64,000 nucleotides of DNA from positions 124,001 through 188,000 of the forward strand of contig NZ_JAKRWF010000004.1 in assembly GCF_022352215.1 (NCBI RefSeq), written 5' to 3'. Positions 1-64,000 of this stretch are shown here, in pieces. Below the pieces are notes generated by a model that ran no database searches, had not been told where the DNA came from, and saw nothing but the letters and a program-made list of their open reading frames with translations. Within the stretch, counting starts at the first letter, position 1, and each line of letters opens with the position of its first letter. The translations under genes were made by a program, and so were the position numbers. This DNA is from Flavihumibacter cheonanensis. GTDB lineage: Bacteria; Bacteroidota; Bacteroidia; Chitinophagales; Chitinophagaceae.

Positions 1-1
1 G

Positions 2-1168
2 GAGGAAGACAGCAAGCGATGGGCCGGTGCGCAGGAATTATCCGGTATCTTCCTCGTGTTACCTTATGAGCAACCTTTTAAAGATGAGAAAGGTAAAGAA
101 ACGATGATCCGAAAAGAGTTGCTGGTACTTCCGGAGGATCTTACTGTTGGCAGTACAATGGAACCGGTTGTACGCACCCGCAGTATTTACAAAGTGCTGC
201 TGTACCGCACAGACACAAAATTCTCCGGTCATTTTGCCATTCAGTTACCTAAAGAAATCCTACCGGAACAGGTTATCTGGAAAGATGCCAGCATCAATTT
301 GGGCTTGTCTGATATCAAGGGGATTGAAGAAAAAGTTGTGGTTAAGCTCGATGCGCAGGAACTGGAATTATCTCCTGGTTTATCCAATAAGGAATTGGTC
401 AAAACAGGGCTTTCAGCACCCGTTGATTTAACCGGTCTGAATCCTGCCAAACTTAGCTTTTCAACACAGTTGAAACTTCGGGGTAGTGAACAATTGCATT
501 TTATTCCCCTTGCAGGTAACAGTACCTACGATGTTCAATCAACCTGGCATAGTCCTTCCTTTGATGGTACCAGTTTACCAGCTAAACATACTGTTCAGGA
601 TAGTGGATTTACAGCCAGCTGGTCCTTTAGCAAAGCCAATCTGCCCTTCGGTACCATCCTGCGCGAAGTGGATCTCAACGAGACTGATTTTTCTTTTGGT
701 GTGTCCATGATCCAGCCAGCAGATCATTATGCCAAAACAGAACGCAGTGTGAAATATGCCATCCTTTTTATTGGTCTTACATTTTCTCTCTTTTTCGTAA
801 TTGAGCTGATGCAGAAGAAACCGGTACACCCGGTTCAGTATGTACTTATAGGTATTGCACTCTCTGTTTTTTATACGCTGTTGTTATCTGTTTCGGAATT
901 TCTGCCTTTTGATTCGGCCTATGGAATTGCAGCGATTGCCACCATTTTGCTGATCACCCTCTATGCAAATGCGCATTTCAAAAGCTGGAAGACAGCGTCT
1001 CTGTTTGCGCTCGTGCTTAGTTGTCTTTATCTCTTTGCCTTCATTCTGGTTCGCCTGGAAGACACAGCCCTCCTGGTTGGAAGCATCGGCCTCTTCCTGA
1101 TTCTCGCACTGGTTATGTATGGTACACGGAAAATCAACTGGTACCCTGCTGTACCGGTATCCTCCTGA
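2..1168 (+). CDS. creD: CreD family inner membrane protein (5' end missing)
   Basis: Open reading frame runs in from the left edge (frame begins at base 2) and stops with TGA at 1166-1168; 388 residues are visible, so roughly the first 60-80 residues of a usual ~450-residue CreD are outside the window. The visible part begins with the family-typical RWAGAQELSG stretch, has a long periplasmic beta-rich domain, and then from about residue 250 several hydrophobic helices starting with KYAILFIGLTFSLFFVIE, the most conserved CreD segment. CreD proteins are inner membrane proteins linked to cell envelope stress and beta-lactam response in other bacteria; the molecular role is not settled. The gene converges with the barrel-protein gene at 1231 and the two share a terminator hairpin. 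Confidence 0.88.
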   Translation, partial: EEDSKRWAGAQELSGIFLVLPYEQPFKDEKGKETMIRKELLVLPEDLTVGSTMEPVVRTRSIYKVLLYRTDTKFSGHFAIQLPKEILPEQVIWKDASINLGLSDIKGIEEKVVVKLDAQELELSPGLSNKELVKTGLSAPVDLTGLNPAKLSFSTQLKLRGSEQLHFIPLAGNSTYDVQSTWHSPSFDGTSLPAKHTVQDSGFTASWSFSKANLPFGTILREVDLNETDFSFGVSMIQPADHYAKTERSVKYAILFIGLTFSLFFVIELMQKKPVHPVQYVLIGIALSVFYTLLLSVSEFLPFDSAYGIAAIATILLITLYANAHFKSWKTASLFALVLSCLYLFAFILVRLEDTALLVGSIGLFLILALVMYGTRKINWYPAVPVSS

Positions 1169-1174
1169 TCCCAC

Positions 1175-1206
1175 AAAAAAGGCTGCATCAATTACTGATG
1201 CAGCCT
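1175..1206 (-). terminator. Intrinsic terminator for the minus-strand barrel gene
   Basis: An 11-bp perfect stem (AGGCTGCATCA paired with TGATGCAGCCT) with the 5-base loop ATTAC lies at 1180-1206. Read on the minus strand it is followed by six T residues (A-run at 1175-1180), a classic rho-independent terminator for the gene that ends at 1231. On the plus strand the downstream tract is CTTCGTTT, so it may also slow transcription from creD. Confidence 0.85.
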
Positions 1207-1230
1207 CTTCGTTTATGCCTTGCTGTTTGT

Positions 1231-3648
1231 TTAGAAATCGATACCCATTGCAAAATGCCAGATAGGTTTGCCTTTGAATACGCCATTCATTTCCCAACCG
1301 GTATCCAGTCTCAGGAAATATCCCAGCAGCGTGGATCTTGCACCAAACCCGTATCCACCAACAAATGGACCAACACCACCCGCTTTGATCTTAACCAGCA
1401 CATTTCCTTCTTGGTACACTCTCGAAGGGCGCTGAATGCCATTGTAACTTCCATTCCACGCAGTTCCCAAATCTACAAACTGCACCAACTGGAAATTCCG
1501 TAAAAACGCATTGTTGATCGGGCGCTTCAATAGCGTAGTAAATACAGGCAACCGGAATTCACTGTTTATTACTACCGCATTGTTTCCGTTGGTGATATTC
1601 TGCCGGTGACCTCTCATGTTCACTGCCAATGCCTGAAAGGCATAGTCGGGGTCCTGCGGTTGTACTTCATTGTTAGCCTTGGGGAATAACCATCCATCCT
1701 GTCCACCCAGGTAGTACACGATTTTTTTATCACCCCAGGAGAAGTCTGCAGCAACACGTCCTGCCCAGATAAAGTTCTGGAAGATGGGATAATAATAACG
1801 CGCATCCCAACCCAGGTTGAAAGTGTTTCTACCAGCAATGGTTTTATTGGTATTCGCCAGTTGTGTATTGTAATCAATATAGGCTTTGTAACGAAGTCCG
1901 TTTAATATGTTCAGGGTTTTCTGAACCGTATTGTCATGTACATATTCGAGACGCAACAAACCATAGGTCTGTTTGGCATCATCAATGGTCAGAGTCTGCG
2001 GAGGATCTGAGATGGCTTTGATTACCACTTTGTCAGAACGTACGCCTGCATTGATTCGCAAACTCCGGATTTTATCAAAGGGATAACGTACTCCTACCTG
2101 GTAGAGATTGGTGAATAACTTAGCCGGACCGAAAATACCTCCACCCAGGTTGGCTGAGCCCACATCGGTTCGACGATAATACAAGGCACTATAATCAAAG
2201 CGATGTTTCAGATAATCCACCCTTGCCAGGTATTCAGAACCGGAATTAAAGAGCGACTGAGAACCCGGGATAAAAATATTCGGTTGTCCTACGTTGATAG
2301 GAAATCCTTGTCCGGCTGTATTGATCAATGGCGATCTGAACATACCCGTAAATCGCAGATCTTCCATCATATCATATACAGTCACTTTGAACATGCCATT
2401 GAATCCATTATTGGCACTGTTCGTAACTGGCAATGATCCGGTGAAGGGTTCATAGCGGGTTACCAATACATCGTTGTTGAACAAAGAACCGGTTACCTGG
2501 TCCACAGAAAATTTCCAGGTATAGTCAAATCGTCCGGCTTTCTTCAACACCGTTGGAGCTTCTTCTTCCAGTCTTTTTTGCCTGTTTCGGGCGATGGCAG
2601 CAGAATCTACCGGCTCATCATCAAACTCCGTTTCAAATTCAATGATGGGTACTTTTTTGGCTGTATCAACAGGCGCAGTCGGACGAATTTGTGCAGGAAT
2701 ACCCCTTGCCATTCTTAACTGGTCTACTGTCCGTTTGCGGAAATCTGTTGGCCTTGGATTGATATTCCTCTTACGCAACGTGTTCTCGTCCACCTTCAGC
2801 TTATACAGGAATTTTAGCTCTCCTTCCTGGCGTACTTCACTTACAATATCATTGTCTCCGGCCGATTTGGTTTCCTTCAATCCACTCTGGTAGTTGGTGA
2901 TAGGAAATACATAAGCCGAATCATTGGTGATAGAAAAAGTATAAATCGTATCAGGCTCTGTTTTGTCATAGAACTTCAACAGTGAATCCAAATCCCTGTA
3001 ATCAGGATTGCGAAGGATATCATCACCCACCTGGTAAATAGTATCTACTCCCGCCCTTGTAGTTGCGAAGAAACCGGCATAGCGGTTATTGATACCGTTT
3101 TCATCTGCTGCAAAAGTGAAGTGATTGGTATTGTACTGCGTTGGATAACGCGCATTGCCATATTTCAGATTACTCAACTGGGAGATCTGCTTGAATTCAC
3201 TTTTGTTGAAATTATCAACCAGGAAAATATTATACCGATAGTTGGAAGGCAATACGGTATCGGCTGATGGCGCATTCGCGGATGGCCTGTTGGATGCGTA
3301 AAGAATTCCCATTTTATTGGGGAAGCTCACAAAACTGGGATCCAGATCATCATACACATCATTGGTTACCTGCTCTACTCTTTCTCTGTCGATTTTAAAG
3401 GTGAAGATATCAGACTGGCCGTTTTTCACAGCACTCAGCAGGAGCGTATTGTCATCGTTCATGAACTTGATATCCTGTATCTGTTCAAACTGATCCAGTA
3501 CCAGTTTGTCGCGTTTAATCTTGCTGAAAATATCATAGGTGAACATACGGATCTTGCCTTCTGTACTGTACACCACAAGCAGTTTATTCCCTTTGCCATT
3601 CCAGGCTAGTAAGGGATAATGCGGGTCCTGTTTTGCTGCGAACCCCAT
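1231..3648 (-). CDS. Secreted beta-propeller/beta-barrel protein, C-terminal part (frameshifted from 3584-4696)
   Basis: This 805-residue reading frame has no signal peptide and begins directly with TolB/PD40-like propeller sequence (KQDPHYPLLAW, then repeated strands such as DDLDPSFVSFPNKMGILYASNRP). The second half, from about residue 400, has alternating aromatic strands typical of an outer-membrane-type beta-barrel and ends with the aromatic WHFAMGIDF. Its first residues continue exactly where the neighbouring frame at 3584-4696 loses similarity, so I read both as one gene of about 1154 residues broken by a single extra base in the A5 run (T5 on the plus strand, 3648-3652). Function unknown; proteins of this kind in Bacteroidota are annotated only as PD40 or TolB-like. 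The ATG at 3648 is probably not a true start. Terminator follows at 1175-1206. Confidence 0.75.
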   Translation of the reverse strand: MGFAAKQDPHYPLLAWNGKGNKLLVVYSTEGKIRMFTYDIFSKIKRDKLVLDQFEQIQDIKFMNDDNTLLLSAVKNGQSDIFTFKIDRERVEQVTNDVYDDLDPSFVSFPNKMGILYASNRPSANAPSADTVLPSNYRYNIFLVDNFNKSEFKQISQLSNLKYGNARYPTQYNTNHFTFAADENGINNRYAGFFATTRAGVDTIYQVGDDILRNPDYRDLDSLLKFYDKTEPDTIYTFSITNDSAYVFPITNYQSGLKETKSAGDNDIVSEVRQEGELKFLYKLKVDENTLRKRNINPRPTDFRKRTVDQLRMARGIPAQIRPTAPVDTAKKVPIIEFETEFDDEPVDSAAIARNRQKRLEEEAPTVLKKAGRFDYTWKFSVDQVTGSLFNNDVLVTRYEPFTGSLPVTNSANNGFNGMFKVTVYDMMEDLRFTGMFRSPLINTAGQGFPINVGQPNIFIPGSQSLFNSGSEYLARVDYLKHRFDYSALYYRRTDVGSANLGGGIFGPAKLFTNLYQVGVRYPFDKIRSLRINAGVRSDKVVIKAISDPPQTLTIDDAKQTYGLLRLEYVHDNTVQKTLNILNGLRYKAYIDYNTQLANTNKTIAGRNTFNLGWDARYYYPIFQNFIWAGRVAADFSWGDKKIVYYLGGQDGWLFPKANNEVQPQDPDYAFQALAVNMRGHRQNITNGNNAVVINSEFRLPVFTTLLKRPINNAFLRNFQLVQFVDLGTAWNGSYNGIQRPSRVYQEGNVLVKIKAGGVGPFVGGYGFGARSTLLGYFLRLDTGWEMNGVFKGKPIWHFAMGIDF

Positions 3649-4696
3649 TTTTCAGCAGTACTTTTTTCGTTACATAATCTTCATAGAACAGTACGCACTG
3701 CAATCCTTTTTTGAATTCCACCACTGCATAAGCCTGGCTTCTGGCCACCGGGTTCGGAGTGAAATTATAATAGTCGAGGTTTTTGTTCACCTCTTCCACT
3801 ACCGACATGGTTCCTTTCGGATTGTTTCTTCTTCCGCGGATATCCTTGTAGTACTTATCCTCATTATAACTCATGAAATCAGACAGTACTTCTTTGAATT
3901 TCTTCTTCGCAATACGATTAGAAGCACCATTCAGGTTGCGGTACAATCTTGCCAGGTAAAGGAAATACTTGGTATTATCCTTTTTATAAATCTCCTCGAT
4001 ATAGCGCCAAAATGCATGTCCGGCAAGATCCGGTTGTTCAAATGCAAACTGATAGAAATTCCGGTATCTGCCAGAGAGCATGGCTGATTTCAACTGATCA
4101 TCCAGTTGTGTGCTCCAGTTCTCTGCCGCATAGGCCACAAAACCATCGGTCATCCATTTGGGTAAATCAAGTAAGGCCTGGTTGGCAGCAAACTCACCCA
4201 GGTCATCGCCAAAGAGAATATTATCCAAAAGAATTTTTGCAATTCCCTGTCTGACCTGGATGCGCAGGTTGTTATGATCACTGTTGTAATGAACAATCAC
4301 TTTATTGTTAACCAGCTTGGTATTTCCACCATTTATCTGGATATCAGTGGAGAGCCCGATATTGGTTTGCTGCATATCGTTGTAACTGTTGTACATCACG
4401 ATATTTGCGCGGCGCTGCAAGCCATATTCCATGAAGGTTTCAATTTCCGGTAGCTCTTTCTCGGCCAGTTGTGCTACAATTTTAGCGATGGGTTCCCCCT
4501 GCTGACTGTAGTATGTATTGAAGTTTTCTGTCTGATAATATTGCCATTTGAACTTTTTGTATTGCACCCGGTTTTTACCAAATTCGACCGTGTTTACCTG
4601 TGCGCTCAGGGGACTGATACCGTTCCATAGGAGAAGGATTAAGAGGGCCAGCCTGGTACTAACGCGCAAATACAAATGATTCTTCGGAAATTGCAT
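3584..4696 (-). CDS. Secreted beta-propeller/beta-barrel protein, N-terminal part (frameshifted)
   Basis: From the ATG at 4696 the protein starts MQFPKNHLYLRVSTRLALLI and has a signal peptide ending near LSAQ; an upstream ATG at 4801 would lie inside the divergent gene at 4767 and is rejected. The mature part resembles a peptidase-like region (ALLDLPKWMTDGFVAYAAE resembles the gluzincin-type position but lacks an HExxH) preceding a propeller. The frame runs out of family-like sequence after TKKVLLK: the last ~22 residues (NGVRSKTGPALSL and on) are out-of-frame readings of the propeller encoded by the overlapping frame at 1231-3648. Removing one A from the A5 run joins the two frames precisely (3466 bases minus one gives 1155 codons). 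Whether this is a real mutation, a sequencing error or slippage cannot be told here. Confidence 0.75.
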   Translation of the reverse strand: MQFPKNHLYLRVSTRLALLILLLWNGISPLSAQVNTVEFGKNRVQYKKFKWQYYQTENFNTYYSQQGEPIAKIVAQLAEKELPEIETFMEYGLQRRANIVMYNSYNDMQQTNIGLSTDIQINGGNTKLVNNKVIVHYNSDHNNLRIQVRQGIAKILLDNILFGDDLGEFAANQALLDLPKWMTDGFVAYAAENWSTQLDDQLKSAMLSGRYRNFYQFAFEQPDLAGHAFWRYIEEIYKKDNTKYFLYLARLYRNLNGASNRIAKKKFKEVLSDFMSYNEDKYYKDIRGRRNNPKGTMSVVEEVNKNLDYYNFTPNPVARSQAYAVVEFKKGLQCVLFYEDYVTKKVLLKNGVRSKTGPALSLTSLEWQRE

Positions 4697-4766
4697 ACCC
4701 AGTGATTGTGGTCTAAAATTATGGTTTTCAGGGGTAACCCGGAAATCCCGACTAAATAATAGAGCT

Positions 4767-5411
4767 ATGTTAACAATCCATTTTTTTGAATTCAGTCCCA
4801 TCGCGGAAAATACCTATGTGTTATATAATGAATCGGGTGATTGCCTGATCATCGACCCCGGTTGTTACCACCAGGGAGAGGAGCAGCAGCTGAAATCCTT
4901 TATAACAACTACGAAACTTACTCCCAAACAGTTGTTGAACACGCATTGTCATCTTGATCATGTTTTTGGTAACCGCTTTGTGCACGAAACCTGGGGACTT
5001 CCCCTTTACCTGCACCCGGCGGAAAAAATTGTGCTGGACTATGCCCCGGAAGCCGGTCGGCGCTGGAACCTGCCTTTCCAATCGTATGAAGGTCCACTTC
5101 ACTACTTTAAGGGGGGTGATATCATCCGCCTGGGTGAAGATGAACTGCAGGTTATTGAAGCACCTGGTCATTCACCCGGACATGTTTGCTTCTATTGTGA
5201 AAAGCAGGCCTTCCTGATTGGAGGGGATGTGCTGTTTCGCAGAAGCATTGGGAGAACTGACCTTCCCGGCGGAAACCACCAGCAATTGCTCAACAGCATC
5301 CGGCAAAAATTGTTCGTCCTGCCGGATGAAGTCCGGGTTTACCCCGGCCACGGTGAAAGCACTACGATTGGGTATGAGAAGAGGGGGAATCCTTTTTTAA
5401 GTGAGACGTGA
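4767..5411 (+). CDS. Metallo-beta-lactamase-fold hydrolase (glyoxalase II-like)
   Basis: A 214-residue cytoplasmic enzyme with the complete metal-binding set of the family: THCHLDH at residues 59-65, H135 in APGHSPGH, D154 in IGGD, and H195 in YPGHGE. The short length and the GGDVLFRRSIGRTDLPGG block match the small hydroxyacylglutathione-hydrolase-like group, which hydrolyses thioesters; the natural substrate is not evident. It is divergent from the barrel gene (70 bases between starts). Its last residues LSET and stop codon TGA are read from the first copy of a GTGAGACG repeat that begins at 5401, so the C terminus appears to have been set by that repeat. Confidence 0.88.
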   Translation: MLTIHFFEFSPIAENTYVLYNESGDCLIIDPGCYHQGEEQQLKSFITTTKLTPKQLLNTHCHLDHVFGNRFVHETWGLPLYLHPAEKIVLDYAPEAGRRWNLPFQSYEGPLHYFKGGDIIRLGEDELQVIEAPGHSPGHVCFYCEKQAFLIGGDVLFRRSIGRTDLPGGNHQQLLNSIRQKLFVLPDEVRVYPGHGESTTIGYEKRGNPFLSET

Positions 5412-5526
5412 GACGTGAGATGTGAAACGTATGGAACAGGAGACAAAGGATACTGGAGGCTGGAGTCTCCTTTGTGTCCTGTCTCCTTTGTCTCCCCTTT
5501 CTCACGTCTCACGTCTGACGTCTCAC
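5401..5526. repeat. Nested inverted repeat between convergent genes (GTGAGACG plus purine-rich words)
   Basis: The left arm is a tandem of 8-bp words (GTGAGACGTGAGACGTGAG from 5401); the right arm, 5501-5526, is its reverse complement with small changes. Inside them a second pair of arms is built from GGAGACAAAGGA (about 5439) and its complement TCTCCTTTGTCTCC (about 5483). The whole 126 bases can fold into one long hairpin. It overlaps the last codons of both flanking convergent genes and probably ends transcription from both sides. Confidence 0.8.
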
Positions 5527-7002
5527 TTTCTTCCATTCCCTCTCCTCCACCTTACTCACAAAATAAACAAACCCTGCCAGCAGTAGCAGCCCGGTGAGCA
5601 GGCTGAACCAGAGCGGGGAATAAGCCATCAGGATCAGGCGGTGAAGGCCTACTATCAGGCTAACCAGTACCAGGTAGGAGATAAGTTTCTTTTTCGCATA
5701 AGGCACAGGGTAATATTTTTGACCCCAGTAATAGCTGAGTATCATCATTACCAGGTAACAGGTAAAGGTGGCGATTGCTGCACCCAGGTAATGTAATACC
5801 GGTATCAGCAGGATATTCAGCAAAATGGTGATAACAGCACCGATCACCGTGATATAGGCCCCATAGAGATTTTTGCCGGTGAGTTTATACCATATACTGA
5901 GGTTATAATAAATACCCAGGAAGATATTACCCATCGCCAGCAAGGGCACAATATACATGCCCTCACCCCAGGCGGCCGACTTTAACGTGATGATCCATTT
6001 CAGGAAATCGAGGTTGAGGCCGATAAGCAGAAACATAAAACAACAGGCCAGCACAAAGAATTTCATCACACGCGCATAACCTTTTTGGGCGCCTTCTTCC
6101 CTGGACTGATTGAAAAAATACGGTTCTGCTGCCATCCGGAATGCCTGTATGAAAATCGTTATGAGCACTGCCAGCCGGTACACGTTGGCAAATATGCCCA
6201 GTTCATGTTTGGCCTCCGCTTCGGGCAGATCCACCACATGCTGATAGATCAGTCGGCTTAGTACATCATTCACCATGCCACCCAGGCCTACAATGATCAG
6301 CGGATAGCTATACTGCATTACTTCCTTAAAGAGCGCTTTATCAAAGTTCCATTCAAATCCGCGCAGTTCTTTCACCAGTAGAAGAAAGGTTAGGATACTG
6401 CCTAACAGATTACCTATTAAATACCAGCCGATTCCAATATCCAGTTGCTGGATCAGGCGAAGGGGACTCTCGGGATGCTTGCTTACATACCCGGGTAAAA
6501 AGCCCAGAAATAGGAATACAATTGAAACATTCAGGAGAATACCGATCAGTCGCACAAAAGCATATCTCCGGGGACGGTTTTCCTGTCTCAGTTTGGCAAA
6601 GGGCAGGGTGGAGAGGGTATCAAAAAGCAGGATCCCAATCATGTACAGAATATATTCCGGGTGTGCCTCCAGGTTAGCCCATCTCGCTATGCTTTCTTTA
6701 TTAAAATAAAGAAGTGCTACAAAAACCAGGCTGGTGGTGAACAGCGAGATGGATATCGTGTTAAATAACTGGTGTTTATCCTTGTCCTGGCTGAATTTGA
6801 AATAGGCAGTTTCCATTCCATACGTGAATAAAATATTCAGAAATGGAATCATCGCATATACCTGGGTGATATCAGCGGTAACTGCCGGTTGTGCAAAAAG
6901 AAAGGGCAGGGCCATATTCATCAGGTAGCCCATAAAGCGGGCTACGATGGTGGGTACGCCATACCAAAGTGTTTGTCCGGCTAACTTTTTTATTCCGCTC
7001 AA
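5509..7002 (-). CDS. Polysaccharide flippase (MATE/Wzx-like, oligosaccharide flippase family)
   Basis: About 497 residues, nearly all in hydrophobic helices (12-14 predicted membrane segments), starting with the SGIKKLAGQTLWYG opening typical of Bacteroidota O-antigen/lipid-linked sugar exporters. Such proteins flip lipid-linked oligosaccharides across the inner membrane. I choose the TTG at 7002: an ATG exists at 7041, but a perfect -7 promoter element (TATTTTTG on the minus strand, 7022-7029) lies downstream of that ATG and 19 bases before the TTG, so the transcript would not include the ATG. The C-terminal residues VRRQT and the TGA stop are encoded by the GTGAGACG repeat. No sugar-transferase genes are adjacent, so the cargo is unknown. 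Confidence 0.85.
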   Translation of the reverse strand: MSGIKKLAGQTLWYGVPTIVARFMGYLMNMALPFLFAQPAVTADITQVYAMIPFLNILFTYGMETAYFKFSQDKDKHQLFNTISISLFTTSLVFVALLYFNKESIARWANLEAHPEYILYMIGILLFDTLSTLPFAKLRQENRPRRYAFVRLIGILLNVSIVFLFLGFLPGYVSKHPESPLRLIQQLDIGIGWYLIGNLLGSILTFLLLVKELRGFEWNFDKALFKEVMQYSYPLIIVGLGGMVNDVLSRLIYQHVVDLPEAEAKHELGIFANVYRLAVLITIFIQAFRMAAEPYFFNQSREEGAQKGYARVMKFFVLACCFMFLLIGLNLDFLKWIITLKSAAWGEGMYIVPLLAMGNIFLGIYYNLSIWYKLTGKNLYGAYITVIGAVITILLNILLIPVLHYLGAAIATFTCYLVMMILSYYWGQKYYPVPYAKKKLISYLVLVSLIVGLHRLILMAYSPLWFSLLTGLLLLAGFVYFVSKVEEREWKKVRRQT

Positions 7003-7021
7003 ATCTTGCTGGTTGTTTGGA

Positions 7022-7029
7022 CAAAAATA
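7022..7029 (-). promoter_or_regulatory. Promoter -7 element for the flippase gene
   Basis: TATTTTTG on the minus strand matches the Bacteroidota -7 consensus TAnnTTTG. It decides the start of the flippase gene (TTG at 7002). Confidence 0.6.
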
Positions 7030-7059
7030 GTCGGAATTCAACAGGCTGCCGGCATTTTG

Positions 7060-7067
7060 TACATTTG
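7060..7067 (+). promoter_or_regulatory. Promoter -7 element for the coiled-coil protein gene
   Basis: TACATTTG matches TAnnTTTG and lies 20 bases before the ATG at 7088. It is back-to-back with the flippase promoter. Confidence 0.6.
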
Positions 7068-7087
7068 ATCAACGAAAATCAGGGATT

Positions 7088-7735
7088 ATGAAACAGATCA
7101 GCTTCTTTGCAGGACTTATTTTATTCTCAGTAATTGCAATGGCGCAGGCAAAATCCGTTCAGGGAATTGCCGAGTATCAAAAATCAAAACTGCCTGCTGC
7201 AGTTATTGAACTGCCTTATGCACCTTCTACAATTGAGGCGGCAGTAGATGAGCATTTCAGTAAAAAAGGACAAAAGCCGGCCAATGCTAAAGATTATAAA
7301 GTATTCAGGAATGTTGATTTGGGTGGTTCCGATCGCTACGATGCCTATCTGAAAGTGGAACGTAAGAGTCGAAAAGAAAAAGAAGCTGCTGTGGTTTATA
7401 TGGTGGTTACCAAACCGAATGAACTGATCACTGCCAAGTCGGGTTCCGATCAGGCGGGAGTAAGCGAAGCACGGCACTTTCTGGATAAGTTGGTGCCTGA
7501 TGTAGAAGAGTATCAGTTGAAGCTGGATATCGCGGCACAGGAAGAAGTAATTCGCAAAGCGGAAAAGAAATACACTTCCTTACTGAATGACTCCACTGAT
7601 CTTTCCAAGAAAAAATTGCAATTGGAAGAAAAGATCACTGAGAACAGTCAATCCCTCCAAAGCCAGCAGGCCGAATTGGAAAAGGAGCGCCAGGCACTGG
7701 AGGCGATAAGGCAGAGGAGGAAGGGGGAGAAGTAG
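7088..7735 (+). CDS. Exported coiled-coil protein of unknown function
   Basis: 215 residues with a signal peptide (MKQISFFAGLILFSVIAMAQ, cut probably after AMAQ). A small mixed alpha/beta region (about residues 25-140) contains repeated references to a YDAYLKVERK strand; from about residue 145 the protein is a long charged helix with heptad spacing (EEVIRKAEKKYTSLL, KKKLQLEEKITENSQ, EKERQALEAIRQRR), a likely coiled coil. I do not recognise a named family. It is probably periplasmic. The final RQRRKGEK is encoded at the start of a purine-rich repeat tract that continues downstream. It has its own promoter and no operon partner. Confidence 0.7.
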   Translation: MKQISFFAGLILFSVIAMAQAKSVQGIAEYQKSKLPAAVIELPYAPSTIEAAVDEHFSKKGQKPANAKDYKVFRNVDLGGSDRYDAYLKVERKSRKEKEAAVVYMVVTKPNELITAKSGSDQAGVSEARHFLDKLVPDVEEYQLKLDIAAQEEVIRKAEKKYTSLLNDSTDLSKKKLQLEEKITENSQSLQSQQAELEKERQALEAIRQRRKGEK

Positions 7736-7738
7736 TAT

Positions 7739-7826
7739 GGAAAAGGAGACAAAGGAGAAGGGAGAAAGGAAGATGGGGAATGGAAGATGGAGAAAAGGGA
7801 GAATGGATGAGGAAGGGAGGAAAGGG
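7739..7826. repeat. Purine-rich repeat tract (left arm of an inverted pair)
   Basis: Nearly pure A/G, made of the words GGAGACAAAGGAGAAGGGAG, GGAAGATGG and GGAATGGAAGATGG. The same words recur at 13841-13897 and 24497-24545, and in inverse orientation at 8236-8301. Confidence 0.7.
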
Positions 7827-8031
7827 TATAGGCGTAGCGGTTCTGGGACGTTGTTGGGTTATTGGTGGGTCAAATGAATGACCTAGGAATACGTAGGAAG
7901 ACGAAGGATGGCGTAGGATGAACAAAAAAAATTGATCTGAAGTGAAGGCTAACCTGGACGTTGTTTTGCTTTGCAACTCCCGCTGCTACAGCATTTGATG
8001 GCTGCAGGCTTCCATTTGGGAACCAAAAATA

Positions 8032-8156
8032 ATTGGCTCATGTTTAGCCCTGATTGGCTCAAAATACACAGAATTTGGCCCAAATACTGCATAATTGGCT
8101 CACAAGTACCTCTAATTGGCTCACAAATACTCTTATTTGGCTCATAAATTTATAGA
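8032..8156. repeat. Array of six 21-bp-spaced direct repeats, core (A/T)TTGGCTCA
   Basis: Copies start at 8032, 8053, 8074, 8094, 8115 and 8136, so spacings are 21, 21, 20, 21 and 21 bases. The core is ATTGGCTCA with ATTGGCTC or TTTGGC(T/C)C variants; the remainder of each unit is looser, often CACAAATACTC. Spacing of two helical turns puts every core on the same face of DNA, as in iteron or operator arrays. No protein partner can be named from the sequence. Confidence 0.75.
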
Positions 8157-8235
8157 TCAGCAAAATTGAATTCCCCCTTTGATTGGATTGCTTTCTCTTC
8201 CCAATCCGCTTCGATTACGGCTTCAGGAAAACTGT

Positions 8236-8301
8236 GTGCCTCCTTTGTTTCCTCTTCCTTTCCTCCATCTTCCATTCCTCCCTTCTCCTCTGTCCCCTCC
8301 T
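8236..8301. repeat. Pyrimidine-rich repeat tract (right arm of the inverted pair)
   Basis: Its reverse complement reads GGGGACAGAGGAGAAGGGAG followed by GAATGGAAGATGGAGG, matching the tract at 7739-7826 with few changes. The two arms face each other across about 400 bases. Confidence 0.7.
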
Positions 8302-8307
8302 CACGAC

Positions 8308-9306
8308 TCATCTTGTGAGGAATGGATCATTGATCAGTTTCTCATCGGTCAATGTCTTCAGGAATTCTGTCAGTAAAGAACGTTCCACTGCACTTAGCGG
8401 TATCGTCTGATTGTAATGCTGGTATACATCTTCCAGGTTCCAGAGGCGGCCGTCGTGCATATAGGGGAAAGTGAGTGCCACATTACGAAGGCTCGGTACT
8501 TTGAATTTGAGGGAATCTGCCTTACTACCGGTGATGCGCATGCGACCTACATCATTAAATGCAGGATTTAGTGGTAGTCCGTTGCTCATAAACTCCAGGT
8601 TGGTGAACAAGGGTTCCACATGACAACTGTTGCATTTTTTTTCCAGGAAGATTTTGTAACCTGCTTCCTGGTTTACATCAAATTGTGCCTGCCCGCGTTT
8701 TACCTGGTCGTATTTGGAATTGGCCGATACCAGCATCAGCATGTACTGTGATAAGGCTTTTGTCATAGTTGCCGTGGTGATCTCCGGACTCCCAAATACC
8801 CTGTCAAACTCCTTCTGATAATTGGCATCCGCATTCAGTTTATTTAAGACATTTTCGATGGTCTCGGCCATCTCATTGGGTGCAGTGATTGGCGCAAGCG
8901 GCTGCAGATCCAGGTGAGTAATCCCTCCATCATGATGAAAATTACTATGCCAGGCAAGGTTGAAGAGTCCGGGTGCATTGCGCGTAGTAAACTGATCATT
9001 AAAACCATGACTCAGATCGTGCTCAAAAGTGGCAAAGGCTGCAAAGGGTTGGTGACAGCTTACGCAGGGAAAGTTCCCATCTTTGGAGAGTCGTCCGTCA
9101 AAAAATAATTTTTTCCCGAGTTCCACTCCTTCTTTGGTAAGCGGGTTGGAACTGAAATCATAAACAGGGTCGGGCCATCCGGCTGGTTTTGGAAATTCGA
9201 TGGATTCCAGTTTGCCCTTTCCTGCATCGTTTTTAGAACAGCTGATGCCCCATTGCATCAGGGCAAAGAGAAACAGGATCAGGGTGCTGTAATAAATCGA
9301 TTTCAT
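8308..9306 (-). CDS. Di-haem cytochrome c peroxidase/MauG family lipoprotein (MbnH-like)
   Basis: 332 residues from the ATG at 9306. It has a lipoprotein signal with cysteine C23 (GISC), two haem c sites (CVSCH at residues 81-85, CNSCH at 225-229) and the family's C-terminal PYMHDGR (281-287), whose methionine is at the position of the distal ligand in peroxidases. The start overlaps the stop of the upstream gene by four bases (ATGA, 9303-9306), a sign of translational coupling. In methanotrophs the paired enzyme MbnH oxidises a tryptophan of MbnP to kynurenine; the upstream gene here is an MbnP-like protein, so a protein-modifying role is more likely than simple peroxide removal. That role is inferred from gene pairing. 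Confidence 0.85.
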   Translation of the reverse strand: MKSIYYSTLILFLFALMQWGISCSKNDAGKGKLESIEFPKPAGWPDPVYDFSSNPLTKEGVELGKKLFFDGRLSKDGNFPCVSCHQPFAAFATFEHDLSHGFNDQFTTRNAPGLFNLAWHSNFHHDGGITHLDLQPLAPITAPNEMAETIENVLNKLNADANYQKEFDRVFGSPEITTATMTKALSQYMLMLVSANSKYDQVKRGQAQFDVNQEAGYKIFLEKKCNSCHVEPLFTNLEFMSNGLPLNPAFNDVGRMRITGSKADSLKFKVPSLRNVALTFPYMHDGRLWNLEDVYQHYNQTIPLSAVERSLLTEFLKTLTDEKLINDPFLTR

Positions 9307-10076
9307 TCTTCCACACTGCTTTGGGTAACGGTAAACAACCCACTGAAATTGCGGGAGATATTCCATGCTAGTTCACCTGGGGTCATGGATACGGCATTGC
9401 TGGCAATGCTCAAAGGATAAGGACCTGTAAACCATTTTTCCAGCTCCACATCAATATCTACTACCAGTGTTTGTCCCGCTTTTAATTGGGCAGCTCCTGA
9501 AACCGGTAAACTGATAGTTTGGGCTGCATTATAGGGGATGCGAAAACCACCGATATGGTATTCAACCATATTGTTTGGAGTTGTGGCATCGGGGCTCCGA
9601 CCTTCCAGTTTGGCGAATATATAACCGCTGTTCCAGGTCCAGAACATGCCTTGGAGTGGATCCAGTGCACCACTTTGCACACCACTTACATTACGGGCAC
9701 TATCAACTCCCAATAAAAATTGAAAAGATTGATAACTGCCTGCGGGAATCCTTGTTTTTATTATAAGGCTTGCTGGTTGCGCTGCATCTGCCAGGTAATA
9801 AGGATCACCGGTGCTGTTGATAGTTCCTCCACCTACTCTTTGGCCGGTTATTTGTCCACTGTAAAACTTAAAAACCCTCGGTTCGAATCTTTCTGCGTTT
9901 GGAAGCGTATAGGTTTGGTCAAAGCTAATAGGAGTTCCTTGCATCAGGGGGTGAAAACGAAATTCCAGGTTGGCTTGCTCCGGGAGTTCATCCTCCCCGG
10001 CTTTTTGGCAGGAAGGTAAAATCCACAGGATCCAACAGAGCAGGGTAAGCGCAGAATATCTATTTTCGATCCTCAC
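9303..10076 (-). CDS. MbnP-like lipoprotein, predicted partner of the di-haem enzyme
   Basis: About 257 residues from a GTG at 10076; a TTG at 10091 is also in frame. The GTG is favoured because a near-consensus -7 element (TTAATTTG on the minus strand, about 10089-10096) would start transcription after the TTG. Lipobox cysteine is C23 (ILPSC). The fold-typical features of the MbnP family are visible: an N-terminal LEFRFHPLMQG strand, a central FYSGQI, a SFQFLLGVD strand and the tryptophan-rich FWTWNSGYIFAKLEG (W146 and W148). MbnP proteins are extracytoplasmic beta-sandwich proteins that carry an oxidised tryptophan used in copper binding in known cases. Four-base overlap with the di-haem gene supports joint function. 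Confidence 0.8.
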   Translation of the reverse strand: MRIENRYSALTLLCWILWILPSCQKAGEDELPEQANLEFRFHPLMQGTPISFDQTYTLPNAERFEPRVFKFYSGQITGQRVGGGTINSTGDPYYLADAAQPASLIIKTRIPAGSYQSFQFLLGVDSARNVSGVQSGALDPLQGMFWTWNSGYIFAKLEGRSPDATTPNNMVEYHIGGFRIPYNAAQTISLPVSGAAQLKAGQTLVVDIDVELEKWFTGPYPLSIASNAVSMTPGELAWNISRNFSGLFTVTQSSVEE

Positions 10077-10095
10077 ATAGGAAAGGTACAAATTA

Positions 10096-10548
10096 ATGCG
10101 AGTAGTTATACAAAGGGTTGAATCTGCTTCGGTGGAAATTGACCAGAATCAGGTATCGGCAATTGGTCCGGGTTTGTTAGTGCTGGTAGGCATTGAAGAT
10201 GCAGATACGGAGGAAGATATAACCTGGCTGAGCGCCAAGATTGTTCAGCTGCGGATTTTTAATGACGCGGAGGGTGTAATGAACTGTTCTCTTAAAGATA
10301 TTGGCGGTGAACTGCTGCTGGTTAGCCAGTTCACCCTGCATGCCAGTACCAAAAAGGGAAATCGCCCCTCCTATATCCGGGCCAGCAAACCGCCTGTGGC
10401 AGTTCCACTCTATGAAAAACTGATCGCACGCCTGGAGGCTGAGCTGGGCAAACCCATTGGTACCGGGGTATTCGGCGCCGACATGAAAGTCTCCCTGGTC
10501 AACGATGGCCCTGTGACCATCCTCATGGACACCAAACAAAAAGAATAA
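10096..10548 (+). CDS. dtd: D-aminoacyl-tRNA deacylase
   Basis: 150 residues, the normal Dtd length. It releases D-amino acids (and glycine from tRNA-Ala) from mischarged tRNA. The active-site motifs are both present: SQFTLHA at residues 77-83 and NDGPVTI at 136-142, with GTGVFGADM at 122-130 between them. A purine-rich ribosome site AGGAAAGG lies about ten bases before the ATG. It is divergent from the MbnP/MbnH operon. Two bases after its stop codon a perfect GC-rich palindrome of the 14-bp-unit family begins, followed by the MazG-type gene. Confidence 0.95.
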   Translation: MRVVIQRVESASVEIDQNQVSAIGPGLLVLVGIEDADTEEDITWLSAKIVQLRIFNDAEGVMNCSLKDIGGELLLVSQFTLHASTKKGNRPSYIRASKPPVAVPLYEKLIARLEAELGKPIGTGVFGADMKVSLVNDGPVTILMDTKQKE

Positions 10549-10550
10549 CC

Positions 10551-10575
10551 ACCCGTCCGGTGGCACCGGACGGGT
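10551..10575. repeat. GC-rich palindrome, 14-bp-unit family, copy 1
   Basis: ACCCGTCCGGTG, one central G, then CACCGGACGGGT: 12-bp perfect arms. It starts two bases after the dtd stop codon and ends 13 bases before the next ATG, so it would fold in the mRNA between the two genes. Confidence 0.85.
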
Positions 10576-10588
10576 AAACGAAGAAAAT

Positions 10589-10921
10589 ATGCAAGACATA
10601 ACCATAAAACAAGCGCAGCAGCAGGTGGATGAATGGATCCGCACCATCGGTGTCAGGTACTTTAATGAACTCACGAATCTGGGTATTTTGATGGAGGAAG
10701 TGGGGGAATTGAGCCGGCTCATGGTTCGGCAATACGGAGAGCAATCCTTCAAGGAATCTGACAAGGGCCGCGAGCTCGGGGATGAAATGGCCGATGTACT
10801 TTGGGTGCTGATCTGCCTGGCCAACCAAACAGGCGTAGACCTGAACGCTGCCTTCCAAAAGAATATGGCCAAAAAAACCCTCCGGGATCAGGACCGCCAT
10901 CGCTCCAACGAAAAACTCTAA
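10589..10921 (+). CDS. MazG-type nucleotide pyrophosphohydrolase
   Basis: 110 residues, all-alpha. The metal-binding motif of the MazG superfamily is complete: EEVGE at residues 36-40 and ELGDEMAD at 62-69 (E66 and D69). Single-domain members hydrolyse nucleoside triphosphates to monophosphates and pyrophosphate, a house-cleaning function; the preferred nucleotide is unknown. It is flanked on both sides by GC-rich palindromes (10551-10575, 10929-10961), which separates it cleanly from dtd and glyS. Confidence 0.88.
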   Translation: MQDITIKQAQQQVDEWIRTIGVRYFNELTNLGILMEEVGELSRLMVRQYGEQSFKESDKGRELGDEMADVLWVLICLANQTGVDLNAAFQKNMAKKTLRDQDRHRSNEKL

Positions 10922-10928
10922 CGCTTCC

Positions 10929-10961
10929 CTTCACCCGTCCGGTGCCACCGGACGGGTGAAG
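10929..10961. repeat. GC-rich palindrome, 14-bp-unit family, copy 2
   Basis: Arms CTTCACCCGTCCGGTG and CACCGGACGGGTGAAG, 16 bp each and perfect, around a single central base. The inner 31 bases are identical to the copy at 37046-37076. It lies just before the glyS promoter and may end transcription from the MazG-type gene, although no T-tract of note follows. Confidence 0.88.
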
Positions 10962-10969
10962 TATTTTAC

Positions 10970-10977
10970 TATATTTG
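10970..10977 (+). promoter_or_regulatory. Promoter -7 element for glyS
   Basis: TATATTTG, exact match to TAnnTTTG, only seven bases before the glyS ATG at 10985. Transcription would start at or next to the start codon, so the mRNA may be leaderless. Confidence 0.65.
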
Positions 10978-10984
10978 CGCACCT

Positions 10985-12439
10985 ATGGCAAGTGATAACA
11001 ATAAGTTTCAGGCGATTATTTCCCATTGTAAGGAATACGGGTTCATTTTTCCCTCCAGTGAGATCTATGATGGATTGAGTGCCGTATACGATTATGGTCA
11101 GTATGGCAGTGAGCTGAAGAAGAATATCCGCGACGACTGGTGGAAGTGGATGACCCAGTTGCATGAAAATATTGTTGGGATCGATGCGGCCATTTTTATG
11201 CATCCTACCACCTGGAAAGCCAGCGGTCACGTGGATAATTTCAGTGACCCGATGATCGATAACAAGGACAGCAAGAAACGCTACCGGGTTGACCATCTTA
11301 TTGAAGCCCACGTTGAAACCCTGTCTGAAGAAGCTGGAAATGCCCTGTTAACCCAAATGGACCAGCTACTGGCAAAAGAAGATTTTGCCGGACTCAAATC
11401 CCTTATCGAAGAAAATAAGATCAAATGCAGTATCAGTGGTACCTGTAACTGGACAGATGTACGCCAGTTCAACCTGATGTTTGCCACAGAATTTGGTGCA
11501 GTAAGTGGTGAAAATGATGATAATATGGTATACCTGCGGCCCGAAACTGCCCAGGGTATCTTTGTAAACTTCCTGAATGTGCAGAAAACCGGCCGGATGA
11601 AAATCCCCTTCGGGATTGCCCAGGTCGGTAAAGCTTTTAGAAATGAAATCGTTGCCCGGCAGTTCATTTTCCGCATGCGGGAGTTTGAACAGATGGAAAT
11701 GCAGTTTTTCATACGCCCCGGCACACAAAAAGAATGGTACGAATACTGGAAAGCGGAACGCATGAAATGGCACCTGGGACTGGGTATCCCGGCTGACCGC
11801 TACCGGTTCCACGACCATGTTAAACTGGCCCATTACGCAGATGCGGCCTGTGATATCGAGTACAATTTCCCCATTGGTTTTAAAGAGGTAGAGGGTATTC
11901 ATAGTCGGACTGATTTTGATCTTCGTAATCATCAGGAGTACAGTAAGAAAAAAATGCAGTATTTTGACAATGATTTAGACGCGAATGGAAAACCGTATGG
12001 AAACTATATTCCGTATGTAATAGAAACCTCCATCGGGCTCGACCGCACGGTGATGATGGTTCTCAGCGAAGCCTATGAAGAACAGGATCTTAGCACACCC
12101 GACAAACAAGATAGCCGGGTTGTATTAAAGTTTCCACCCAAATTAAGTCCAATAAAATTGGCCATTCTGCCTTTAGTTAAGAAAGATGGCCTGCCTGAGA
12201 TCGCCCGCCAGCTGATGGATGATTGCAAGGGGTCCTTCCGGTGTTTCTATGAAGAGAAGGATACCATTGGTAAACGTTATCGCCGGCAGGACGCCATCGG
12301 TACACCTTTTTGTATTACCATCGACCATCAGACCAAGGAAGATGGTACAGTGACCGTTCGGTATCGGGACAGTATGACGCAGGAAAGAATACCTATGAGT
12401 GCCGTAAAAGGGATGGTTGAAAAAGCCATCGCGTCGTAA
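10985..12439 (+). CDS. glyS: Glycyl-tRNA synthetase (single-chain alpha2 type)
   Basis: 484 residues, the length expected of the class II homodimeric enzyme rather than the alpha2-beta2 form. The N terminus carries GFIFPSSEIYDGLSAVYDYG (motif 1 area), motif 2 is seen as YLRPETAQGIFVNF followed by FRNEIVARQFIFRMREFEQME, and motif 3 as ETSIGLDRTVMMVL. The C-terminal ~120 residues form the anticodon-binding domain (PIKLAILPLVKKDGLPEIA onward). It charges tRNA-Gly with glycine in the cytoplasm. The gene has its own promoter directly upstream. No T-box or glycine riboswitch is seen, and the short leader leaves no room for one. Confidence 0.96.
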   Translation: MASDNNKFQAIISHCKEYGFIFPSSEIYDGLSAVYDYGQYGSELKKNIRDDWWKWMTQLHENIVGIDAAIFMHPTTWKASGHVDNFSDPMIDNKDSKKRYRVDHLIEAHVETLSEEAGNALLTQMDQLLAKEDFAGLKSLIEENKIKCSISGTCNWTDVRQFNLMFATEFGAVSGENDDNMVYLRPETAQGIFVNFLNVQKTGRMKIPFGIAQVGKAFRNEIVARQFIFRMREFEQMEMQFFIRPGTQKEWYEYWKAERMKWHLGLGIPADRYRFHDHVKLAHYADAACDIEYNFPIGFKEVEGIHSRTDFDLRNHQEYSKKKMQYFDNDLDANGKPYGNYIPYVIETSIGLDRTVMMVLSEAYEEQDLSTPDKQDSRVVLKFPPKLSPIKLAILPLVKKDGLPEIARQLMDDCKGSFRCFYEEKDTIGKRYRRQDAIGTPFCITIDHQTKEDGTVTVRYRDSMTQERIPMSAVKGMVEKAIAS

Positions 12440-12459
12440 CAATTTTATTGACTTACACT

Positions 12460-12747
12460 ATGATGCAAATTACTGTACACTTTGGAGTGATTGCTCTTGG
12501 ATTAGGAGCTGCCGTATGCGTTGGCCTGTTGTTCCGAATGGGCCAGGTAGGATCCCTGCGGAAACAAATCATGGAACTGGAGCGGGAAAAGATGCAGGAT
12601 CATGCAGAAATCCTTCAACTTCAGAAGCAACTCGCTGATTTACAGCACTCAAGAGCCAGTCAACAAACCCCTACGCCCGTGGTCCCCTTGATTGAGAAAG
12701 ATCTGGGCGCAGGCGACTTATCGAAAAACAAGCGGGCCTCGCAATAA
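12460..12747 (+). CDS. Small membrane protein with coiled coil, paralogue A
   Basis: 95 residues from ATG 12460. One N-terminal transmembrane helix (HFGVIALGLGAAVCVGLLF) is followed by a charged helix (LRKQIMELEREKMQDHAEIL) and a proline-rich tail. No known domain recognised. It lies 20 bases after glyS and 49 bases before a gene of the same design; the shared block is EL-E-E-x-HAEIL-L-x-K followed by a variable tail. The two probably arose by tandem duplication. The topology (short outside N terminus or uncleaved anchor, cytoplasmic coil) resembles the DUF-type anchors seen in many Bacteroidota but function is unknown. Confidence 0.6.
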   Translation: MMQITVHFGVIALGLGAAVCVGLLFRMGQVGSLRKQIMELEREKMQDHAEILQLQKQLADLQHSRASQQTPTPVVPLIEKDLGAGDLSKNKRASQ

Positions 12748-12796
12748 GCAGGCAATAAGGCAGATAGGGGGGCGTTATAGATTCAAACCAATATCT

Positions 12797-13066
12797 ATGA
12801 TGCCATCCAGTATCAATATGGTCGTCCTGTTGGGCGCTGTTGCGGTATTCACCGTCGGAGTGCTGCTTGGTTTTGTGTGTCGGAACAGACAACTGCAAAA
12901 ATCTCAAAAAAGAATCCTGGAATTGGAAACGGAAATGGTGAACAACCATGCCGAAATTCTGCGTTTACACAAACTGACTGCAGAACAGGAAGAACCGGAA
13001 TTGGAGAAAGTTCCTGTGATCAGCCTGCATAAAGCCAAAGATGCGATTGTAAGAAAGCATTCCTGA
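12797..13066 (+). CDS. Small membrane protein with coiled coil, paralogue B
   Basis: 89 residues from the ATG at 12797 (a further ATG follows at once). Transmembrane helix MVVLLGAVAVFTVGVLLGFV, then KRILELETEMVNNHAEILRL, then an acidic linker and a basic tail ending in VRKHS. The HAEIL(Q/R)L block is shared with paralogue A (12460-12747), and the tails share a PV(V/I) core. Function unknown. It ends two bases before the convergent reductase gene. The upstream in-frame extension to 12692 overlaps paralogue A and lacks membrane or family-like sequence, so I exclude it. Confidence 0.6.
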   Translation: MMPSSINMVVLLGAVAVFTVGVLLGFVCRNRQLQKSQKRILELETEMVNNHAEILRLHKLTAEQEEPELEKVPVISLHKAKDAIVRKHS

Positions 13067-13068
13067 GC

Positions 13069-13827
13069 TTATCCGTATAATTCCTGGTGAATATCTTTTT
13101 TCTCAAATCCCAACGCGAGAATTCGCTGCTTGGCTTCATCTATCATATTCTTCCAGCCACAGAGATAAAAATGGGCCGGATAGTTTCCTTCCGGTTTCTC
13201 CTGCTTTTTTTCCTTGCAAATCTCCTCATACACCTGGTGTACATAACCGGTCCTTACCAAATGATCCCCTGCCTCTTCCCTTGAAAAGGTTGGGATATAA
13301 TGAAAGGAGGGAACAGCCGTTTCCAATTGCTTTAATTCAGGACCATACAAACAATCCCCAAATTTCCGGCAACCAAATATCAGGTAGATATGCTGATGCG
13401 GTACATTGTTTTCCAGTATATAATGGGTCATGGACCGAAAAGGCGCTACTCCCGTTCCCGTACAAATGAAAAACAGATCCCGCTCGATTGATTCAGGTAA
13501 TACAAATACACCTGCTGGTCCGCGAAAAGTTAACTCTGACCCTACCTCCACTTTATTAAACAGGTATTCTGTTCCCAAGCCTCCTTCCAGTAACACAATC
13601 ACCAGCTCAAATACATTCGTGCCATCTGGCCAGGAGGCAATGGAATAACTGCGCCACCTTTTATTCTTCTGCTCATGAATCGGTAAATCCAGGGTCACAA
13701 ACTGCCCCGGTTTGAAATCAAATCGTTCCAGCTCCGGTACCTGGATCCAGAAACGTTTGGTACTGGAGGTTTCATTTTCTATGCGGATGACCTTTCCGGT
13801 TTGCCAGGGGGGGAGCATAGGCAGCAA
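13069..13827 (-). CDS. Ferredoxin-NADP reductase-like FAD/NAD(P)-binding oxidoreductase
   Basis: 252 residues with the two-domain layout of the ferredoxin reductase family. The FAD domain has RSYSIAS at residues 59-65 (flavin contact); the NAD(P) domain has CTGTGVAPFRS at 122-132 and CGWKNMIDEA at 233-242, close to the C-terminal aromatic tail (ELYG) that stacks on the flavin in plant-type reductases. It moves electrons between NAD(P)H and a ferredoxin or flavodoxin. No ferredoxin gene is adjacent, so the partner is unknown. The start could be either of the two methionines in the first four residues. Confidence 0.85.
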   Translation of the reverse strand: MLPMLPPWQTGKVIRIENETSSTKRFWIQVPELERFDFKPGQFVTLDLPIHEQKNKRWRSYSIASWPDGTNVFELVIVLLEGGLGTEYLFNKVEVGSELTFRGPAGVFVLPESIERDLFFICTGTGVAPFRSMTHYILENNVPHQHIYLIFGCRKFGDCLYGPELKQLETAVPSFHYIPTFSREEAGDHLVRTGYVHQVYEEICKEKKQEKPEGNYPAHFYLCGWKNMIDEAKQRILALGFEKKDIHQELYG

Positions 13828-13840
13828 TTTGTAGTAAGTT

Positions 13841-13897
13841 AAGGAAAAGGGGGGAATGGAAGATGGGGGAAGGGAAGATGGAGGAAGGAAGAGGGAT
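13841..13897. repeat. Purine-rich repeat tract
   Basis: A/G-only words GGGGAATGGAAGATGGGGG, GGGAAGATGGAGGAAGG, the same family as 7739-7826 and 24497-24545. It lies between the divergent reductase and TMEM220-like genes, and so is the one copy not at a gene 3' end. Confidence 0.65.
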
Positions 13898-13922
13898 TCC
13901 GGAATTTTCCGATCTTACAAGT

Positions 13923-14294
13923 ATGAAATGGGTAAACTATATATTCCTTGTGCTTTTCCTGCTGAGTGCAGCGCTGCAATACAATGATCCGGATCCTTAT
14001 TTGTGGATTCCTATTTATTTATGGGGTGCCTGGCTTTGTTGGCTGGCTCTTAAGAAAAAATTTCCGTCGGTTCTATACCTTTTGTCTGCCTTGTTTTACA
14101 TCGGCTATGCTACCTGGCTTTTCATAGCACCCGACGGGGTGATCAGTTGGGCAAAGGAACATGATGCCGAAAGTCTTGTACAAACAATGAAAGCCACCAA
14201 ACCCTGGATTGAACAATCCCGCGAATTTGGTGGCCTGCTTATATTACTGCTTTCGTTATTCTTGAATTGGTTCCTCGCCCGGAAAAAGACCTGA
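13923..14294 (+). CDS. TMEM220-like small integral membrane protein
   Basis: 123 residues with four hydrophobic helices and the signature LQYNDPDPYLWIPIYLWGAW near the N terminus, which is characteristic of the TMEM220 family of unknown function. I start at ATG 13923; the in-frame upstream extension to 13863 is translated from the purine-rich repeat and has no family resemblance. Location is the inner membrane. No operon partner. Confidence 0.75.
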   Translation: MKWVNYIFLVLFLLSAALQYNDPDPYLWIPIYLWGAWLCWLALKKKFPSVLYLLSALFYIGYATWLFIAPDGVISWAKEHDAESLVQTMKATKPWIEQSREFGGLLILLLSLFLNWFLARKKT

Positions 14295-14323
14295 TGCATA
14301 TCTTTTTAGCCCTTTCCTCCATA

Positions 14324-17320
14324 CTAGTTCTTCAAAAACTTCTTCACAAACTGCTGCTTGTAATCATTACTGGTTATGGTCAGGATATAGGTTCCTCTCG
14401 ATAGCCTGCTGACATCAATGCTTCCATTCTGATAGCCACCAGTTCTCTTCAAAATCAACTGTCCATTCAGGTTATATACCTGGATCACCAGCTCTTTCAC
14501 CTCAAACATGTTTCCGACCCGGTACTCCAGGTTGTTACTGGTTATGGTTGGATAAGAGAAGCGGATAAAGTTTTTATCATTGCGCACCGGATCATTCACG
14601 CCGGTTCCAACATTCGGTTTGAAATTCGGCTGCGGTATCGTAGTGAAATACATCCCGTTACCATGCGTTCCTACCAATAACACATTGTCCTGCGGACGAT
14701 AAGCCAGTGATGTTACTACTGCATAATTCAGGGTTCTTCCACCTTCCCGCTTCCATACAATAGGTTTACTGGCGGTAATGGAATCACGAATGCTGATAGC
14801 ACTGTACAAGCCTACAGAAGTTCCCACATAATATTCCGTAAACTCATTGCCGGTTGCATCCTTACGCGCAACGATGGCACAACTGCGTATAGACGGCAGT
14901 GTTAGATTACCTTCCACCATGGTCCAGGTCGGATTGGCGGATTTCGCATTATTGGTTGACCAGATATTGAAATCGCGCCTGGTATTTCCTCCAACGGTTA
15001 CCTGGTAATTGGTGTACACTACCATAATTTCATTGTCATCATTCGGATTGATGGCAATTCCTCCTACACAAACCCGGGCTGAATTCAGGATGGTATTTAT
15101 TGCCGGAGGCGTAATTTCTACCGGCTGGGTTGCAGGTGCTGCATTTCGTGGATCATTCAACCGGAATACTCTTCCCTCTGTTGTTCCAATATACATTGTA
15201 CTCGCTGGGGTATAAGGCCCATGACTGAGTTTGATAGCCCGAATGCCAATATCGTTTCCAGATGGATTGGCAGCATTGGTTTTTGCAGCTACACCGGTTA
15301 ATTCTGTCCAGCCACTGCCTGCTGTTACAGTGGTGGCATTGGTAGTTCTGAAGATGCGGTTGAAATTGGCGTAATATAAGTTCTCCGGATTATCATTATC
15401 CAGGCTAAAATAGGTAACGAATTCACCTTCACCTCCTCCCGGATTTGCAGTTAACCCACTGGAGGGCTCTATTGCATTGGCTGCATTGGGTGTGAGCCGA
15501 ACCAGTGTTCCCAGCTGACTTGTCACAAATAAGGTGTAATCACTGAAGTTGATGAATTTGCCAATGGCAGCAGCACCACCATCACCCGATCCTGCCTGAA
15601 CATGATCATTCACATTTCCATTTCTGAAATAAGCACCATTGTCCTGCATGCCTCCAATGAAATTATTCACCTGGTTGCCGGTTGCACGATGCTCCAGGTT
15701 CACATGATAATATTGGGTTGTCTGATAACCGGTAATCATTGTCCAGTCAACCGGCAAAGTTTCAGAATCGGTACCCATGATATTATCTGTTATATGCAGG
15801 CCTCCATCTGTTGCACAGAGCGCACGATTTGGATTGGTGGGGTCAAACACCAGGTTGTGTATATCCGGGTGGTTATTATCGTAATTAGCTACAGGGAATG
15901 TAGTAGCAGATGCTCCCCAGTATTTATAACCACCAATCCAACTGGTGGAAGTAGTGTTGGAAAATCCATTGGTAGAACGATACAGGTTGGTTCCTCCTAC
16001 AAATACCACATTCGGATTATCTGGTTTTACCGTCAGCAACATATTATACCCACCCTGTAAAGCAAGCGGATCAATGCCATCCCGTTGTCCCGGGAAATTG
16101 GGCATATTCGAACTCAAATTGGTAAAGGTCGAATTGCTGAAATCAAACTTGAAAAGATCTGCCTCCGGCGAACCACTGCTTCCTTCCTGAGAAAGGCCAT
16201 TTTCATACATGGCGTACAATATATTATTATTGGATGGCGCCAGCGCGATGATAATTCTTTTCGCTGCTGTGGTTGGCGCTCCTGCACTGTTATAGGAGTT
16301 CGCTCTCCAGCCCTGTATGGAATCCTGGTTTACTGTCTGGCCACCCGCGAATCTGGTCCAGGAATTGGTATTCCCGGTTGCACTTACCCATAACCCACGC
16401 AGGTCCTGATCTGCAAATCCTCCATTTACTGCCAGGTACACTCTTCCTGTACTCGTTACCGCAACATCCAGTTGTCCATTGTCTGCTGCTGCAGGCTGAG
16501 TTCCTGCAAATACTTCCTGGAAACTCACGCCTTCATCTGTACTTCTCAATAATCTTCTGTGTCCGGCTACATATACATGCCCGTTTACGGGGTTGACTAC
16601 AATTTTATGTACGATATCAAAGGGGGCATCAAATACCTCCAGGCTTCCCTGGAAGGTGCTGGTTACCCGCTGCCAGGTGGCCCCATTATCGGTTGATTTA
16701 AATAAGCCATTTCCCAGGTAAAAAGCGCCTCCCGCAGAGGGTGAAGCTGAGTTGCCTAATGGCTCACCCCCACCCGCATACCAGATATTCTGTTTACCGG
16801 TTCTTGGATCCTGCGCTATTGCAGTTACATTGTGAATTTCATTGTCCGGGGTTACTTTGGTCCAGCTGCTTCCTCCATCGGTAGACCTGAACAAACCTCC
16901 ACTCACCGCACCGGCTATGATTACATTATTTCCTGCTGTTCCAAACCGAACATCAAATGCTACCGCACGGGTACGACCCCCGAAATTGGCTGGTCCCGCA
17001 GCCTGGTAAGTATTATCCGCGAAAGGCGATAACCATCCTGCCTGCTCCTGCTCCCGAACCGGAATCCTTCTTGCGATCGCCAACTCCCTGTCCATTACGC
17101 CAATAGGGAAAATGCCGGTTCCTCCATCCTTCAGCATATCGTACTCATATTGTACGCGCTGTTGACTAAAAAAGGCCCGCTCGGCCTGAGTTTTCTTTTT
17201 CCTGGGTTTATTTCCCCGGTAAATAGAACCGTTTTCCTGGGTATCAGCAGAAAATAAAAGAATGCCGGCAAGGATGACAGTTACTGTGGTAAGTGAGGCA
17301 GCAGTTATGACTTTGTTCAT
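14324..17320 (-). CDS. Secreted beta-propeller (BNR/VPS10-like) protein with type IX sorting tail
   Basis: 998 residues. A signal-anchor-like N terminus (MNKVITAASLTTVTVILAG) leads to a long propeller region with Asp-box repeats: STDGGSSWTKV (about residue 150), STDNGATWQRV (about 210), STDEGVSFQEV (about 265) and further weaker copies. The last ~80 residues are a type IX secretion C-terminal domain (LVIQVYNLNGQLILKRTGG, SRLSRGTYILTI, QQFVKKFLKN), which directs proteins through the outer membrane to the cell surface or medium. Asp-box propellers occur in sialidases, but no sialidase catalytic residues are evident, so I do not call it an enzyme. It stands alone, convergent with the TMEM220-like gene. 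Confidence 0.85.
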   Translation of the reverse strand: MNKVITAASLTTVTVILAGILLFSADTQENGSIYRGNKPRKKKTQAERAFFSQQRVQYEYDMLKDGGTGIFPIGVMDRELAIARRIPVREQEQAGWLSPFADNTYQAAGPANFGGRTRAVAFDVRFGTAGNNVIIAGAVSGGLFRSTDGGSSWTKVTPDNEIHNVTAIAQDPRTGKQNIWYAGGGEPLGNSASPSAGGAFYLGNGLFKSTDNGATWQRVTSTFQGSLEVFDAPFDIVHKIVVNPVNGHVYVAGHRRLLRSTDEGVSFQEVFAGTQPAAADNGQLDVAVTSTGRVYLAVNGGFADQDLRGLWVSATGNTNSWTRFAGGQTVNQDSIQGWRANSYNSAGAPTTAAKRIIIALAPSNNNILYAMYENGLSQEGSSGSPEADLFKFDFSNSTFTNLSSNMPNFPGQRDGIDPLALQGGYNMLLTVKPDNPNVVFVGGTNLYRSTNGFSNTTSTSWIGGYKYWGASATTFPVANYDNNHPDIHNLVFDPTNPNRALCATDGGLHITDNIMGTDSETLPVDWTMITGYQTTQYYHVNLEHRATGNQVNNFIGGMQDNGAYFRNGNVNDHVQAGSGDGGAAAIGKFINFSDYTLFVTSQLGTLVRLTPNAANAIEPSSGLTANPGGGEGEFVTYFSLDNDNPENLYYANFNRIFRTTNATTVTAGSGWTELTGVAAKTNAANPSGNDIGIRAIKLSHGPYTPASTMYIGTTEGRVFRLNDPRNAAPATQPVEITPPAINTILNSARVCVGGIAINPNDDNEIMVVYTNYQVTVGGNTRRDFNIWSTNNAKSANPTWTMVEGNLTLPSIRSCAIVARKDATGNEFTEYYVGTSVGLYSAISIRDSITASKPIVWKREGGRTLNYAVVTSLAYRPQDNVLLVGTHGNGMYFTTIPQPNFKPNVGTGVNDPVRNDKNFIRFSYPTITSNNLEYRVGNMFEVKELVIQVYNLNGQLILKRTGGYQNGSIDVSRLSRGTYILTITSNDYKQQFVKKFLKN

Positions 17321-17404
17321 ACGGAGTAGTTAAAGCCTACGTTTTTTTACAAAACGTTTTTATAAGCTTAGTGGTTGACACAAGTTATAAAAAACTATTC
17401 GTAT

Positions 17405-17412
17405 TACCTTTG
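17405..17412 (+). promoter_or_regulatory. Promoter -7 element for mfd
   Basis: TACCTTTG matches TAnnTTTG; the ATG is at 17448. A TTGACA-like sequence at 17375 is farther upstream than the usual spacing. Confidence 0.5.
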
Positions 17413-17420
17413 CACCCTTC

Positions 17421-17438
17421 ACCCCCTTAACCGGGGGT
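17421..17438 (+). promoter_or_regulatory. Leader hairpin upstream of mfd
   Basis: ACCCCC, loop TTAACC, GGGGGT: a perfect 6-bp GC-rich stem ending nine bases before the mfd ATG. It would sit where ribosomes load and could dampen initiation. There is no T-tract, so it is not a terminator. Confidence 0.4.
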
Positions 17439-17447
17439 ATTTGTGTA

Positions 17448-20400
17448 ATGAATTTGGAACATTTACTGGAGCAGTACGCTAAAGACCCCCGCCTCTTTCA
17501 ATTGGCGGACAGGCTCACTATGTCCGTACCCCAGCACCTCGTGCTGAAAAACCTGACCGGCAGCTCCCCGGAATTCTTGCTGACAGCGCTTTTCAAACAT
17601 TCAGTCTCGGAACAACTCAATCATGTTGTTGTACTTAACGATGCGGAAGAAGCAGCATACTTCCACAATACCCTGGAAAGTTTGTCCAAAGCACTGGATC
17701 TTTTTTATTTCCCTTCTTCCTTCCGTATCAAAAAAAATTACCGGCTGCTGAATAGCAGTCACGTTATGCTGCGAACGGAAGCCCTGACCCGACTCAGTGC
17801 AGGGGGTAATAAAAAGATGGTGATCACCTATCCCGAAGCGCTGTTTGAAAAACTGGTACGACCAGAAACGCTCAGTGGTAATATCATTCGCATTAAAGTG
17901 AATGATACCCTGGATACGGTTAAACTCTATGAACAGTTGACCGATGCAGGTTTCACCCGGACTGATTTTGTCTATGAACCCGGACAATTTGCTGTTCGTG
18001 GAGGCATCCTCGATATCTACTCCTTTGGCAATGAAAAACCGTATCGGGTTGAACTTTTCGGTAATGAGGTGGATAGCATCCGCCTCTTCGACCCTGAATC
18101 ACAGCTAAGCGAGCGAAAACTTTTGCAGGTTAATATCATTCCGAATGTGCAGGCTGAAATGCCGGATGAAGCTACCATCTCCCTGTTTGATTATTTCCCA
18201 GAGAATACGGTGGTTTGGATGAACGACTGGACCTTTGTAAAAGAACGCCTCGAACTGCAGGAAGAAGAATTGGATTTGTTCCTCACCCGAAATGAAGCGC
18301 ATGTTGCCCGCGAAGAAGAGGAAGAAGATAAACTTATTCGCACGGTTATTAAAAAAGATGAGTTTCTCACAGCTGAGGAGATTGCATCTATTCTTCAACA
18401 CCATCATATCGTTGAACTCGAAGGCCATGCCAATTGGCAGGGAAGAGTAGCTTATGAAGTAGATTTTCAAACCCGTCCGCAGCCTGCTTTCAACCGCCAG
18501 TTTGAATTACTCATCAAAGATTTGCAACAATGGGAGAAGAAGAAATTTCAATTGTTTCTCTTCGCGGAAAATCCCAAACAGCTGGAGCGATTACACAGCA
18601 TTTTTGCCGACCTTAAAGCTGAAATCAATTTCACTCCGATTCCCGCAGCTATTCACGGAGGATTTATTGATGAAGGATTGAAACTGGTTTGTTATACCGA
18701 TCACCAGATCTTTCAGCGGTATCACAAGTACAAGGTTAAACAGGCCTACAATAAAAACAAGGCGCTGACCATTCGTACCCTGCGTGAATTACAACCCGGT
18801 GATTTCGTATCACATATTGATCATGGGGTAGGAGTATACAGTGGCTTGCAGAAACTGGATGTGAATGGCAAATTGCAGGAAGCTGTTCGTATCATTTATA
18901 AGGACAGTGATATCCTCTATGTGAATATCAACTCCCTGCATAAAATTTCCAAATACACCGGTAAAGAAGGCACCGTTCCAAAAGTAAACAAACTGGGTAG
19001 TGATGCCTGGGCCAAACTCAAAGAGAAAACCAAGACCCGCGTTAAGGAAATCGCTTTCGATCTGATCCAGTTATACGCACAACGTAAAGCGCAAACCGGA
19101 TTCCAGCACACTCCGGATACCTATCTGCAAACGGAGCTGGAAGCTTCCTTCATTTATGAAGACACACCGGATCAAAGCAAGGCTACCGCGGATGTGAAAA
19201 AAGATATGGAATCACCTTCGCCCATGGACCGATTGGTTTGTGGTGATGTAGGTTTTGGTAAAACTGAAGTCGCTATTCGGGCTGCCTTCAAATCAGTGGT
19301 AGATGGTAAACAGGCTGCTGTTTTGGTACCTACTACGATTCTTGCTTTTCAGCATTATAAAACATTCTCAGATCGCCTGCGTGATTTTCCGGTGACCGTG
19401 GATTATATCAACCGGTTCAAATCTGCTAAGGAGAAAAAAGAAACACTCAAACGCGTTGAAGAAGGCAAGATTGATATACTGGTGGGTACGCATGCCATCC
19501 TGGCCAAAGATGTAAAATTCAAGGACCTGGGCATTCTCATCATTGATGAAGAACAGAAATTTGGTGTAGCACACAAAGAGAAAATCAAAACGCTTCGTAC
19601 CAACGTAGATTGCCTCACCCTAACTGCTACCCCTATCCCAAGAACCCTGCAGTTCAGTCTGATGGGCGCACGGGATCTGAGTATCATGAATACACCGCCG
19701 CCTAACCGGCAACCCATTCAAACAGAAGTGCAGGTGTACAATGAAGATTTTATACGGGATGCGATCTATTTTGAAACTGAAAGAGGCGGACAGGTTTTCT
19801 TTATTCACAACCGCGTGAAAGGCCTGGCAGAAATGGCGGCCATCATTCAGAGTCATTGTCCCGATTTAAGTATTGGCTATGCACACGGACAAATGGAAGG
19901 TCATGAACTGGAAGAGCGTATCCTGGATTTCATCGATAAGAAATACGATGTATTGGTTTGTACCAATATCGTTGAGAGTGGTGTGGATATTCCCAACGTG
20001 AATACAATCATTATCAACAACGCACACCAGTTTGGATTAAGTGACCTGCATCAGTTGAGAGGGCGTGTGGGCAGAAGTAATAAAAAAGCCTTCTGTTATT
20101 TGCTGGCACCGCCGATGAGTACCCTGCCTTCGGATTCTAAAAAAAGACTCCAGACATTGGAGCAACACAGTGAACTGGGCAGTGGATTCCAGATTGCCAT
20201 GCGCGACCTGGATATCCGCGGAGCCGGTAACCTGCTTGGGGGCGAACAGAGTGGATTCATGGCTGAGATCGGATTTGAAATGTACCAGAAGATCCTGGAT
20301 GAAGCGATCAGAGAACTGAAACGCACTTCCTTCCGCGAACTGTTCAAAGAAGAAATTGCACGGCAGGAAGATTATGTGCAGGATTGTACCATTGATACCG

Positions 20401-20873
20401 ATCTGGAAATACTGATCCCGGATGAATATGTTGAAAGTATTGGCGAACGTTTGTCCTTATACCAGCGCCTCGACAACTGTGAAACAGAGGATGAATTGCA
20501 GGCTTTCCACCAGGAAATGGGCGATCGTTTTGGTCCGGTTCCTCCGCAGGTGGAAGATCTCTTTGATACCGTGAGGATTCGCAAACTCAGTGTGGAACTT
20601 GGATTTGAAAAGCTCTTGTTGCGCGACCAGGTACTGAAATGTTTCTTCGTTAACAAACACGATTCACCTTATTTTGAATCAGAACTGTTTCATAGTATCC
20701 TGGCTTATCTTCAAACCTATACCAACAATGCACGCCTGAAACAAAGCGGAAAGAATTTCCTGCTGGTAGTGGAAGGCATGAAGGATATGGCAACCATATT
20801 GACCTTCCTGCAACGGATGCACAAGCAGGTAGTGGAAATTCCCCAAACAAAAGAAAAAGAACCAACCATATGA
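17448..20873 (+). CDS. mfd: Transcription-repair coupling factor
   Basis: 1141 residues, full length for Mfd. N-terminal UvrB-like domains are followed by the RNA-polymerase-interacting domain around residue 450 ([21 protein letters not shown]), then the RecG-like translocase: Walker [17 protein letters not shown] at about 597, DEEQKFG at about 700, [10 protein letters not shown], and the motif VI region [20 protein letters not shown]-terminal TRCF domain follows. It removes RNA polymerase stalled at DNA damage and recruits UvrA. The last codon positions overlap the next gene by four bases (ATGA), suggesting coupled translation with the HAD phosphatase. Confidence 0.97.
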
Positions 20874-21544
20874 TATCGGCCATCTTATTTGATCTCGACG
20901 GAGTGATCCTGGATTCCAACCCTGTTATTGAAACATTCTGGGGCAAGTGGGCAGAACGGGAAGGTATCCCTTTTAATAAACAGATCATTAAGGAAAAGAT
21001 TCATGGAAGAACTACCTGGGAAACGATTCATACACTATTTCATCACGCAGATGATGTACGCAAACAGGAAATTTATGATGATGGCGTATCCTTTGATTTA
21101 ACCATGCAGCCAGCCCTGATTCCGGGCGTGCAGGAATTTATTTCGGGTATTGCTGACCGTGGGTTACCCTTTATATTAGTTACGAGTTCCCCTCATAAAC
21201 GTGCCTGGCATTTTTTACACCAGCAAGGGTTGGATCAGCATTTCACCGACAGCATCACCATGGAAGATGTAACCAAAGGCAAACCGGATCCTGAGCCCTA
21301 TCTGAAAGGTGCAGCCAAATTGGGTATAAATCCGGAAAACTGCCTGGTATTTGAAGATTCCGACAGTGGTATCAAATCAGGATTAGCTGCGGGTATGCGG
21401 GTTGTGGCTGTGAACAACAGCAATTTTGATCATGAACGTGTGATCTGGATGATTCGAGATTTCACTGAGTTGCAGGTAGAGGCGCAACAACTGCGATTGA
21501 AAGGTCAAGGGGATTCCGGAAAACTTGCTTTTCGCCTACCGTAA
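20870..21544 (+). CDS. HAD-superfamily phosphatase/phosphoglucomutase-like
   Basis: 224 residues. HAD motif I is FDLDGVILDSN with D8 and D10; motif II is the TSSP segment (about residue 104); motif III/IV is KGKPDPEPYLKGA with the acidic pair FEDSDSGIKSGLAAG. This arrangement with a helical cap after motif I matches the beta-phosphoglucomutase/phosphoglycolate phosphatase group. Substrate is unknown. The start codon overlaps the mfd stop by four bases. Its 3' end overlaps the convergent GNAT gene by nine bases. Confidence 0.85.
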   Translation: MISAILFDLDGVILDSNPVIETFWGKWAEREGIPFNKQIIKEKIHGRTTWETIHTLFHHADDVRKQEIYDDGVSFDLTMQPALIPGVQEFISGIADRGLPFILVTSSPHKRAWHFLHQQGLDQHFTDSITMEDVTKGKPDPEPYLKGAAKLGINPENCLVFEDSDSGIKSGLAAGMRVVAVNNSNFDHERVIWMIRDFTELQVEAQQLRLKGQGDSGKLAFRLP

Positions 21545-21967
21545 GCGTTTTTCCATGATGTAGTGAGGAATCGTCACCTCTTCAAATTCCTCACTGGAGA
21601 TCTGGTAACCCAGGTGTTCATAGAAGCCAACTGCTGTTTTTCGGGCATGCATGGTGAGGCGTTTGAAACCCTGGTCGCGGGCGATATTTTCGGCAAAGTT
21701 CATCAGTGCCCGGCCAATTCCTTTGCCCTGCAGGTTATTATTGACTGCCATCTGGCGCAGGCGAACCACACCATCCCCTTCATTTACCAGCATACAACAG
21801 CCCAGCATCTTATCATCATCAAAAGCCCCGATCAGGATTTGATCTTTCTCCTGCATCAGTTCCTCCTGGCTAAAACTCAGTCCCAATGGCTTACGCAGGA
21901 TTTCATCCCGCAACTTGATCATTTGCTGGTATTCCGGAGTGCCGTGGTCAATGATTTTAAGTGCCAT
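21536..21967 (-). CDS. GNAT family N-acetyltransferase
   Basis: 143 residues with the acetyl-CoA binding signature LRQMAVNNNLQGKGIGRALM (Q/R-x-x-G-x-G/A) in the middle and a family-like ending YEHLGYQISSEEF. The opening MALKIIDHGTPEYQQMIKLR and the early SFSQEELMQEKDQI resemble the ElaA-like/YjcF-like subgroup. Small-molecule or protein acetylation is likely; the acceptor is unknown. Convergent with the HAD gene. Confidence 0.85.
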   Translation of the reverse strand: MALKIIDHGTPEYQQMIKLRDEILRKPLGLSFSQEELMQEKDQILIGAFDDDKMLGCCMLVNEGDGVVRLRQMAVNNNLQGKGIGRALMNFAENIARDQGFKRLTMHARKTAVGFYEHLGYQISSEEFEEVTIPHYIMEKRLR

Positions 21968-22093
21968 CTGCTGCGTTTTGTGCTGTTCGGATTTGTAATT
22001 TAAAAAAATTTACTACTATGTGTTAGCTTATCAGCCAGATTTCGGGTCAGAAATTAAAAAAAGCATCAAAAATTGTTATTTACCCAAAAAGTA

Positions 22094-22101
22094 TATTTTT
22101 G
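22094..22101 (+). promoter_or_regulatory. Promoter for acpP (-7 element, with TTG at 22073)
   Basis: TATTTTTG matches TAnnTTTG; a TTG 18 bases further upstream fits the -33 element. The start codon is 25 bases downstream. The upstream 90 bases are AT-rich, as expected for a strong promoter. Confidence 0.65.
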
Positions 22102-22125
22102 CAGCCGTAACTAAACTTTACTACA

Positions 22126-22362
22126 ATGTCAGACATCGCAACAAGAGTTAAAAAGATCATTGTTGACAAATTAGGAGTAGACGAAGCAGAAGTAACTAAC
22201 GAAGCTTCTTTTACCAATGATCTTGGAGCTGACTCTCTGGATACAGTAGAACTGATCATGGAATTCGAAAAAGAATTCAACATCTCTATCCCGGATGAGC
22301 AGGCCGAAACCATAACTACTGTAGGCCAGGCTGTTGCTTATTTAGAAGAGCACGCTAAGTAA
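22126..22362 (+). CDS. acpP: Acyl carrier protein
   Basis: 78 residues. The phosphopantetheine attachment site is S37 in [10 protein letters not shown]. Strongly acidic, four-helix design and ending typical of bacterial ACP. It carries growing fatty acyl chains for type II fatty acid synthesis. It stands first in acpP-fabF-rnc, a common order in Bacteroidota, and is separated from fabF by a hairpin (22388-22429) that may let acpP be made in excess. Confidence 0.97.
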
Positions 22363-22387
22363 ACGGAACTCCGTTTCAGGCAATATT

Positions 22388-22429
22388 TAATCCGCCTCTC
22401 GAAAGCATTTCCGCTAAGAAGGCGGATTA
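22388..22429 (+). terminator. Hairpin between acpP and fabF (possible attenuator)
   Basis: TAATCCGCC at 22388-22396 pairs with GGCGGATTA at 22421-22429 across a 24-base loop; TTCACTTTTAA follows. Stem of nine perfect pairs, weak T-tract. Partial termination would give more acpP than fabF transcript. Confidence 0.5.
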
Positions 22430-22455
22430 TTCACTTTTAAAATCCGGCAATCTAC

Positions 22456-23709
22456 ATGGAACTTAAAAGAGTTGTAGTCACAGGTATGGGTGCGCTGACT
22501 CCGATCGGGAATACCCTGGAGGAGTACTGGCAGGGTCTGATTAATGGCACTCCCGGCGCTAACAATATCACTTTGTTTGATGCCTCCAAATTCAAAACAA
22601 AGTTTGCCTGTGAGGTTAAGAACTTTGATCCAACGCAGTTTCTCGATAAAAAGGAAGCCCGAAAAATTGACCGGTTCACCCAGTTTGCCCTGGTAGTTTC
22701 AGATGAAGCTATGGCAGATGCGGGACTGAATCGCGAAAATGTCAACCCTGATCGTACAGGGGTGGTATTCGGCAGTGGAATCGGTGGACTGATTACCTTC
22801 CAAAATGAGGTAATGGACTTCGCCAAAGGCGATGGCACTCCGCGATTCAATCCCTTCTTCATTCCCAAGATGATCCTGGATATTGCAGCCGGACAAATCT
22901 CTATGCGCCACAACCTGCGCGGTCCCAATTTTGCTGTAGTGAGTGCCTGTGCGAGCAGTACCAATGCTATTATTGAAGCTGTTAACCTGATTAAGCTGGG
23001 CAAAGCAGATATCATCGTAAGTGGTGGTTCTGAGGCAGTTATCAGTGAAGCAGGGGTAGGTGGATTCAATGCCATGAAGGCAATGAGTGAGCGCAATGAC
23101 GAGCCCGCTACCGCCAGCCGTCCTTATGATAAAGACCGGGATGGATTTGTAATGGGTGAAGCAGCCGGTATCCTGATCCTGGAAGAACTGGAGCATGCGA
23201 AAGCCCGTGGTGCCAAAATCTATTGCGAAATTGCCGGTGGTGGCGCTACCGCGGATGCGCATCACATTACAGCTCCCCATCCGGAAGGATTAGGCGCGCG
23301 CAATGTAATGCTGGCGGCCCTGGAAGATGCGGGAATGCAGCCATCCGATATCGACTACATCAATACACATGGTACTTCAACTCCTTTGGGGGATGTAGCT
23401 GAGGTAAAAGCAATCATGAACGTGTTTGGCGAACATGCCTATAACCTGAATATCTCTGCTACCAAGTCGATGACCGGGCATTGTCTGGGTGCGGCTGGGG
23501 TAATTGAGGCCATCGCGGCAATTCAGGCAGTGGTGCATGATATCGTTCCGCCAACCATCAATCACTTTACGGATGATCCGGAACTGGATCCCCGGCTGAA
23601 TTTCACATTCAACAAAGCACAAAAACGCACGGTACGGGCTGCCCTGAGCAATACATTTGGCTTCGGCGGACACAATGCCTGTGTGATTGTGAAGAAATTT
23701 GAGGGTTAA
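22456..23709 (+). CDS. fabF: 3-oxoacyl-[acyl-carrier-protein] synthase II
   Basis: 417 residues with the complete condensing-enzyme triad: nucleophile C165 in SACASSTNAI, H305 in HGTSTPLGD and H342 in GHCLGAAG. The N-terminal RVVVTGMGALTPIG is classic for FabF. It extends acyl-ACP with malonyl-ACP in fatty acid elongation. Downstream of acpP in the same direction. Confidence 0.97.
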   Translation: MELKRVVVTGMGALTPIGNTLEEYWQGLINGTPGANNITLFDASKFKTKFACEVKNFDPTQFLDKKEARKIDRFTQFALVVSDEAMADAGLNRENVNPDRTGVVFGSGIGGLITFQNEVMDFAKGDGTPRFNPFFIPKMILDIAAGQISMRHNLRGPNFAVVSACASSTNAIIEAVNLIKLGKADIIVSGGSEAVISEAGVGGFNAMKAMSERNDEPATASRPYDKDRDGFVMGEAAGILILEELEHAKARGAKIYCEIAGGGATADAHHITAPHPEGLGARNVMLAALEDAGMQPSDIDYINTHGTSTPLGDVAEVKAIMNVFGEHAYNLNISATKSMTGHCLGAAGVIEAIAAIQAVVHDIVPPTINHFTDDPELDPRLNFTFNKAQKRTVRAALSNTFGFGGHNACVIVKKFEG

Positions 23710-23764
23710 TTTAGTAAGTCTGGCGCCAAACGCTTAAATTGACCCCGGTAACTAAACGAAATCT

Positions 23765-24496
23765 GTGGGTTTATTTGATAGCATTCTGAAAGGTTCCTCT
23801 CCCGAAACGACGGAGTTCAAGAAACAATTGAAAAACGTACTCGGGTTTGCGCCTGGAAATACCGACCTATATAAAACTGCACTGACGCACCGGTCGGTAA
23901 AGGATTCTTCTGCAGATAACAATGAGCGGCTGGAATACCTTGGCGATGCCATTTTAAGTGGTATTGTGGCTGATTTTCTCTTCAAAAAATACCCCTATCG
24001 CGAGGAAGGTTTCCTGACAGAGATGCGCTCCAAGATGGTCAACCGGGTAACCCTCAATGAAGTGGCTATCAAAATGGGCCTCAAAAAAATCGTCTATTTC
24101 AACAAGTTTGATAATTCTCTCAAGGTGAGCCAGATCTTTGGCAATACCCTGGAAGCAGTGGTAGGGGCTGTGTACCTGGATAAGGGATTCAAGAAAACCC
24201 GTACCTGGGTTTTGGAGCGGATCATCCTGCCCTATATGTTTATGGATGATCTGGAACTGCTCGAAATCAATCACAAGAACAAATTATACGGTTGGGCCAA
24301 CAAAAATGGCAAGAACCTCGAATTTGAAACCCTTGAAGAGAAGTTTGAGGGAGGCCGCCGCCTCTTCACCATCGGTGCGGTGGTAGATGGCCAGTTGCTC
24401 GCCCAGGGCAAGGCCTACAATAAAAAAGACGCCAGCCAGGTAGCTGCCCAGGCCGCCGTGGAGAAGCTGGGGTTGAATAAGGAAAGTGAGACCTAG
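23765..24496 (+). CDS. rnc: Ribonuclease III
   Basis: 243 residues from a GTG start at 23765. The catalytic signature ERLEYLGDAIL is at residues 54-64; the second acidic cluster is in NTLEAVVGAVYLDKG (about 128-142); a double-strand RNA-binding domain occupies about 170-240 (KNLEFETLEEK, AQGKAYNKKDASQVAAQAA). It processes rRNA precursors and other double-stranded RNA. The last residues SET and the stop lie at the border of a purine-rich repeat tract. Confidence 0.95.
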   Translation: MGLFDSILKGSSPETTEFKKQLKNVLGFAPGNTDLYKTALTHRSVKDSSADNNERLEYLGDAILSGIVADFLFKKYPYREEGFLTEMRSKMVNRVTLNEVAIKMGLKKIVYFNKFDNSLKVSQIFGNTLEAVVGAVYLDKGFKKTRTWVLERIILPYMFMDDLELLEINHKNKLYGWANKNGKNLEFETLEEKFEGGRRLFTIGAVVDGQLLAQGKAYNKKDASQVAAQAAVEKLGLNKESET

Positions 24497-24794
24497 TATG
24501 GAAGATGGAGGAATGGAAGAGGGAGAAGGGAGACAAAGGAGAAATAGGAGCTCTGATTCCAGTTCCCCGAAGTATCCTTATTCGATTCCGGAACGCTTCA
24601 CGGACGCTTCACGGACGATCCCAGAACAGTGAAACAATAGTGCCGGAGCGGTTCCAATTGACTGACTGGTCACATGAAAGCAGCCGAATGGATAGAGAAA
24701 AGACGCCGAATGGCTGAAAAAGTGAAAAGTGAAAGGTGAAAAGTGAAAGTTAGTGAAAAGAAGAAGGTGAAAGGGGAAGGATCTTTTTCACGTC
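24497..24794. repeat. Repeat-rich interval between convergent rnc and mce
   Basis: 298 bases without a gene. 24497-24545 is purine-rich (GGAAGATGGAGGAATGG, GGGAGACAAAGGAG). About 24591-24614 has a tandem CGCTTCACGGA. 24720-24770 is a tandem of GTGAAAAG words (GTGAAAAGTGAAAGG), and 24785-24815 carries its reverse complement (CACGTCTCACTTTTCACC), so the right half can fold as a hairpin; the stem reaches into the last codons of mce. Confidence 0.65.
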
Positions 24795-25205
24795 TCACTT
24801 TTCACCTTTCACCTCCATGCACAGCTCCACCAACACCCCTGTCGTTCCCTTCGGATGTAAAAAACAGACCAGCTTATTATCCGCACCGGGTTTGGGTTCG
24901 GGATTGAGGAGTTCAAATCCTGCTGCGCGGAGGCGGTCCATTTCAGCATAAATATCTTCCACGGCAAACGCAATATGATGCATGCCTTCACCCTTTTTCT
25001 CTATGTAGCGGGCGATTACTCCCTGCGGGTCGGTGCTTTCAAGTAATTCAATTTTGCTTTCTCCCGCTGCAAAAAAAGCGGTACGCACTTTCTCTGTTAT
25101 CACTTCTTCGGTCTTATAGCAAGGTGTATTCAAGAGGGCTTCATAGAGCGGGATCGAGGTTTCCAGGCTTTTTACAGCAATCCCGATATGTTCAATTTTA
25201 TTCAT
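24795..25205 (-). CDS. mce: Methylmalonyl-CoA epimerase
   Basis: 136 residues, two glyoxalase-like halves. Metal-binding and family residues visible: H6 in EHIGIAV, H76/H77 in MHHIAFAV, and E127 in VLVELCM; HPKGTTGV is the typical C-terminal block. It interconverts R- and S-methylmalonyl-CoA in propionate metabolism. The mutase subunit with a B12 domain is 12 kb away (36600-37016). The final VKGEK is encoded by the GTGAAAGG/GTGAAAAG repeat, with its TGA stop. Confidence 0.92.
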   Translation of the reverse strand: MNKIEHIGIAVKSLETSIPLYEALLNTPCYKTEEVITEKVRTAFFAAGESKIELLESTDPQGVIARYIEKKGEGMHHIAFAVEDIYAEMDRLRAAGFELLNPEPKPGADNKLVCFLHPKGTTGVLVELCMEVKGEK

Positions 25206-25337
25206 GTGTCACCTGATTTTTGAACCAGAGGAAGTGTGCTCGGAGCAGGACATCCACCAGCAATTCAAAGATAAGGGGTGGTTTTGCTGACTTTACCCTT
25301 ATCCGAACGATTGCTTGTAACTTTATGTTCTAAGTAT

Positions 25338-26528
25338 ATGGAAACTCCTTTTCAGGTACCGGTTTATCTGGATAACAATGCCACCACCCCCATGGATCCG
25401 AGGGTGCTGGAGGCCATGATGCCCTATTTCACCAAACAGTTTGGCAATGCCGCCAGCAGGTCACACGCCTATGGCTGGGCTGCAGAGGAAGCAGTTGAGC
25501 TCGCACGTGAACAGGTGGCCCGGTTGATCGGAGCCATTCCCCAGGAAATTGTATTTACCTCAGGGGCTACCGAAGGAGTGAATCTGGCTATCAAGGGCGT
25601 GGCAGAAATGTATGCCTCCAAGGGTAATCATATTATTACCTGCCAAACCGAACATAAAGCTGTAATCGATACCTGCAAGCACCTGGAAAAAAAAGGACTG
25701 GAAATCACCTGGTTGCCGGTAGATTCAACCGGGATGATCAACCTGCAGGAACTGGAAGCCGCAATCCGGCCCACTACAATCCTGATTGCCATCATGTATG
25801 CCAACAATGAAACAGGCGTAATTCTGCCTGTTCGGGAAATCGGGGCGATTGCTAAAAAGCATGAAGTGCTCTTTTTTACCGATGCCACCCAGGCAGCAGG
25901 AAAGATCCCGGTGGATGTGGTCACTGATCATATTGATATTTTAACCCTTTCAGCGCATAAAATCTATGGTCCCAAAGGTGCCGGAGCTGTATACGTGAGA
26001 AGAAGGGATCCCCGGGTTCGACTAACCGCGCAAATGGATGGCGGAGGTCATGAACGTGGGATGCGTTCGGGTACGTTGAATGTACCGGGCATAGTGGGAC
26101 TAGGAAAAGCGGCTGATCTATGCAGGTTGGAAATGGAGGCAGAGGCAGCGCGACTTACAGCTTTGCGAAACCGCCTGGAAGAGGGAATCTTATCAATACC
26201 GGGGGTGGTCCTGAATGGACATCCATCCAACCGGTTACCTCATACCCTGAATATCTCCTTTCCCGATCGGGATTCCAATAGCCTGCTCTTACAGTTTAAC
26301 AAAAAACTGGCCTTGTCTGCTGGTTCGGCCTGCACTTCTGCAACCCTGGAACCGTCTTATGTATTGAAAGCCATGGGTTTCTCAGATGAGCGATCCTATT
26401 CAGCCCTTCGCTTTGGCCTGGGCCGCTTCACCACAGAAGCTGAAATTGAGTGGGTGCTGGAATTGTTCAGGCAGGAATTTCACTCCGCCTCGGCGGATGC
26501 CACCCGTCCGGTGCCACCCGTCCGGTAA
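25338..26528 (+). CDS. iscS: Cysteine desulfurase
   Basis: 396 residues from ATG 25338, chosen because VYLDNNATTPMDPRVLEAM is the usual N terminus. The PLP lysine is K208 in SAHKIYGPKGAG; the persulfide cysteine is C332 in SAGSACTSA. FGNAASRSHAYGW and AEEAVELAR are IscS-type. It takes sulfur from cysteine for iron-sulfur cluster building. The last residues (ATRPVPPVR) are not family-like: they are the translation of two tandem 14-bp repeat units (26499-26526), after which TAA ends the frame. Next gene is an IscA-type carrier, as expected of an isc cluster. Confidence 0.95.
   Translation: METPFQVPVYLDNNATTPMDPRVLEAMMPYFTKQFGNAASRSHAYGWAAEEAVELAREQVARLIGAIPQEIVFTSGATEGVNLAIKGVAEMYASKGNHIITCQTEHKAVIDTCKHLEKKGLEITWLPVDSTGMINLQELEAAIRPTTILIAIMYANNETGVILPVREIGAIAKKHEVLFFTDATQAAGKIPVDVVTDHIDILTLSAHKIYGPKGAGAVYVRRRDPRVRLTAQMDGGGHERGMRSGTLNVPGIVGLGKAADLCRLEMEAEAARLTALRNRLEEGILSIPGVVLNGHPSNRLPHTLNISFPDRDSNSLLLQFNKKLALSAGSACTSATLEPSYVLKAMGFSDERSYSALRFGLGRFTTEAEIEWVLELFRQEFHSASADATRPVPPVR
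26499..26526. repeat. Tandem pair of 14-bp units inside the iscS 3' end, copy 3
   Basis: GCCACCCGTCCGGT occurs twice in a row, perfectly. The reverse complement (ACCGGACGGGTGGC) is the unit found in the palindromes at 10551, 10929 and 37046 and, with changes, in the triplet at 44013. It encodes the last nine residues of IscS. Confidence 0.85.
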
Positions 26529-26534
26529 AAAATG

Positions 26535-26542
26535 TAAATTTG
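26535..26542 (+). promoter_or_regulatory. Promoter -7 element for iscA-type gene
   Basis: TAAATTTG matches TAnnTTTG, 25 bases before the ATG at 26568 and seven bases after the iscS stop. Confidence 0.55.
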
Positions 26543-26567
26543 TATATCGAAACAAACGGAGACGACT

Positions 26568-26900
26568 ATGTTATTTGTAAGTGATAAAGCAAAGGATAAA
26601 GTATTGAAGCTGCTGGATGAGGCAGATGTAAACAAAACCGGGGACTATTTCCTGCGGGTTTCCGTTGTGGGAGGAGGATGCTCCGGACTCAGCTACAAAC
26701 TGGATTTTGACAATGTGAGCAAACCGGCCGACCAGGTATTTGAAGATAATGGCATCAAGGTAGTAACCGATTTGAAGAGTTTTCTCTACCTGGTAAATAC
26801 CACCCTGGAATTCTCCGACGGCCTCAATGGTAAAGGTTTTTATTTCAGTAACCCCAATGCCAGCAGAACCTGCGCCTGCGGGGAAAGCTTTGCAGTATAA
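26568..26900 (+). CDS. iscA: IscA/HesB-type iron-sulfur cluster carrier
   Basis: 110 residues with the three cysteines of A-type carriers: C38 in GGGCSGLSY, and C102/C104 in RTCACGESF. It receives or hands over iron-sulfur clusters. It follows iscS with its own promoter between them. No iscU or scaffold gene is in the window. The symbol is a family assignment; ErpA-like function is also possible. Confidence 0.9.
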   Translation: MLFVSDKAKDKVLKLLDEADVNKTGDYFLRVSVVGGGCSGLSYKLDFDNVSKPADQVFEDNGIKVVTDLKSFLYLVNTTLEFSDGLNGKGFYFSNPNASRTCACGESFAV

Positions 26901-26905
26901 GGTAT

Positions 26906-26974
26906 GTGAGACGTCAGACGTGAGATGTGAGACGAGGAAATTCAGCGTCTCACGTCTCACGTCTCACATTTCAC
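26906..26974. repeat. GTGAGACG-type inverted repeat after iscA
   Basis: Left arm GTGAGACGTCAGACGTGAG then ATGTGAGACG; right arm CGTCTCACGTCTCACGTCTCAC; loop about ten bases. The same words build the element at 5401-5526. It lies between iscA and gldF and would form a very stable RNA hairpin. Confidence 0.75.
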
Positions 26975-26990
26975 CTTATTTTTACCCCCT

Positions 26991-27716
26991 ATGTGGTCAA
27001 TTGCTAAAAAAGAGTTCAGGCAGTTTTTTGGAAGTCTGACTGGCCTGGTGGCTATCGTCGTTTTCCTGCTGCTAAACGGACTTTTTCTTTTTGTATTTCC
27101 CGATTCCAGCATACTGGATTATGGTTATGCGAGCCTGGATAAGTTCTTCCAGCTTGCACCCTGGATCCTGCTCTTCCTGGTTCCGGCTGTTACCATGCGC
27201 AGTTGGTCCGATGAATTCAGGGCAGGAACTTTTGAAATCCTGGCAACCCGGCCACTGAAACCATCCCAACTGGTAGTTGGAAAATTCCTGGGTGCCTATG
27301 CCATCGTGGTAATTGCACTGCTCCCTACCATCCTCTATGCGTTCAGCGTTCAGGCATTGGCGGTAGACAAAGGCATCGATTGGGGTGGCACTATCGGATC
27401 CTATATCGGACTGTTTTTGCTGGCTGCTGTTTTTACTGCCATCGGTACCTGGTGTAGCAGCCTGAACTCCAATAGCGTAATCGCCTTTCTATTAAGTGCA
27501 TTTATGTGTTTCATTTTATATACCGGCTTCAACGCGCTGAGCCAGTTACCCGCCCTGCAGGGAAATGCCGATTATCTGCTGCAAAAAATCGGTATCGATT
27601 TCCATTATCAAAGCATCAGCAGGGGCGTAGTAGATAGTCGGGATATCATTTATTTCGGCAGCGTAATTGCTTTTTTCCTGCTCATCACCAACCGTAAAAT
27701 TGCGCTGAACCAGTAA
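26991..27716 (+). CDS. gldF: Gliding motility ABC transporter permease GldF
   Basis: 241 residues with six hydrophobic helices; the opening MWSIAKKEFRQFFGSLTG and LVPAVTMRSWSDEFRAGTFE match ABC-2 permeases of the gliding system. GldF, with GldG and the ATPase GldA, makes an ABC transporter needed for gliding in Flavobacterium; in many Bacteroidota it persists without visible gliding. GldA is not in the window. gldG begins two bases after its stop. Confidence 0.9.
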   Translation: MWSIAKKEFRQFFGSLTGLVAIVVFLLLNGLFLFVFPDSSILDYGYASLDKFFQLAPWILLFLVPAVTMRSWSDEFRAGTFEILATRPLKPSQLVVGKFLGAYAIVVIALLPTILYAFSVQALAVDKGIDWGGTIGSYIGLFLLAAVFTAIGTWCSSLNSNSVIAFLLSAFMCFILYTGFNALSQLPALQGNADYLLQKIGIDFHYQSISRGVVDSRDIIYFGSVIAFFLLITNRKIALNQ

Positions 27717-27718
27717 GT

Positions 27719-29425
27719 ATGAAAAAGAACCTGCTTTCCAACAAATTTTATTGGATGCTTTTACTGCTGGTTGTTATCGCAGTAAACTGGCTCGCGGAAC
27801 AAGTTCCGGTGAGATTAGATCTTACTGCAGAAGGTCGATACACATTATCATCACCTACCCGCAAGCTCTTAAACGAAATTGAAGAACCTGTACAGATCGA
27901 TGTCTTATTAAGTGGCGAATTACCCGCCGGCTTTAAGAAACTCGCCGCCAGTACCGATGATCTGTTGCGCGAATTCAAAGCTGTTGGGAAATCCAATATC
28001 CGGTTTCAGTTTATTAAACCCGGAGAAGGATTGAATGATACAGCAAAAGCGATCCTGTATGATTCCCTATCGCGCCTGGGACTCAACCCTACTAACATTA
28101 AGGCGCAAACGAAGGAAGGAGAGGGACAGGAAGAGCGCCTGGTATTCCCGGGTGCCGTCATCCAGCACAAGGGAAGAACTACTGCAATTGATTTATTGCA
28201 GGGCGTGAGTGCAGCAGGCGGACTCGAATCACTTAACACGGCAGAAGCCTTGCTCGAATTCAAGTTTGCCAATGCAATCAAACAACTGAACCAGGATACC
28301 GTTCCTCTGATAGGCTACCTGGTTGGAAATGGACAACCTCTTACCTACCAGGTCCAGGATCTGATTGAAAATGTATTGCGTAAAAATTATGCGTTCCGCA
28401 TACTTCCTATTGATAGCGTGGGATTGATCCCCCCGGTTTTTGATGCCCTGATCATAACCAAGCCTACCAGCACTTTTAGTGATGAACAGAAAATTAAACT
28501 GGATCAATATGTGATGCAGGGCGGAAAACTGCTTTGGATGATTGATAAGCTTTATGCAGAGATGGACAGTCTCCAGCGTACGCAAAATGAATTTATTGCC
28601 TTTGACCGCGGACTCGAACTGGATGACCTGCTATTCCGCTATGGCGTACGCATCAACCAGGATCTCCTGCAGGACCTGAATGCAGATAAAATGCCTTCCG
28701 TTATTGGTTCAGTGGGAGGCAAACCTCAAATTCAATTGCTTCCCTGGTTTTATAGTCCGCTGCTGTCCAATTACAGCGGTCACCCGATTGCCAAAAACCT
28801 GGATTATGTGTTGACCCAGTTTCCCAATACCCTGGATACGGTGGAAGCTAAAGGAATTCAGAAAACGATTTTATTGGCCAGCTCCCAACAGGCACGCACA
28901 CTCGAAACGCCTGCTAAAGTGAGCTGGAATTCAGTGCAAACGGAAGAAGACTTCAACACCTTCAATAAATCGAGCATCCCGGTTGCGGTATTGCTGGAAG
29001 GGAAATTTACTTCTCATTATGCGAATCGCCTGAGTACAGAACAGAGAACATTCATAACCGCACAGGGACAAACAATTAATACACAATCTCCCGAAAGTAA
29101 AATGATTGTCATTGCGGATGGAGATATCGCCCTGAATGCAGTAACCCAGAATGAAGGTCCGCTTCCGATGGGCATGAATCCCTATACCAAGTTCCAGTTT
29201 GCGAATCGTGATTTCATTCAAAATTCCATTGAATACCTCGTAGATGAATCCGGTATCCTGGAAACCAGGGCCAAGGATTTCAGTCTGCGTTTACTGGATC
29301 AGAAGAAACTGGAAGAAAGCAAAACCAACTGGCAACTGATCAATATTGTGGTACCGATCCTGTTGATGATTGCCTTTGGATGGGCTTTCCACTATTTCAG
29401 AAAGCTGCGCTATCAGCATAAATAA
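27719..29425 (+). CDS. gldG: Gliding motility ABC transporter component GldG
   Basis: 568 residues: an N-terminal helix (FYWMLLLLVVIAVNWLAEQ), a long extracytoplasmic region beginning with VRLDLTAEGRYTLSSPTRKLL, typical of GldG, and a C-terminal helix (INIVVPILLMIAFGWAFHYF) followed by a short basic tail. It works with GldF. Start is two bases after gldF; terC follows after six bases, so this is one transcript. Confidence 0.9.
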   Translation: MKKNLLSNKFYWMLLLLVVIAVNWLAEQVPVRLDLTAEGRYTLSSPTRKLLNEIEEPVQIDVLLSGELPAGFKKLAASTDDLLREFKAVGKSNIRFQFIKPGEGLNDTAKAILYDSLSRLGLNPTNIKAQTKEGEGQEERLVFPGAVIQHKGRTTAIDLLQGVSAAGGLESLNTAEALLEFKFANAIKQLNQDTVPLIGYLVGNGQPLTYQVQDLIENVLRKNYAFRILPIDSVGLIPPVFDALIITKPTSTFSDEQKIKLDQYVMQGGKLLWMIDKLYAEMDSLQRTQNEFIAFDRGLELDDLLFRYGVRINQDLLQDLNADKMPSVIGSVGGKPQIQLLPWFYSPLLSNYSGHPIAKNLDYVLTQFPNTLDTVEAKGIQKTILLASSQQARTLETPAKVSWNSVQTEEDFNTFNKSSIPVAVLLEGKFTSHYANRLSTEQRTFITAQGQTINTQSPESKMIVIADGDIALNAVTQNEGPLPMGMNPYTKFQFANRDFIQNSIEYLVDESGILETRAKDFSLRLLDQKKLEESKTNWQLINIVVPILLMIAFGWAFHYFRKLRYQHK

Positions 29426-29431
29426 GAGAAC

Positions 29432-30385
29432 ATGACACCCGAACAGATTACGTATTTAGTATTTGGCATCGTTGTAGTGCTGGCCCTGGTATTTGACCTC
29501 GGGTTGATGAGTAAAAAATCATCTGAGGTAACTATGAAAAAAGCGTTGGGGCAAACCATTTTCTGGGTTTCCCTGGCGCTTGGATTTTTTGTATTTGTAT
29601 GGTTTGAAGATGGACAAAAACCAGCATTGGAATACCTCAGTGCTTACCTGATGGAATGGTCGCTCAGCATCGACAATATCTTTGTATTCATACTCATCTT
29701 CACTTTCTTTGGCGTAAAGCAGGAATATGTGCCGAGAGTCTTGCTGATTGGAATTATCCTCGCCATTGTTTTCCGCATCATTTTCATATCGGTTGGTATT
29801 GTGCTGATTGAACGTTTTGAATGGTTACTATATGTTTTCGGAGCATTGCTGCTGTATACCGGTATCAAAATGTTTACAGCAAAACACGATGAAGAGACAG
29901 ATATGTCGGAGAATACAGTGTATAAGTTCCTGCAGCGTATACTCCCGCTGGTGGCGCATGATGGTGGTGGTAAGTATACGATCATGAAAGATGGAAAACG
30001 GTATTACACCAGCATGTTTGTGGTGGTGATTATGCTGGCAACCACCGATATTGTATTTGCACTGGATTCCATTCCGGCGGTATTTGCTATCTCCCAGGAT
30101 CGGATGGTGGTATATACGTCCAATATTTTTGCGGTTCTGGGATTGCGTTCCTTGTTCTTCCTGCTGAAAGGTGCAGTGAATAAGTTTTCTTATCTGCAAC
30201 AGGGAATTGCGATTGTATTGGTGTTTATCGGCGCAAAAATGCTGATAGCATATTTTGATATTCATATGCCAATCTATGTTTCCTTGCTCGTGATTGTGTT
30301 TTGTATTAGTGCTTCCATCGTTTATTCGATTTATGTGGCCAATCAAAAGGCCGCCAAAGAGCTCGCGTCCAAAGAACCTGAATAA
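29432..30385 (+). CDS. TerC/Alx family integral membrane protein
   Basis: 317 residues, about nine hydrophobic helices. The two conserved TerC segments are present: EWSLSIDNIFVFILIF (about residues 72-87) and TTDIVFALDSIPAVFAI (about 206-222), each with the aspartate pair/asparagine thought to bind metal ions. Members take part in manganese export or tellurite resistance. It lies in the gldFG-murF run, with spacing of six bases on both sides. Metal specificity not known here. Confidence 0.9.
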   Translation: MTPEQITYLVFGIVVVLALVFDLGLMSKKSSEVTMKKALGQTIFWVSLALGFFVFVWFEDGQKPALEYLSAYLMEWSLSIDNIFVFILIFTFFGVKQEYVPRVLLIGIILAIVFRIIFISVGIVLIERFEWLLYVFGALLLYTGIKMFTAKHDEETDMSENTVYKFLQRILPLVAHDGGGKYTIMKDGKRYYTSMFVVVIMLATTDIVFALDSIPAVFAISQDRMVVYTSNIFAVLGLRSLFFLLKGAVNKFSYLQQGIAIVLVFIGAKMLIAYFDIHMPIYVSLLVIVFCISASIVYSIYVANQKAAKELASKEPE

Positions 30386-30391
30386 ACAAAC

Positions 30392-32866
30392 ATGTACAGC
30401 ATTTCCGATATCGCTGAAATTCTGCAGGGCCGATGGGTACAGAAAGCCGAGAATGGCCTGGTTGTACACCTGCTGAATGACAGCCGGAAACTACTTTTTC
30501 CCCAAACCAGCTTATTCTTTGCTATTGTAAGTGGTAACAGGAACGGTCACCAGTTTATTCCTGCTCTGTATCAGCAGGGCGTGCGGCATTTCCTGGTATC
30601 CGAAGAAGTGGATATTTCAGGATTGAAGGAAGCCAATATCATTTGGGTGCCGGATACAGTTAAAGCGCTCCAGGTTATTGCAGCACATCATCGCCGCCAA
30701 TTTTCTATTCTGGTTATAGGCATCACCGGCAGCAATGGAAAAACTATCGTAAAAGAATGGTTGAACCAGTTGCTGGAGCCCGATTACCGAATAGTCAGAA
30801 GTCCCAGGAGTTACAACTCTCAAATTGGAGTACCCCTGAGCGTTTGGCTGATGAATGAACAGCATCAACTGGGTTTATTTGAAGCAGGTATATCTCGCAA
30901 GGGAGAAATGCAGGCATTGGCTGACATCATTCAACCGGGTATCGGCATCTTTACCAATCTGGGTCTGGCACATAGTGAAGGCTTTGCCTCGATGCAGGAA
31001 AAGCTGGAAGAAAAGTGGAAACTCTTTGATACCTGTAAAGTAATCATCACTCATTACCAGGACGACTGGATCAATGAATTTATAGAAAGCAGGGTACAAG
31101 CCGGACAGCGATTGGTTCGATTTGGTCAACATGCCAGTGCAGACCTGCTGATAAAAACAATTTCAAGAAAGGAAGACAGTGCTGAATTAGAGCTTCAATA
31201 TAAGGAACTTGATTTTCGGTTAGCCCTTCCCTTTAGCAGTGATGCGGCGCTGGAAAACAGCCTGACCTGCATATTGGTCCTGCTTGAATTGGGTATAGCG
31301 CCTGATTCAATACAGCAACGAATATCCGGACTGCATGCCATTTCCATGCGATTGGAGTTGAAGGAAGGCATTAACCAGTGTTCGGTTATTAATGACAGTT
31401 ATTCGGCGGATATCAGTTCGCTGGTAATTGCACTGGATTTTTTATCGCAACAGCAGCAGCATTCGAAAAAGACCGTCATAGTTTCAGATATTCCGGAAAC
31501 CGGCTGGACATCTGCACAGCTCTACGAACGCGTAGCAGCTTTATTGCATCATCATGGAGTACAACGCGTGATAGGAGTTGGTCCGGATATAACAGAACAT
31601 GCAGCCATCTTTGCAGCCTATGGTTTTTCAGAACTTCAATGGTTTGCAGCCACCGATCTATTATTGCAGCATTGGGAAGAGTTGAATTTCAGAGAGGAAA
31701 CCATCCTGGTAAAAGGAGCCCGTCGTTTTCAGTTTGAACGGATTTCTGCCTTGCTGGAAAAGCAGGTACACCAGACCGTTATGGAGATCAACCTGAATGC
31801 GATGCTGCAGAATCTCAAATGGTACCAGCAGCGCCTACAGAAAGGAACCCGGCTCATGGCTATGGTGAAAGCCTTTTCCTATGGCAGTGGCAGTTTTGAG
31901 ATCGCGAATCTGCTGCAGTTTCATGGGGTGGATTATCTGGCGGTGGCCTATACAGATGAAGGAGTGGCCTTGCGTAAGGCCGGTATTCATCTTCCAATTA
32001 TGGTTATGAATGTGGCGCCACCTGGTTTTGATGCATTGGTAGAACATAATCTGGAGCCGGTCTTGTATTCCTCCAGCCTGTTTCAAAGCTTTGCGAATTT
32101 TATCCGCCAGGAAGGCATTCCACAATACCCGGTTCACCTGGAATTGGAGACTGGCATGAATCGTTTGGGCTTTGCACTGGCAGAACTTCCTTTTTTAACT
32201 GCGCAACTACCTGGTTCACCCTTTAAAATACAGTCGGTTTTCAGTCATCTGGCAGCCAGTGAAGATGCGGCATTTGATGCCTTTACCAAAGAGCAGGTGC
32301 AGCGCTTTGAACAATTTTCGGAGGCGTTGAAAGAGGTAGTTCAGTATCCGTTTCTGAGGCATATTGAAAATACCTCTGGAATTTTCCGGCATCCGCAATG
32401 GCAGTTTGATATGGTAAGGCTGGGAATTGGCCTCTATGGATTTGATGCTGCCATGGCGGGATTATCACCATTGGAGGAAGTTTCCACCCTGGTTACCACC
32501 ATCGCGCAAATCAAAGACCTCGAGCCGGGTGAGTCAGTAGGATATGGTCGCAGGGGGCGGATTATAAGTCCGACCCGGATTGCCACGATTCGAATAGGAT
32601 ATGCAGATGGCTATCCGCGGTCTTTGGGAAATGGGGTTGGAAAATTATTGTTGAAGGGTCAACTGGTTCCGACAATTGGTTCAGTTTGTATGGATATGAC
32701 CATGATTGATATTACCGGTTTGCAAGGCGTGCGGGAAGGTGATCCTGTTACGGTTTTTGGAAAAGGGCTGCCGGTTTCGAATGTGGCGGAATGGGCGGGT
32801 ACCATTCCTTATGAGATCCTGACGGGTATTTCCCAGCGGGTAAAAAGAATTTATTACCAGGAATAA
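30392..32866 (+). CDS. murF: Bifunctional MurF ligase / alanine racemase
   Basis: 824 residues, a natural fusion known in Bacteroidota. Residues ~1-450 are UDP-N-acetylmuramoyl-tripeptide:D-Ala-D-Ala ligase with the ATP loop GITGSNGKTIVKEW (about 108-121). Residues ~460-824 are alanine racemase: PLP lysine K493 in MVKAFSYGSG, the catalytic tyrosine Y737 in RIGYADGYPRS, and SVCMDMTMIDIT. The racemase makes the D-alanine used in the dipeptide that the ligase adds to the peptidoglycan precursor. The loop has T-to-I in GKT(T/I), which is unusual but outside the core lysine. It sits six bases after terC. Confidence 0.95.
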   Translation: MYSISDIAEILQGRWVQKAENGLVVHLLNDSRKLLFPQTSLFFAIVSGNRNGHQFIPALYQQGVRHFLVSEEVDISGLKEANIIWVPDTVKALQVIAAHHRRQFSILVIGITGSNGKTIVKEWLNQLLEPDYRIVRSPRSYNSQIGVPLSVWLMNEQHQLGLFEAGISRKGEMQALADIIQPGIGIFTNLGLAHSEGFASMQEKLEEKWKLFDTCKVIITHYQDDWINEFIESRVQAGQRLVRFGQHASADLLIKTISRKEDSAELELQYKELDFRLALPFSSDAALENSLTCILVLLELGIAPDSIQQRISGLHAISMRLELKEGINQCSVINDSYSADISSLVIALDFLSQQQQHSKKTVIVSDIPETGWTSAQLYERVAALLHHHGVQRVIGVGPDITEHAAIFAAYGFSELQWFAATDLLLQHWEELNFREETILVKGARRFQFERISALLEKQVHQTVMEINLNAMLQNLKWYQQRLQKGTRLMAMVKAFSYGSGSFEIANLLQFHGVDYLAVAYTDEGVALRKAGIHLPIMVMNVAPPGFDALVEHNLEPVLYSSSLFQSFANFIRQEGIPQYPVHLELETGMNRLGFALAELPFLTAQLPGSPFKIQSVFSHLAASEDAAFDAFTKEQVQRFEQFSEALKEVVQYPFLRHIENTSGIFRHPQWQFDMVRLGIGLYGFDAAMAGLSPLEEVSTLVTTIAQIKDLEPGESVGYGRRGRIISPTRIATIRIGYADGYPRSLGNGVGKLLLKGQLVPTIGSVCMDMTMIDITGLQGVREGDPVTVFGKGLPVSNVAEWAGTIPYEILTGISQRVKRIYYQE

Positions 32867-32881
32867 AACAAGTCCAACGGT

Positions 32882-32889
32882 TATCTTTG
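32882..32889 (+). promoter_or_regulatory. Promoter -7 element for lspA
   Basis: TATCTTTG matches TAnnTTTG, 18 bases before the ATG at 32908. It overlaps an in-frame TTG (32887) that could otherwise be taken as the start, so ATG 32908 is preferred. Confidence 0.55.
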
Positions 32890-32907
32890 TTGTTTTACAA
32901 GTTGATT

Positions 32908-33627
32908 ATGGCTAAAGCAAGGAATTTAATACTCTTAATAATACTGATTCTGGTAGCTGATCAGGCGTTGAAGATCTGGGTTAAGACCAATATGCCACTG
33001 AGTTATCATTGGGATGCAAGTCACCAGCCGCTGACACCTTATGATCGGGGGATCAAAATGTTTGGCGAGAACGCGGAGTGGGCCCAGTTGTATTTTGTAG
33101 AGAATGAAGGCATGGCCTGGGGCTGGAAGTTTGGGGGCGAATTCGGTAAAATTGCGTTAACGCTGTTCCGCATGGTGGCAGTGGTATTTGGGGTCTGGTA
33201 CATTCGCAGTATATTGAGGAAGCAGCAGCATCCGGGCTTTATAGTTTGTGTGGGATTGATATTTGCGGGAGCCCTGGGTAACCTGATTGACAGTTTGTTT
33301 TATGGGCTGATTTTTGAGGAGAGTACCTATACTTCGGTGGCAAAAATGTTTCCGGAGCAGGGATATGCAGGGTTTTTACATGGGAAAGTGGTGGATATGT
33401 TTTATTTCCCGATCATACGTACCACCTATCCTGAATGGATGCCCTTTGTAGGTGGGGAAGATTTTGAATTTTTCAGTCCGGTATTTAACATCGCGGATGC
33501 TTCCATTTCTGTGGGAGTGATTGCGTTGCTGATATTCCAGAATAAGTTTCTTCCGAAAGAAGAAAAAGATAAAAAACGACCCATTGAAACCAGCACCCGT
33601 GTGAACGACGATGTGCAGGTGTCTTAA
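32908..33627 (+). CDS. lspA: Lipoprotein signal peptidase
   Basis: 239 residues, longer than the usual ~160 because of an insertion between the GNLID and catalytic VVD segments, common in Bacteroidota. Key positions: GALGNLIDSL (D128), catalytic D163 in KVVDMFYF and D197 in FNIADASI. Four membrane helices. It removes signal peptides of prolipoproteins, and many such lipoproteins are encoded nearby, including the next gene. Confidence 0.93.
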   Translation: MAKARNLILLIILILVADQALKIWVKTNMPLSYHWDASHQPLTPYDRGIKMFGENAEWAQLYFVENEGMAWGWKFGGEFGKIALTLFRMVAVVFGVWYIRSILRKQQHPGFIVCVGLIFAGALGNLIDSLFYGLIFEESTYTSVAKMFPEQGYAGFLHGKVVDMFYFPIIRTTYPEWMPFVGGEDFEFFSPVFNIADASISVGVIALLIFQNKFLPKEEKDKKRPIETSTRVNDDVQVS

Positions 33628-33639
33628 ATATAAATGACT

Positions 33640-34113
33640 ATGAAAAAGGGATTGGCATTACTGGCGCTTGTTATCGCGGTATTGATTTCAGCTTGCAGCA
33701 AGGAAACCAGTGTTGAAAAAGCGACGCAGCAAAACCAGCTGAATACCTGGAGTTTCAGTGTTGGCAGTACCCAGTACAGTGGCACCATTGATACGAGTTT
33801 TGTGGAGGATTTTTCTGTATTCCAGTTCGTAAATGTAGAAGGATTTACTCCTGTTAACAACGGACAGTGGTTTGTGAGTTTTGGCGGTACCTCCCTGCAG
33901 GTTGGTGAATACGTATTTCCCTTTGCTAATTTCGCCTATGCTGAAAATGGAGAGTTTGTTTTCGAAACAAATCCTACCACTACTGATTTTCGGATGGTAA
34001 TTACGGAGCTGACGGCAGACCGGGCTGTGGGAACCTTCTCAGGAACTGTGGTGGAATCCGCAACCGGTAATCCAATTGTCATTTCCAATGGCCGATTTGC
34101 TACTACGAGATAG
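33640..34113 (+). CDS. Small lipoprotein of unknown function
   Basis: About 157 residues (ATG at 33634 is also possible). Lipobox with C20 (LISACSKE) after a clean signal segment. The rest is a beta-rich domain of about 120 residues (WSFSVGSTQYSGTIDTSF, FVSFGGTSLQVGEYVFP, RAVGTFSGTVVESATGNPI, ISNGRFATTR). The GTFSGTV...ISNGRF ending resembles other Bacteroidota lipoproteins with a DUF6252-like fold; also seen in the 52211 gene here. Follows lspA by 12 bases. Confidence 0.65.
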   Translation: MKKGLALLALVIAVLISACSKETSVEKATQQNQLNTWSFSVGSTQYSGTIDTSFVEDFSVFQFVNVEGFTPVNNGQWFVSFGGTSLQVGEYVFPFANFAYAENGEFVFETNPTTTDFRMVITELTADRAVGTFSGTVVESATGNPIVISNGRFATTR

Positions 34114-34127
34114 TTGGTAAAAAAATA

Positions 34128-34149
34128 GTCCCTCCCAGAAAGGAGGGAC
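34128..34149 (-). terminator. Hairpin with T-tract on the minus strand
   Basis: GTCCCTCC, loop CAGAAA, GGAGGGAC; on the minus strand TATTTTTTT follows. It could stop read-through from fumC, or fold in the 3' end of the lipoprotein mRNA on the plus strand. Confidence 0.65.
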
Positions 34150-34296
34150 GCTAAACCCTATATTCGAAATTGACAACATTTCCTTTTAACCAAGCCTCTT
34201 GGTTTTTCAGTGGATATTGGTCGTCAAATCAATAGTAGGGAACGGACCAAAACAGAACATGAGTATTTTAGTGTACTAACAATCAATTTTGTCAAT

Positions 34297-34330
34297 GAAA
34301 AACGGCCACGAGGGCCGTTTTATTGTTTTA
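34297..34330. terminator. Bidirectional terminator between lipoprotein gene and fumC
   Basis: AACGGCC, loop ACGAG, GGCCGTT at 34301-34319, preceded by AAAA and followed by TTTATTGTTTT; T-tracts on both strands. Suits the convergent arrangement. Confidence 0.75.
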
Positions 34331-34362
34331 GCGAGACTAGGATTTCGACGAATGGAAGGGTC

Positions 34363-35757
34363 TTAGAGCCCTACCATCTTCCCGGGAACCACCCACTCGT
34401 CAAATTCTTCCGGACTGAGGTAGCCGAGTTTTACAGCCATCTCTTTTAAGGTAGTTCCTTCTTTATGAGCTTTCTGTGCAATTTCGGCCGCCTTATAATA
34501 CCCGATTTTGGGGTTCAGGGCGGTAACCAGCATCAGGGAGTTATCCACGTGTTTTTTAATATTCGCTTCAATTGGTTCAATTCCTACGGCACATTTGTCA
34601 TTGAAACTTACACAACCTTCTCCAATCAGGCGGGCACTGTGCAGGAAATTGTAGATCATCATTGGCTTGAACACATTCAGTTCAAAATGGCCGGTTGCAC
34701 CGCCGATATTGATAGCTACATCATTCCCCATTACCTGTGCCGCGATCATAGTCAGCGCCTCACACTGGGTAGGGTTTACTTTACCTGGCATGATGGAGGA
34801 TCCGGGTTCATTATCCGGAATGAAGAGTTCACCAATGCCGGATCTCGGACCACTGGAGAGCATCCGGATATCGTTAGCGATTTTCATCAGGCTTACTGCA
34901 ACTGTTTTCAACGCACCATGTGCTTCCACGATGGCATCGTGTGCCGCCAGGGCTTCAAATTTGTTTTCAGCAGTTACGAAAGGCAGTCCTGTTAAGGTTG
35001 CGATATGTTTGGCTACGTTTTCGCTGTAGTTGGGAGGTGTGTTGATACCGGTTCCTACTGCAGTACCACCCAGCGCGAGTTCACTCAGGTGCGCCAGGGT
35101 ATTTTTAATTGCTTTCAGACCATGATCTAACTGAGATACATAACCGCTGAATTCCTGTCCTACGGTGAGCGGGGTGGCATCCATGAAATGGGTGCGACCA
35201 ATTTTCACCACCTGCATGAATTGTTTGCTCTTATCAGCAAGTGTGTTGCGCAGTTTTTCAATACCAGGAATGGTTACTTCCAGGAGTATTTTATAAGCCG
35301 CGATATGCATCGCAGTAGGGAAGGTATCGTTGGAGGATTGTGATTTGTTTACGTCATCATTCGGATGCAGAAACTTTTCTTTATCAGAAAGCTGACCGCC
35401 ATTGAGTACATGTCCGCGATATGCTACCACTTCATTCACGTTCATATTGCTCTGGGTACCGGATCCGGTTTGCCAAACTACCAGGGGGAAATAAGCGTCC
35501 AGTTTGCCTTCCAGGATTTCATCACAAACCTTGCCGATCATATCAGCTTTTTCTTTGGGCAGTATACCTGCTTCGAAATTGGTGATGGCGGCTGCTTTTT
35601 TCAGGTAAGCAAATGCCTGGATGATTTCCTTCGGCATTTTATTGGTATCCTGCGCGATCTTAAAATTTTCAATACTGCGCTGGGTTTGGGCACCATAATA
35701 GGCATCCACGGGCACTTTCACTTCACCCATCGTATCTTTTTCAATTCTGTAGTCCAT
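34363..35757 (-). CDS. fumC: Fumarate hydratase class II
   Basis: 464 residues from ATG 35757 ([16 protein letters not shown]); a longer frame to 35796 runs through the promoter element. The fumarase/aspartase signature [11 protein letters not shown] is at about 319-329, with [11 protein letters not shown] and GTAVGTGIN. It converts fumarate and malate in the citric acid cycle. It has its own promoter although it follows the enoyl-CoA hydratase gene on the same strand. Confidence 0.96.
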
Positions 35758-35781
35758 ATGGCGATTGTATTTGGTTGGCCG

Positions 35782-35789
35782 CAAAGTTA
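35782..35789 (-). promoter_or_regulatory. Promoter -7 element for fumC
   Basis: TAACTTTG on the minus strand matches TAnnTTTG, 24 bases before ATG 35757. Confidence 0.6.
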
Positions 35790-35799
35790 ACGGCACAGG

Positions 35800-36582
35800 T
35801 TATTTTCCTTTAAAAACCGGTTGTCTTTTTTCGAGAAAGGCAGTGGCACCTTCTTTGGCATCTGCAGTATCAAAAAGCCGTCCGAATGCATTGATTTCTT
35901 CCTGTAAACCATTGTCTGCTCCAATGGCCGCAATATTCGTAAGACGGATGACTTCACTGATGGCCAGGGGCGCTTTATGGATGATGGTTTGCAGCAGGCT
36001 GTTGGCTTTGGGCAACAGTTCTTCTGCGGGAGTTACATAGTTTACGAGACCCAGTTGCAGTGCTTCGGCAGCATTGATCATGGCTCCGGTCATCATGAGT
36101 TCCATTGCCTTGCCTTTCCCGATGAGTTGGGTGAGTCGCTGTGTTCCTCCATATCCTGGGATCAGGCCGAGGTTTACTTCCGGCTGCCCGAACTTCGCCT
36201 GCTCAGCTGCGAGGCGAAAATGGCAGGCCATCGCGAGTTCACAACCTCCGCCGAGTGCAAATCCATTGACTGCGGCAATGATGGGTTTGGGAGCGTTTTC
36301 GATTTTAGAGAATACCTGTTCCTGCCCTTTTGCGGCGAGTGCTGCTCCCCCGGCTGCATCCAATTCGAGGAATTCTGAGATATCAGCTCCGGCGACAAAA
36401 CTTTTTGGTCCGGCTCCGGTGATGATGGCGGCCTTCATTTCGGGATGCTTGTAAAAAGAATCCAGTACAGTATGTAATTCTTCAATTACTGTTTTGTTGA
36501 GGGCATTCAGTTTATCGGGTCGGTTGATCGTAATCGTTAGTACCCCTTCATTCAGGTGCGTTAAGATAGTTGACAGCTGCAT
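35800..36582 (-). CDS. Enoyl-CoA hydratase/isomerase family protein
   Basis: 260 residues, crotonase fold. Both catalytic glutamates of true hydratases are present: E115 in GGGCELAMA and E135 in GQPEVNLGLIPGYGG. It adds water to 2-enoyl-CoA in fatty acid or amino acid breakdown. It is 17 bases after the B12-binding subunit gene on the same strand, so the two may be co-transcribed; the exact acyl substrate is unknown. Confidence 0.92.
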   Translation of the reverse strand: MQLSTILTHLNEGVLTITINRPDKLNALNKTVIEELHTVLDSFYKHPEMKAAIITGAGPKSFVAGADISEFLELDAAGGAALAAKGQEQVFSKIENAPKPIIAAVNGFALGGGCELAMACHFRLAAEQAKFGQPEVNLGLIPGYGGTQRLTQLIGKGKAMELMMTGAMINAAEALQLGLVNYVTPAEELLPKANSLLQTIIHKAPLAISEVIRLTNIAAIGADNGLQEEINAFGRLFDTADAKEGATAFLEKRQPVFKGK

Positions 36583-36599
36583 TGGTATAGTTTTCTCTC

Positions 36600-37016
36600 T
36601 TAAAAATTGCGGTGTTGTTTCACCCAGTTGGTGATGTATTGCGCGATATCAGCAGTATTGGTGCCGGGTGGAAAGAGTTGCCCAACGCCCATTTCCTGGA
36701 GCTTCTTCATATCGTCTTCCGGGATGATGCCCCCGCCTGTGAGCAGGACATCCTGCATCTCGCGCTCCTTCATTAATTCAATGAGTTTTGGGAAAACAGT
36801 CATATGTGCACCGCTGAGAATACTTACTCCAATGGCGTCCACATCTTCCTGGAGGGCGGCGTTAACAACCATTTCGGGGCTCTGGCGCAGTCCGGTATAA
36901 ATGACTTCCATGCCTGCGTCGCGCAGGGCAGTGGCAATGACTTTGGCGCCGCGGTCGTGACCATCCAGGCCTACCTTGGCAACCAGTACACGTACAGGTC
37001 GATTCATGTTATTCAT
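36600..37016 (-). CDS. Stand-alone B12-binding subunit of an acyl-CoA mutase (methylmalonyl-CoA mutase C-terminal domain type)
   Basis: 138 residues. The cobalamin motif DxHxxG is complete (D18, H20, G23 in [10 protein letters not shown]), followed by the [10 protein letters not shown] and [11 protein letters not shown] segments of the B12 Rossmann domain. Residue 4 is another possible start. It is the small subunit only; the catalytic TIM-barrel subunit is not in the window. With mce at 24795 it points to methylmalonyl-CoA/propionyl-CoA metabolism, although isobutyryl-CoA-type mutases use the same small subunit. Confidence 0.9.
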
Positions 37017-37045
37017 ATGGCGGGGTAAAGATAGTCAAATCACCC

Positions 37046-37076
37046 TTCACCCGTCCGGTGCCACCGGACGGGTGAA
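37046..37076. repeat. GC-rich palindrome, 14-bp-unit family, copy 4
   Basis: TTCACCCGTCCGGTG, central C, CACCGGACGGGTGAA; identical over 31 bases to the copy at 10930-10960. It lies between two divergent genes (37016 minus, 37095 plus), in the promoter interval of both. Confidence 0.88.
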
Positions 37077-37094
37077 AAGTTGTAGCTTGGAGGG

Positions 37095-38087
37095 ATGAGA
37101 TACCGGAAATTTGGAAATACTGAGCTGTTAGTGAGTGAGGTCGGTTTTGGGGCCTGGGCAATCGGGGGCGATGCCATGGTAGGAAATACGCCCATTGGCT
37201 GGGGACCTGCAGATGATGAAAGCTCTAAAAAAGCCATTCACCAGGCACTGGACCAGGGGATCAACTTCTTTGATACCGCTGATTTTTATGGTCTGGGTCA
37301 TTCAGAAACATTGCTCGGCAATACTATTGGTAGAAATCCCGATCTGTTAATTGCTACCAAAGTGGGACACCGCGCTATCAATGATACCATCGTTCTCGAT
37401 TACTCTAAAACGTATATAATAAATGCTGTTGAGCAAAGTCTGAAACGCTTAAAAAGAGACCGGATCGATTATTATCAACTGCATTCAGCCCGCCTCCAGC
37501 ATTTTGAAACCGAAGCTTGTATCGAAGCCATGGAGGAATTGAAACAAAGTGGAAAGATCCGGTACTGGGGTTTGTCGCTCAACAGTTTTGAACCGGCGCC
37601 TGAGGCTGATTATATCCTGCAACATCAGAAAGGATCCGGATTTCAGCTGGTATTTAACCTGATCAACCAAATTGCACTGCCGGTTATGGAAAAGGCTGCT
37701 GCCGCCGGATATGGCATTATTGCCCGTATGCCACTGCAATTTGGCTTACTAACGGGAAAGTTTAAGCGTAATCAACAGTTTGGTAAAAATGATCATCGGA
37801 GCTTCCGGCTCAATGAATCAGTATTAGATGCATCATTATCGATCCTGGAAGAAAAAATCTGGCCGCTTTGTGAAAAGTACAAGACAACCAAAACCGGACT
37901 GGCCATGAGTTTTATCCTGAGTTATCCGCAGGTAAGCACTGTGATACCAGGCATTCGTACAAAAGAACAAGCGATCGAAAATTCCAGTGGCATTGTTCAG
38001 CTGGAGGATTCCGATCGCCTGCTATTACAAAATTTATTCGGCTCAGACTGGCTTCCGTTGGTTAACCAAATGAAAGCGCTGGGTTGA
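37095..38087 (+). CDS. Aldo/keto reductase
   Basis: 330 residues, TIM-barrel reductase. Catalytic residues are visible: D60 and Y65 in DTADFYG, K89 in IATKVG, and the histidine in YYQLHSA. The C terminus has the NADPH-binding VSTVIPGIRTKEQAIEN. It reduces aldehydes or ketones with NADPH; substrate unknown. Closest in style to the YajO/oxidoreductase subgroup. Converges with the next gene, one base apart. Confidence 0.9.
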   Translation: MRYRKFGNTELLVSEVGFGAWAIGGDAMVGNTPIGWGPADDESSKKAIHQALDQGINFFDTADFYGLGHSETLLGNTIGRNPDLLIATKVGHRAINDTIVLDYSKTYIINAVEQSLKRLKRDRIDYYQLHSARLQHFETEACIEAMEELKQSGKIRYWGLSLNSFEPAPEADYILQHQKGSGFQLVFNLINQIALPVMEKAAAAGYGIIARMPLQFGLLTGKFKRNQQFGKNDHRSFRLNESVLDASLSILEEKIWPLCEKYKTTKTGLAMSFILSYPQVSTVIPGIRTKEQAIENSSGIVQLEDSDRLLLQNLFGSDWLPLVNQMKALG

Positions 38088-38088
38088 A

Positions 38089-38799
38089 TTATTTGATGGT
38101 GTAGTCAACCAGGTAAGAGGCAGTTGAAGTGTAGGTTTGTCCCAACAGACTTAAAGAATAATCTGTCTTAACCAGCCCAATCCCTTTAGCACAATAAAAT
38201 TGATAGGTGCCCATCGGCATCCAGGTTCCCATGAGATTGTATTCCAAATCAACACTTGTATGAATGATGTCCTTGTAAGTTTTGCCTGCCCATGTTTTAG
38301 TTATTCCTTTCGCTGCAATTTTTCCTTTGATACGGGCTGGAAAACCATTGGCAGTTCCTGCATCTTTGGTCCAGGTATAACCTACATTTTCCTTATCGTT
38401 TAAGAAAAGTAAATTGATATCAATGGTGGCTCCATTAACGGATCCACTCTCCAGTAGCATATAATAATCGTTCTTTATTTTTCCGTAATAAACAGGCAAA
38501 TCATTTATACCTTCCGCAACTTCATATTCTTTGTAAGAGATGCCGGCAATTGTTTTGGAAACATCCGTAGCTACCAGTACCGTTTTGAAGTTGGTAACAG
38601 CACTGTCCTGGTAAGTCCAGGTTGAACCCTTTGTATAAGGCATATATGAACTGCCAGCAGGTACTGGGGCACCTGTACCTGGTTCATTGTTTTCTTCTTC
38701 CAATGGATTAATTTCCTTCTGACAGGAAATAATTGCGCCAACTGCTATTAGCAAAAAAGAAGTCTTCAGGAAACGGGATGAGGTGTTATTTTTTCTCAT
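38089..38799 (-). CDS. Lipoprotein of unknown function
   Basis: 236 residues with lipobox C26 (AIISCQKE), an acidic linker (NPLEEENNEPGTG), then a beta-rich domain beginning MPYTKGSTWTYQDS and containing GISYKEYEVAEG and KGIGLVKTDYSL. The 'K-G-S-x-W-T-Y' opening and 'K-G-I-G-L-V' block are seen in many Bacteroidota lipoproteins without known function. Likely anchored in the outer membrane facing the periplasm. Confidence 0.7.
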   Translation of the reverse strand: MRKNNTSSRFLKTSFLLIAVGAIISCQKEINPLEEENNEPGTGAPVPAGSSYMPYTKGSTWTYQDSAVTNFKTVLVATDVSKTIAGISYKEYEVAEGINDLPVYYGKIKNDYYMLLESGSVNGATIDINLLFLNDKENVGYTWTKDAGTANGFPARIKGKIAAKGITKTWAGKTYKDIIHTSVDLEYNLMGTWMPMGTYQFYCAKGIGLVKTDYSLSLLGQTYTSTASYLVDYTIK

Positions 38800-38828
38800 T
38801 GGGCGACAAAATACAGTGACAAGTTTAT

Positions 38829-40358
38829 TTATGCAAGGTTTTCCAGTCCTTTTTTAATGCGTGCGATAGTGGATGCTTTGCCAATCAGGGCTGCAATTTC
38901 AAAAACAGCCGGACCAAATTTGCCTCCTACCAGCATCAATCGAAGTGGTAATTGTAATTCTCCCACTTTGATCGCACGGGCGGTAGCCATCTCTTTAAAG
39001 GCTGTTTCAATGGAGGCTGCTGACCAATCTTGTAAATCTGCCAGTACGCCCTGCAGATCCGTAAAGAATAAATTCTTGTCCAGATTCCACTTGGCTTTCA
39101 CCGGCTCCATATCAGGTGATGTAGGTGCTGCAAAAAAGAAACCTGCCTGCTCTGCAAAATCAGGTAAAAGGGTACAGCGTTCCTTTACCAGGTCTATAAT
39201 AGTTGCCAGATAACTGTCATCTGTAACCGAAATACCTGCTTTGGTCAGAATTTGTTTTACATCCGGCAGCAAACGCGCTGCAGGAGCAGCTTTGATCCAT
39301 TCGTGGTTGAACCATTTGGCTTTTTCGAAATCAAATTTGGCACCGCCTTTATGAACACGGCTCATATCGAAGGAAGCGATCAGTTCTTCCATGGTAAAAA
39401 TCTCTTTACCACTGCCATCATTCCAGCCCAACATGGCCAGCATGTTTACAAATGCTTCCGGTAAAAATCCTCTTTCGCGGAAACCCTGTGTGAATTCATT
39501 GGTGCGCGGATCTGTCCAGTTCATGGCAAAAACTGGGAAGCCTAACCGATCTCCATCGCGCTTGCTGAGTTTGCCATTTCCATCGGGTTTTAAAATCAGT
39601 GGAAGATGTGCCCATTGCGGCATATCATCCGTCCAGCCCAGGTATTTCCATAATAAGAGATGAACGGGTGCACTGGGCAACCATTCTTCACCTCGAAAAG
39701 CATGGGTGATTTTCATCAGATAATCATCCACCACCACCGCCAGGTGATAAGTAGGCATGCCATCTTTTTTCAACAAGACTTTATCATCCACGGTGCCGGT
39801 TGAAAAACTTACTTCTCCGCGAATCATATCCGTGAAAGAAACAGTTTCATTTTCTGGCATTTTAATGCGCACCACATAGGGAACACCTTCACTGATAAGG
39901 CGCTGCACTTCATCCTCTCCCATACTGAGGGAGTTGCGCATCTTCATACGCAACTGATGATCATACTGGGGCGATGGATTCTCTGCAGTTTTAAACTGCG
40001 TGCGCATTTCCTCCAACTCCTCGGGTGTATCAAAAGCATAATACGCATATCCATTGGCGATCAGTTGATCTGCATATTGACGGTAATTTGCTTTGCGTTC
40101 ACTCTGGCGATAAGGGGCATAAGGCCCGCCTGCAACCGGACTCTCATCCGGCTCCATACCGCACCAGCGAAGGGTTTCCATGATATAGTCTTCTGCGCCT
40201 TCGACAAAACGTGTATTGTCGGTGTCTTCAATTCGCAGGATGAAATCGCCCCCGTGATGGCGGGCAAACAGATAATTGAATAATACAGTGCGTACACCAC
40301 CCAGGTGTAATCCCCCGGTGGGACTAGGGGCAAAACGAACTCTAACTTTTCTGGCCAT
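38829..40358 (-). CDS. gltX: Glutamyl-tRNA synthetase
   Basis: 509 residues from ATG 40358 (MARKVRVRFAPSPTGGLHLG). Class I signatures: HLGG (HIGH-equivalent) at residues 18-21 and KLSKRDG (KMSKS-equivalent) near residue 265, with RIEDTDNTRF early on. It charges tRNA-Glu (possibly also tRNA-Gln). The -7 promoter element lies six bases before the ATG. Divergent from the deacetylase gene. Confidence 0.96.
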   Translation of the reverse strand: MARKVRVRFAPSPTGGLHLGGVRTVLFNYLFARHHGGDFILRIEDTDNTRFVEGAEDYIMETLRWCGMEPDESPVAGGPYAPYRQSERKANYRQYADQLIANGYAYYAFDTPEELEEMRTQFKTAENPSPQYDHQLRMKMRNSLSMGEDEVQRLISEGVPYVVRIKMPENETVSFTDMIRGEVSFSTGTVDDKVLLKKDGMPTYHLAVVVDDYLMKITHAFRGEEWLPSAPVHLLLWKYLGWTDDMPQWAHLPLILKPDGNGKLSKRDGDRLGFPVFAMNWTDPRTNEFTQGFRERGFLPEAFVNMLAMLGWNDGSGKEIFTMEELIASFDMSRVHKGGAKFDFEKAKWFNHEWIKAAPAARLLPDVKQILTKAGISVTDDSYLATIIDLVKERCTLLPDFAEQAGFFFAAPTSPDMEPVKAKWNLDKNLFFTDLQGVLADLQDWSAASIETAFKEMATARAIKVGELQLPLRLMLVGGKFGPAVFEIAALIGKASTIARIKKGLENLA

Positions 40359-40364
40359 AGGCCG

Positions 40365-40372
40365 CAAAGATA
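40365..40372 (-). promoter_or_regulatory. Promoter -7 element for gltX
   Basis: TATCTTTG on the minus strand, six bases before the gltX ATG; the mRNA may be leaderless. Confidence 0.6.
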
Positions 40373-40388
40373 AGCCCGGTGGATTGTT

Positions 40389-40396
40389 TATTTTTG
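40389..40396 (+). promoter_or_regulatory. Promoter -7 element for the deacetylase gene
   Basis: TATTTTTG, four bases before ATG 40401, facing away from the gltX promoter 16 bases off. The two promoters must share upstream DNA, each -33 zone falling in or past the other's -7 box. Confidence 0.6.
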
Positions 40397-40400
40397 AGGA

Positions 40401-41048
40401 ATGTTGTACTGGGCGAAAGGAAATAAACTGTTACAAACCCTTTATCCGAATTGGATCTGGTCGGTGCGTACCAAAGAGAAAAAAATCTACCTGAGTTTTG
40501 ATGATGGTCCGCATCCGGAAATCACTCCCTGGGTATTGGATCAGTTAAAAGCCTGGAACGCAAAAGCAACATTTTTCTGCATTGGAAAAAATGTTGCTGC
40601 TTATCCAGAAGTATATCAGCGCATACTTCTGGAAGGGCATCGTACAGGTAATCATACCATGAATCATTTAAATGGATGGAAGAGTAATACAGCAGATTAT
40701 TTCAACAACATTCTGGAAGCAGGAAAATATATTGATAGTAAACTGTTTCGTCCGCCTTATGGAAAACTCACGCGCTTCCAGGGAAAAGCACTTAGGGAAG
40801 CAGGTTATGAAATCATCATGTGGAGTTTGCTGAGTGCTGATTTTGATATCCGATTATCCCCATCGGATTGCTGGGTGTTGGTAAAGAAAAATTACCGCGC
40901 TGGAAGTATTCTCGTATTCCACGACAGTGAAAAAGCGTGGCCCCGATTGAAAGAGATTTTGCCGATGTTTTTAGAGCAGGCAAGCAGTGAAGGGTACACA
41001 TTTGAGGCCCTTGCTATGGGTACTGCTATCAAAAACAGGGTGGAATAA
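40401..41048 (+). CDS. Polysaccharide deacetylase (NodB domain)
   Basis: 215 residues. NodB motifs: FDDGPHP at residues 33-39 (catalytic base and metal-binding aspartates D34, D35), HRTGNHTMNHL with metal ligands H85 and H89, and RPPYGKLT at 117-124. It removes N-acetyl groups from a GlcNAc polymer, perhaps peptidoglycan or chitin-type oligomers. No signal peptide; a cytoplasmic or membrane-edge location is implied. A strong terminator follows. Confidence 0.9.
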   Translation: MLYWAKGNKLLQTLYPNWIWSVRTKEKKIYLSFDDGPHPEITPWVLDQLKAWNAKATFFCIGKNVAAYPEVYQRILLEGHRTGNHTMNHLNGWKSNTADYFNNILEAGKYIDSKLFRPPYGKLTRFQGKALREAGYEIIMWSLLSADFDIRLSPSDCWVLVKKNYRAGSILVFHDSEKAWPRLKEILPMFLEQASSEGYTFEALAMGTAIKNRVE

Positions 41049-41098
41049 ATAGGGTAAAAAAATATCTGAAAAAATGAGGTACCCCCTAAAAAAGAGTT

Positions 41099-41128
41099 GG
41101 GCCTGGGTAGAAACCCTGGCCCGTTTTT
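41099..41128 (+). terminator. Intrinsic terminator after the deacetylase gene
   Basis: GGGCCTGGG, loop TAGAAA, CCCTGGCCC (one T-T mismatch), then GTTTTT. Confidence 0.85.
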
Positions 41129-41175
41129 AATCCGTACCCTATGAAAACTGATTTAAAGGTAAATTAAATTTTTTA

Positions 41176-42060
41176 TTACTTCAAAGTAATTTCTCGGGAA
41201 ACCCCATTTACCGTGATGGTGGCTTTATTGTCACATTCGCCGTTTCCAAAGTCCAGGCTGGCTTTTCTGCCATTCAGGCGCTGGATTTCCTGGGTGCCGG
41301 CACTGATCCAACGACAGCTGAAAGCCTTTTCCAGGGGTTTGGTGGTGGTGCTGGTCCAGGTACCTGTTTTGTCGCCAATAGTAACAGTACCGGAGCCATT
41401 GCTGGTAATGGCGAACACATCATCAGTAGGCACATAGGGGGTACCGGAGCCGGAAATCATGTTGAAGGTGCGAACGCGGTTCCAGTTGATCTGGTTGCCG
41501 TTCTCCCGGCTCAGTTTACCATCGATCACCCTGGTTTCAAAGGCCCACTGGTTGGCGGTGCTCTTGTTTTCGAGTGTATGAGTGCCTTCTACTTTCACTC
41601 CATTTACATAATAATTGGTAAATGTGGTGGTGGCTTTGCTGCCTGGCAGGATCATATGGCCGGTATAAACTGTGCTGAACTTGCCTTTGCGGGTTCTGCC
41701 ATCGCGACCGAGGCAGCCTTGCGTGCCAAAATCTACAGTAACGGTGATTGGGAAACCATCGCCGGTTTTGGTGAGTGTCAGGGTAAAGCAGGTACTTTGT
41801 AAGGGACCTGGCTGGTCGCTGTTAGCAGACTGGAAAACGCCGGTACCGCCAATTGCTACTTGCTGATCGGCGCCCATTACATTATTAAATACATCATCGT
41901 ACATGAGTTCTGCTTCGGCTTCCGCTTCTACGGTAGCCTGGGTCAGTTCGGGATCGCGGTCAACCTGGGCGTCGTTGTTTTTGGAGCAGCTTGAAAAGCC
42001 GATAACAAGGACAGCAGTGGCCATCAGGAAGAGTGATTTCTTTGGGTGGTTCATTTTCAT
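41176..42060 (-). CDS. Lipoprotein of unknown function
   Basis: 294 residues (ATG at 42054 also possible). Lipobox C25 (GFSSCSKN). After an acidic segment (VEAEAEAELMYDDVFNNVMG) come two beta-rich halves: STCFTLTLTKTGDGFPITVTVD with GCLGRDGRTRKGKF, and later KAFSCRWISAGTQEI with LDFGNGECDNKATIT. Four cysteines remain in the mature part and could form two disulfides. No known family recognised. Confidence 0.7.
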   Translation of the reverse strand: MKMNHPKKSLFLMATAVLVIGFSSCSKNNDAQVDRDPELTQATVEAEAEAELMYDDVFNNVMGADQQVAIGGTGVFQSANSDQPGPLQSTCFTLTLTKTGDGFPITVTVDFGTQGCLGRDGRTRKGKFSTVYTGHMILPGSKATTTFTNYYVNGVKVEGTHTLENKSTANQWAFETRVIDGKLSRENGNQINWNRVRTFNMISGSGTPYVPTDDVFAITSNGSGTVTIGDKTGTWTSTTTKPLEKAFSCRWISAGTQEIQRLNGRKASLDFGNGECDNKATITVNGVSREITLK

Positions 42061-42154
42061 AAAAGGTGATTTGAGTTTTCTAAATCTTTAGAGATTAGAA
42101 AGGGTTGCATGTAAAACGTTTAAAAAGGAATAAAATTTTCTGGAAATTTGCCGG

Positions 42155-42928
42155 ATGAGGTTAATCGATACCCATTGTCATTTATATGTAGAGGAGTTTG
42201 AGGCTGATGTAAAAGAGGTGGTGGAAGCTGCGCAATCCGCTGGTGTTCAACGCATTTACCTGCCAGCAATTGATTCTGCTGAGCACGAAGCCCTGTTAAA
42301 ACTGGAGGAAGTTTATCCTGGTTATTGTATCGCCATGATGGGCTTGCATCCCTGTTATGTAAAGGAGAACTACGAAGAAGAACTACGAAAAGTGGAGGAT
42401 TGGCTGGCCAAACGACCCTTTGCAGCGGTGGGGGAGATCGGACTTGATTTTTATTGGGATCGAAATTATGATCAGCAGCAGTACGAGGCCTTTCGCCGGC
42501 AACTGGAGTTGGCGAAACATTATAAGATACCGGTATCGATACATTCCAGGAACTCCACATTGGAATGTATTAAAGAGGTAAAAGCCCAGCAGGATGGGGG
42601 ACTCAGTGGGGTCTTTCATTGTTTTGGAGGCAGTTATGAGTTGGCAAAGGAGGTGGTGAAACTGGGATTTTACCTGGGGATCGGTGGAGTGGTGACGTAC
42701 AAAAAAGCCGGATTGCCGGAAGTGTTGAAACATATACCAATGGAGCATATTGTATTGGAAACCGATGCTCCTTATTTATCGCCGGTACCGTACAGGGGTA
42801 AACGAAATCAGCCTTCCTATCTGTTACCCATAGCCGAAAAGTTGGCGGAAGTGTATGAGATAAGTATAGAAGAAATTGGTGAGATTACCACCGCGAATGC
42901 CAACCGGCTCTTTCAATACCAGCCTTAA
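42155..42928 (+). CDS. tatD: TatD family metal-dependent hydrolase
   Basis: 257 residues. Metal-binding set: H7 and H9 in DTHCHLY, E-G-L-D in GEIGLDFYWD (E91), the histidines of SIHSRNS and FHCFGGS, and D in LETDAPYLSPVPYRGKRN. It is a TIM-barrel nuclease/hydrolase implicated in DNA repair and 3'-5' exonuclease activity in E. coli. It is followed by the asparaginase gene after 16 bases, a frequent pairing in Bacteroidota. Confidence 0.92.
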   Translation: MRLIDTHCHLYVEEFEADVKEVVEAAQSAGVQRIYLPAIDSAEHEALLKLEEVYPGYCIAMMGLHPCYVKENYEEELRKVEDWLAKRPFAAVGEIGLDFYWDRNYDQQQYEAFRRQLELAKHYKIPVSIHSRNSTLECIKEVKAQQDGGLSGVFHCFGGSYELAKEVVKLGFYLGIGGVVTYKKAGLPEVLKHIPMEHIVLETDAPYLSPVPYRGKRNQPSYLLPIAEKLAEVYEISIEEIGEITTANANRLFQYQP

Positions 42929-42944
42929 CAGCACGAACTGACAT

Positions 42945-43985
42945 ATGAGAAAAAACAGAAACACACCCCGGATACTCATCATCTATACCGGGGGCACTGT
43001 TGGTATGGTGATGGATCCACTGACAGGTGCCTTAAAACCAATTGGGTTTAAAGAGATCCGGGATAATATACCCGAGATTGTAAAGTTGGGTTATGAAGTG
43101 GAAGTGCATGCCTTTAATCCGCCGATGGACTCCTCCAATATGACACCGGAAGTATGGGTGGAGTTAGCGATAATCATTGAGAAAAACTATTCAGCTTTTG
43201 ATGGTTTTGTGATTTTACATGGATCGGATACGATGGCCTTTACAGCTTCCGCCCTTAGCTTTTTACTGGAGCATTTATCCAAGCCGGTGGTGCTGACCGG
43301 ATCGCAGCTGCCAATAGGGGAGATCCGGACGGATGCCAAGGAGAATATCATCACGGCCCTGGAAATTGCGGCGGCGCGTAAGGGCAGCAAGGCAATTGTG
43401 CCGGAGGTATGTATCTATTTTGATTACAGTCTGTTTCGCGGGAACCGCGCCAAGAAGTACAATGCCGAGAAGTTTGAGGCCTTTTATTCCATGAATTATC
43501 CGGCGCTGGCGGAAGCAGGAATCAATATCAAGTATAAAAAAGAGTTTTTGCTGAAGCATGCCGAGCAGCCGCTGAAGGTGCACAAGAAATTGGATCCGGC
43601 GGTGGCGGTGTTGAAGATCTTTCCCGGAATTACCGAGGCAACGGTAGAGGCGGTGTTGCAAACTCCGGGTGCAAAGGCCGTGATATTGGAAACCTTTGGA
43701 AGTGGCAATGCGACTACGGCGCCCTGGTTTTTAGCAGCAGTAAAGCGGGCAATTGATAAGGGGCTTACTGTTATTGATATCACGCAATGTGATGGTGGTT
43801 CGGTGGAGCTGGGGATGTATGAAACCAGCAGGGCTTTGAAAGAGATGGGCGTGGTATCGGGTCACGACATGACTTTTGAAGCCACCCTCGCCAAACTGAT
43901 GTTCCTTTTGGCCCAAAAGCCCTCCCGGCGCCGGTTGCATGAATTATTGGAAACTTCCTTACGGGGGGAATTGACGAATCCCTGA
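42945..43985 (+). CDS. ansA: Type I (cytoplasmic) L-asparaginase
   Basis: 346 residues without a signal peptide. Active-site threonines are in the two standard motifs: IYTGGTVGM (T15, T18) and HGSDTMAFTASALSFLL (from H92). It hydrolyses asparagine to aspartate and ammonia. Likely co-transcribed with tatD. A tRNA gene with its own promoter follows at once; the -33 TTG of that promoter lies within the last codons. Confidence 0.94.
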   Translation: MRKNRNTPRILIIYTGGTVGMVMDPLTGALKPIGFKEIRDNIPEIVKLGYEVEVHAFNPPMDSSNMTPEVWVELAIIIEKNYSAFDGFVILHGSDTMAFTASALSFLLEHLSKPVVLTGSQLPIGEIRTDAKENIITALEIAAARKGSKAIVPEVCIYFDYSLFRGNRAKKYNAEKFEAFYSMNYPALAEAGINIKYKKEFLLKHAEQPLKVHKKLDPAVAVLKIFPGITEATVEAVLQTPGAKAVILETFGSGNATTAPWFLAAVKRAIDKGLTVIDITQCDGGSVELGMYETSRALKEMGVVSGHDMTFEATLAKLMFLLAQKPSRRRLHELLETSLRGELTNP

Positions 43986-44000
43986 GAAACCCTATATTTG
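43971..44000 (+). promoter_or_regulatory. Promoter of the tRNA-Ser gene (TTG, 19-base spacer, TATATTTG)
   Basis: TTG at 43971-43973 and TATATTTG at 43993-44000 give the expected -33/-7 layout of Bacteroidota promoters. The mature tRNA starts 58 bases later, with a repeat element between. Confidence 0.7.
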
Positions 44001-44012
44001 CGTCCCGATTTT

Positions 44013-44054
44013 ACCGGTCGGGTCCCACCGCTCGGGTGGCACCGGTCGGGTAAA
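44013..44054. repeat. Triplet of 14-bp units in the tRNA-Ser leader, copy 5
   Basis: ACCGGTCGGGTCCC, ACCGCTCGGGTGGC, ACCGGTCGGGTAAA: three direct units with period 14. The middle unit keeps the GGC ending seen in iscS. They lie between promoter and mature tRNA, so they would be transcribed and removed with the 5' leader. Confidence 0.75.
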
Positions 44055-44058
44055 GTTT

Positions 44059-44146
44059 GGAGAGATGTCCGAGTGGTTGAAGGAGCACGCCTGGAAAGTG
44101 TGTATACCTCTAAAGGGTATCGCGGGTTCGAATCCCGCTCTCTCCG
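44059..44146 (+). tRNA. tRNA-Ser (anticodon GGA)
   Basis: 88 bases. Acceptor stem GGAGAGA pairs with TCTCTCC, discriminator G. The anticodon stem is CACGC/GTGTG-like around CTGGAAA (anticodon GGA). The long variable arm (TATACCTCTAAAGGGTA) is typical of tRNA-Ser, and the T loop is GGGTTCGAATCCC. The 3' CCA is not encoded. A terminator follows after 26 bases. Confidence 0.95.
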
Positions 44147-44172
44147 CTGAAAATCTGAAATAGAAAGAAGTA

Positions 44173-44207
44173 AAAGCCTGTAACAGAAATGGTTGCAGGC
44201 TTTTTTT
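44173..44207 (+). terminator. Intrinsic terminator after tRNA-Ser
   Basis: AAAGCCTGTAAC, loop AGAAATG, GTTGCAGGCTTT (one G-T pair) followed by TTTT. Confidence 0.85.
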
Positions 44208-44247
44208 ATAGTACTCTTCGAGGCAAAAATATTTTATTATATGACAA

Positions 44248-44272
44248 ATATTTATTGAAAAACAATAAATAT
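44248..44272. promoter_or_regulatory. AT-rich perfect inverted repeat upstream of the hydrolase gene
   Basis: ATATTTATTG, AAAAA, CAATAAATAT: 10-bp perfect arms, 36 bases before ATG 44309. Could be an operator for a dimeric regulator; too AT-rich to be a strong terminator. Confidence 0.4.
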
Positions 44273-44308
44273 ATATTATTTTTATGTTGATAGAATAAAC
44301 TGATCAAC

Positions 44309-45784
44309 ATGAAAAATAGTATACTTATCCTCATAGTAGTATTAATCTATGAGTTTGTATCTGCCCAGCAGTCGCAGCCCATCACAATAGGAAAAATAGA
44401 AACGATTCATTCCAGCATCTTGCATGAAAACAGAAAGATCTGGGTGTATTCTCCGACCAATACATCTTCTCTTGAGCAACCAGGCAAGCGATACCCGGTT
44501 TTGTATTTATTGGATGGGGAGGCGCATTTTTATTCCACCATTGGTATAATCCAACAATTAAGCCAGGCCAACGGAAATGGTGTATTACCGGAGATGATAG
44601 TGGTCGGCATTGAAAATACCAATCGATTCAGGGATTTAGTACCTTTCTATCCGGCTTCAGAAAAGATTGAGAAGGCGAATCCTTTCATGAATTTCCTATC
44701 GGCTGAATTGATGCCATATATTGAGGAACGCTATCCAACTGCACCTTATAAAGTAATTGTGGGACATTCCTTAGGCGGACTTACCGTAATTGATTTGCTG
44801 GTTCATTATCCGTCTCTGTTTAATGCCTACATTGCCATTGATCCAAGTTTGTGGTATAACAATGAAAAATACCTGAATCAGTATCTGTTCCACTTACGTA
44901 ATCAGCAGCTAAGCAATAAAAAGTTGTTTATTGGCATTGCTAATCCACTAGCACTCGGAACGACACTCGCAACTGTTAATGATGACAAAACTAATGAAAC
45001 AAAACCTGTACGTGCAATAATGAAGTTTGATCGATTCCTGCAAACAAATTCAATTCAATTGAAATATGCTTATAAGTATTATGATCAGGACAGACACAAC
45101 ACCGTACCATTGATAACTGAATATGATGGGTTACGCTTTATTTTTAATTTTTATTCTTTTGACGCTTTAGAAAAAGATTTTATTGATACGAGCACCCGGA
45201 TTGTAGAAAGATTACAAACACATTACCAAAAAATTTCATCGGAATTAGGTTATAAATCAAGTCCGCCTGAAACGCTCATTAATTATTTGGGCTACGATGC
45301 TCTGAGAAAGAAACAGTACAATAAAGCAGGAGCTTATTTTAAAATGAATATAGAGAACTATCCTTCCAGCAGCAATGTTTTTGATTCCTATGGTGATTTT
45401 TTTGCTGCAAAAAAAGATACGGTTAATGCAATAATGAATTATGAAAAGGCATTGACAATTACAATGAATGCCATTACCCTGCAAAAATTAAATGTTCTGA
45501 CTAAACAGGAGCCCTATCAATTACCACTTGCTGACTTAAAAAAATATACAGGTGTCTATATATTGGAGTATTACAACCTGCCAGTTGTTATTGAACTACA
45601 AAGCGGCAAATTGATTGCGAAAGTTAGTGGTGATTCGGATAGTGAATTGGTACCTGTTGCAAAAGATTTATTCACCGTTAAAAATAAACTGGGATACAGT
45701 ATAACTTTCACATTCCAAAACAACAAACCGGTATACTTTATATCCGTTCAGCCCAATGGAACATTTAAAGGAGTGTATAAGTAG
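44309..45784 (+). CDS. Secreted esterase-type alpha/beta hydrolase with TPR-like and DUF3471-like tail
   Basis: 491 residues. Signal peptide ends near FVSAQ. An esterase-D/IroE-like domain covers about 25-290: oxyanion region YLLDGEAHFY and nucleophile S154 in VGHSLGGLTV. From about 300 to 390 a helical tail with the TPR-like KKQYNKAGAYFKMNIENYP and KDTVNAIMNYEKALTI follows, then a DUF3471-like domain (ADLKKYTGVYILEY, FISVQPNGTFKGVYK). It probably cuts an ester on a surface-accessible substrate, such as an acetylated or feruloylated glycan; substrate unknown. Base composition is more AT-rich than the housekeeping genes before it. Confidence 0.8.
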   Translation: MKNSILILIVVLIYEFVSAQQSQPITIGKIETIHSSILHENRKIWVYSPTNTSSLEQPGKRYPVLYLLDGEAHFYSTIGIIQQLSQANGNGVLPEMIVVGIENTNRFRDLVPFYPASEKIEKANPFMNFLSAELMPYIEERYPTAPYKVIVGHSLGGLTVIDLLVHYPSLFNAYIAIDPSLWYNNEKYLNQYLFHLRNQQLSNKKLFIGIANPLALGTTLATVNDDKTNETKPVRAIMKFDRFLQTNSIQLKYAYKYYDQDRHNTVPLITEYDGLRFIFNFYSFDALEKDFIDTSTRIVERLQTHYQKISSELGYKSSPPETLINYLGYDALRKKQYNKAGAYFKMNIENYPSSSNVFDSYGDFFAAKKDTVNAIMNYEKALTITMNAITLQKLNVLTKQEPYQLPLADLKKYTGVYILEYYNLPVVIELQSGKLIAKVSGDSDSELVPVAKDLFTVKNKLGYSITFTFQNNKPVYFISVQPNGTFKGVYK

Positions 45785-45827
45785 TCCGGTTGAAGGATCC
45801 TCCATTAATCCATTGAATTGTTTTGGC

Positions 45828-47162
45828 CTACAATTTTCTGAAAACAACCAGCGGACAAGCAACAGATGTCAGATAAACTGGATTCTGATTATATCCGGAT
45901 GGATTAAAACACTCATAGGGCGCTCCGAATGTTTCGCCTTTGCGGAAATCATTTTCTATTAACTCAGCTATATACTCACGGGCAAGCGCAGTTGCAGCAC
46001 CAGGGTCTGAAAGTTTAATGGCATTTACTACCCATCCGGTTGGAGTTCCCCAGTAAGCCCCGTTCTGATATAAGTTTTTGGGAGAAAGTGAAATTTCCCA
46101 GGCAGTATTCTCATTAAAATCATCTGTTGTAAGTATATGCCGGATATTGCCTTTATAACTTAAACTGCCAGCTTTATAGGCATCAACAAAAAGTTTGGAT
46201 ACGCTCATTGCAGCATCTCCCTCCAGCAGACTAAGATGAACAGCGAGAGCCGTAGCCCAAACATCTGGTTGCGCGCTTCTGCCTGTTGAAGCCAGTAACA
46301 TTCCTCTTTTATCAGAAAATATGCCTGGTAAATAAGTTTTAATCTTCTCTGCCATCTTTCGGTACTGCATTGCCTCCTGTGATTGAACCAGTTCCAGTAA
46401 ATCTGCAAGTTCATTGGCTGCCCTGTACTTTAGAATAGATGCAAAACTTAAATCACCGGTTATAGTCTGGACATCTCTGAATCCAAAATCCACCCCTCTC
46501 ATTTTTTCTGTAGCATATACCATATGTGTTTTGACATTGGAAGGCGGCATATGAAAAGCAGCCTTTAGCCGGTCTATCAATCGTTTCCCATTTATTTCCT
46601 TTTTGAGAATTTTTCGATCACGGCTTTGCGCTACGTAATAGTGCGCCATATGAATAAAAAAGAACTGATCGCAAAATGGTGGCAAAGTTCCAAACTCCGG
46701 AGTTCCCTGGTTTTCAAAATCATAGGTGCCGGGAAAATAAATCGGCTTGCCATCATCAATCCTGATATGATCCGCAACCGAACCAACGGGAACCAGACTT
46801 CCTCCTTTTGTGATCCAGGCCTGATCACACTGTGTAGAGGCTGTTAATTCTAACATATGCTTTTGTTCAGCTACCGAAATAAAGCCTGTTTCTAATGACA
46901 TCGCATAATCCCTTATCCAGAAGGAGGGATAGGCATTTCTTCCGCCGGGTCTGATTAGCGTACCCCCGGTTTTATTAGTCCCAAATTCATTTGAAATGAA
47001 TTGTCCAGGATATATTCTGGATGCTTCCAGGACATCTCTGGTTAATTGTTCAAGAAATAAAAGCTGATCCTTTGTTAGGATTGATTCCTTTTGATTTGTT
47101 TGTGTTTTTCCGTCAACTGGAAAACACATATACAGAATCAGCAGAAATAGAGCAATCCGCAT
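45828..47162 (-). CDS. Secreted protein with six-hairpin (alpha/alpha)6 glycosidase features
   Basis: 444 residues with a signal peptide (MRIALFLLILYMCFPVDGKT). Features reminiscent of six-hairpin glycosidases are ARYPSFWIRDY-like NAYPSFWIRDYAMSLETGF at about 79-96, GTYDFENQGTPEFGTLPPF with acidic residues, RGVDFGFRDVQ, QPDVWATALAVHL and a C-terminal QNGAYWGTPTGWVVNA. No family number can be given: I do not recognise the exact catalytic pair. Its place among fucosidases and other glycosidases supports a sugar-active role. Might be a hydrolase or lyase for an oligosaccharide. Confidence 0.6.
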   Translation of the reverse strand: MRIALFLLILYMCFPVDGKTQTNQKESILTKDQLLFLEQLTRDVLEASRIYPGQFISNEFGTNKTGGTLIRPGGRNAYPSFWIRDYAMSLETGFISVAEQKHMLELTASTQCDQAWITKGGSLVPVGSVADHIRIDDGKPIYFPGTYDFENQGTPEFGTLPPFCDQFFFIHMAHYYVAQSRDRKILKKEINGKRLIDRLKAAFHMPPSNVKTHMVYATEKMRGVDFGFRDVQTITGDLSFASILKYRAANELADLLELVQSQEAMQYRKMAEKIKTYLPGIFSDKRGMLLASTGRSAQPDVWATALAVHLSLLEGDAAMSVSKLFVDAYKAGSLSYKGNIRHILTTDDFNENTAWEISLSPKNLYQNGAYWGTPTGWVVNAIKLSDPGAATALAREYIAELIENDFRKGETFGAPYECFNPSGYNQNPVYLTSVACPLVVFRKL

Positions 47163-47293
47163 AAAATAGGTTTGTGTATATGTAATTTACAAGAACAATT
47201 TTGAATCCGCTTTCAACTCTTCTTCCAAAAGTTAATTACATTTAGTTGCCGCCTGTATTACCTCTATAGCTGGCGGGTCATAAACATACCCAA

Positions 47294-49006
47294 ATGGAGC
47301 AATCACTCAGAAGCCAGCAATGGTTCGGGAAAAAAGGAAAGGACGGATTTATCTACAGGGCCTGGATGAAGAACCAGGGAATACCCGATTATGAACTTCA
47401 GGGAAAACCGGTTATCGGGATCTGTAATACCTGGTCGGAGCTTACTCCCTGTAACGGACATTTTCGTGAACTGGCAGAGTCTGTAAAAAAGGGGATCATT
47501 GAAGCAGGCGGATTCCCGGTTGAATTTCCTGTTATGTCGCTCGGAGAAACCCTGATCAAACCTACAGCTATGCTCTACCGCAACCTGGTTAGCATGGATG
47601 TAGAGGAATCCATCCGTGCCAATCCTATTGATGGGGTCGTGTTGCTCTGTGGTTGCGATAAAACAACACCTGCACTGGTGATGGGCGCCTGTAGCGTAGA
47701 TATTCCTTCCATTGTTGTATCCGGTGGTCCCATGTTGACCGGAAAATTTAAAGGCCGGGATATTGGTACCAGCGATCTTTGGCGGTTTTCTGAAGATGTC
47801 AGAACCGGTATCATGTCGGAGGAAGAACTGAATCTGGCGGAAGCTGGCATGTGCCGGAGTAAAGGTCATTGTGCAGTGATGGGGACTGCCTCTTCTATGG
47901 CAAGTATGGTAGAGGCCCTGGGATTATCCTTACCAGGAAATGCAGCGATCCCTGCAGTAGATGCTGCAAGAAAAGTATTGGCACAACTCTCCGGTAAGCG
48001 AATTGTGGATATGGTACGGGAAAATCTTACACCTTCGGCTATACTTACCCGTGCTGCTTTCGAAAATGCCATCAAAGTAAATGCAGCAATTGGGGGCTCT
48101 ACCAATTTTGTTATTCATTTGCTGGCTATTGCAGGTCGGGTTGAGCTGCCGCTGACCATTGATGATTTTGATACACTTTCAAAAAACATTCCGCTACTTG
48201 CCAACCTGCAACCCTCAGGTGAGTATTTTATGGAAGACCTCTATTATGCTGGCGGGATTCCGGCTGTAATGAAAGAACTCAGCAATGAATTACATCTTGA
48301 TTGCCTAACCGCTAATGGAAAAACGGTTCGTCAGAATATAGAAAAGGCAACTGTCTACAACCGGGAAATCATTTCCACAATGGAGGAACCATTCAATGCT
48401 TTAGCCGGTTTTATAGTATTACATGGAAACCTTTGTGAAGGTGGTGGCGTTATGAAACCTTCTGCAGCGGATCCTAAACTGATGCAGCATACAGGCAAAG
48501 CAGTTGTATTTGAAAACATAGAAGATTATAAAGCTAGAATCGATGACCCCGATCTGGAGGTGGATGAAAATTCAGTACTGGTCTTAAAGCATGTTGGTCC
48601 CAAAGGTTACCCAGGTATGCCGGAAGTGGGGAATATGGGTCTGCCCAAAAAACTACTGGAAAAAGGAATAAAAGACATGGTTCGCATTTCAGATGGTCGT
48701 ATGAGTGGAACAGGATTTGGTACCGTGGTGCTCCAAATTTCTCCAGAAGCAGCTGTGAATGGTACGTTGGCGCTGGTACAGAATGGTGATCTCATTCAAT
48801 TGGATGCAAAAGGACGTCAATTGAATTTGCTGGTGACTGAAATGGAATTAGAAAAAAGAAAGGCAGCGCTTCAAGCACCCGTCAATCCATTCCACAGAGG
48901 TTATGCCAAACTATTTGTTTCGCATGTGGAACAGGCTCATCTCGGGGCGGATTTTGATTTCTTAAAAGGAAAATCCGGTAGCGAAGTGCTGCGTGATTCT
49001 CATTAA
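47294..49006 (+). CDS. IlvD/Edd family sugar-acid dehydratase
   Basis: 570 residues. The iron-sulfur cysteines lie in ICNTWSELTPCNGH, LLCGCDKTTPA and GMCRSKGHCAVMGTA; VRISDGRMSGTGFGTVVLQ is the family's C-terminal signature. The opening RSQQWFGKKGKDGFIYRAWMKNQG is characteristic of the arabonate/xylonate-type branch rather than branched-chain dihydroxy-acid dehydratase. With an SDR dehydrogenase eight bases downstream and fucosidases following, L-fuconate or a related aldonate is a plausible substrate (inference). Confidence 0.88.
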   Translation: MEQSLRSQQWFGKKGKDGFIYRAWMKNQGIPDYELQGKPVIGICNTWSELTPCNGHFRELAESVKKGIIEAGGFPVEFPVMSLGETLIKPTAMLYRNLVSMDVEESIRANPIDGVVLLCGCDKTTPALVMGACSVDIPSIVVSGGPMLTGKFKGRDIGTSDLWRFSEDVRTGIMSEEELNLAEAGMCRSKGHCAVMGTASSMASMVEALGLSLPGNAAIPAVDAARKVLAQLSGKRIVDMVRENLTPSAILTRAAFENAIKVNAAIGGSTNFVIHLLAIAGRVELPLTIDDFDTLSKNIPLLANLQPSGEYFMEDLYYAGGIPAVMKELSNELHLDCLTANGKTVRQNIEKATVYNREIISTMEEPFNALAGFIVLHGNLCEGGGVMKPSAADPKLMQHTGKAVVFENIEDYKARIDDPDLEVDENSVLVLKHVGPKGYPGMPEVGNMGLPKKLLEKGIKDMVRISDGRMSGTGFGTVVLQISPEAAVNGTLALVQNGDLIQLDAKGRQLNLLVTEMELEKRKAALQAPVNPFHRGYAKLFVSHVEQAHLGADFDFLKGKSGSEVLRDSH

Positions 49007-49014
49007 TAAAACCT

Positions 49015-49782
49015 ATGACTACAGGAACTTTTCAAGATAAAACGGCTATTATTACCGGTGCAGGCATTGGTATCGGTTTTGAAATTGCCAGGCAACTTGC
49101 TGCAGCTGGAGCGCATGTGTTTTTAAATGATATCGATCCGGATACAGCTACCCAGGCTGCTGAGCAAATTCAAAATGAATCCGGCAGCTGTACCGCAGTA
49201 CCTGGTGATTCCAGTGATAGCCAGTTTATAAGAAGCATTGTAGCAAAAGCGGTTGAACAAACAGGCCGACTGGATATCGCCATCGCCAATGCTGGTATAA
49301 CTTTGTTTGGTGATTTTCTTACCTATCCGGAAGATTCCTTTAATCGTGTTATAAAAGTAAATCTGAATGGAAGTTTTTTTCTTGCACAGGCTGCTGCCAA
49401 CCAAATGAAAATACAGGGGTTCGGGGGATCCCTTCTGTTTATGTCATCCGTAACCGGCCACCAGGCACATAAAGACCTGGCAGCCTATTCCATGACGAAA
49501 GCGGCCCTTGAAATGCTGGCCAAAAATTTGGTGATTGAGTTATCTCCATACAGAATTAATGTAAATACGATAGCTCCCGGGGCCACCTTAACTGAGCGAA
49601 CCCTGCATGATAAAAACTATGAAGCCGTATGGTCGCGTATCACTCCTATGGGCAGGCCGGCTACTACTGTTGATATTGCAGCAGCAGCACTCTTCCTGGT
49701 AGCTGATCAGGCAAGGCATATAACCGGACAAAGCCTGGTTATAGATGGTGGATGGACCTCAGTGAGTCCGTCTCCGTTTTGA
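49015..49782 (+). CDS. Short-chain dehydrogenase/reductase
   Basis: 255 residues, classical SDR. Cofactor motif TGAGIGIGFEIA near the N terminus, NAG in IANAGITLFG, catalytic S144/S145 in FMSSVTG, Y158 and K162 in YSMTK. The acidic DIDPD after the second strand suggests NAD preference. Given its coupling to the sugar-acid dehydratase (eight bases), it likely oxidises a sugar or a 2-keto-3-deoxy sugar acid; both steps exist in the non-phosphorylated fucose route. Substrate inferred from context only. Confidence 0.88.
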   Translation: MTTGTFQDKTAIITGAGIGIGFEIARQLAAAGAHVFLNDIDPDTATQAAEQIQNESGSCTAVPGDSSDSQFIRSIVAKAVEQTGRLDIAIANAGITLFGDFLTYPEDSFNRVIKVNLNGSFFLAQAAANQMKIQGFGGSLLFMSSVTGHQAHKDLAAYSMTKAALEMLAKNLVIELSPYRINVNTIAPGATLTERTLHDKNYEAVWSRITPMGRPATTVDIAAAALFLVADQARHITGQSLVIDGGWTSVSPSPF

Positions 49783-49915
49783 TTACTGTTGTTCAATATT
49801 CACTAAATCTTATACCATTCTGTCTGGATGGCGTAATTATGCCGATTTGCTCATTCAATTCGGTAATTTCAGAATGATCATTCATTCCTCATTGGGTATT
49901 TAGCAATCAGATCAT

Positions 49916-51679
49916 ATGATAAGAATATCAGTAGCCGGATTGTTGATCCTGGCATCCCTTACGGCTTTCAATCAACAAACTGCCAGGGATACTATCGCGG
50001 TAGGTAGAAAACATCCTCTGAGCGATTGGTTTACCGAATCAAAATATGCGTTGTTCCTGCATTGGGGACTTTATTCCCAATATTCCAATCAATGGAAGGG
50101 CAAAACACTGTATGGAATTGGTGAATGGATTATGTACCTCGCACAAGCGGATATTAAAGAATATGAAGCTGCTGCGCAATTTTTTAATCCGGTTCGCTTC
50201 AATGCGAGTGAATGGGTTCAGATCGCGAAAAATGCCGGCATGAAATACATTGTGATTACGGCCAAGCATCACGAGGGATTTGCCATGTTCAACTCCTTTC
50301 ATCCCTTTAACATTACCACTGCCACTCCTTTCAAAAGAGATCCGATGAAAGAGCTCGCCGCTGCCTGCGCTAAAGAAGGTATTGGGTTGGGATTTTATTA
50401 TTCTCAATTCCAGGACTGGCATGAAATCAACGACTGGAGTAAAGACCTACCGAAGCAATCCTTTTCAGCTTATTTTAAGAATAAATGCATCCCACAGGTA
50501 AAAGAACTGCTAACGAACTATGGATCAATTTCACTGATCTGGTTTGATACCCCAGGCGAAATGACAAAAGAGCAATCGCTTGAACTGGTAAAACTCGTTA
50601 GAAAATATCAACCAAGGGCTTTGATCAATAGCCGGATTGGAAATGGGGTCGGAGATTATGAAACCTATGGTGATCACGAAATCCCGGTGAAAAATGTTCA
50701 GGGCTTATGGGAAGCGGTGAATACCTCCAATGATTCCTGGGGTTATGCGTGGTACGATGAAAACTGGAAAACCGCAGATGTAATGGCAAGAGACCTCGTT
50801 TCCGTAATTGCAAGAGGCGGCAATTATATGCTGAATATCGGGCCAAAAGCAGATGGTACCCTCCCGAAGTTTAATGTGGATCAAATTCTGACTGTAGGGA
50901 AGTGGATCAAACAATATCCCGATGCAATTTACGGAGCAACAGCATCTCCCTGGCTGCAGGCATTTCCCTGGGGTGATGTTACCGTAACAAAAAATAACCT
51001 GAATCTATTTGTGTTCGACTGGAAGCCGGGTGCCAGTATCTATTTAACCGGAATCGGAAATAAAATAAAAACGGTGGTCACAAAGAATACCAATGAAAAG
51101 CTTAGGTATTCTTTCAATAATGGTGTTTTGAAAATTGAGCTGCCGGTCAGAACCTCCAACCAATTGCTGGAATGTATTCGGGTTGAATTGGATGGTGAGC
51201 CCAGGGTTCAAGCTTCTATGGCGATTGATCCAAACTATCCGACAAGCTTATCAGCAGCATTTGCAACTCCCGAAGGAGCGGCTTTCAATAAACTAAGCTG
51301 GATGGAAAAATTTGGTGAATGGAAACATCGTACGGTCATCAATAAATGGAACCAGCAGGATGGGGCTGCCAGTTGGGAGGCAAACTTCATGGAGCCTGGC
51401 TATTACCAGGTGGAAATGGATTATCATGCCTGCAAAGAAAGCGATGGAACAGAGTTTGATTTGTTTAATAATGCCAGTGATACTTTGCGTTTATATTTAA
51501 CAGCAACAACAGGTGCAAAAGAAGCGGATGGTGACCGGCCGAGATTCAGGCGAACAAAAGTTGGCATCATCAAAGTGGCTGCACCCGGAATGACAAAAAT
51601 TTCATTGATTCGTCGGAATGCCGCTCAAAAAGGAGATATTCATATAGCCTCCATTCAATTAAACAAGACCAATTTTTGA
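49916..51679 (+). CDS. GH29 alpha-L-fucosidase
   Basis: 587 residues with a signal peptide (to about FNQQ). GH29 landmarks: FLHWGLYSQYSNQWKGK, FNASEWVQIAKNAGMKYIVITAKHHEGFAMF, nucleophile D211 in IWFDTPGEM, and GNYMLNIGPKADG. The last ~130 residues form a carbohydrate-binding-like beta domain (FGEWKHRTVINKWNQQDG). It releases L-fucose from glycans in the periplasm or outside. A terminator hairpin follows. Confidence 0.93.
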   Translation: MIRISVAGLLILASLTAFNQQTARDTIAVGRKHPLSDWFTESKYALFLHWGLYSQYSNQWKGKTLYGIGEWIMYLAQADIKEYEAAAQFFNPVRFNASEWVQIAKNAGMKYIVITAKHHEGFAMFNSFHPFNITTATPFKRDPMKELAAACAKEGIGLGFYYSQFQDWHEINDWSKDLPKQSFSAYFKNKCIPQVKELLTNYGSISLIWFDTPGEMTKEQSLELVKLVRKYQPRALINSRIGNGVGDYETYGDHEIPVKNVQGLWEAVNTSNDSWGYAWYDENWKTADVMARDLVSVIARGGNYMLNIGPKADGTLPKFNVDQILTVGKWIKQYPDAIYGATASPWLQAFPWGDVTVTKNNLNLFVFDWKPGASIYLTGIGNKIKTVVTKNTNEKLRYSFNNGVLKIELPVRTSNQLLECIRVELDGEPRVQASMAIDPNYPTSLSAAFATPEGAAFNKLSWMEKFGEWKHRTVINKWNQQDGAASWEANFMEPGYYQVEMDYHACKESDGTEFDLFNNASDTLRLYLTATTGAKEADGDRPRFRRTKVGIIKVAAPGMTKISLIRRNAAQKGDIHIASIQLNKTNF

Positions 51680-51686
51680 TACATAG

Positions 51687-51709
51687 AAATTACCATTGGG
51701 TAATTTTTT
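51687..51709 (+). terminator. Intrinsic terminator after GH29 gene
   Basis: AAATTACC, loop ATTG, GGTAATTT followed by TTT; eight-base perfect stem. Confidence 0.75.
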
Positions 51710-51790
51710 ATCAATTTCTGCTTTCTAATTTCGAACTGTGCTACAAACTAAAATAGATAGATCGTACAGTTTGAAAATTAAACTTTGAGT

Positions 51791-52201
51791 ATGAAATTGA
51801 TCTTTTCCTTTAAGACCATCCTGATTGGATTTTTGTGTGTTGTTCTATTTACCGGTTGTGACAAAGACGATGATTCCGGTTATCCTAGAAGGGTTTCCAT
51901 TGAGTACAAAATAACCGGACTTTCCGGCGTGAATGGTCCCCTCACATTTGTAAGTTTCACCAACGAAACGGGCGGTAATAATGATTTGGTGAATCAGTCG
52001 TTTCCATTTAGTCGGACAATTACCAGAACATTAAATTCCGGTGACAATGCCACGCTTTCTTTCCGCTATGGTAATGGTTCTGGCGGTACGAATGTTTCCA
52101 TCAAATTGGAAATAATTGTTGACGGTAAAGTGATAAAAACCGAAACGGTTAATAGCAGTACTGCTGTTGTAATTGCAGCAATTGCACACGTTTTCATTTA
52201 A
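51791..52201 (+). CDS. Small lipoprotein of unknown function
   Basis: 136 residues from ATG 51791. Lipobox C23 (LFTGCDKD), then an Asp-rich linker and one beta-sandwich-like domain with RVSIEYKITGLSG and TLSFRYGNGSGGTNVSIKLEI. Resembles other small Bacteroidota lipoproteins of about 130 residues with unknown role. The next gene starts nine bases after its stop. Confidence 0.65.
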   Translation: MKLIFSFKTILIGFLCVVLFTGCDKDDDSGYPRRVSIEYKITGLSGVNGPLTFVSFTNETGGNNDLVNQSFPFSRTITRTLNSGDNATLSFRYGNGSGGTNVSIKLEIIVDGKVIKTETVNSSTAVVIAAIAHVFI

Positions 52202-52210
52202 TAATCCACT

Positions 52211-52705
52211 ATGATAAACCTATCTAATCTCCAGCGTATAATTTATGGAATGCTGGCAGTTTTACTATTTTCCTGTAGTAAATCTGATGACAACAAAAAT
52301 GACGGAAACTATTTTATCCGGGCTAAAGTAAACGGCGAACTGGTTGAATTTAACCAAACAGCCATTGCAAACAAAACCACTAAAACAATCACGGGAACAG
52401 CCTTCCGGAATGTGCAAAATAATTTTCCGTTTTTTAGTTTTGATATAGAATCGGATAATGCAATTTCTGCCGGAACTTTCAGGGAGAGCAATTATTCATA
52501 TATCATGATTTTCCGTTACGGGTTAGGCGTCGATGAGCTTTTTCATTCCCAAATGGGTGAAGAGGAGGATTTTCTGTTTGTTGTCGATCGAATTACCAAC
52601 GAGGTGGTTGAAGGTAGTTTTCAGGGTATTATAAGAAATGCGTATAATTCCAGCCAGTCGCTAAATGTAACAGAGGGTCGTTTTCTATTGAAAGTGGTAC
52701 CCTGA
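52211..52705 (+). CDS. Small lipoprotein (DUF6252-like)
   Basis: 164 residues, lipobox C22 (VLLFSCSKS). The mature part begins NYFIRAKVNGELVEFNQTA, and closes with VEGSFQGIIRN and VTEGRFLLKVVP, a pattern of DUF6252-like lipoproteins ('F-x-A-x-V-N-G...G-x-F-x-G...V-x-x-G-x-F'). Second gene of a likely two-gene operon; role unknown. Confidence 0.65.
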   Translation: MINLSNLQRIIYGMLAVLLFSCSKSDDNKNDGNYFIRAKVNGELVEFNQTAIANKTTKTITGTAFRNVQNNFPFFSFDIESDNAISAGTFRESNYSYIMIFRYGLGVDELFHSQMGEEEDFLFVVDRITNEVVEGSFQGIIRNAYNSSQSLNVTEGRFLLKVVP

Positions 52706-52712
52706 TTAGTCT

Positions 52713-52720
52713 TATTTTTG
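52713..52720 (+). promoter_or_regulatory. Promoter -7 element for the TlpA-like gene
   Basis: TATTTTTG matches TAnnTTTG, seven bases before ATG 52728; possibly a leaderless mRNA. Confidence 0.5.
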
Positions 52721-52727
52721 TTTATTC

Positions 52728-53801
52728 ATGAAAACGCTGTTACTGATATTGTTATCGTATGCGTTACCAGATTACGGGAACTCAGTTCAAAAACGTGCGG
52801 AAATCCTGGGTACTGTAACCGGCTTTGAAGATGGTACCTGGATATATTTTTCCGCTGAGTTTCCTGTTAAGATATTCGATTCAATACAGATCCGTAGTAA
52901 CAAGTTTAAGTATATTTCAACAGTTGAAGCTGATTACCCAATCAATGTAATGGTTCATACAAAGGATTACCGGGATAATAAAAGAATATGGATAGAAACG
53001 ACCCGAATGGAGTTTATCGGATCTAAGGGTGATTTCAATAATTCCGTGGTAAAGAATAGCAGGACTCATACCTTACACGATAATTTTCAAAAACGTATTC
53101 AACCATATTTGTATGAAATAGATAGTTTAAGGAGAAACGTTGGAACCGATGATCCGGCTGTACAATTGAGAATTACTTCCCTTGATTCGAGTATTTACCA
53201 TGAATCAGCTTCATTTATTGCTACCAATCCTAAATCTGTTATTGCCAGTTTTATACTGTTCAATAATCATCGGATCTGGGGAAAAGATAAATCCAGGCCC
53301 TTGTTTAATTTGTTATCCCAAGAAAGCAAAAAAAGTCCTTATGGAATATTAATTGATCAATTTCTAACACTTAATAAGGAAATTAATATTGGTGATAGAT
53401 ACACAGATATCAGGCAGCTATCTCCGGAAGGTAAAATGATAAGTTTATCTGATTATGAAGGAAAATTCATTTTACTGGAGTTCTGGGCCTCCTGGTGTGG
53501 CCCCTGCAGAAAGGAAAATCCATTACTTGTTAAGCTATACAATAAGTACCATGCCAGAGGATTTGAGATTTTTGGGGTCTCTGCTGATGCTGATAAGCTC
53601 AATTGGATCAATGCCATCAAAACTGATCAGTTAAACTGGCCCCAGGTTAGTGAATTAAACGGCGGTAATAATAGTGCTCTGCTCACTTATGGGATTGGAG
53701 AAATTCCTTTCAACTATTTAATTGACAAAGATGGTAAAATTATTGCTCAAAACCTTAGGGGAGCGGCGTTAGAAAAAAGGCTAACTGAAATCTTCAGGTG
53801 A
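52728..53801 (+). CDS. TlpA-like thiol-disulfide oxidoreductase with DUF4369 N-terminal domain
   Basis: 357 residues. N-terminal signal region, a DUF4369-like beta domain (about 25-110: GTVTGFEDGTWIYFSA), a helical linker, then a thioredoxin domain with active site W256-C257-G-P-C260 (EFWASWCGPCRKENP) and EIPFNYLIDKDGKI. Works in the periplasm on disulfides; in Bacteroidota such genes often sit next to sugar-uptake clusters. Converges with the AhpD-like gene. Confidence 0.88.
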   Translation: MKTLLLILLSYALPDYGNSVQKRAEILGTVTGFEDGTWIYFSAEFPVKIFDSIQIRSNKFKYISTVEADYPINVMVHTKDYRDNKRIWIETTRMEFIGSKGDFNNSVVKNSRTHTLHDNFQKRIQPYLYEIDSLRRNVGTDDPAVQLRITSLDSSIYHESASFIATNPKSVIASFILFNNHRIWGKDKSRPLFNLLSQESKKSPYGILIDQFLTLNKEINIGDRYTDIRQLSPEGKMISLSDYEGKFILLEFWASWCGPCRKENPLLVKLYNKYHARGFEIFGVSADADKLNWINAIKTDQLNWPQVSELNGGNNSALLTYGIGEIPFNYLIDKDGKIIAQNLRGAALEKRLTEIFR

Positions 53802-53821
53802 GTTCCAGTTTTTTTATTTCT

Positions 53822-54250
53822 TTACTCCATTATTAAATGGCTACTTATTGCAATTCTATTCCAACAATTGATAGTTATTACTGCCATTACTATTTCAGCG
53901 ATTTGCTTATCATTAAAAAACTGATTTGCTCGACGCAATGTTAATTCTGATAAGCCATTCTGATGAATTAAAGTTATTTCTTCGGTAATGGATAAAACAA
54001 CCTGTTCCTCTTCAGTAAATAAATATTTCGCTTCCCTCCAGGCAGATAAGACTACAATACGCTGAAGTTTTTCCCCGTATTTAAACGCATCCTTCGAATG
54101 CAAATCAATACAATAAGCACATCCATTTATTTGGGAGGCTCTTATTTTGATTAGTTCTTTTAATGATCTTGGAATTGATGTCTGATTAATAAATTGCTCC
54201 AATTCCATCATTGCTTTAATAGCAAACGGTGCATCTGTCCGAATATTCAT
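53822..54250 (-). CDS. Carboxymuconolactone decarboxylase/AhpD-like protein
   Basis: 142 residues, all-helical. The redox site CxxC is C44-x-x-C47 with H51 (NGCAYCIDLHSKDA), followed by FTEEEQVVLSITEEITL. Members act as alkylhydroperoxidase or related thiol enzymes. The Crp-type regulator gene lies directly upstream on the same strand (80 bases) and may control it. Confidence 0.88.
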   Translation of the reverse strand: MNIRTDAPFAIKAMMELEQFINQTSIPRSLKELIKIRASQINGCAYCIDLHSKDAFKYGEKLQRIVVLSAWREAKYLFTEEEQVVLSITEEITLIHQNGLSELTLRRANQFFNDKQIAEIVMAVITINCWNRIAISSHLIME

Positions 54251-54329
54251 ATTTCCTGTTTTGTATTTTTAGCTTCTACTATTTCAGTACAAAAATGAAA
54301 ATATTTCGGACTAATATTCTTAAACCAGT

Positions 54330-54905
54330 TTAAGAAATCCTTTTCTTTCGGATTTCGCTTAAATATTCAGGAGTAAACCCGAGATAGGAGGCAATTAGGT
54401 ATTGTGGTACCCGTTGAACAAATTCCGGATGCTTTTTCAGGAGATTGAAATAAAATTCTTCTTTTGTTAATGAGTAAAGATACTTAATACGTAATTGTGC
54501 AGCTGCATACGCTCGCTGATACACAAACCTGAAATACCGTTCCATTACTGGAAATGCGGAGACTAAGTTTTCCTGGTTTTCCTTGCTAATATAGAGCAAT
54601 TCAGATTTCTCAACTGCCTGTATAAAAAAGTTGGAAACCTGTTTATGTTCAAACGCCAGATTATCGGTCAACCACCAGGTTTCAATGGCGAATTCAGTTG
54701 TTTGCTCTACTCCTTTTTCAGTAATAAAAAATTTTCGCAATAGACCAGTTTCAACAAAATAATGGTAGCGGCAAATTTGTCCCCCTTCTAATAAATTCTT
54801 TTTTTTAGATATTTTCATAGAATGAAAAAAGCTCATTATCCCTTTGAATTCTTCATCTCTAAGAAGGACAAATTTTTCTATATGTTTTCTGAATATTTCA
54901 GACAT
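54330..54905 (-). CDS. Crp/Fnr family transcriptional regulator
   Basis: 191 residues: an N-terminal cyclic-nucleotide-binding-like beta-roll (GGQICRYHYFVETGLLRKFF, KGVEQTTEFAIETWW), a long dimer helix (FRFVYQRAYAAAQLRIKYL) and a C-terminal winged helix with PQYLIASYLGFTPEYLSEIRKK as recognition part. No Fnr cysteines; the ligand is unknown. It is upstream of the AhpD-like gene and divergent from GH3, 112 bases away, so could regulate either. Confidence 0.88.
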   Translation of the reverse strand: MSEIFRKHIEKFVLLRDEEFKGIMSFFHSMKISKKKNLLEGGQICRYHYFVETGLLRKFFITEKGVEQTTEFAIETWWLTDNLAFEHKQVSNFFIQAVEKSELLYISKENQENLVSAFPVMERYFRFVYQRAYAAAQLRIKYLYSLTKEEFYFNLLKKHPEFVQRVPQYLIASYLGFTPEYLSEIRKKRIS

Positions 54906-54987
54906 CTGATCGCTTTTATATCAAAATTCGGATAAAATCGAATCCTTTAATGATAGAAATGAATAGTGGTTCTGAATATCTATACGC

Positions 54988-54995
54988 TAGTTTTG
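54988..54995 (+). promoter_or_regulatory. Promoter -7 element for GH3 gene
   Basis: TAGTTTTG matches TAnnTTTG, 22 bases before ATG 55018. Confidence 0.55.
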
Positions 54996-55017
54996 GTTAA
55001 TATTTATTTTTTTCCAA

Positions 55018-57357
55018 ATGATTAATAGAATAATATCTGTTGCTTTTTATGTTATAGTTAATTCTGCACTATTTGGTCAGTCTACACTTCCTTATAAAAA
55101 TCCAAAACTTTCCGCCTCCCAACGCACCGCTGATTTACTTAAGCGTATGACCGTGGAAGAGAAAATCGGTCAATTGCTTTGTCCCATGGGTTGGGAAATG
55201 TGGGAGAAAAAGGGCAATGAGGTCAATTATTCTCCCAAATTCAAACAGCTGATTGATTCCTCTTATGTAGGTGCCTTCTGGGGAGTATACCGCGCGGATC
55301 CCTGGACTAAAAAAACACTGGAGACCGGGCTCAATCCGGAATTAGCTGCCAAAGCAGGTAACGCCCTGCAAAAATATGTGATGGAGCATTCGCGGTTGGG
55401 GATTCCTATCTTCCTGGCTGAAGAATCACCACATGGACATATGGCCATTGGAACCACCGTATTTCCAACCGGAATTGGTTTGGCATCCACCTGGAATCCT
55501 GCATTGGTGGAAAGCGCTGCAAGAGTAATGGCCAAAGAAATTCGCCTGCAGGGTGGACATATCAGCTATGGCCCGGTGATGGATCTCTCACGTGATCCGC
55601 GGTGGTCGAGAGTAGAAGAAAGCTTTGGAGAAGATCCGGTATTAACTGCCGCTATGGGTGTAGCTGCAGTGAAAGGAGGCGGTGGTGGTGATCTCTCCAA
55701 ACCCTCCAGCGTGATCTCCACCCTTAAACATTTTATCGCTTATGGTATACCCGAGGGTGGGCATAATGGAAATACCACAATACTCGGTCAGCGTGAACTC
55801 CATGAAAACTTTCTGCCACCCTTTCAGCAAGCAGTGAAGGCAGGAGCTCTTTCCATTATGACTGCTTATAATTCCATAGATGGGATACCCTGTACGAGCA
55901 ATGAATACCTGTACCGCGACTTATTAAAATCGCAATGGGGTTTTCGTGGTTTTGTGGTGTCGGATTTGTTCAGTATAGACGGATTGGCGGGTAGTCATCG
56001 CGTTGCAAAAGATATCCGGGAAGCAGGTGAATTGGCACTGAAGGCCGGTGTGGATATGGATTTGGGCGCCAATGCATTCGCTAAGATGAAACAATCTGTA
56101 GCGGAAGGAAAGGTTTCGATAAAGCAACTAGACGAAGCCGTTAGCAGGGTTCTAAAACTGAAATTTGAAATGGGATTATTTGAAAATCCCTATGTCAATC
56201 CACAACTGGCAAAAGCACAGGTGCGAACAAATGAATCTATTGTCATTGCAAGAGAAACTGCGCGTCAGTCTATCATCCTGCTCGAGAATAAAAACAATAT
56301 CCTTCCATTGAAAAAGACAATTTCCCGGATTGCGGTTATTGGTCCCAATGCTGATAATCAATACAACCAATTAGGCGATTATACAGCGCCGCAGGAGTCT
56401 GAAAATATAATTACGGTATATGAGGGTATAAAAACAAAATTTCCAGCTGCAACAATAAACTATGTAAAGGGTGTTGGCATTCGGGATACGCTTAACACCG
56501 ATATTCCTGCTGCCATACAGGCTGCCAAAAATGCGGAAGTTGCCATTGTGGTAGTTGGAGGTTCCAGTGCAAGAGATTTTCAAACCAATTACCAGGAAAC
56601 TGGTGCTGCCATTGCTGATACCAAATCTGTTCAGGATATTGAAAGTGGAGAAGGTTTCGATAGAGCTACATTAAACTTACTGGGAAAACAACAAGAGTTG
56701 TTGGAAGCAATAAAAGCAACCGGCACGCCTGTAATTGTAGTTTATATCCAGGGTCGTCCATTGGAAATGAACTGGGCAGCTGCTCATGCGGATGCCTTAT
56801 TATGTGCCTGGTATCCCGGACAGGAAGGTGGTACAGCCATCGCGGAAATTATTAAAGGGGATATCAATCCTTCCGGTAAGCTGCCAATATCGGTTCCAAA
56901 ATCAGTGGGCCAAATACCTGTTTACTACAATAAAAAAAATCCACGTGGGCATGATTATGTAGAGCTGAGTTCAGCGCCCTTATATCCTTTCGGTTATGGC
57001 AGGAGCTACACGAGTTTTGAATACAGTCAATTGAATGTTCAATCAATCGGCGTTCATCGTTTTGAAGTCAGCTTTATTGTAAAAAATACCGGAATGTTTG
57101 ATGGGACGGAGGTAGTGCAATTGTACCTGCGGGATGAGCTGGCTTCTGTGGTACAACCCAACAAACAACTGAAACAATTTCAACGGATAGCTCTAAAAGC
57201 CGGCGAACAAAGAGCCATTCGGTTTACCCTGGGGCAGGAAGACCTTAGCCTAATTGATCAAAATATGAAACCTAAAGTGGAGGCTGGAGAATTTACCGTA
57301 ATGATCGGCGGATCCTCTTCCGAACTACCATTGAAAGCAACCTTCCGTGTGCAATAA
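55018..57357 (+). CDS. GH3 beta-glucosidase/beta-xylosidase family enzyme
   Basis: 779 residues with a signal peptide (to about LFGQ). N-terminal TIM barrel: RMTVEEKIGQL, YGPVMDLSRDPRWSRVEESFGEDP, TLKHFIAYG; nucleophile D316 in VVSDLFSIDG. Then the alpha/beta sandwich (AVIGPNADNQYNQLGDYTAP, PVIVVYIQGRPLEMNWA) and C-terminal fibronectin-like domain (YPFGYGRSYTSFEYS). Removes terminal beta-linked sugars; the exact sugar is unclear because the region after SD is LFS instead of the common WGS/YGA. Confidence 0.93.
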   Translation: MINRIISVAFYVIVNSALFGQSTLPYKNPKLSASQRTADLLKRMTVEEKIGQLLCPMGWEMWEKKGNEVNYSPKFKQLIDSSYVGAFWGVYRADPWTKKTLETGLNPELAAKAGNALQKYVMEHSRLGIPIFLAEESPHGHMAIGTTVFPTGIGLASTWNPALVESAARVMAKEIRLQGGHISYGPVMDLSRDPRWSRVEESFGEDPVLTAAMGVAAVKGGGGGDLSKPSSVISTLKHFIAYGIPEGGHNGNTTILGQRELHENFLPPFQQAVKAGALSIMTAYNSIDGIPCTSNEYLYRDLLKSQWGFRGFVVSDLFSIDGLAGSHRVAKDIREAGELALKAGVDMDLGANAFAKMKQSVAEGKVSIKQLDEAVSRVLKLKFEMGLFENPYVNPQLAKAQVRTNESIVIARETARQSIILLENKNNILPLKKTISRIAVIGPNADNQYNQLGDYTAPQESENIITVYEGIKTKFPAATINYVKGVGIRDTLNTDIPAAIQAAKNAEVAIVVVGGSSARDFQTNYQETGAAIADTKSVQDIESGEGFDRATLNLLGKQQELLEAIKATGTPVIVVYIQGRPLEMNWAAAHADALLCAWYPGQEGGTAIAEIIKGDINPSGKLPISVPKSVGQIPVYYNKKNPRGHDYVELSSAPLYPFGYGRSYTSFEYSQLNVQSIGVHRFEVSFIVKNTGMFDGTEVVQLYLRDELASVVQPNKQLKQFQRIALKAGEQRAIRFTLGQEDLSLIDQNMKPKVEAGEFTVMIGGSSSELPLKATFRVQ

Positions 57358-57360
57358 AAT

Positions 57361-58641
57361 TTAAAAATCACGCATCAGGTTAAAGGTGCCCACCAGTTTA
57401 CTTGATCCCAGGTATTCTCCATTGCCACTCTCGGTATTGGTTCTGCCTGCTTCCTGGATAAGAAGTGTACCACTTATTTTCTGACCAACTGATCCGGCTT
57501 TGGTAATGATGATGTCTCCCGAACTTACCGTGCGACCGTCATTAAAGAAACTCTGAAATGCCTGTTGAGGTGAAATACCAGTTGGTTCAAAAAGGAACAT
57601 GGTGTTTTCTTCATTCCAGGAGTAGGTGCCGGTTGCATTTTGTTTCCAGGTCATACTACCCATGCCATCGGATCCCTCCCAGGACATGCCCATGCTTCCA
57701 TCGTTATCCATACCGAGTTCTACCTGTGCATCATTAAAAAGGTATTGTGTGTTGCCAATCCAGATACTTAATCCGGTAACATCTGTTTGCACAAATACTT
57801 TCGCACTGAGTGGTTTTGGTGAGCTTTTCATATAAAAAAGAATTGTAGCAGGATTGATTTCAGGCAACTCGAAATCAGCAGTTTTATAAACTGCAGAACT
57901 ACCGTTTGGCTGAAGTGTTCCGATACCTTCTCCCTCAGCAAGTAATATCCAACGGTCTGCCAGTGCAGGGTCCAGAAGATATTCCTCCGTCATTGCCACC
58001 GGGCTGGCACCTGTGCGGAAGAAATCGCAGATATCTGTTTGTGGGGCTATTACAATTGTTCCAACAGCTTCCAGCTCTATTTCTGACCGGGGTCTTAAGG
58101 TGCTGAAAGCAGGGGTAAGCTTTACAGGGGTAACAAGTGCAACATCTCCTGCTCTCAGGCCAATGGAAACAACCTGCTGTGCCAGATTAATGGTACGACC
58201 AGTGTGCATCCACCATACGCCTATCGAGTCCTGAACAGATAACGATAAGGTACATTCCGGATTTATTCCAATGGAATCAAGCAGGTCCCGGTAAGAATAG
58301 TTGATCGTTACTGGTGCATTTAACTCTGTATTGGTTGAAATTCTGAAAGCAGGTCCGATTGAACCCGGACTGGTATTGGAAATTTCCTGAACTGTTAAAA
58401 TGGTTCCGGTAGCTGCCGCGCCTGCCGGAACATCGACTATGATAGGTTGGTTAGTTACTGAGAAGCTTCCCCCATTCGGACTTAGTGAAATGTTCGTGGC
58501 GGCACCAATTGCCTGTCCTTTATTTCGAACCGCAATCCCAGGTTGATCACTCATGCCCTGATCAGGTTTAGTACAACTTATAGATGCTATGCATACAATG
58601 CTTGATATTACTAAAGGCAATACGGATTTTGTCAGGTTCAT
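57361..58641 (-). CDS. Lipoprotein with ZU5-like domain
   Basis: 426 residues from ATG 58641. Lipobox C23 (ASISCTKP). An N-terminal ZU5-like segment covers about 50-150 (LSPNGGSFSV, IIVDVPAGAAATGTIL, SPGSIGPAFRIS, NAPVTINYSYRD); the C-terminal half has a lipocalin-like or beta-rich domain with repeated GMSWEGSDGMGSMTW strands. Function unknown. It converges with GH3 (three bases apart) and has a predicted promoter at 58671-58678 and a palindrome farther upstream. Confidence 0.7.
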   Translation of the reverse strand: MNLTKSVLPLVISSIVCIASISCTKPDQGMSDQPGIAVRNKGQAIGAATNISLSPNGGSFSVTNQPIIVDVPAGAAATGTILTVQEISNTSPGSIGPAFRISTNTELNAPVTINYSYRDLLDSIGINPECTLSLSVQDSIGVWWMHTGRTINLAQQVVSIGLRAGDVALVTPVKLTPAFSTLRPRSEIELEAVGTIVIAPQTDICDFFRTGASPVAMTEEYLLDPALADRWILLAEGEGIGTLQPNGSSAVYKTADFELPEINPATILFYMKSSPKPLSAKVFVQTDVTGLSIWIGNTQYLFNDAQVELGMDNDGSMGMSWEGSDGMGSMTWKQNATGTYSWNEENTMFLFEPTGISPQQAFQSFFNDGRTVSSGDIIITKAGSVGQKISGTLLIQEAGRTNTESGNGEYLGSSKLVGTFNLMRDF

Positions 58642-58670
58642 GGTAAAATGAATATAATTTAGTTTTGGGG

Positions 58671-58678
58671 CAAAACTA
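58671..58678 (-). promoter_or_regulatory. Promoter -7 element for the ZU5-like lipoprotein gene
   Basis: TAGTTTTG on the minus strand, 29 bases before ATG 58641. Confidence 0.55.
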
Positions 58679-58698
58679 GTCACTGTCTATACAGGGAA

Positions 58699-58720
58699 AA
58701 ATACCTAGTGCTAGGTATTT
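58699..58720. promoter_or_regulatory. Near-perfect 22-bp palindrome, possible LuxR-type operator
   Basis: AAATACCTAG, TG, CTAGGTATTT: ten-base perfect arms, two-base centre. Its centre is about 44 bases upstream of the predicted transcription start of the lipoprotein gene, the classic distance for an activator site, and 22 bases past the LuxR-type gene. Alternative: terminator for that gene, since TTTCCC follows on the minus strand. Confidence 0.5.
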
Positions 58721-58731
58721 AATTGCCTCAA

Positions 58732-59493
58732 CTACAACCATCCATTATTAATCGTTCTACTGATAAGCTCAACTGTAGATTCTGCACCAGATTTAGCTAA
58801 GATGTTTTTTCTGTGCGTATTTACTGTATGGATACTAATAAAAAGGCTAGCTGCAATTTGCTCTGTTTTATACCCTTCAATGATCAGCCGAAGGATTTCC
58901 AGTTCCCTCTTTGTAAAAGGATTATTGCCTGCTCTGAATAGTTCTGGTGCTTTTACATCAATGTAGGAAGGCTCTCCATCAATTCCAATAAATGAAAGAG
59001 ATGGTTTTCCCGTTTGTTTTATATGATTGATATTAGTATGAACTACCAGCGTTTTATAAAAATTCTTTTGATCATCGTAATTGATTAAAATGGATTGATG
59101 AAGAATACGGATATAGTTACCCTCGCTGTTTTTTAATCGGAAATCATATTGCACTTTATATTTGGCCATTTTCTCAACAGGCAAATTCCTTAAAAACTGA
59201 ACAGCCGCGTGTTCGAAATTTAAAAAATAAGGATGATCATCCGGATGGATATTATTCATGAAGTCCTTTACACCAAATGAGGTTGGAAAACCCAGTACCT
59301 GCTGAATAGAAGGGCTCATCAATTCTATTTCAGTATTGGTGAAATCAAAAACAAAAGAATAAAAATCCCCTATCTGTAAAAACCGAAATAAATTTTTGTA
59401 GTGGTCAGACTGGATAGAGTAGCTGCTTCCGGCCTGAGACGGACCGATCTCTTCCCAAAGGATAACAGCATTGGAAAGAAATGCCTCACTCAT
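58732..59493 (-). CDS. PAS-LuxR family transcriptional regulator
   Basis: 253 residues. The middle has a PAS-like sensor (IELMSPSIQQVLGFP, MNNIHPDDHPYF, YDFRLKNSEGNYIRILHQS), and the C terminus a LuxR-type helix-turn-helix: NPFTKRELEILRLIIEGYKTE (about 193-213) then SLFISIHTVNTHRKNILAK. No receiver domain, so not a classical response regulator. Its signal is unknown. It lies among glycosidase genes and directly upstream of a lipoprotein gene whose promoter has a palindrome. Confidence 0.9.
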   Translation of the reverse strand: MSEAFLSNAVILWEEIGPSQAGSSYSIQSDHYKNLFRFLQIGDFYSFVFDFTNTEIELMSPSIQQVLGFPTSFGVKDFMNNIHPDDHPYFLNFEHAAVQFLRNLPVEKMAKYKVQYDFRLKNSEGNYIRILHQSILINYDDQKNFYKTLVVHTNINHIKQTGKPSLSFIGIDGEPSYIDVKAPELFRAGNNPFTKRELEILRLIIEGYKTEQIAASLFISIHTVNTHRKNILAKSGAESTVELISRTINNGWL

Positions 59494-59636
59494 TTTTTAT
59501 AGCAAATAAGGACATGTTTTTTGACATGGGTCCAGATATTTTACCGGATCTGCATTCTTCTTTATTAACGGTCAAATATGCTTATATATGAACAGTGCTT
59601 GTCTGGTTAAGAATCACCGGGTATCTTTAGAATAGC

Positions 59637-62267
59637 ATGAAAAAGAATTTATTTATCCTCTTTTGGCTTAGCGCCTGCTGTTATTCGCTAACAGCGCAAA
59701 AAAAATATGAATTGACGGGTGAATGGAAAGCGGCCTCTATTACCCAGGTAAAAGAAAACGGGCAGCATATTTCTGCTCCGGGTTTTGAACTATCCAACTG
59801 GCAGCCCGCAATTGTTCCCGGAACGGTATTAACCACGCAATTGGCGAATGGTCAGATACCGGATCCATTTATTGGGATGAATAACAAACGAATACCTGAT
59901 ATCTATGAAACCGGTCGGGATTATTATACCTATTGGTTTGTAAGAGAGTTTTCAGAAACCGCTGCTGCAGGTGAACAGGTCTGGCTTCATTTACGTGGAG
60001 TAAATTATAGCTCAGATGTATATCTCAATGGGCATAAACTGAACAGGCAACTGCATAAAGGTATGTTCCTGAGGCAGCAGTACAATATCACTAAGTTGCT
60101 TCGCAAGGACGGAAAAAATCGCCTGGCTGTAATTGTATTTCCGCCGGACGAACCAGGTAATCCAAATGGGGGTCAGGGTGGAGATGGAACCATCGCCAAA
60201 AACGTGGGACATCAATATGTGGCAGGGTGGGACTGGATCCAGCCAATACGCGACAGGAATACAGGTATATGGGATAAGGTCTTCATTGAAAAGACCGGCT
60301 CAGTGAATTTGCAGAACCCGCATGTAGTAACCCTGGTACCAGGTAAGAGAAAGCCATCTGGTAATCAGCAACCTGCCATCTTGAAAGTATCGGCTGAATT
60401 GCAAAATACAAGGTCAGTGCCTCTTACTGGAATCCTGAGATATACGATAGATGGTAAAACCGTATCAAAATCTATAAGCCTTAAACCAACTAGTACAACC
60501 GAAGTTAGGCTGCCGGATTTTTCCCTTGTAAATCCTAAACTTTGGTGGCCTAACGGTTATGGAGAGCCGTATTTGTATCCGTTGAAACTGGAATTCCTGG
60601 CCGAAGGAAAAATTGCTGACCGGGAAGAAATAAAAGTGGGTGTTCGTGAAATCACTGCCGATTGGAATACTACTACCCGAAGCAAACAGATTTTTGTCAA
60701 CGGACAACCGGTTTTTATAAAAGGTGGTAACTGGATTATATCAGATGCGATGTTACGTTTCACTGAAGCACGTTATGATGCAGAGATCCGTTTTCACCGG
60801 GATATGAACCTGAACCTGATTCGTATCTGGGGTGGAGCCATTAGCGAACGCCCGGAGTTTTATGAGGCCTGCGACAAATATGGAATGTTGGTGATGCAGG
60901 ACTTTTGGGGTTCGGGTGATTGTAATGGTCGCTGGTTAGATCCCATGAAAAAAGACGATCAGTGGACCAGAAGAAAGTATCCGGATGACCATACCCTGTT
61001 TTTGATTTCGGCAGCAGATCAGATTAAGATGATTCGCAATCATGCCTCGCTGGCAATCTGGTGTGGCGGCAATGAGATCACGCTTCCACAGAGTATTCAA
61101 ACTCCGCTGCGCGATTCTATTCTGCCCAAACTGGATGGCACGCGCTGGTTCGTGGATTATAGCAACTCCGATGATATGTCCTATAATTTCCTCGGGGGTA
61201 ATGGGGATGGTCCCTATGGTATCCAGGACATCAAAACATTTTTCAATCACCGCACCTGGCCTTTTAATTCCGAGATCGGATCAGTAGGTGCAGGGGACTA
61301 TGCATCACTGGAACGGTTTATCCCCGCGCCCAACCTGGTGCCACCTGTTTACAAAACGGAGATACGCAGAGAAACAGTAGATTCTGTTTGGGAATATCAT
61401 AAATACATCGGGTATGGAAAATACATTGATGCCTATGGAAAGTCCGCTGATTTAAAAGATTGGGGAATGAAAGCGCAGTTGGTGAACTATGATCAGTACC
61501 GGTCCTTGATGGAGGGATTCAGTTCCCGCATGTGGGACTGGTATACGGGAGTGATCATCTGGAAAACGCAGAATCCCTGGACTGCTTTACGCGGACAGAT
61601 GTATGATTATTACCTGGATCCCAATGCCTGTTTGTATGGTTTGCGACAGGGAGGTGCGCCTGTCAATTTCTTCTACAATCCTGCCGATACAAGTTTACAC
61701 CTGATCAATAATACATTTGTTCATCAGTATGATCTGATGCTGGTAATGAGCCTTTTTGATAAAGATGGAAAGGAGCGTAGCCTGGGTCAGGTCTTTGCGG
61801 AAATTGGTCCGGCAACTACCCGAAAAGTGATGGATATTCAGCGTGCAATCCGGCAGGCAGCCAAAGAAGAAGGCGTGTTTCTGAGTCTTAAAATATTGAA
61901 TCTTGATAAAGAAGTCGTATCCCAAAATCTCTATTGGCTGCCGGATTCAACCGGACAGTATAGCGGACTTGCTAACATGCGCAAAGTTCAACCGGAGATC
62001 AGTGCCAAAGAAATGGAGAAAGGTAAAATTGCAGTAACCATCAGTGCCCCGGCAGGTGGACCGATCTCTTTTTTCAACCGGTTGTCGCTGGTTGATCCTG
62101 TTACGAAAAAACGCATACTCCCGGTCTTTTATGATGATAATTATGTGTCAGTGTTACCGGGGGAAAGCAGAACAGTGTTATTGGAATATAGTCCCGCGAC
62201 TGGTCAGAAGCCGATGCTTTCGCTGGAGGCATGGAATATGCCTGAACAGTTTATTTCTATAAAATAA
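59637..62267 (+). CDS. GH2 family beta-glycosidase (beta-mannosidase/exo-glucosaminidase type)
   Basis: 876 residues with a signal peptide (to about LTAQ). Sugar-binding domain (VWLHLRGVNYSSDVYLNGH), immunoglobulin-like middle, then TIM barrel: IFVNGQPVFIKGGNWI, LNLIRIWGGAI, acid/base E480 in WCGGNEITLP, and nucleophile E546 in FNSEIGSVG. The GGNW and CGGNE variants point to the mannosidase/exo-beta-glucosaminidase branch. Likely acts on the same glycan as the sulfatase that follows after six bases. Confidence 0.9.
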   Translation: MKKNLFILFWLSACCYSLTAQKKYELTGEWKAASITQVKENGQHISAPGFELSNWQPAIVPGTVLTTQLANGQIPDPFIGMNNKRIPDIYETGRDYYTYWFVREFSETAAAGEQVWLHLRGVNYSSDVYLNGHKLNRQLHKGMFLRQQYNITKLLRKDGKNRLAVIVFPPDEPGNPNGGQGGDGTIAKNVGHQYVAGWDWIQPIRDRNTGIWDKVFIEKTGSVNLQNPHVVTLVPGKRKPSGNQQPAILKVSAELQNTRSVPLTGILRYTIDGKTVSKSISLKPTSTTEVRLPDFSLVNPKLWWPNGYGEPYLYPLKLEFLAEGKIADREEIKVGVREITADWNTTTRSKQIFVNGQPVFIKGGNWIISDAMLRFTEARYDAEIRFHRDMNLNLIRIWGGAISERPEFYEACDKYGMLVMQDFWGSGDCNGRWLDPMKKDDQWTRRKYPDDHTLFLISAADQIKMIRNHASLAIWCGGNEITLPQSIQTPLRDSILPKLDGTRWFVDYSNSDDMSYNFLGGNGDGPYGIQDIKTFFNHRTWPFNSEIGSVGAGDYASLERFIPAPNLVPPVYKTEIRRETVDSVWEYHKYIGYGKYIDAYGKSADLKDWGMKAQLVNYDQYRSLMEGFSSRMWDWYTGVIIWKTQNPWTALRGQMYDYYLDPNACLYGLRQGGAPVNFFYNPADTSLHLINNTFVHQYDLMLVMSLFDKDGKERSLGQVFAEIGPATTRKVMDIQRAIRQAAKEEGVFLSLKILNLDKEVVSQNLYWLPDSTGQYSGLANMRKVQPEISAKEMEKGKIAVTISAPAGGPISFFNRLSLVDPVTKKRILPVFYDDNYVSVLPGESRTVLLEYSPATGQKPMLSLEAWNMPEQFISIK

Positions 62268-62273
62268 AAAAAG

Positions 62274-63629
62274 ATGAGCATAAAGGTTGTAAAGCGGATA
62301 CTGTTGACAGTTTTTCTTTTTGTAAAAATTGGAGAACTGGCAGCGCAATCGACAAAACCCAATGTTATTGTTATCTATTCCGATGACCAGGGGTATTCTG
62401 ATCTGAACTGCTATGGAGCAAAAGATTTATATACACCGCATATAGATAAACTAGCCAGCGGAGGGGTGCGCTTTACTGAGTTTTATGCAGCGGCTCCTGT
62501 ATGTTCTCCTTCGCGGGCAGCATTGTTAACGGGACTTGTTCCCCAACGTGCGGGATTGCCGGGTAATGCATCTTCTACGAAAGGAGTAGCCGGGATGCCA
62601 ACAGAACAATATACAATGGCTGAGCTATTTAAAGCTGGTGGTTATAAAACCGCTCATATTGGGAAATGGCATATTGGGTATACTCCGGAAACAATGCCGA
62701 ATGGTCAGGGCTTTGATCACTCCTTTGGATTTATGGGAGGATGCATTGATAATTATTCTCATTTTTTTTATTGGGATGGTCCCAATCGTCATGATTTATG
62801 GAGAAACGGAGTAGAAATTCATGAACCAGGAAAATATTTTCAGGATTTAATGGTAGATGAAGCTGCCAACTTCATGCAGAACAACCGGAAGGATCCATTC
62901 TTCCTTTATTTTGCGTTGAATACACCACATTATCCATTACAGGGAGATACCAAATGGCTGGAGTATTATAAAAAGCTCCCGTCTCCCCGAAGAGAATATG
63001 CAGCTTTTGTTTCTGCTATGGATGAACGGGTTGGAGCCTTACTGGCAAAATTGAATGAATTGGGATTGACTGAAAATACCATCGTGATATTTCAGTCTGA
63101 TCATGGTTATTCTGAAGAAGTCAGAACCTTTGGAGGAGGTGGAACTGCCATTGGGAAGCGGGGATCCAAGTTCAGTTTGTTTGAAGGAGGCATCAGAGTG
63201 CCGGCGATCATCAGCTGGCCAGGACGCTTACCCATGGGTGTTACAAGAAACCAGTTTGCAGTCAATATCGACTGGTACCCAACACTAGCCGGGTATTGCG
63301 GGCTGGCACTACCTGATAAAAAATTAGATGGAAGGGATTTGCGCAAATTGATCGCATCGGAAACTGCAAAATCGCCCCATGAGCTTTTTGTTTGGCAAAG
63401 TGGAGGCACAAAAGAAGCGCCTCAGTGGGCAGTAAGAAAAGGCGATTGGAAATTATTGCATGCTCCTATGCAATCGAATCCTGCGGAACTGGATGCAAAT
63501 GGACTTATGCTGGTAAATCTTCAATCGGATCCGGGGGAAAAGATCAATCTGGCCGCAAAATTTCCAAATAAGATAAAAGAGCTAAAGGCGGCGTATCAGG
63601 AATGGAGTATAAAAGTTGCTGAACAGTAA
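62274..63629 (+). CDS. Formylglycine-dependent sulfatase
   Basis: 451 residues with a signal peptide (to about LAAQ). C77 in APVCSPSRAALLTG is the cysteine converted to formylglycine. Metal-binding IYSDDQGYSDLNCYG opens the domain, GKWHIGYTP and FQSDHGYSEEVRTFGGGG are further active-site blocks. It cleaves sulfate esters from carbohydrates. A sulfatase-maturing enzyme is not in the window. Likely one transcript with the GH2 gene; a GH95 gene follows after 74 bases. Confidence 0.93.
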   Translation: MSIKVVKRILLTVFLFVKIGELAAQSTKPNVIVIYSDDQGYSDLNCYGAKDLYTPHIDKLASGGVRFTEFYAAAPVCSPSRAALLTGLVPQRAGLPGNASSTKGVAGMPTEQYTMAELFKAGGYKTAHIGKWHIGYTPETMPNGQGFDHSFGFMGGCIDNYSHFFYWDGPNRHDLWRNGVEIHEPGKYFQDLMVDEAANFMQNNRKDPFFLYFALNTPHYPLQGDTKWLEYYKKLPSPRREYAAFVSAMDERVGALLAKLNELGLTENTIVIFQSDHGYSEEVRTFGGGGTAIGKRGSKFSLFEGGIRVPAIISWPGRLPMGVTRNQFAVNIDWYPTLAGYCGLALPDKKLDGRDLRKLIASETAKSPHELFVWQSGGTKEAPQWAVRKGDWKLLHAPMQSNPAELDANGLMLVNLQSDPGEKINLAAKFPNKIKELKAAYQEWSIKVAEQ

Positions 63630-63703
63630 TTTGCTGGTATATAAGAGTTGCAATCGGTTGAAATTTTCTGCCTACATTTAACTACCAGCAGGGAGGGCGC
63701 CAT

Positions 63704-64000
63704 ATGAATCGACTATTTTTGATGGTTTTTTCTTTTCTTTTTTTTAGTGCAGCAGCCCAAAAAAAAGAACCTTTAAAATTATGGTACAGGCAACCAGCCG
63801 GACAAATATGGGAAAATGCGCTTCCTGTTGGAAATGGTTTTTTGGGTGCTATGATTTACGGGAATGTTGAGGAGGAACTGATAGCACTGAATGAACATAC
63901 CGTTTGGAGCGGAAGTCCGAACCGGAATGATAATCCGGCTGCTATAAATGCATTGACCAGCATTCGGAAATTGATATTTGAGGGAAAACAAAAAGAAGCT
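63704..64000 (+). CDS. GH95 alpha-L-fucosidase, N-terminal part (cut by window end)
   Basis: 99 codons visible from ATG 63704; the frame is open at the right edge. Signal peptide MNRLFLMVFSFLFFSAAAQ, then the GH95 N-terminal domain opening LWYRQPAGQIWENALPVGNG, FLGAMIYGN, ELIALNEHTVWSGSPNRND. GH95 members release alpha-1,2-linked L-fucose or L-galactose from glycans; full length would be around 780-830 residues. Together with GH29 at 49916 it makes a second fucosidase for the region. Confidence 0.9.
   Translation, partial: MNRLFLMVFSFLFFSAAAQKKEPLKLWYRQPAGQIWENALPVGNGFLGAMIYGNVEEELIALNEHTVWSGSPNRNDNPAAINALTSIRKLIFEGKQKEA

Follow-up and report, generated by a model that had tools for sequence, protein, structure and literature searches.

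In the type II ParR/parC and the AspA/TubR centromeres of plasmids, a small DNA-binding protein is encoded next to phased direct repeats, which in R1 parC are 11 bp long. Iterons at plasmid origins, read by Rep proteins, are direct repeats of ∼21 bp that share a conserved core; they are accompanied by an AT-rich stretch, and their protein has a winged helix. REP/RAYT systems (REPtrons) and MITEs are short, dispersed intergenic repeats with one gene-bearing copy per genome, and multi-site transposon ends of the Tn7 or Mu type are asymmetric and hold several protein sites, which in Tn7 lie ∼21 to 22 bp apart. The locus described here, within a window of 64,000 nucleotides from Flavihumibacter cheonanensis (the whole stretch analyzed), belongs to an element that resembles each of these systems in the respects just named, and the fold of AspA is similar to that of the winged helix in the element's protein. 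Unlike the plasmid centromeres, however, the element is chromosomal, has several dispersed copies and two array types, and the N-terminal domain of its protein matches no solved structure; neither a partition ATPase nor an actin-like gene was noticed next to the protein's gene. Unlike iterons, its copies lie inside chromosomes between housekeeping genes and its protein has no Rep family match. Its repeats are direct, whereas those of REP/RAYT are palindromic; they form no hairpin, and its protein is not a Y1/HUH transposase. In contrast to Tn7- or Mu-type ends, there is neither a DDE transposase nor a defined end. Literature searches found nothing on this element.

The six-unit array reported in the preliminary description forms the right-hand half of a composite DNA element with two arrays and a fixed orientation, here present as a copy without a gene (Table 1). 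That description had given the six unit starts and a spacing of 21, 21, 20, 21, and 21 bp, all of which are exact; it had missed the left array, the second repeat type with its 10-bp phase, and the gene-bearing copy described below. Sequence reading identified five units of the right array as exact WTTGGCTCA and the third as the variant TTTGGCCCA, separated by spacers of 11 to 12 nt that are mutually unrelated. WTTGGCTCA was observed five times in the window versus 1.7 expected, with all five inside the right array, whose spacing is not due to chance. The array sits in an intergenic gap, previously put at ∼570 bases without a gene and measured here at 572 bp, between convergent genes whose stop codons end at 7735 and 8308. 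The left array lies upstream of the right array in a fixed orientation, and in most copies 60 to 150 bp separate the two; otherwise, a gene sits there. Copies at unrelated loci align across ∼330 bp, with 70% identity between the window copy and L055. A CRISPR array, which has repeats of ∼23 to 50 bp and unique spacers of similar length, was considered and rejected for a 9-bp core with such short spacers.

Table 1. Parts of the composite element, in window positions
Feature	Position	Strand	Description
GA-rich flank	7742..7830	+	pairs with 8240-8298 as an imperfect inverted repeat; part of the ∼530 bp that were gained
Left array, whole	7844-7918	+	three TGGG (11-bp period) followed by four CGWAGGA-type units (10-bp period)
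Left array, outer block	7844..7869	+	TGGG at 7844, 7855, 7866; 11-bp period; common to other copies
Left array, inner block	7882..7918	+	CCTAGGA 7882, CGTAGGA 7892, CGAAGGA 7902, CGTAGGA 7912; 10-bp period
Interior, ∼113 bp, gene-free	7919..8031	+	AT-rich start (AACAAAAAAAATTGATCTG); common to other gene-less copies
Right array	8032..8144	+	WTTGGCTCA at 8032, 8053, 8074 (TTTGGCCCA), 8094, 8115, 8136; 20-21-bp period; cores under purifying selection
CT-rich flank	8240..8298	+	inverted partner of 7742-7830

The GA-rich flank may be an unrelated dispersed repeat, and GA/CT-rich inverted flanks are also found alone elsewhere, away from the element. Tracts of this GGAGACAAAGGAGAC type occur in the window at 5465-5495 and 13841-13892 as well as in the two flanks; they are common in intergenic regions of G000 (the genome from which the window derives), G004, and G008, where several elements have them as inverted arms. 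A hairpin common to several elements, AAGTGGGTACCAGACCCCTGGTACCCACTT, lies directly 3' of the array in L059, L064, L119, L060, and L061 and is probably a terminator.

Absence of phased arrays elsewhere and loss of the core in sister strains, named in the preliminary description as the signs of a neutral decaying repeat, were not what we found. Five further loci of G000 have phased arrays of the same core, and arrays of this core are present in sister species; G004 (Flavihumibacter fluminis) has eight TTGGCTCA loci. Genome-wide, the pattern TTGGCTCA-N10..14-TTGGCTCA matched 21 pairs at six loci in G000, while the reversed-pattern control matched none. The pattern also matched 10 of the 14 other Flavihumibacter genomes, with almost no match outside the genus, and in the multi-genome search the spacing was exactly 21 bp in 77 of the 94 listed pairs. 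Matches in G003 (one of these ten genomes, with a single pair that has no left array) and in G052 were judged to be chance. Arrays of CGWAGGA were confined to Flavihumibacter among the 59 genomes searched and, in G000, lie exclusively at the six TTGGCTCA loci; left and right arrays were always paired, and the composite element recurs at several places per genome in several Flavihumibacter genomes. A second, TC-type family, present in G000, G004, and G008, has the core ATCGGCTCA, a left period of 11 bp, and, at its outer left edge, inverted copies of the core (TGATTCAATTGATTCAATT or TGAGCCGATT); such inverted copies are a feature of TC-type elements only and were not seen in the window copy. 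One locus has the core ATCGGCTCA in G008 but ATTGAATCA in G000. When L123 was compared with L155/L156 (G004:C21, ∼515-526 kb), one end of ∼10 kb of extra DNA in G004 was seen to coincide with a TC-type element's left edge.

Gene-less orthologous loci revealed how the repeats evolve. Differences between G000 and G004 affected 11/224 core versus 80/293 spacer positions (Fisher p = 3e-12), and those between G000 and G008 affected 18/176 versus 87/217 (p = 1e-11). The comparison of G004 with G008, neither of which defined the phase, gave 20/168 versus 62/215 (p = 5e-5). Between species, cores diverge 2- to 6-fold less than spacers, and we therefore conclude that selection maintains the cores. The earlier claim that the core is better conserved than the rest of the unit thus holds at orthologous loci, where cores are kept and spacers drift.

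The locus itself is a gain. Seven relatives have the same two flanking genes without the array: in G014 and G002, where the joins were read, these genes are ∼80 bp apart in alignable terms and the element is absent, and five more species have no array between them. Because the element is absent from the same site in relatives, we conclude that ∼530 bp were gained in the lineage of G000, G004, and G008. No target-site duplication is readable at the empty sites of G014 and G002, which are too diverged to show one. As clean insertion pairs we rejected L061 of G004, whose G000 counterpart is a decayed element, and L065 of G004, whose G000 counterpart is unclear, both with no readable target-site duplication; L131 of G008 gave no clean empty site. 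The decayed counterpart of L061 (L116, G000:C110:1996000-2013000, ∼7700-7980) has lost its arrays and retains the last unit and part of the interior. Since an element intact in G004 has decayed in G000, single copies are dispensable.

In one copy of G000 (G000:C186:438239-438814), the two arrays enclose a 192-aa gene, the left array being directly upstream of its start, and orthologous gene-bearing copies occupy the same relative position in G004, G008, G012, G013, and G014. The product fuses an unannotated N-terminal domain (N-domain) to a C-terminal winged helix. In an AlphaFold2 model (mean pLDDT 85), the N-domain is a beta-hairpin plus helices, and the predicted fold of the winged helix resembles MarR and the Fic2 C terminus in addition to AspA. 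Family searches returned weak DeoR/MarR-type winged-helix matches alone; the N-domain had no match in Pfam, NCBIfam, PHROGs, PADLOC, or PDB, nor in fold searches of PDB and viral models, and no relative of the N-domain-only protein was found in plasmids, phages, or viral contigs. We found no nuclease, recombinase, transposase, or HUH domain in the protein, no Y1_Tnp match in Pfam, NCBIfam, or PHROGs, and no match to a Rep initiator family. The encoded protein probably reads the element.

Across Bacteroidota, N-domain genes often adjoin 10- to 11-bp phased repeats. Upstream phased repeats were significant in seven of eight N-domain-only genes (∼97 aa; lag 11 in six, lag 22 in one), and fusion genes had an upstream lag of 10 or 11 in 8 of 14. 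Downstream, lag 21 was significant in 6/14 fusions and 0/24 other genes. Among 16 more distant N-domain proteins, of which some have an Ig-like C-terminal part, 10 showed lag 11 on the upstream or downstream side. Ig-like N-domain proteins of ∼188 aa are encoded at L239, L247, and L248 (G000) and at L226, L235, and L243; most of those listed have 11-bp phased repeats upstream or downstream. Arrays of 21 bp follow winged-helix fusions only, not N-domain-only genes, while 10- to 11-bp arrays flank both. By association, this distribution points to a pairing of the N-domain with the left array and of the winged helix with the right array.

Most 21-bp arrays beside fusions have their own core, and paralogous fusions adjoin other cores than the window's: ATTGAATCA at L091, ATGGGCTCA at L088, ATAGGCTCA/ATGGGCTCA at L081, ATGG[AC][AC]TCA at L095, and AT[TC]G[AC]CTCA at L096. 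Arrays of ATTGAATCA are restricted to G000 and G004, and these are the two genomes in which a paralogous reader has ATTGAATCA beside it; G008 keeps ATCGGCTCA arrays without a GAATCA-type paralogue. Of the 15 Flavihumibacter genomes, the 10 that have a fusion gene all contain arrays of one core or another, and the five that lack it contain none (exact p ∼0.0003 with phylogeny ignored, two of the five gene-less genomes being incomplete). At one fusion gene, L084 of G009, the flanking arrays are lost.

We consider it reasonably probable that the element is a maintained, dispersed docking site for the two-domain DNA-binding protein, either chromosome-organizing or transposon-derived. Among the three identities proposed in the preliminary description, "iteron-like" fits the anatomy, and both "chromosome-organizing site" and "mobile element" are still candidates. 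A polarity signal of the KOPS/Ter kind was rejected, as array orientation in the single-contig G012 does not follow GC skew, whose sign changes near 1.4 and 3.9 Mb; arrays on one contig lie on the same strand. The most serious competitor, although an unlikely one, is that the element is still a selfish, non-autonomous, MITE-like transposon; the arrays would be its asymmetric ends, to which the encoded protein binds as part of a transpososome-like complex. Such a transposon would account for dispersed gene-bearing and gene-less copies, for the gain at the window locus, for insertion sites that differ among distant species, and for the TC-type inverted cores, which resemble terminal inverted repeats. 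It fits poorly with a protein that matches no nuclease, recombinase, or HUH domain, with ends at which neither a target-site duplication nor a sharp boundary can be defined, with the absence of young, near-identical copies (as in the 70% identity to L055), and with purifying selection on cores at fixed loci.

The remaining readings carry less weight. Local regulation, with the arrays as ordinary operators from which the protein controls adjoining genes, seems improbable: the winged helix is of MarR/DeoR type and the left array's place before the gene's start makes autoregulation plausible, but the window array, like roughly half of the gene-less copies, is flanked by convergent genes and distant from promoters, and the neighbor genes have no common theme. 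It is very improbable that the repeats act as RNA, structured or as a protein-bound transcript. The fixed orientation of left and right arrays would suit a transcript; however, the single strand folds no better than shuffles (z +1.6) and has no hairpin, there is no Rfam match, and helical phasing is a feature of DNA. The preliminary description had preferred selection for protein binding over a plain slippage minisatellite, and this preference is supported. A neutral, decaying tandem repeat can be regarded as effectively excluded: orthologues do differ in unit number by whole 21-bp steps, but conservation of cores and not of spacers contradicts neutrality, the same core stands at unrelated loci and in other species, and the right array is always accompanied by the left.

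Returning to the docking site, we infer the following mode of action. The winged helix would read WTTGGCTCA, one site per two helical turns, and the N-terminal domain would read the one-turn-phased left array. Bound protomers would align cooperatively on one DNA face (10-11 bp being one turn and 21 bp two), the two-domain protein would bridge the left and right arrays, and several distant elements could be joined into one nucleoprotein complex. Because the copies are kept by selection, the likeliest present function is a host-level role, i.e., chromosome organization or titration/control of the protein. Transposon-like spread of the element is probable, and such an ancestry fits its dispersal.

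More tentatively, these elements may represent an undescribed class of Bacteroidota DNA-organizing systems. In such a system, an uncharacterized domain of ∼100 aa would assemble on repeats with one-turn phasing next to the gene that encodes it. In Flavihumibacter, this domain would have become joined to a winged helix that recognizes repeats with two-turn phasing, and the system would have spread as dispersed docking stations that are under selection and whose core sequence evolves together with its reader. Such a class would tie an unannotated, Bacteroidota-wide protein domain to DNA sites of great regularity, and it would offer a compact model for how a DNA-binding protein co-evolves with its operator and with dozens of sites in the genome. 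If the sites move, they would constitute a mobile element without a recognized transposase; if they organize the chromosome, they would represent a nucleoid system in a phylum with few known.
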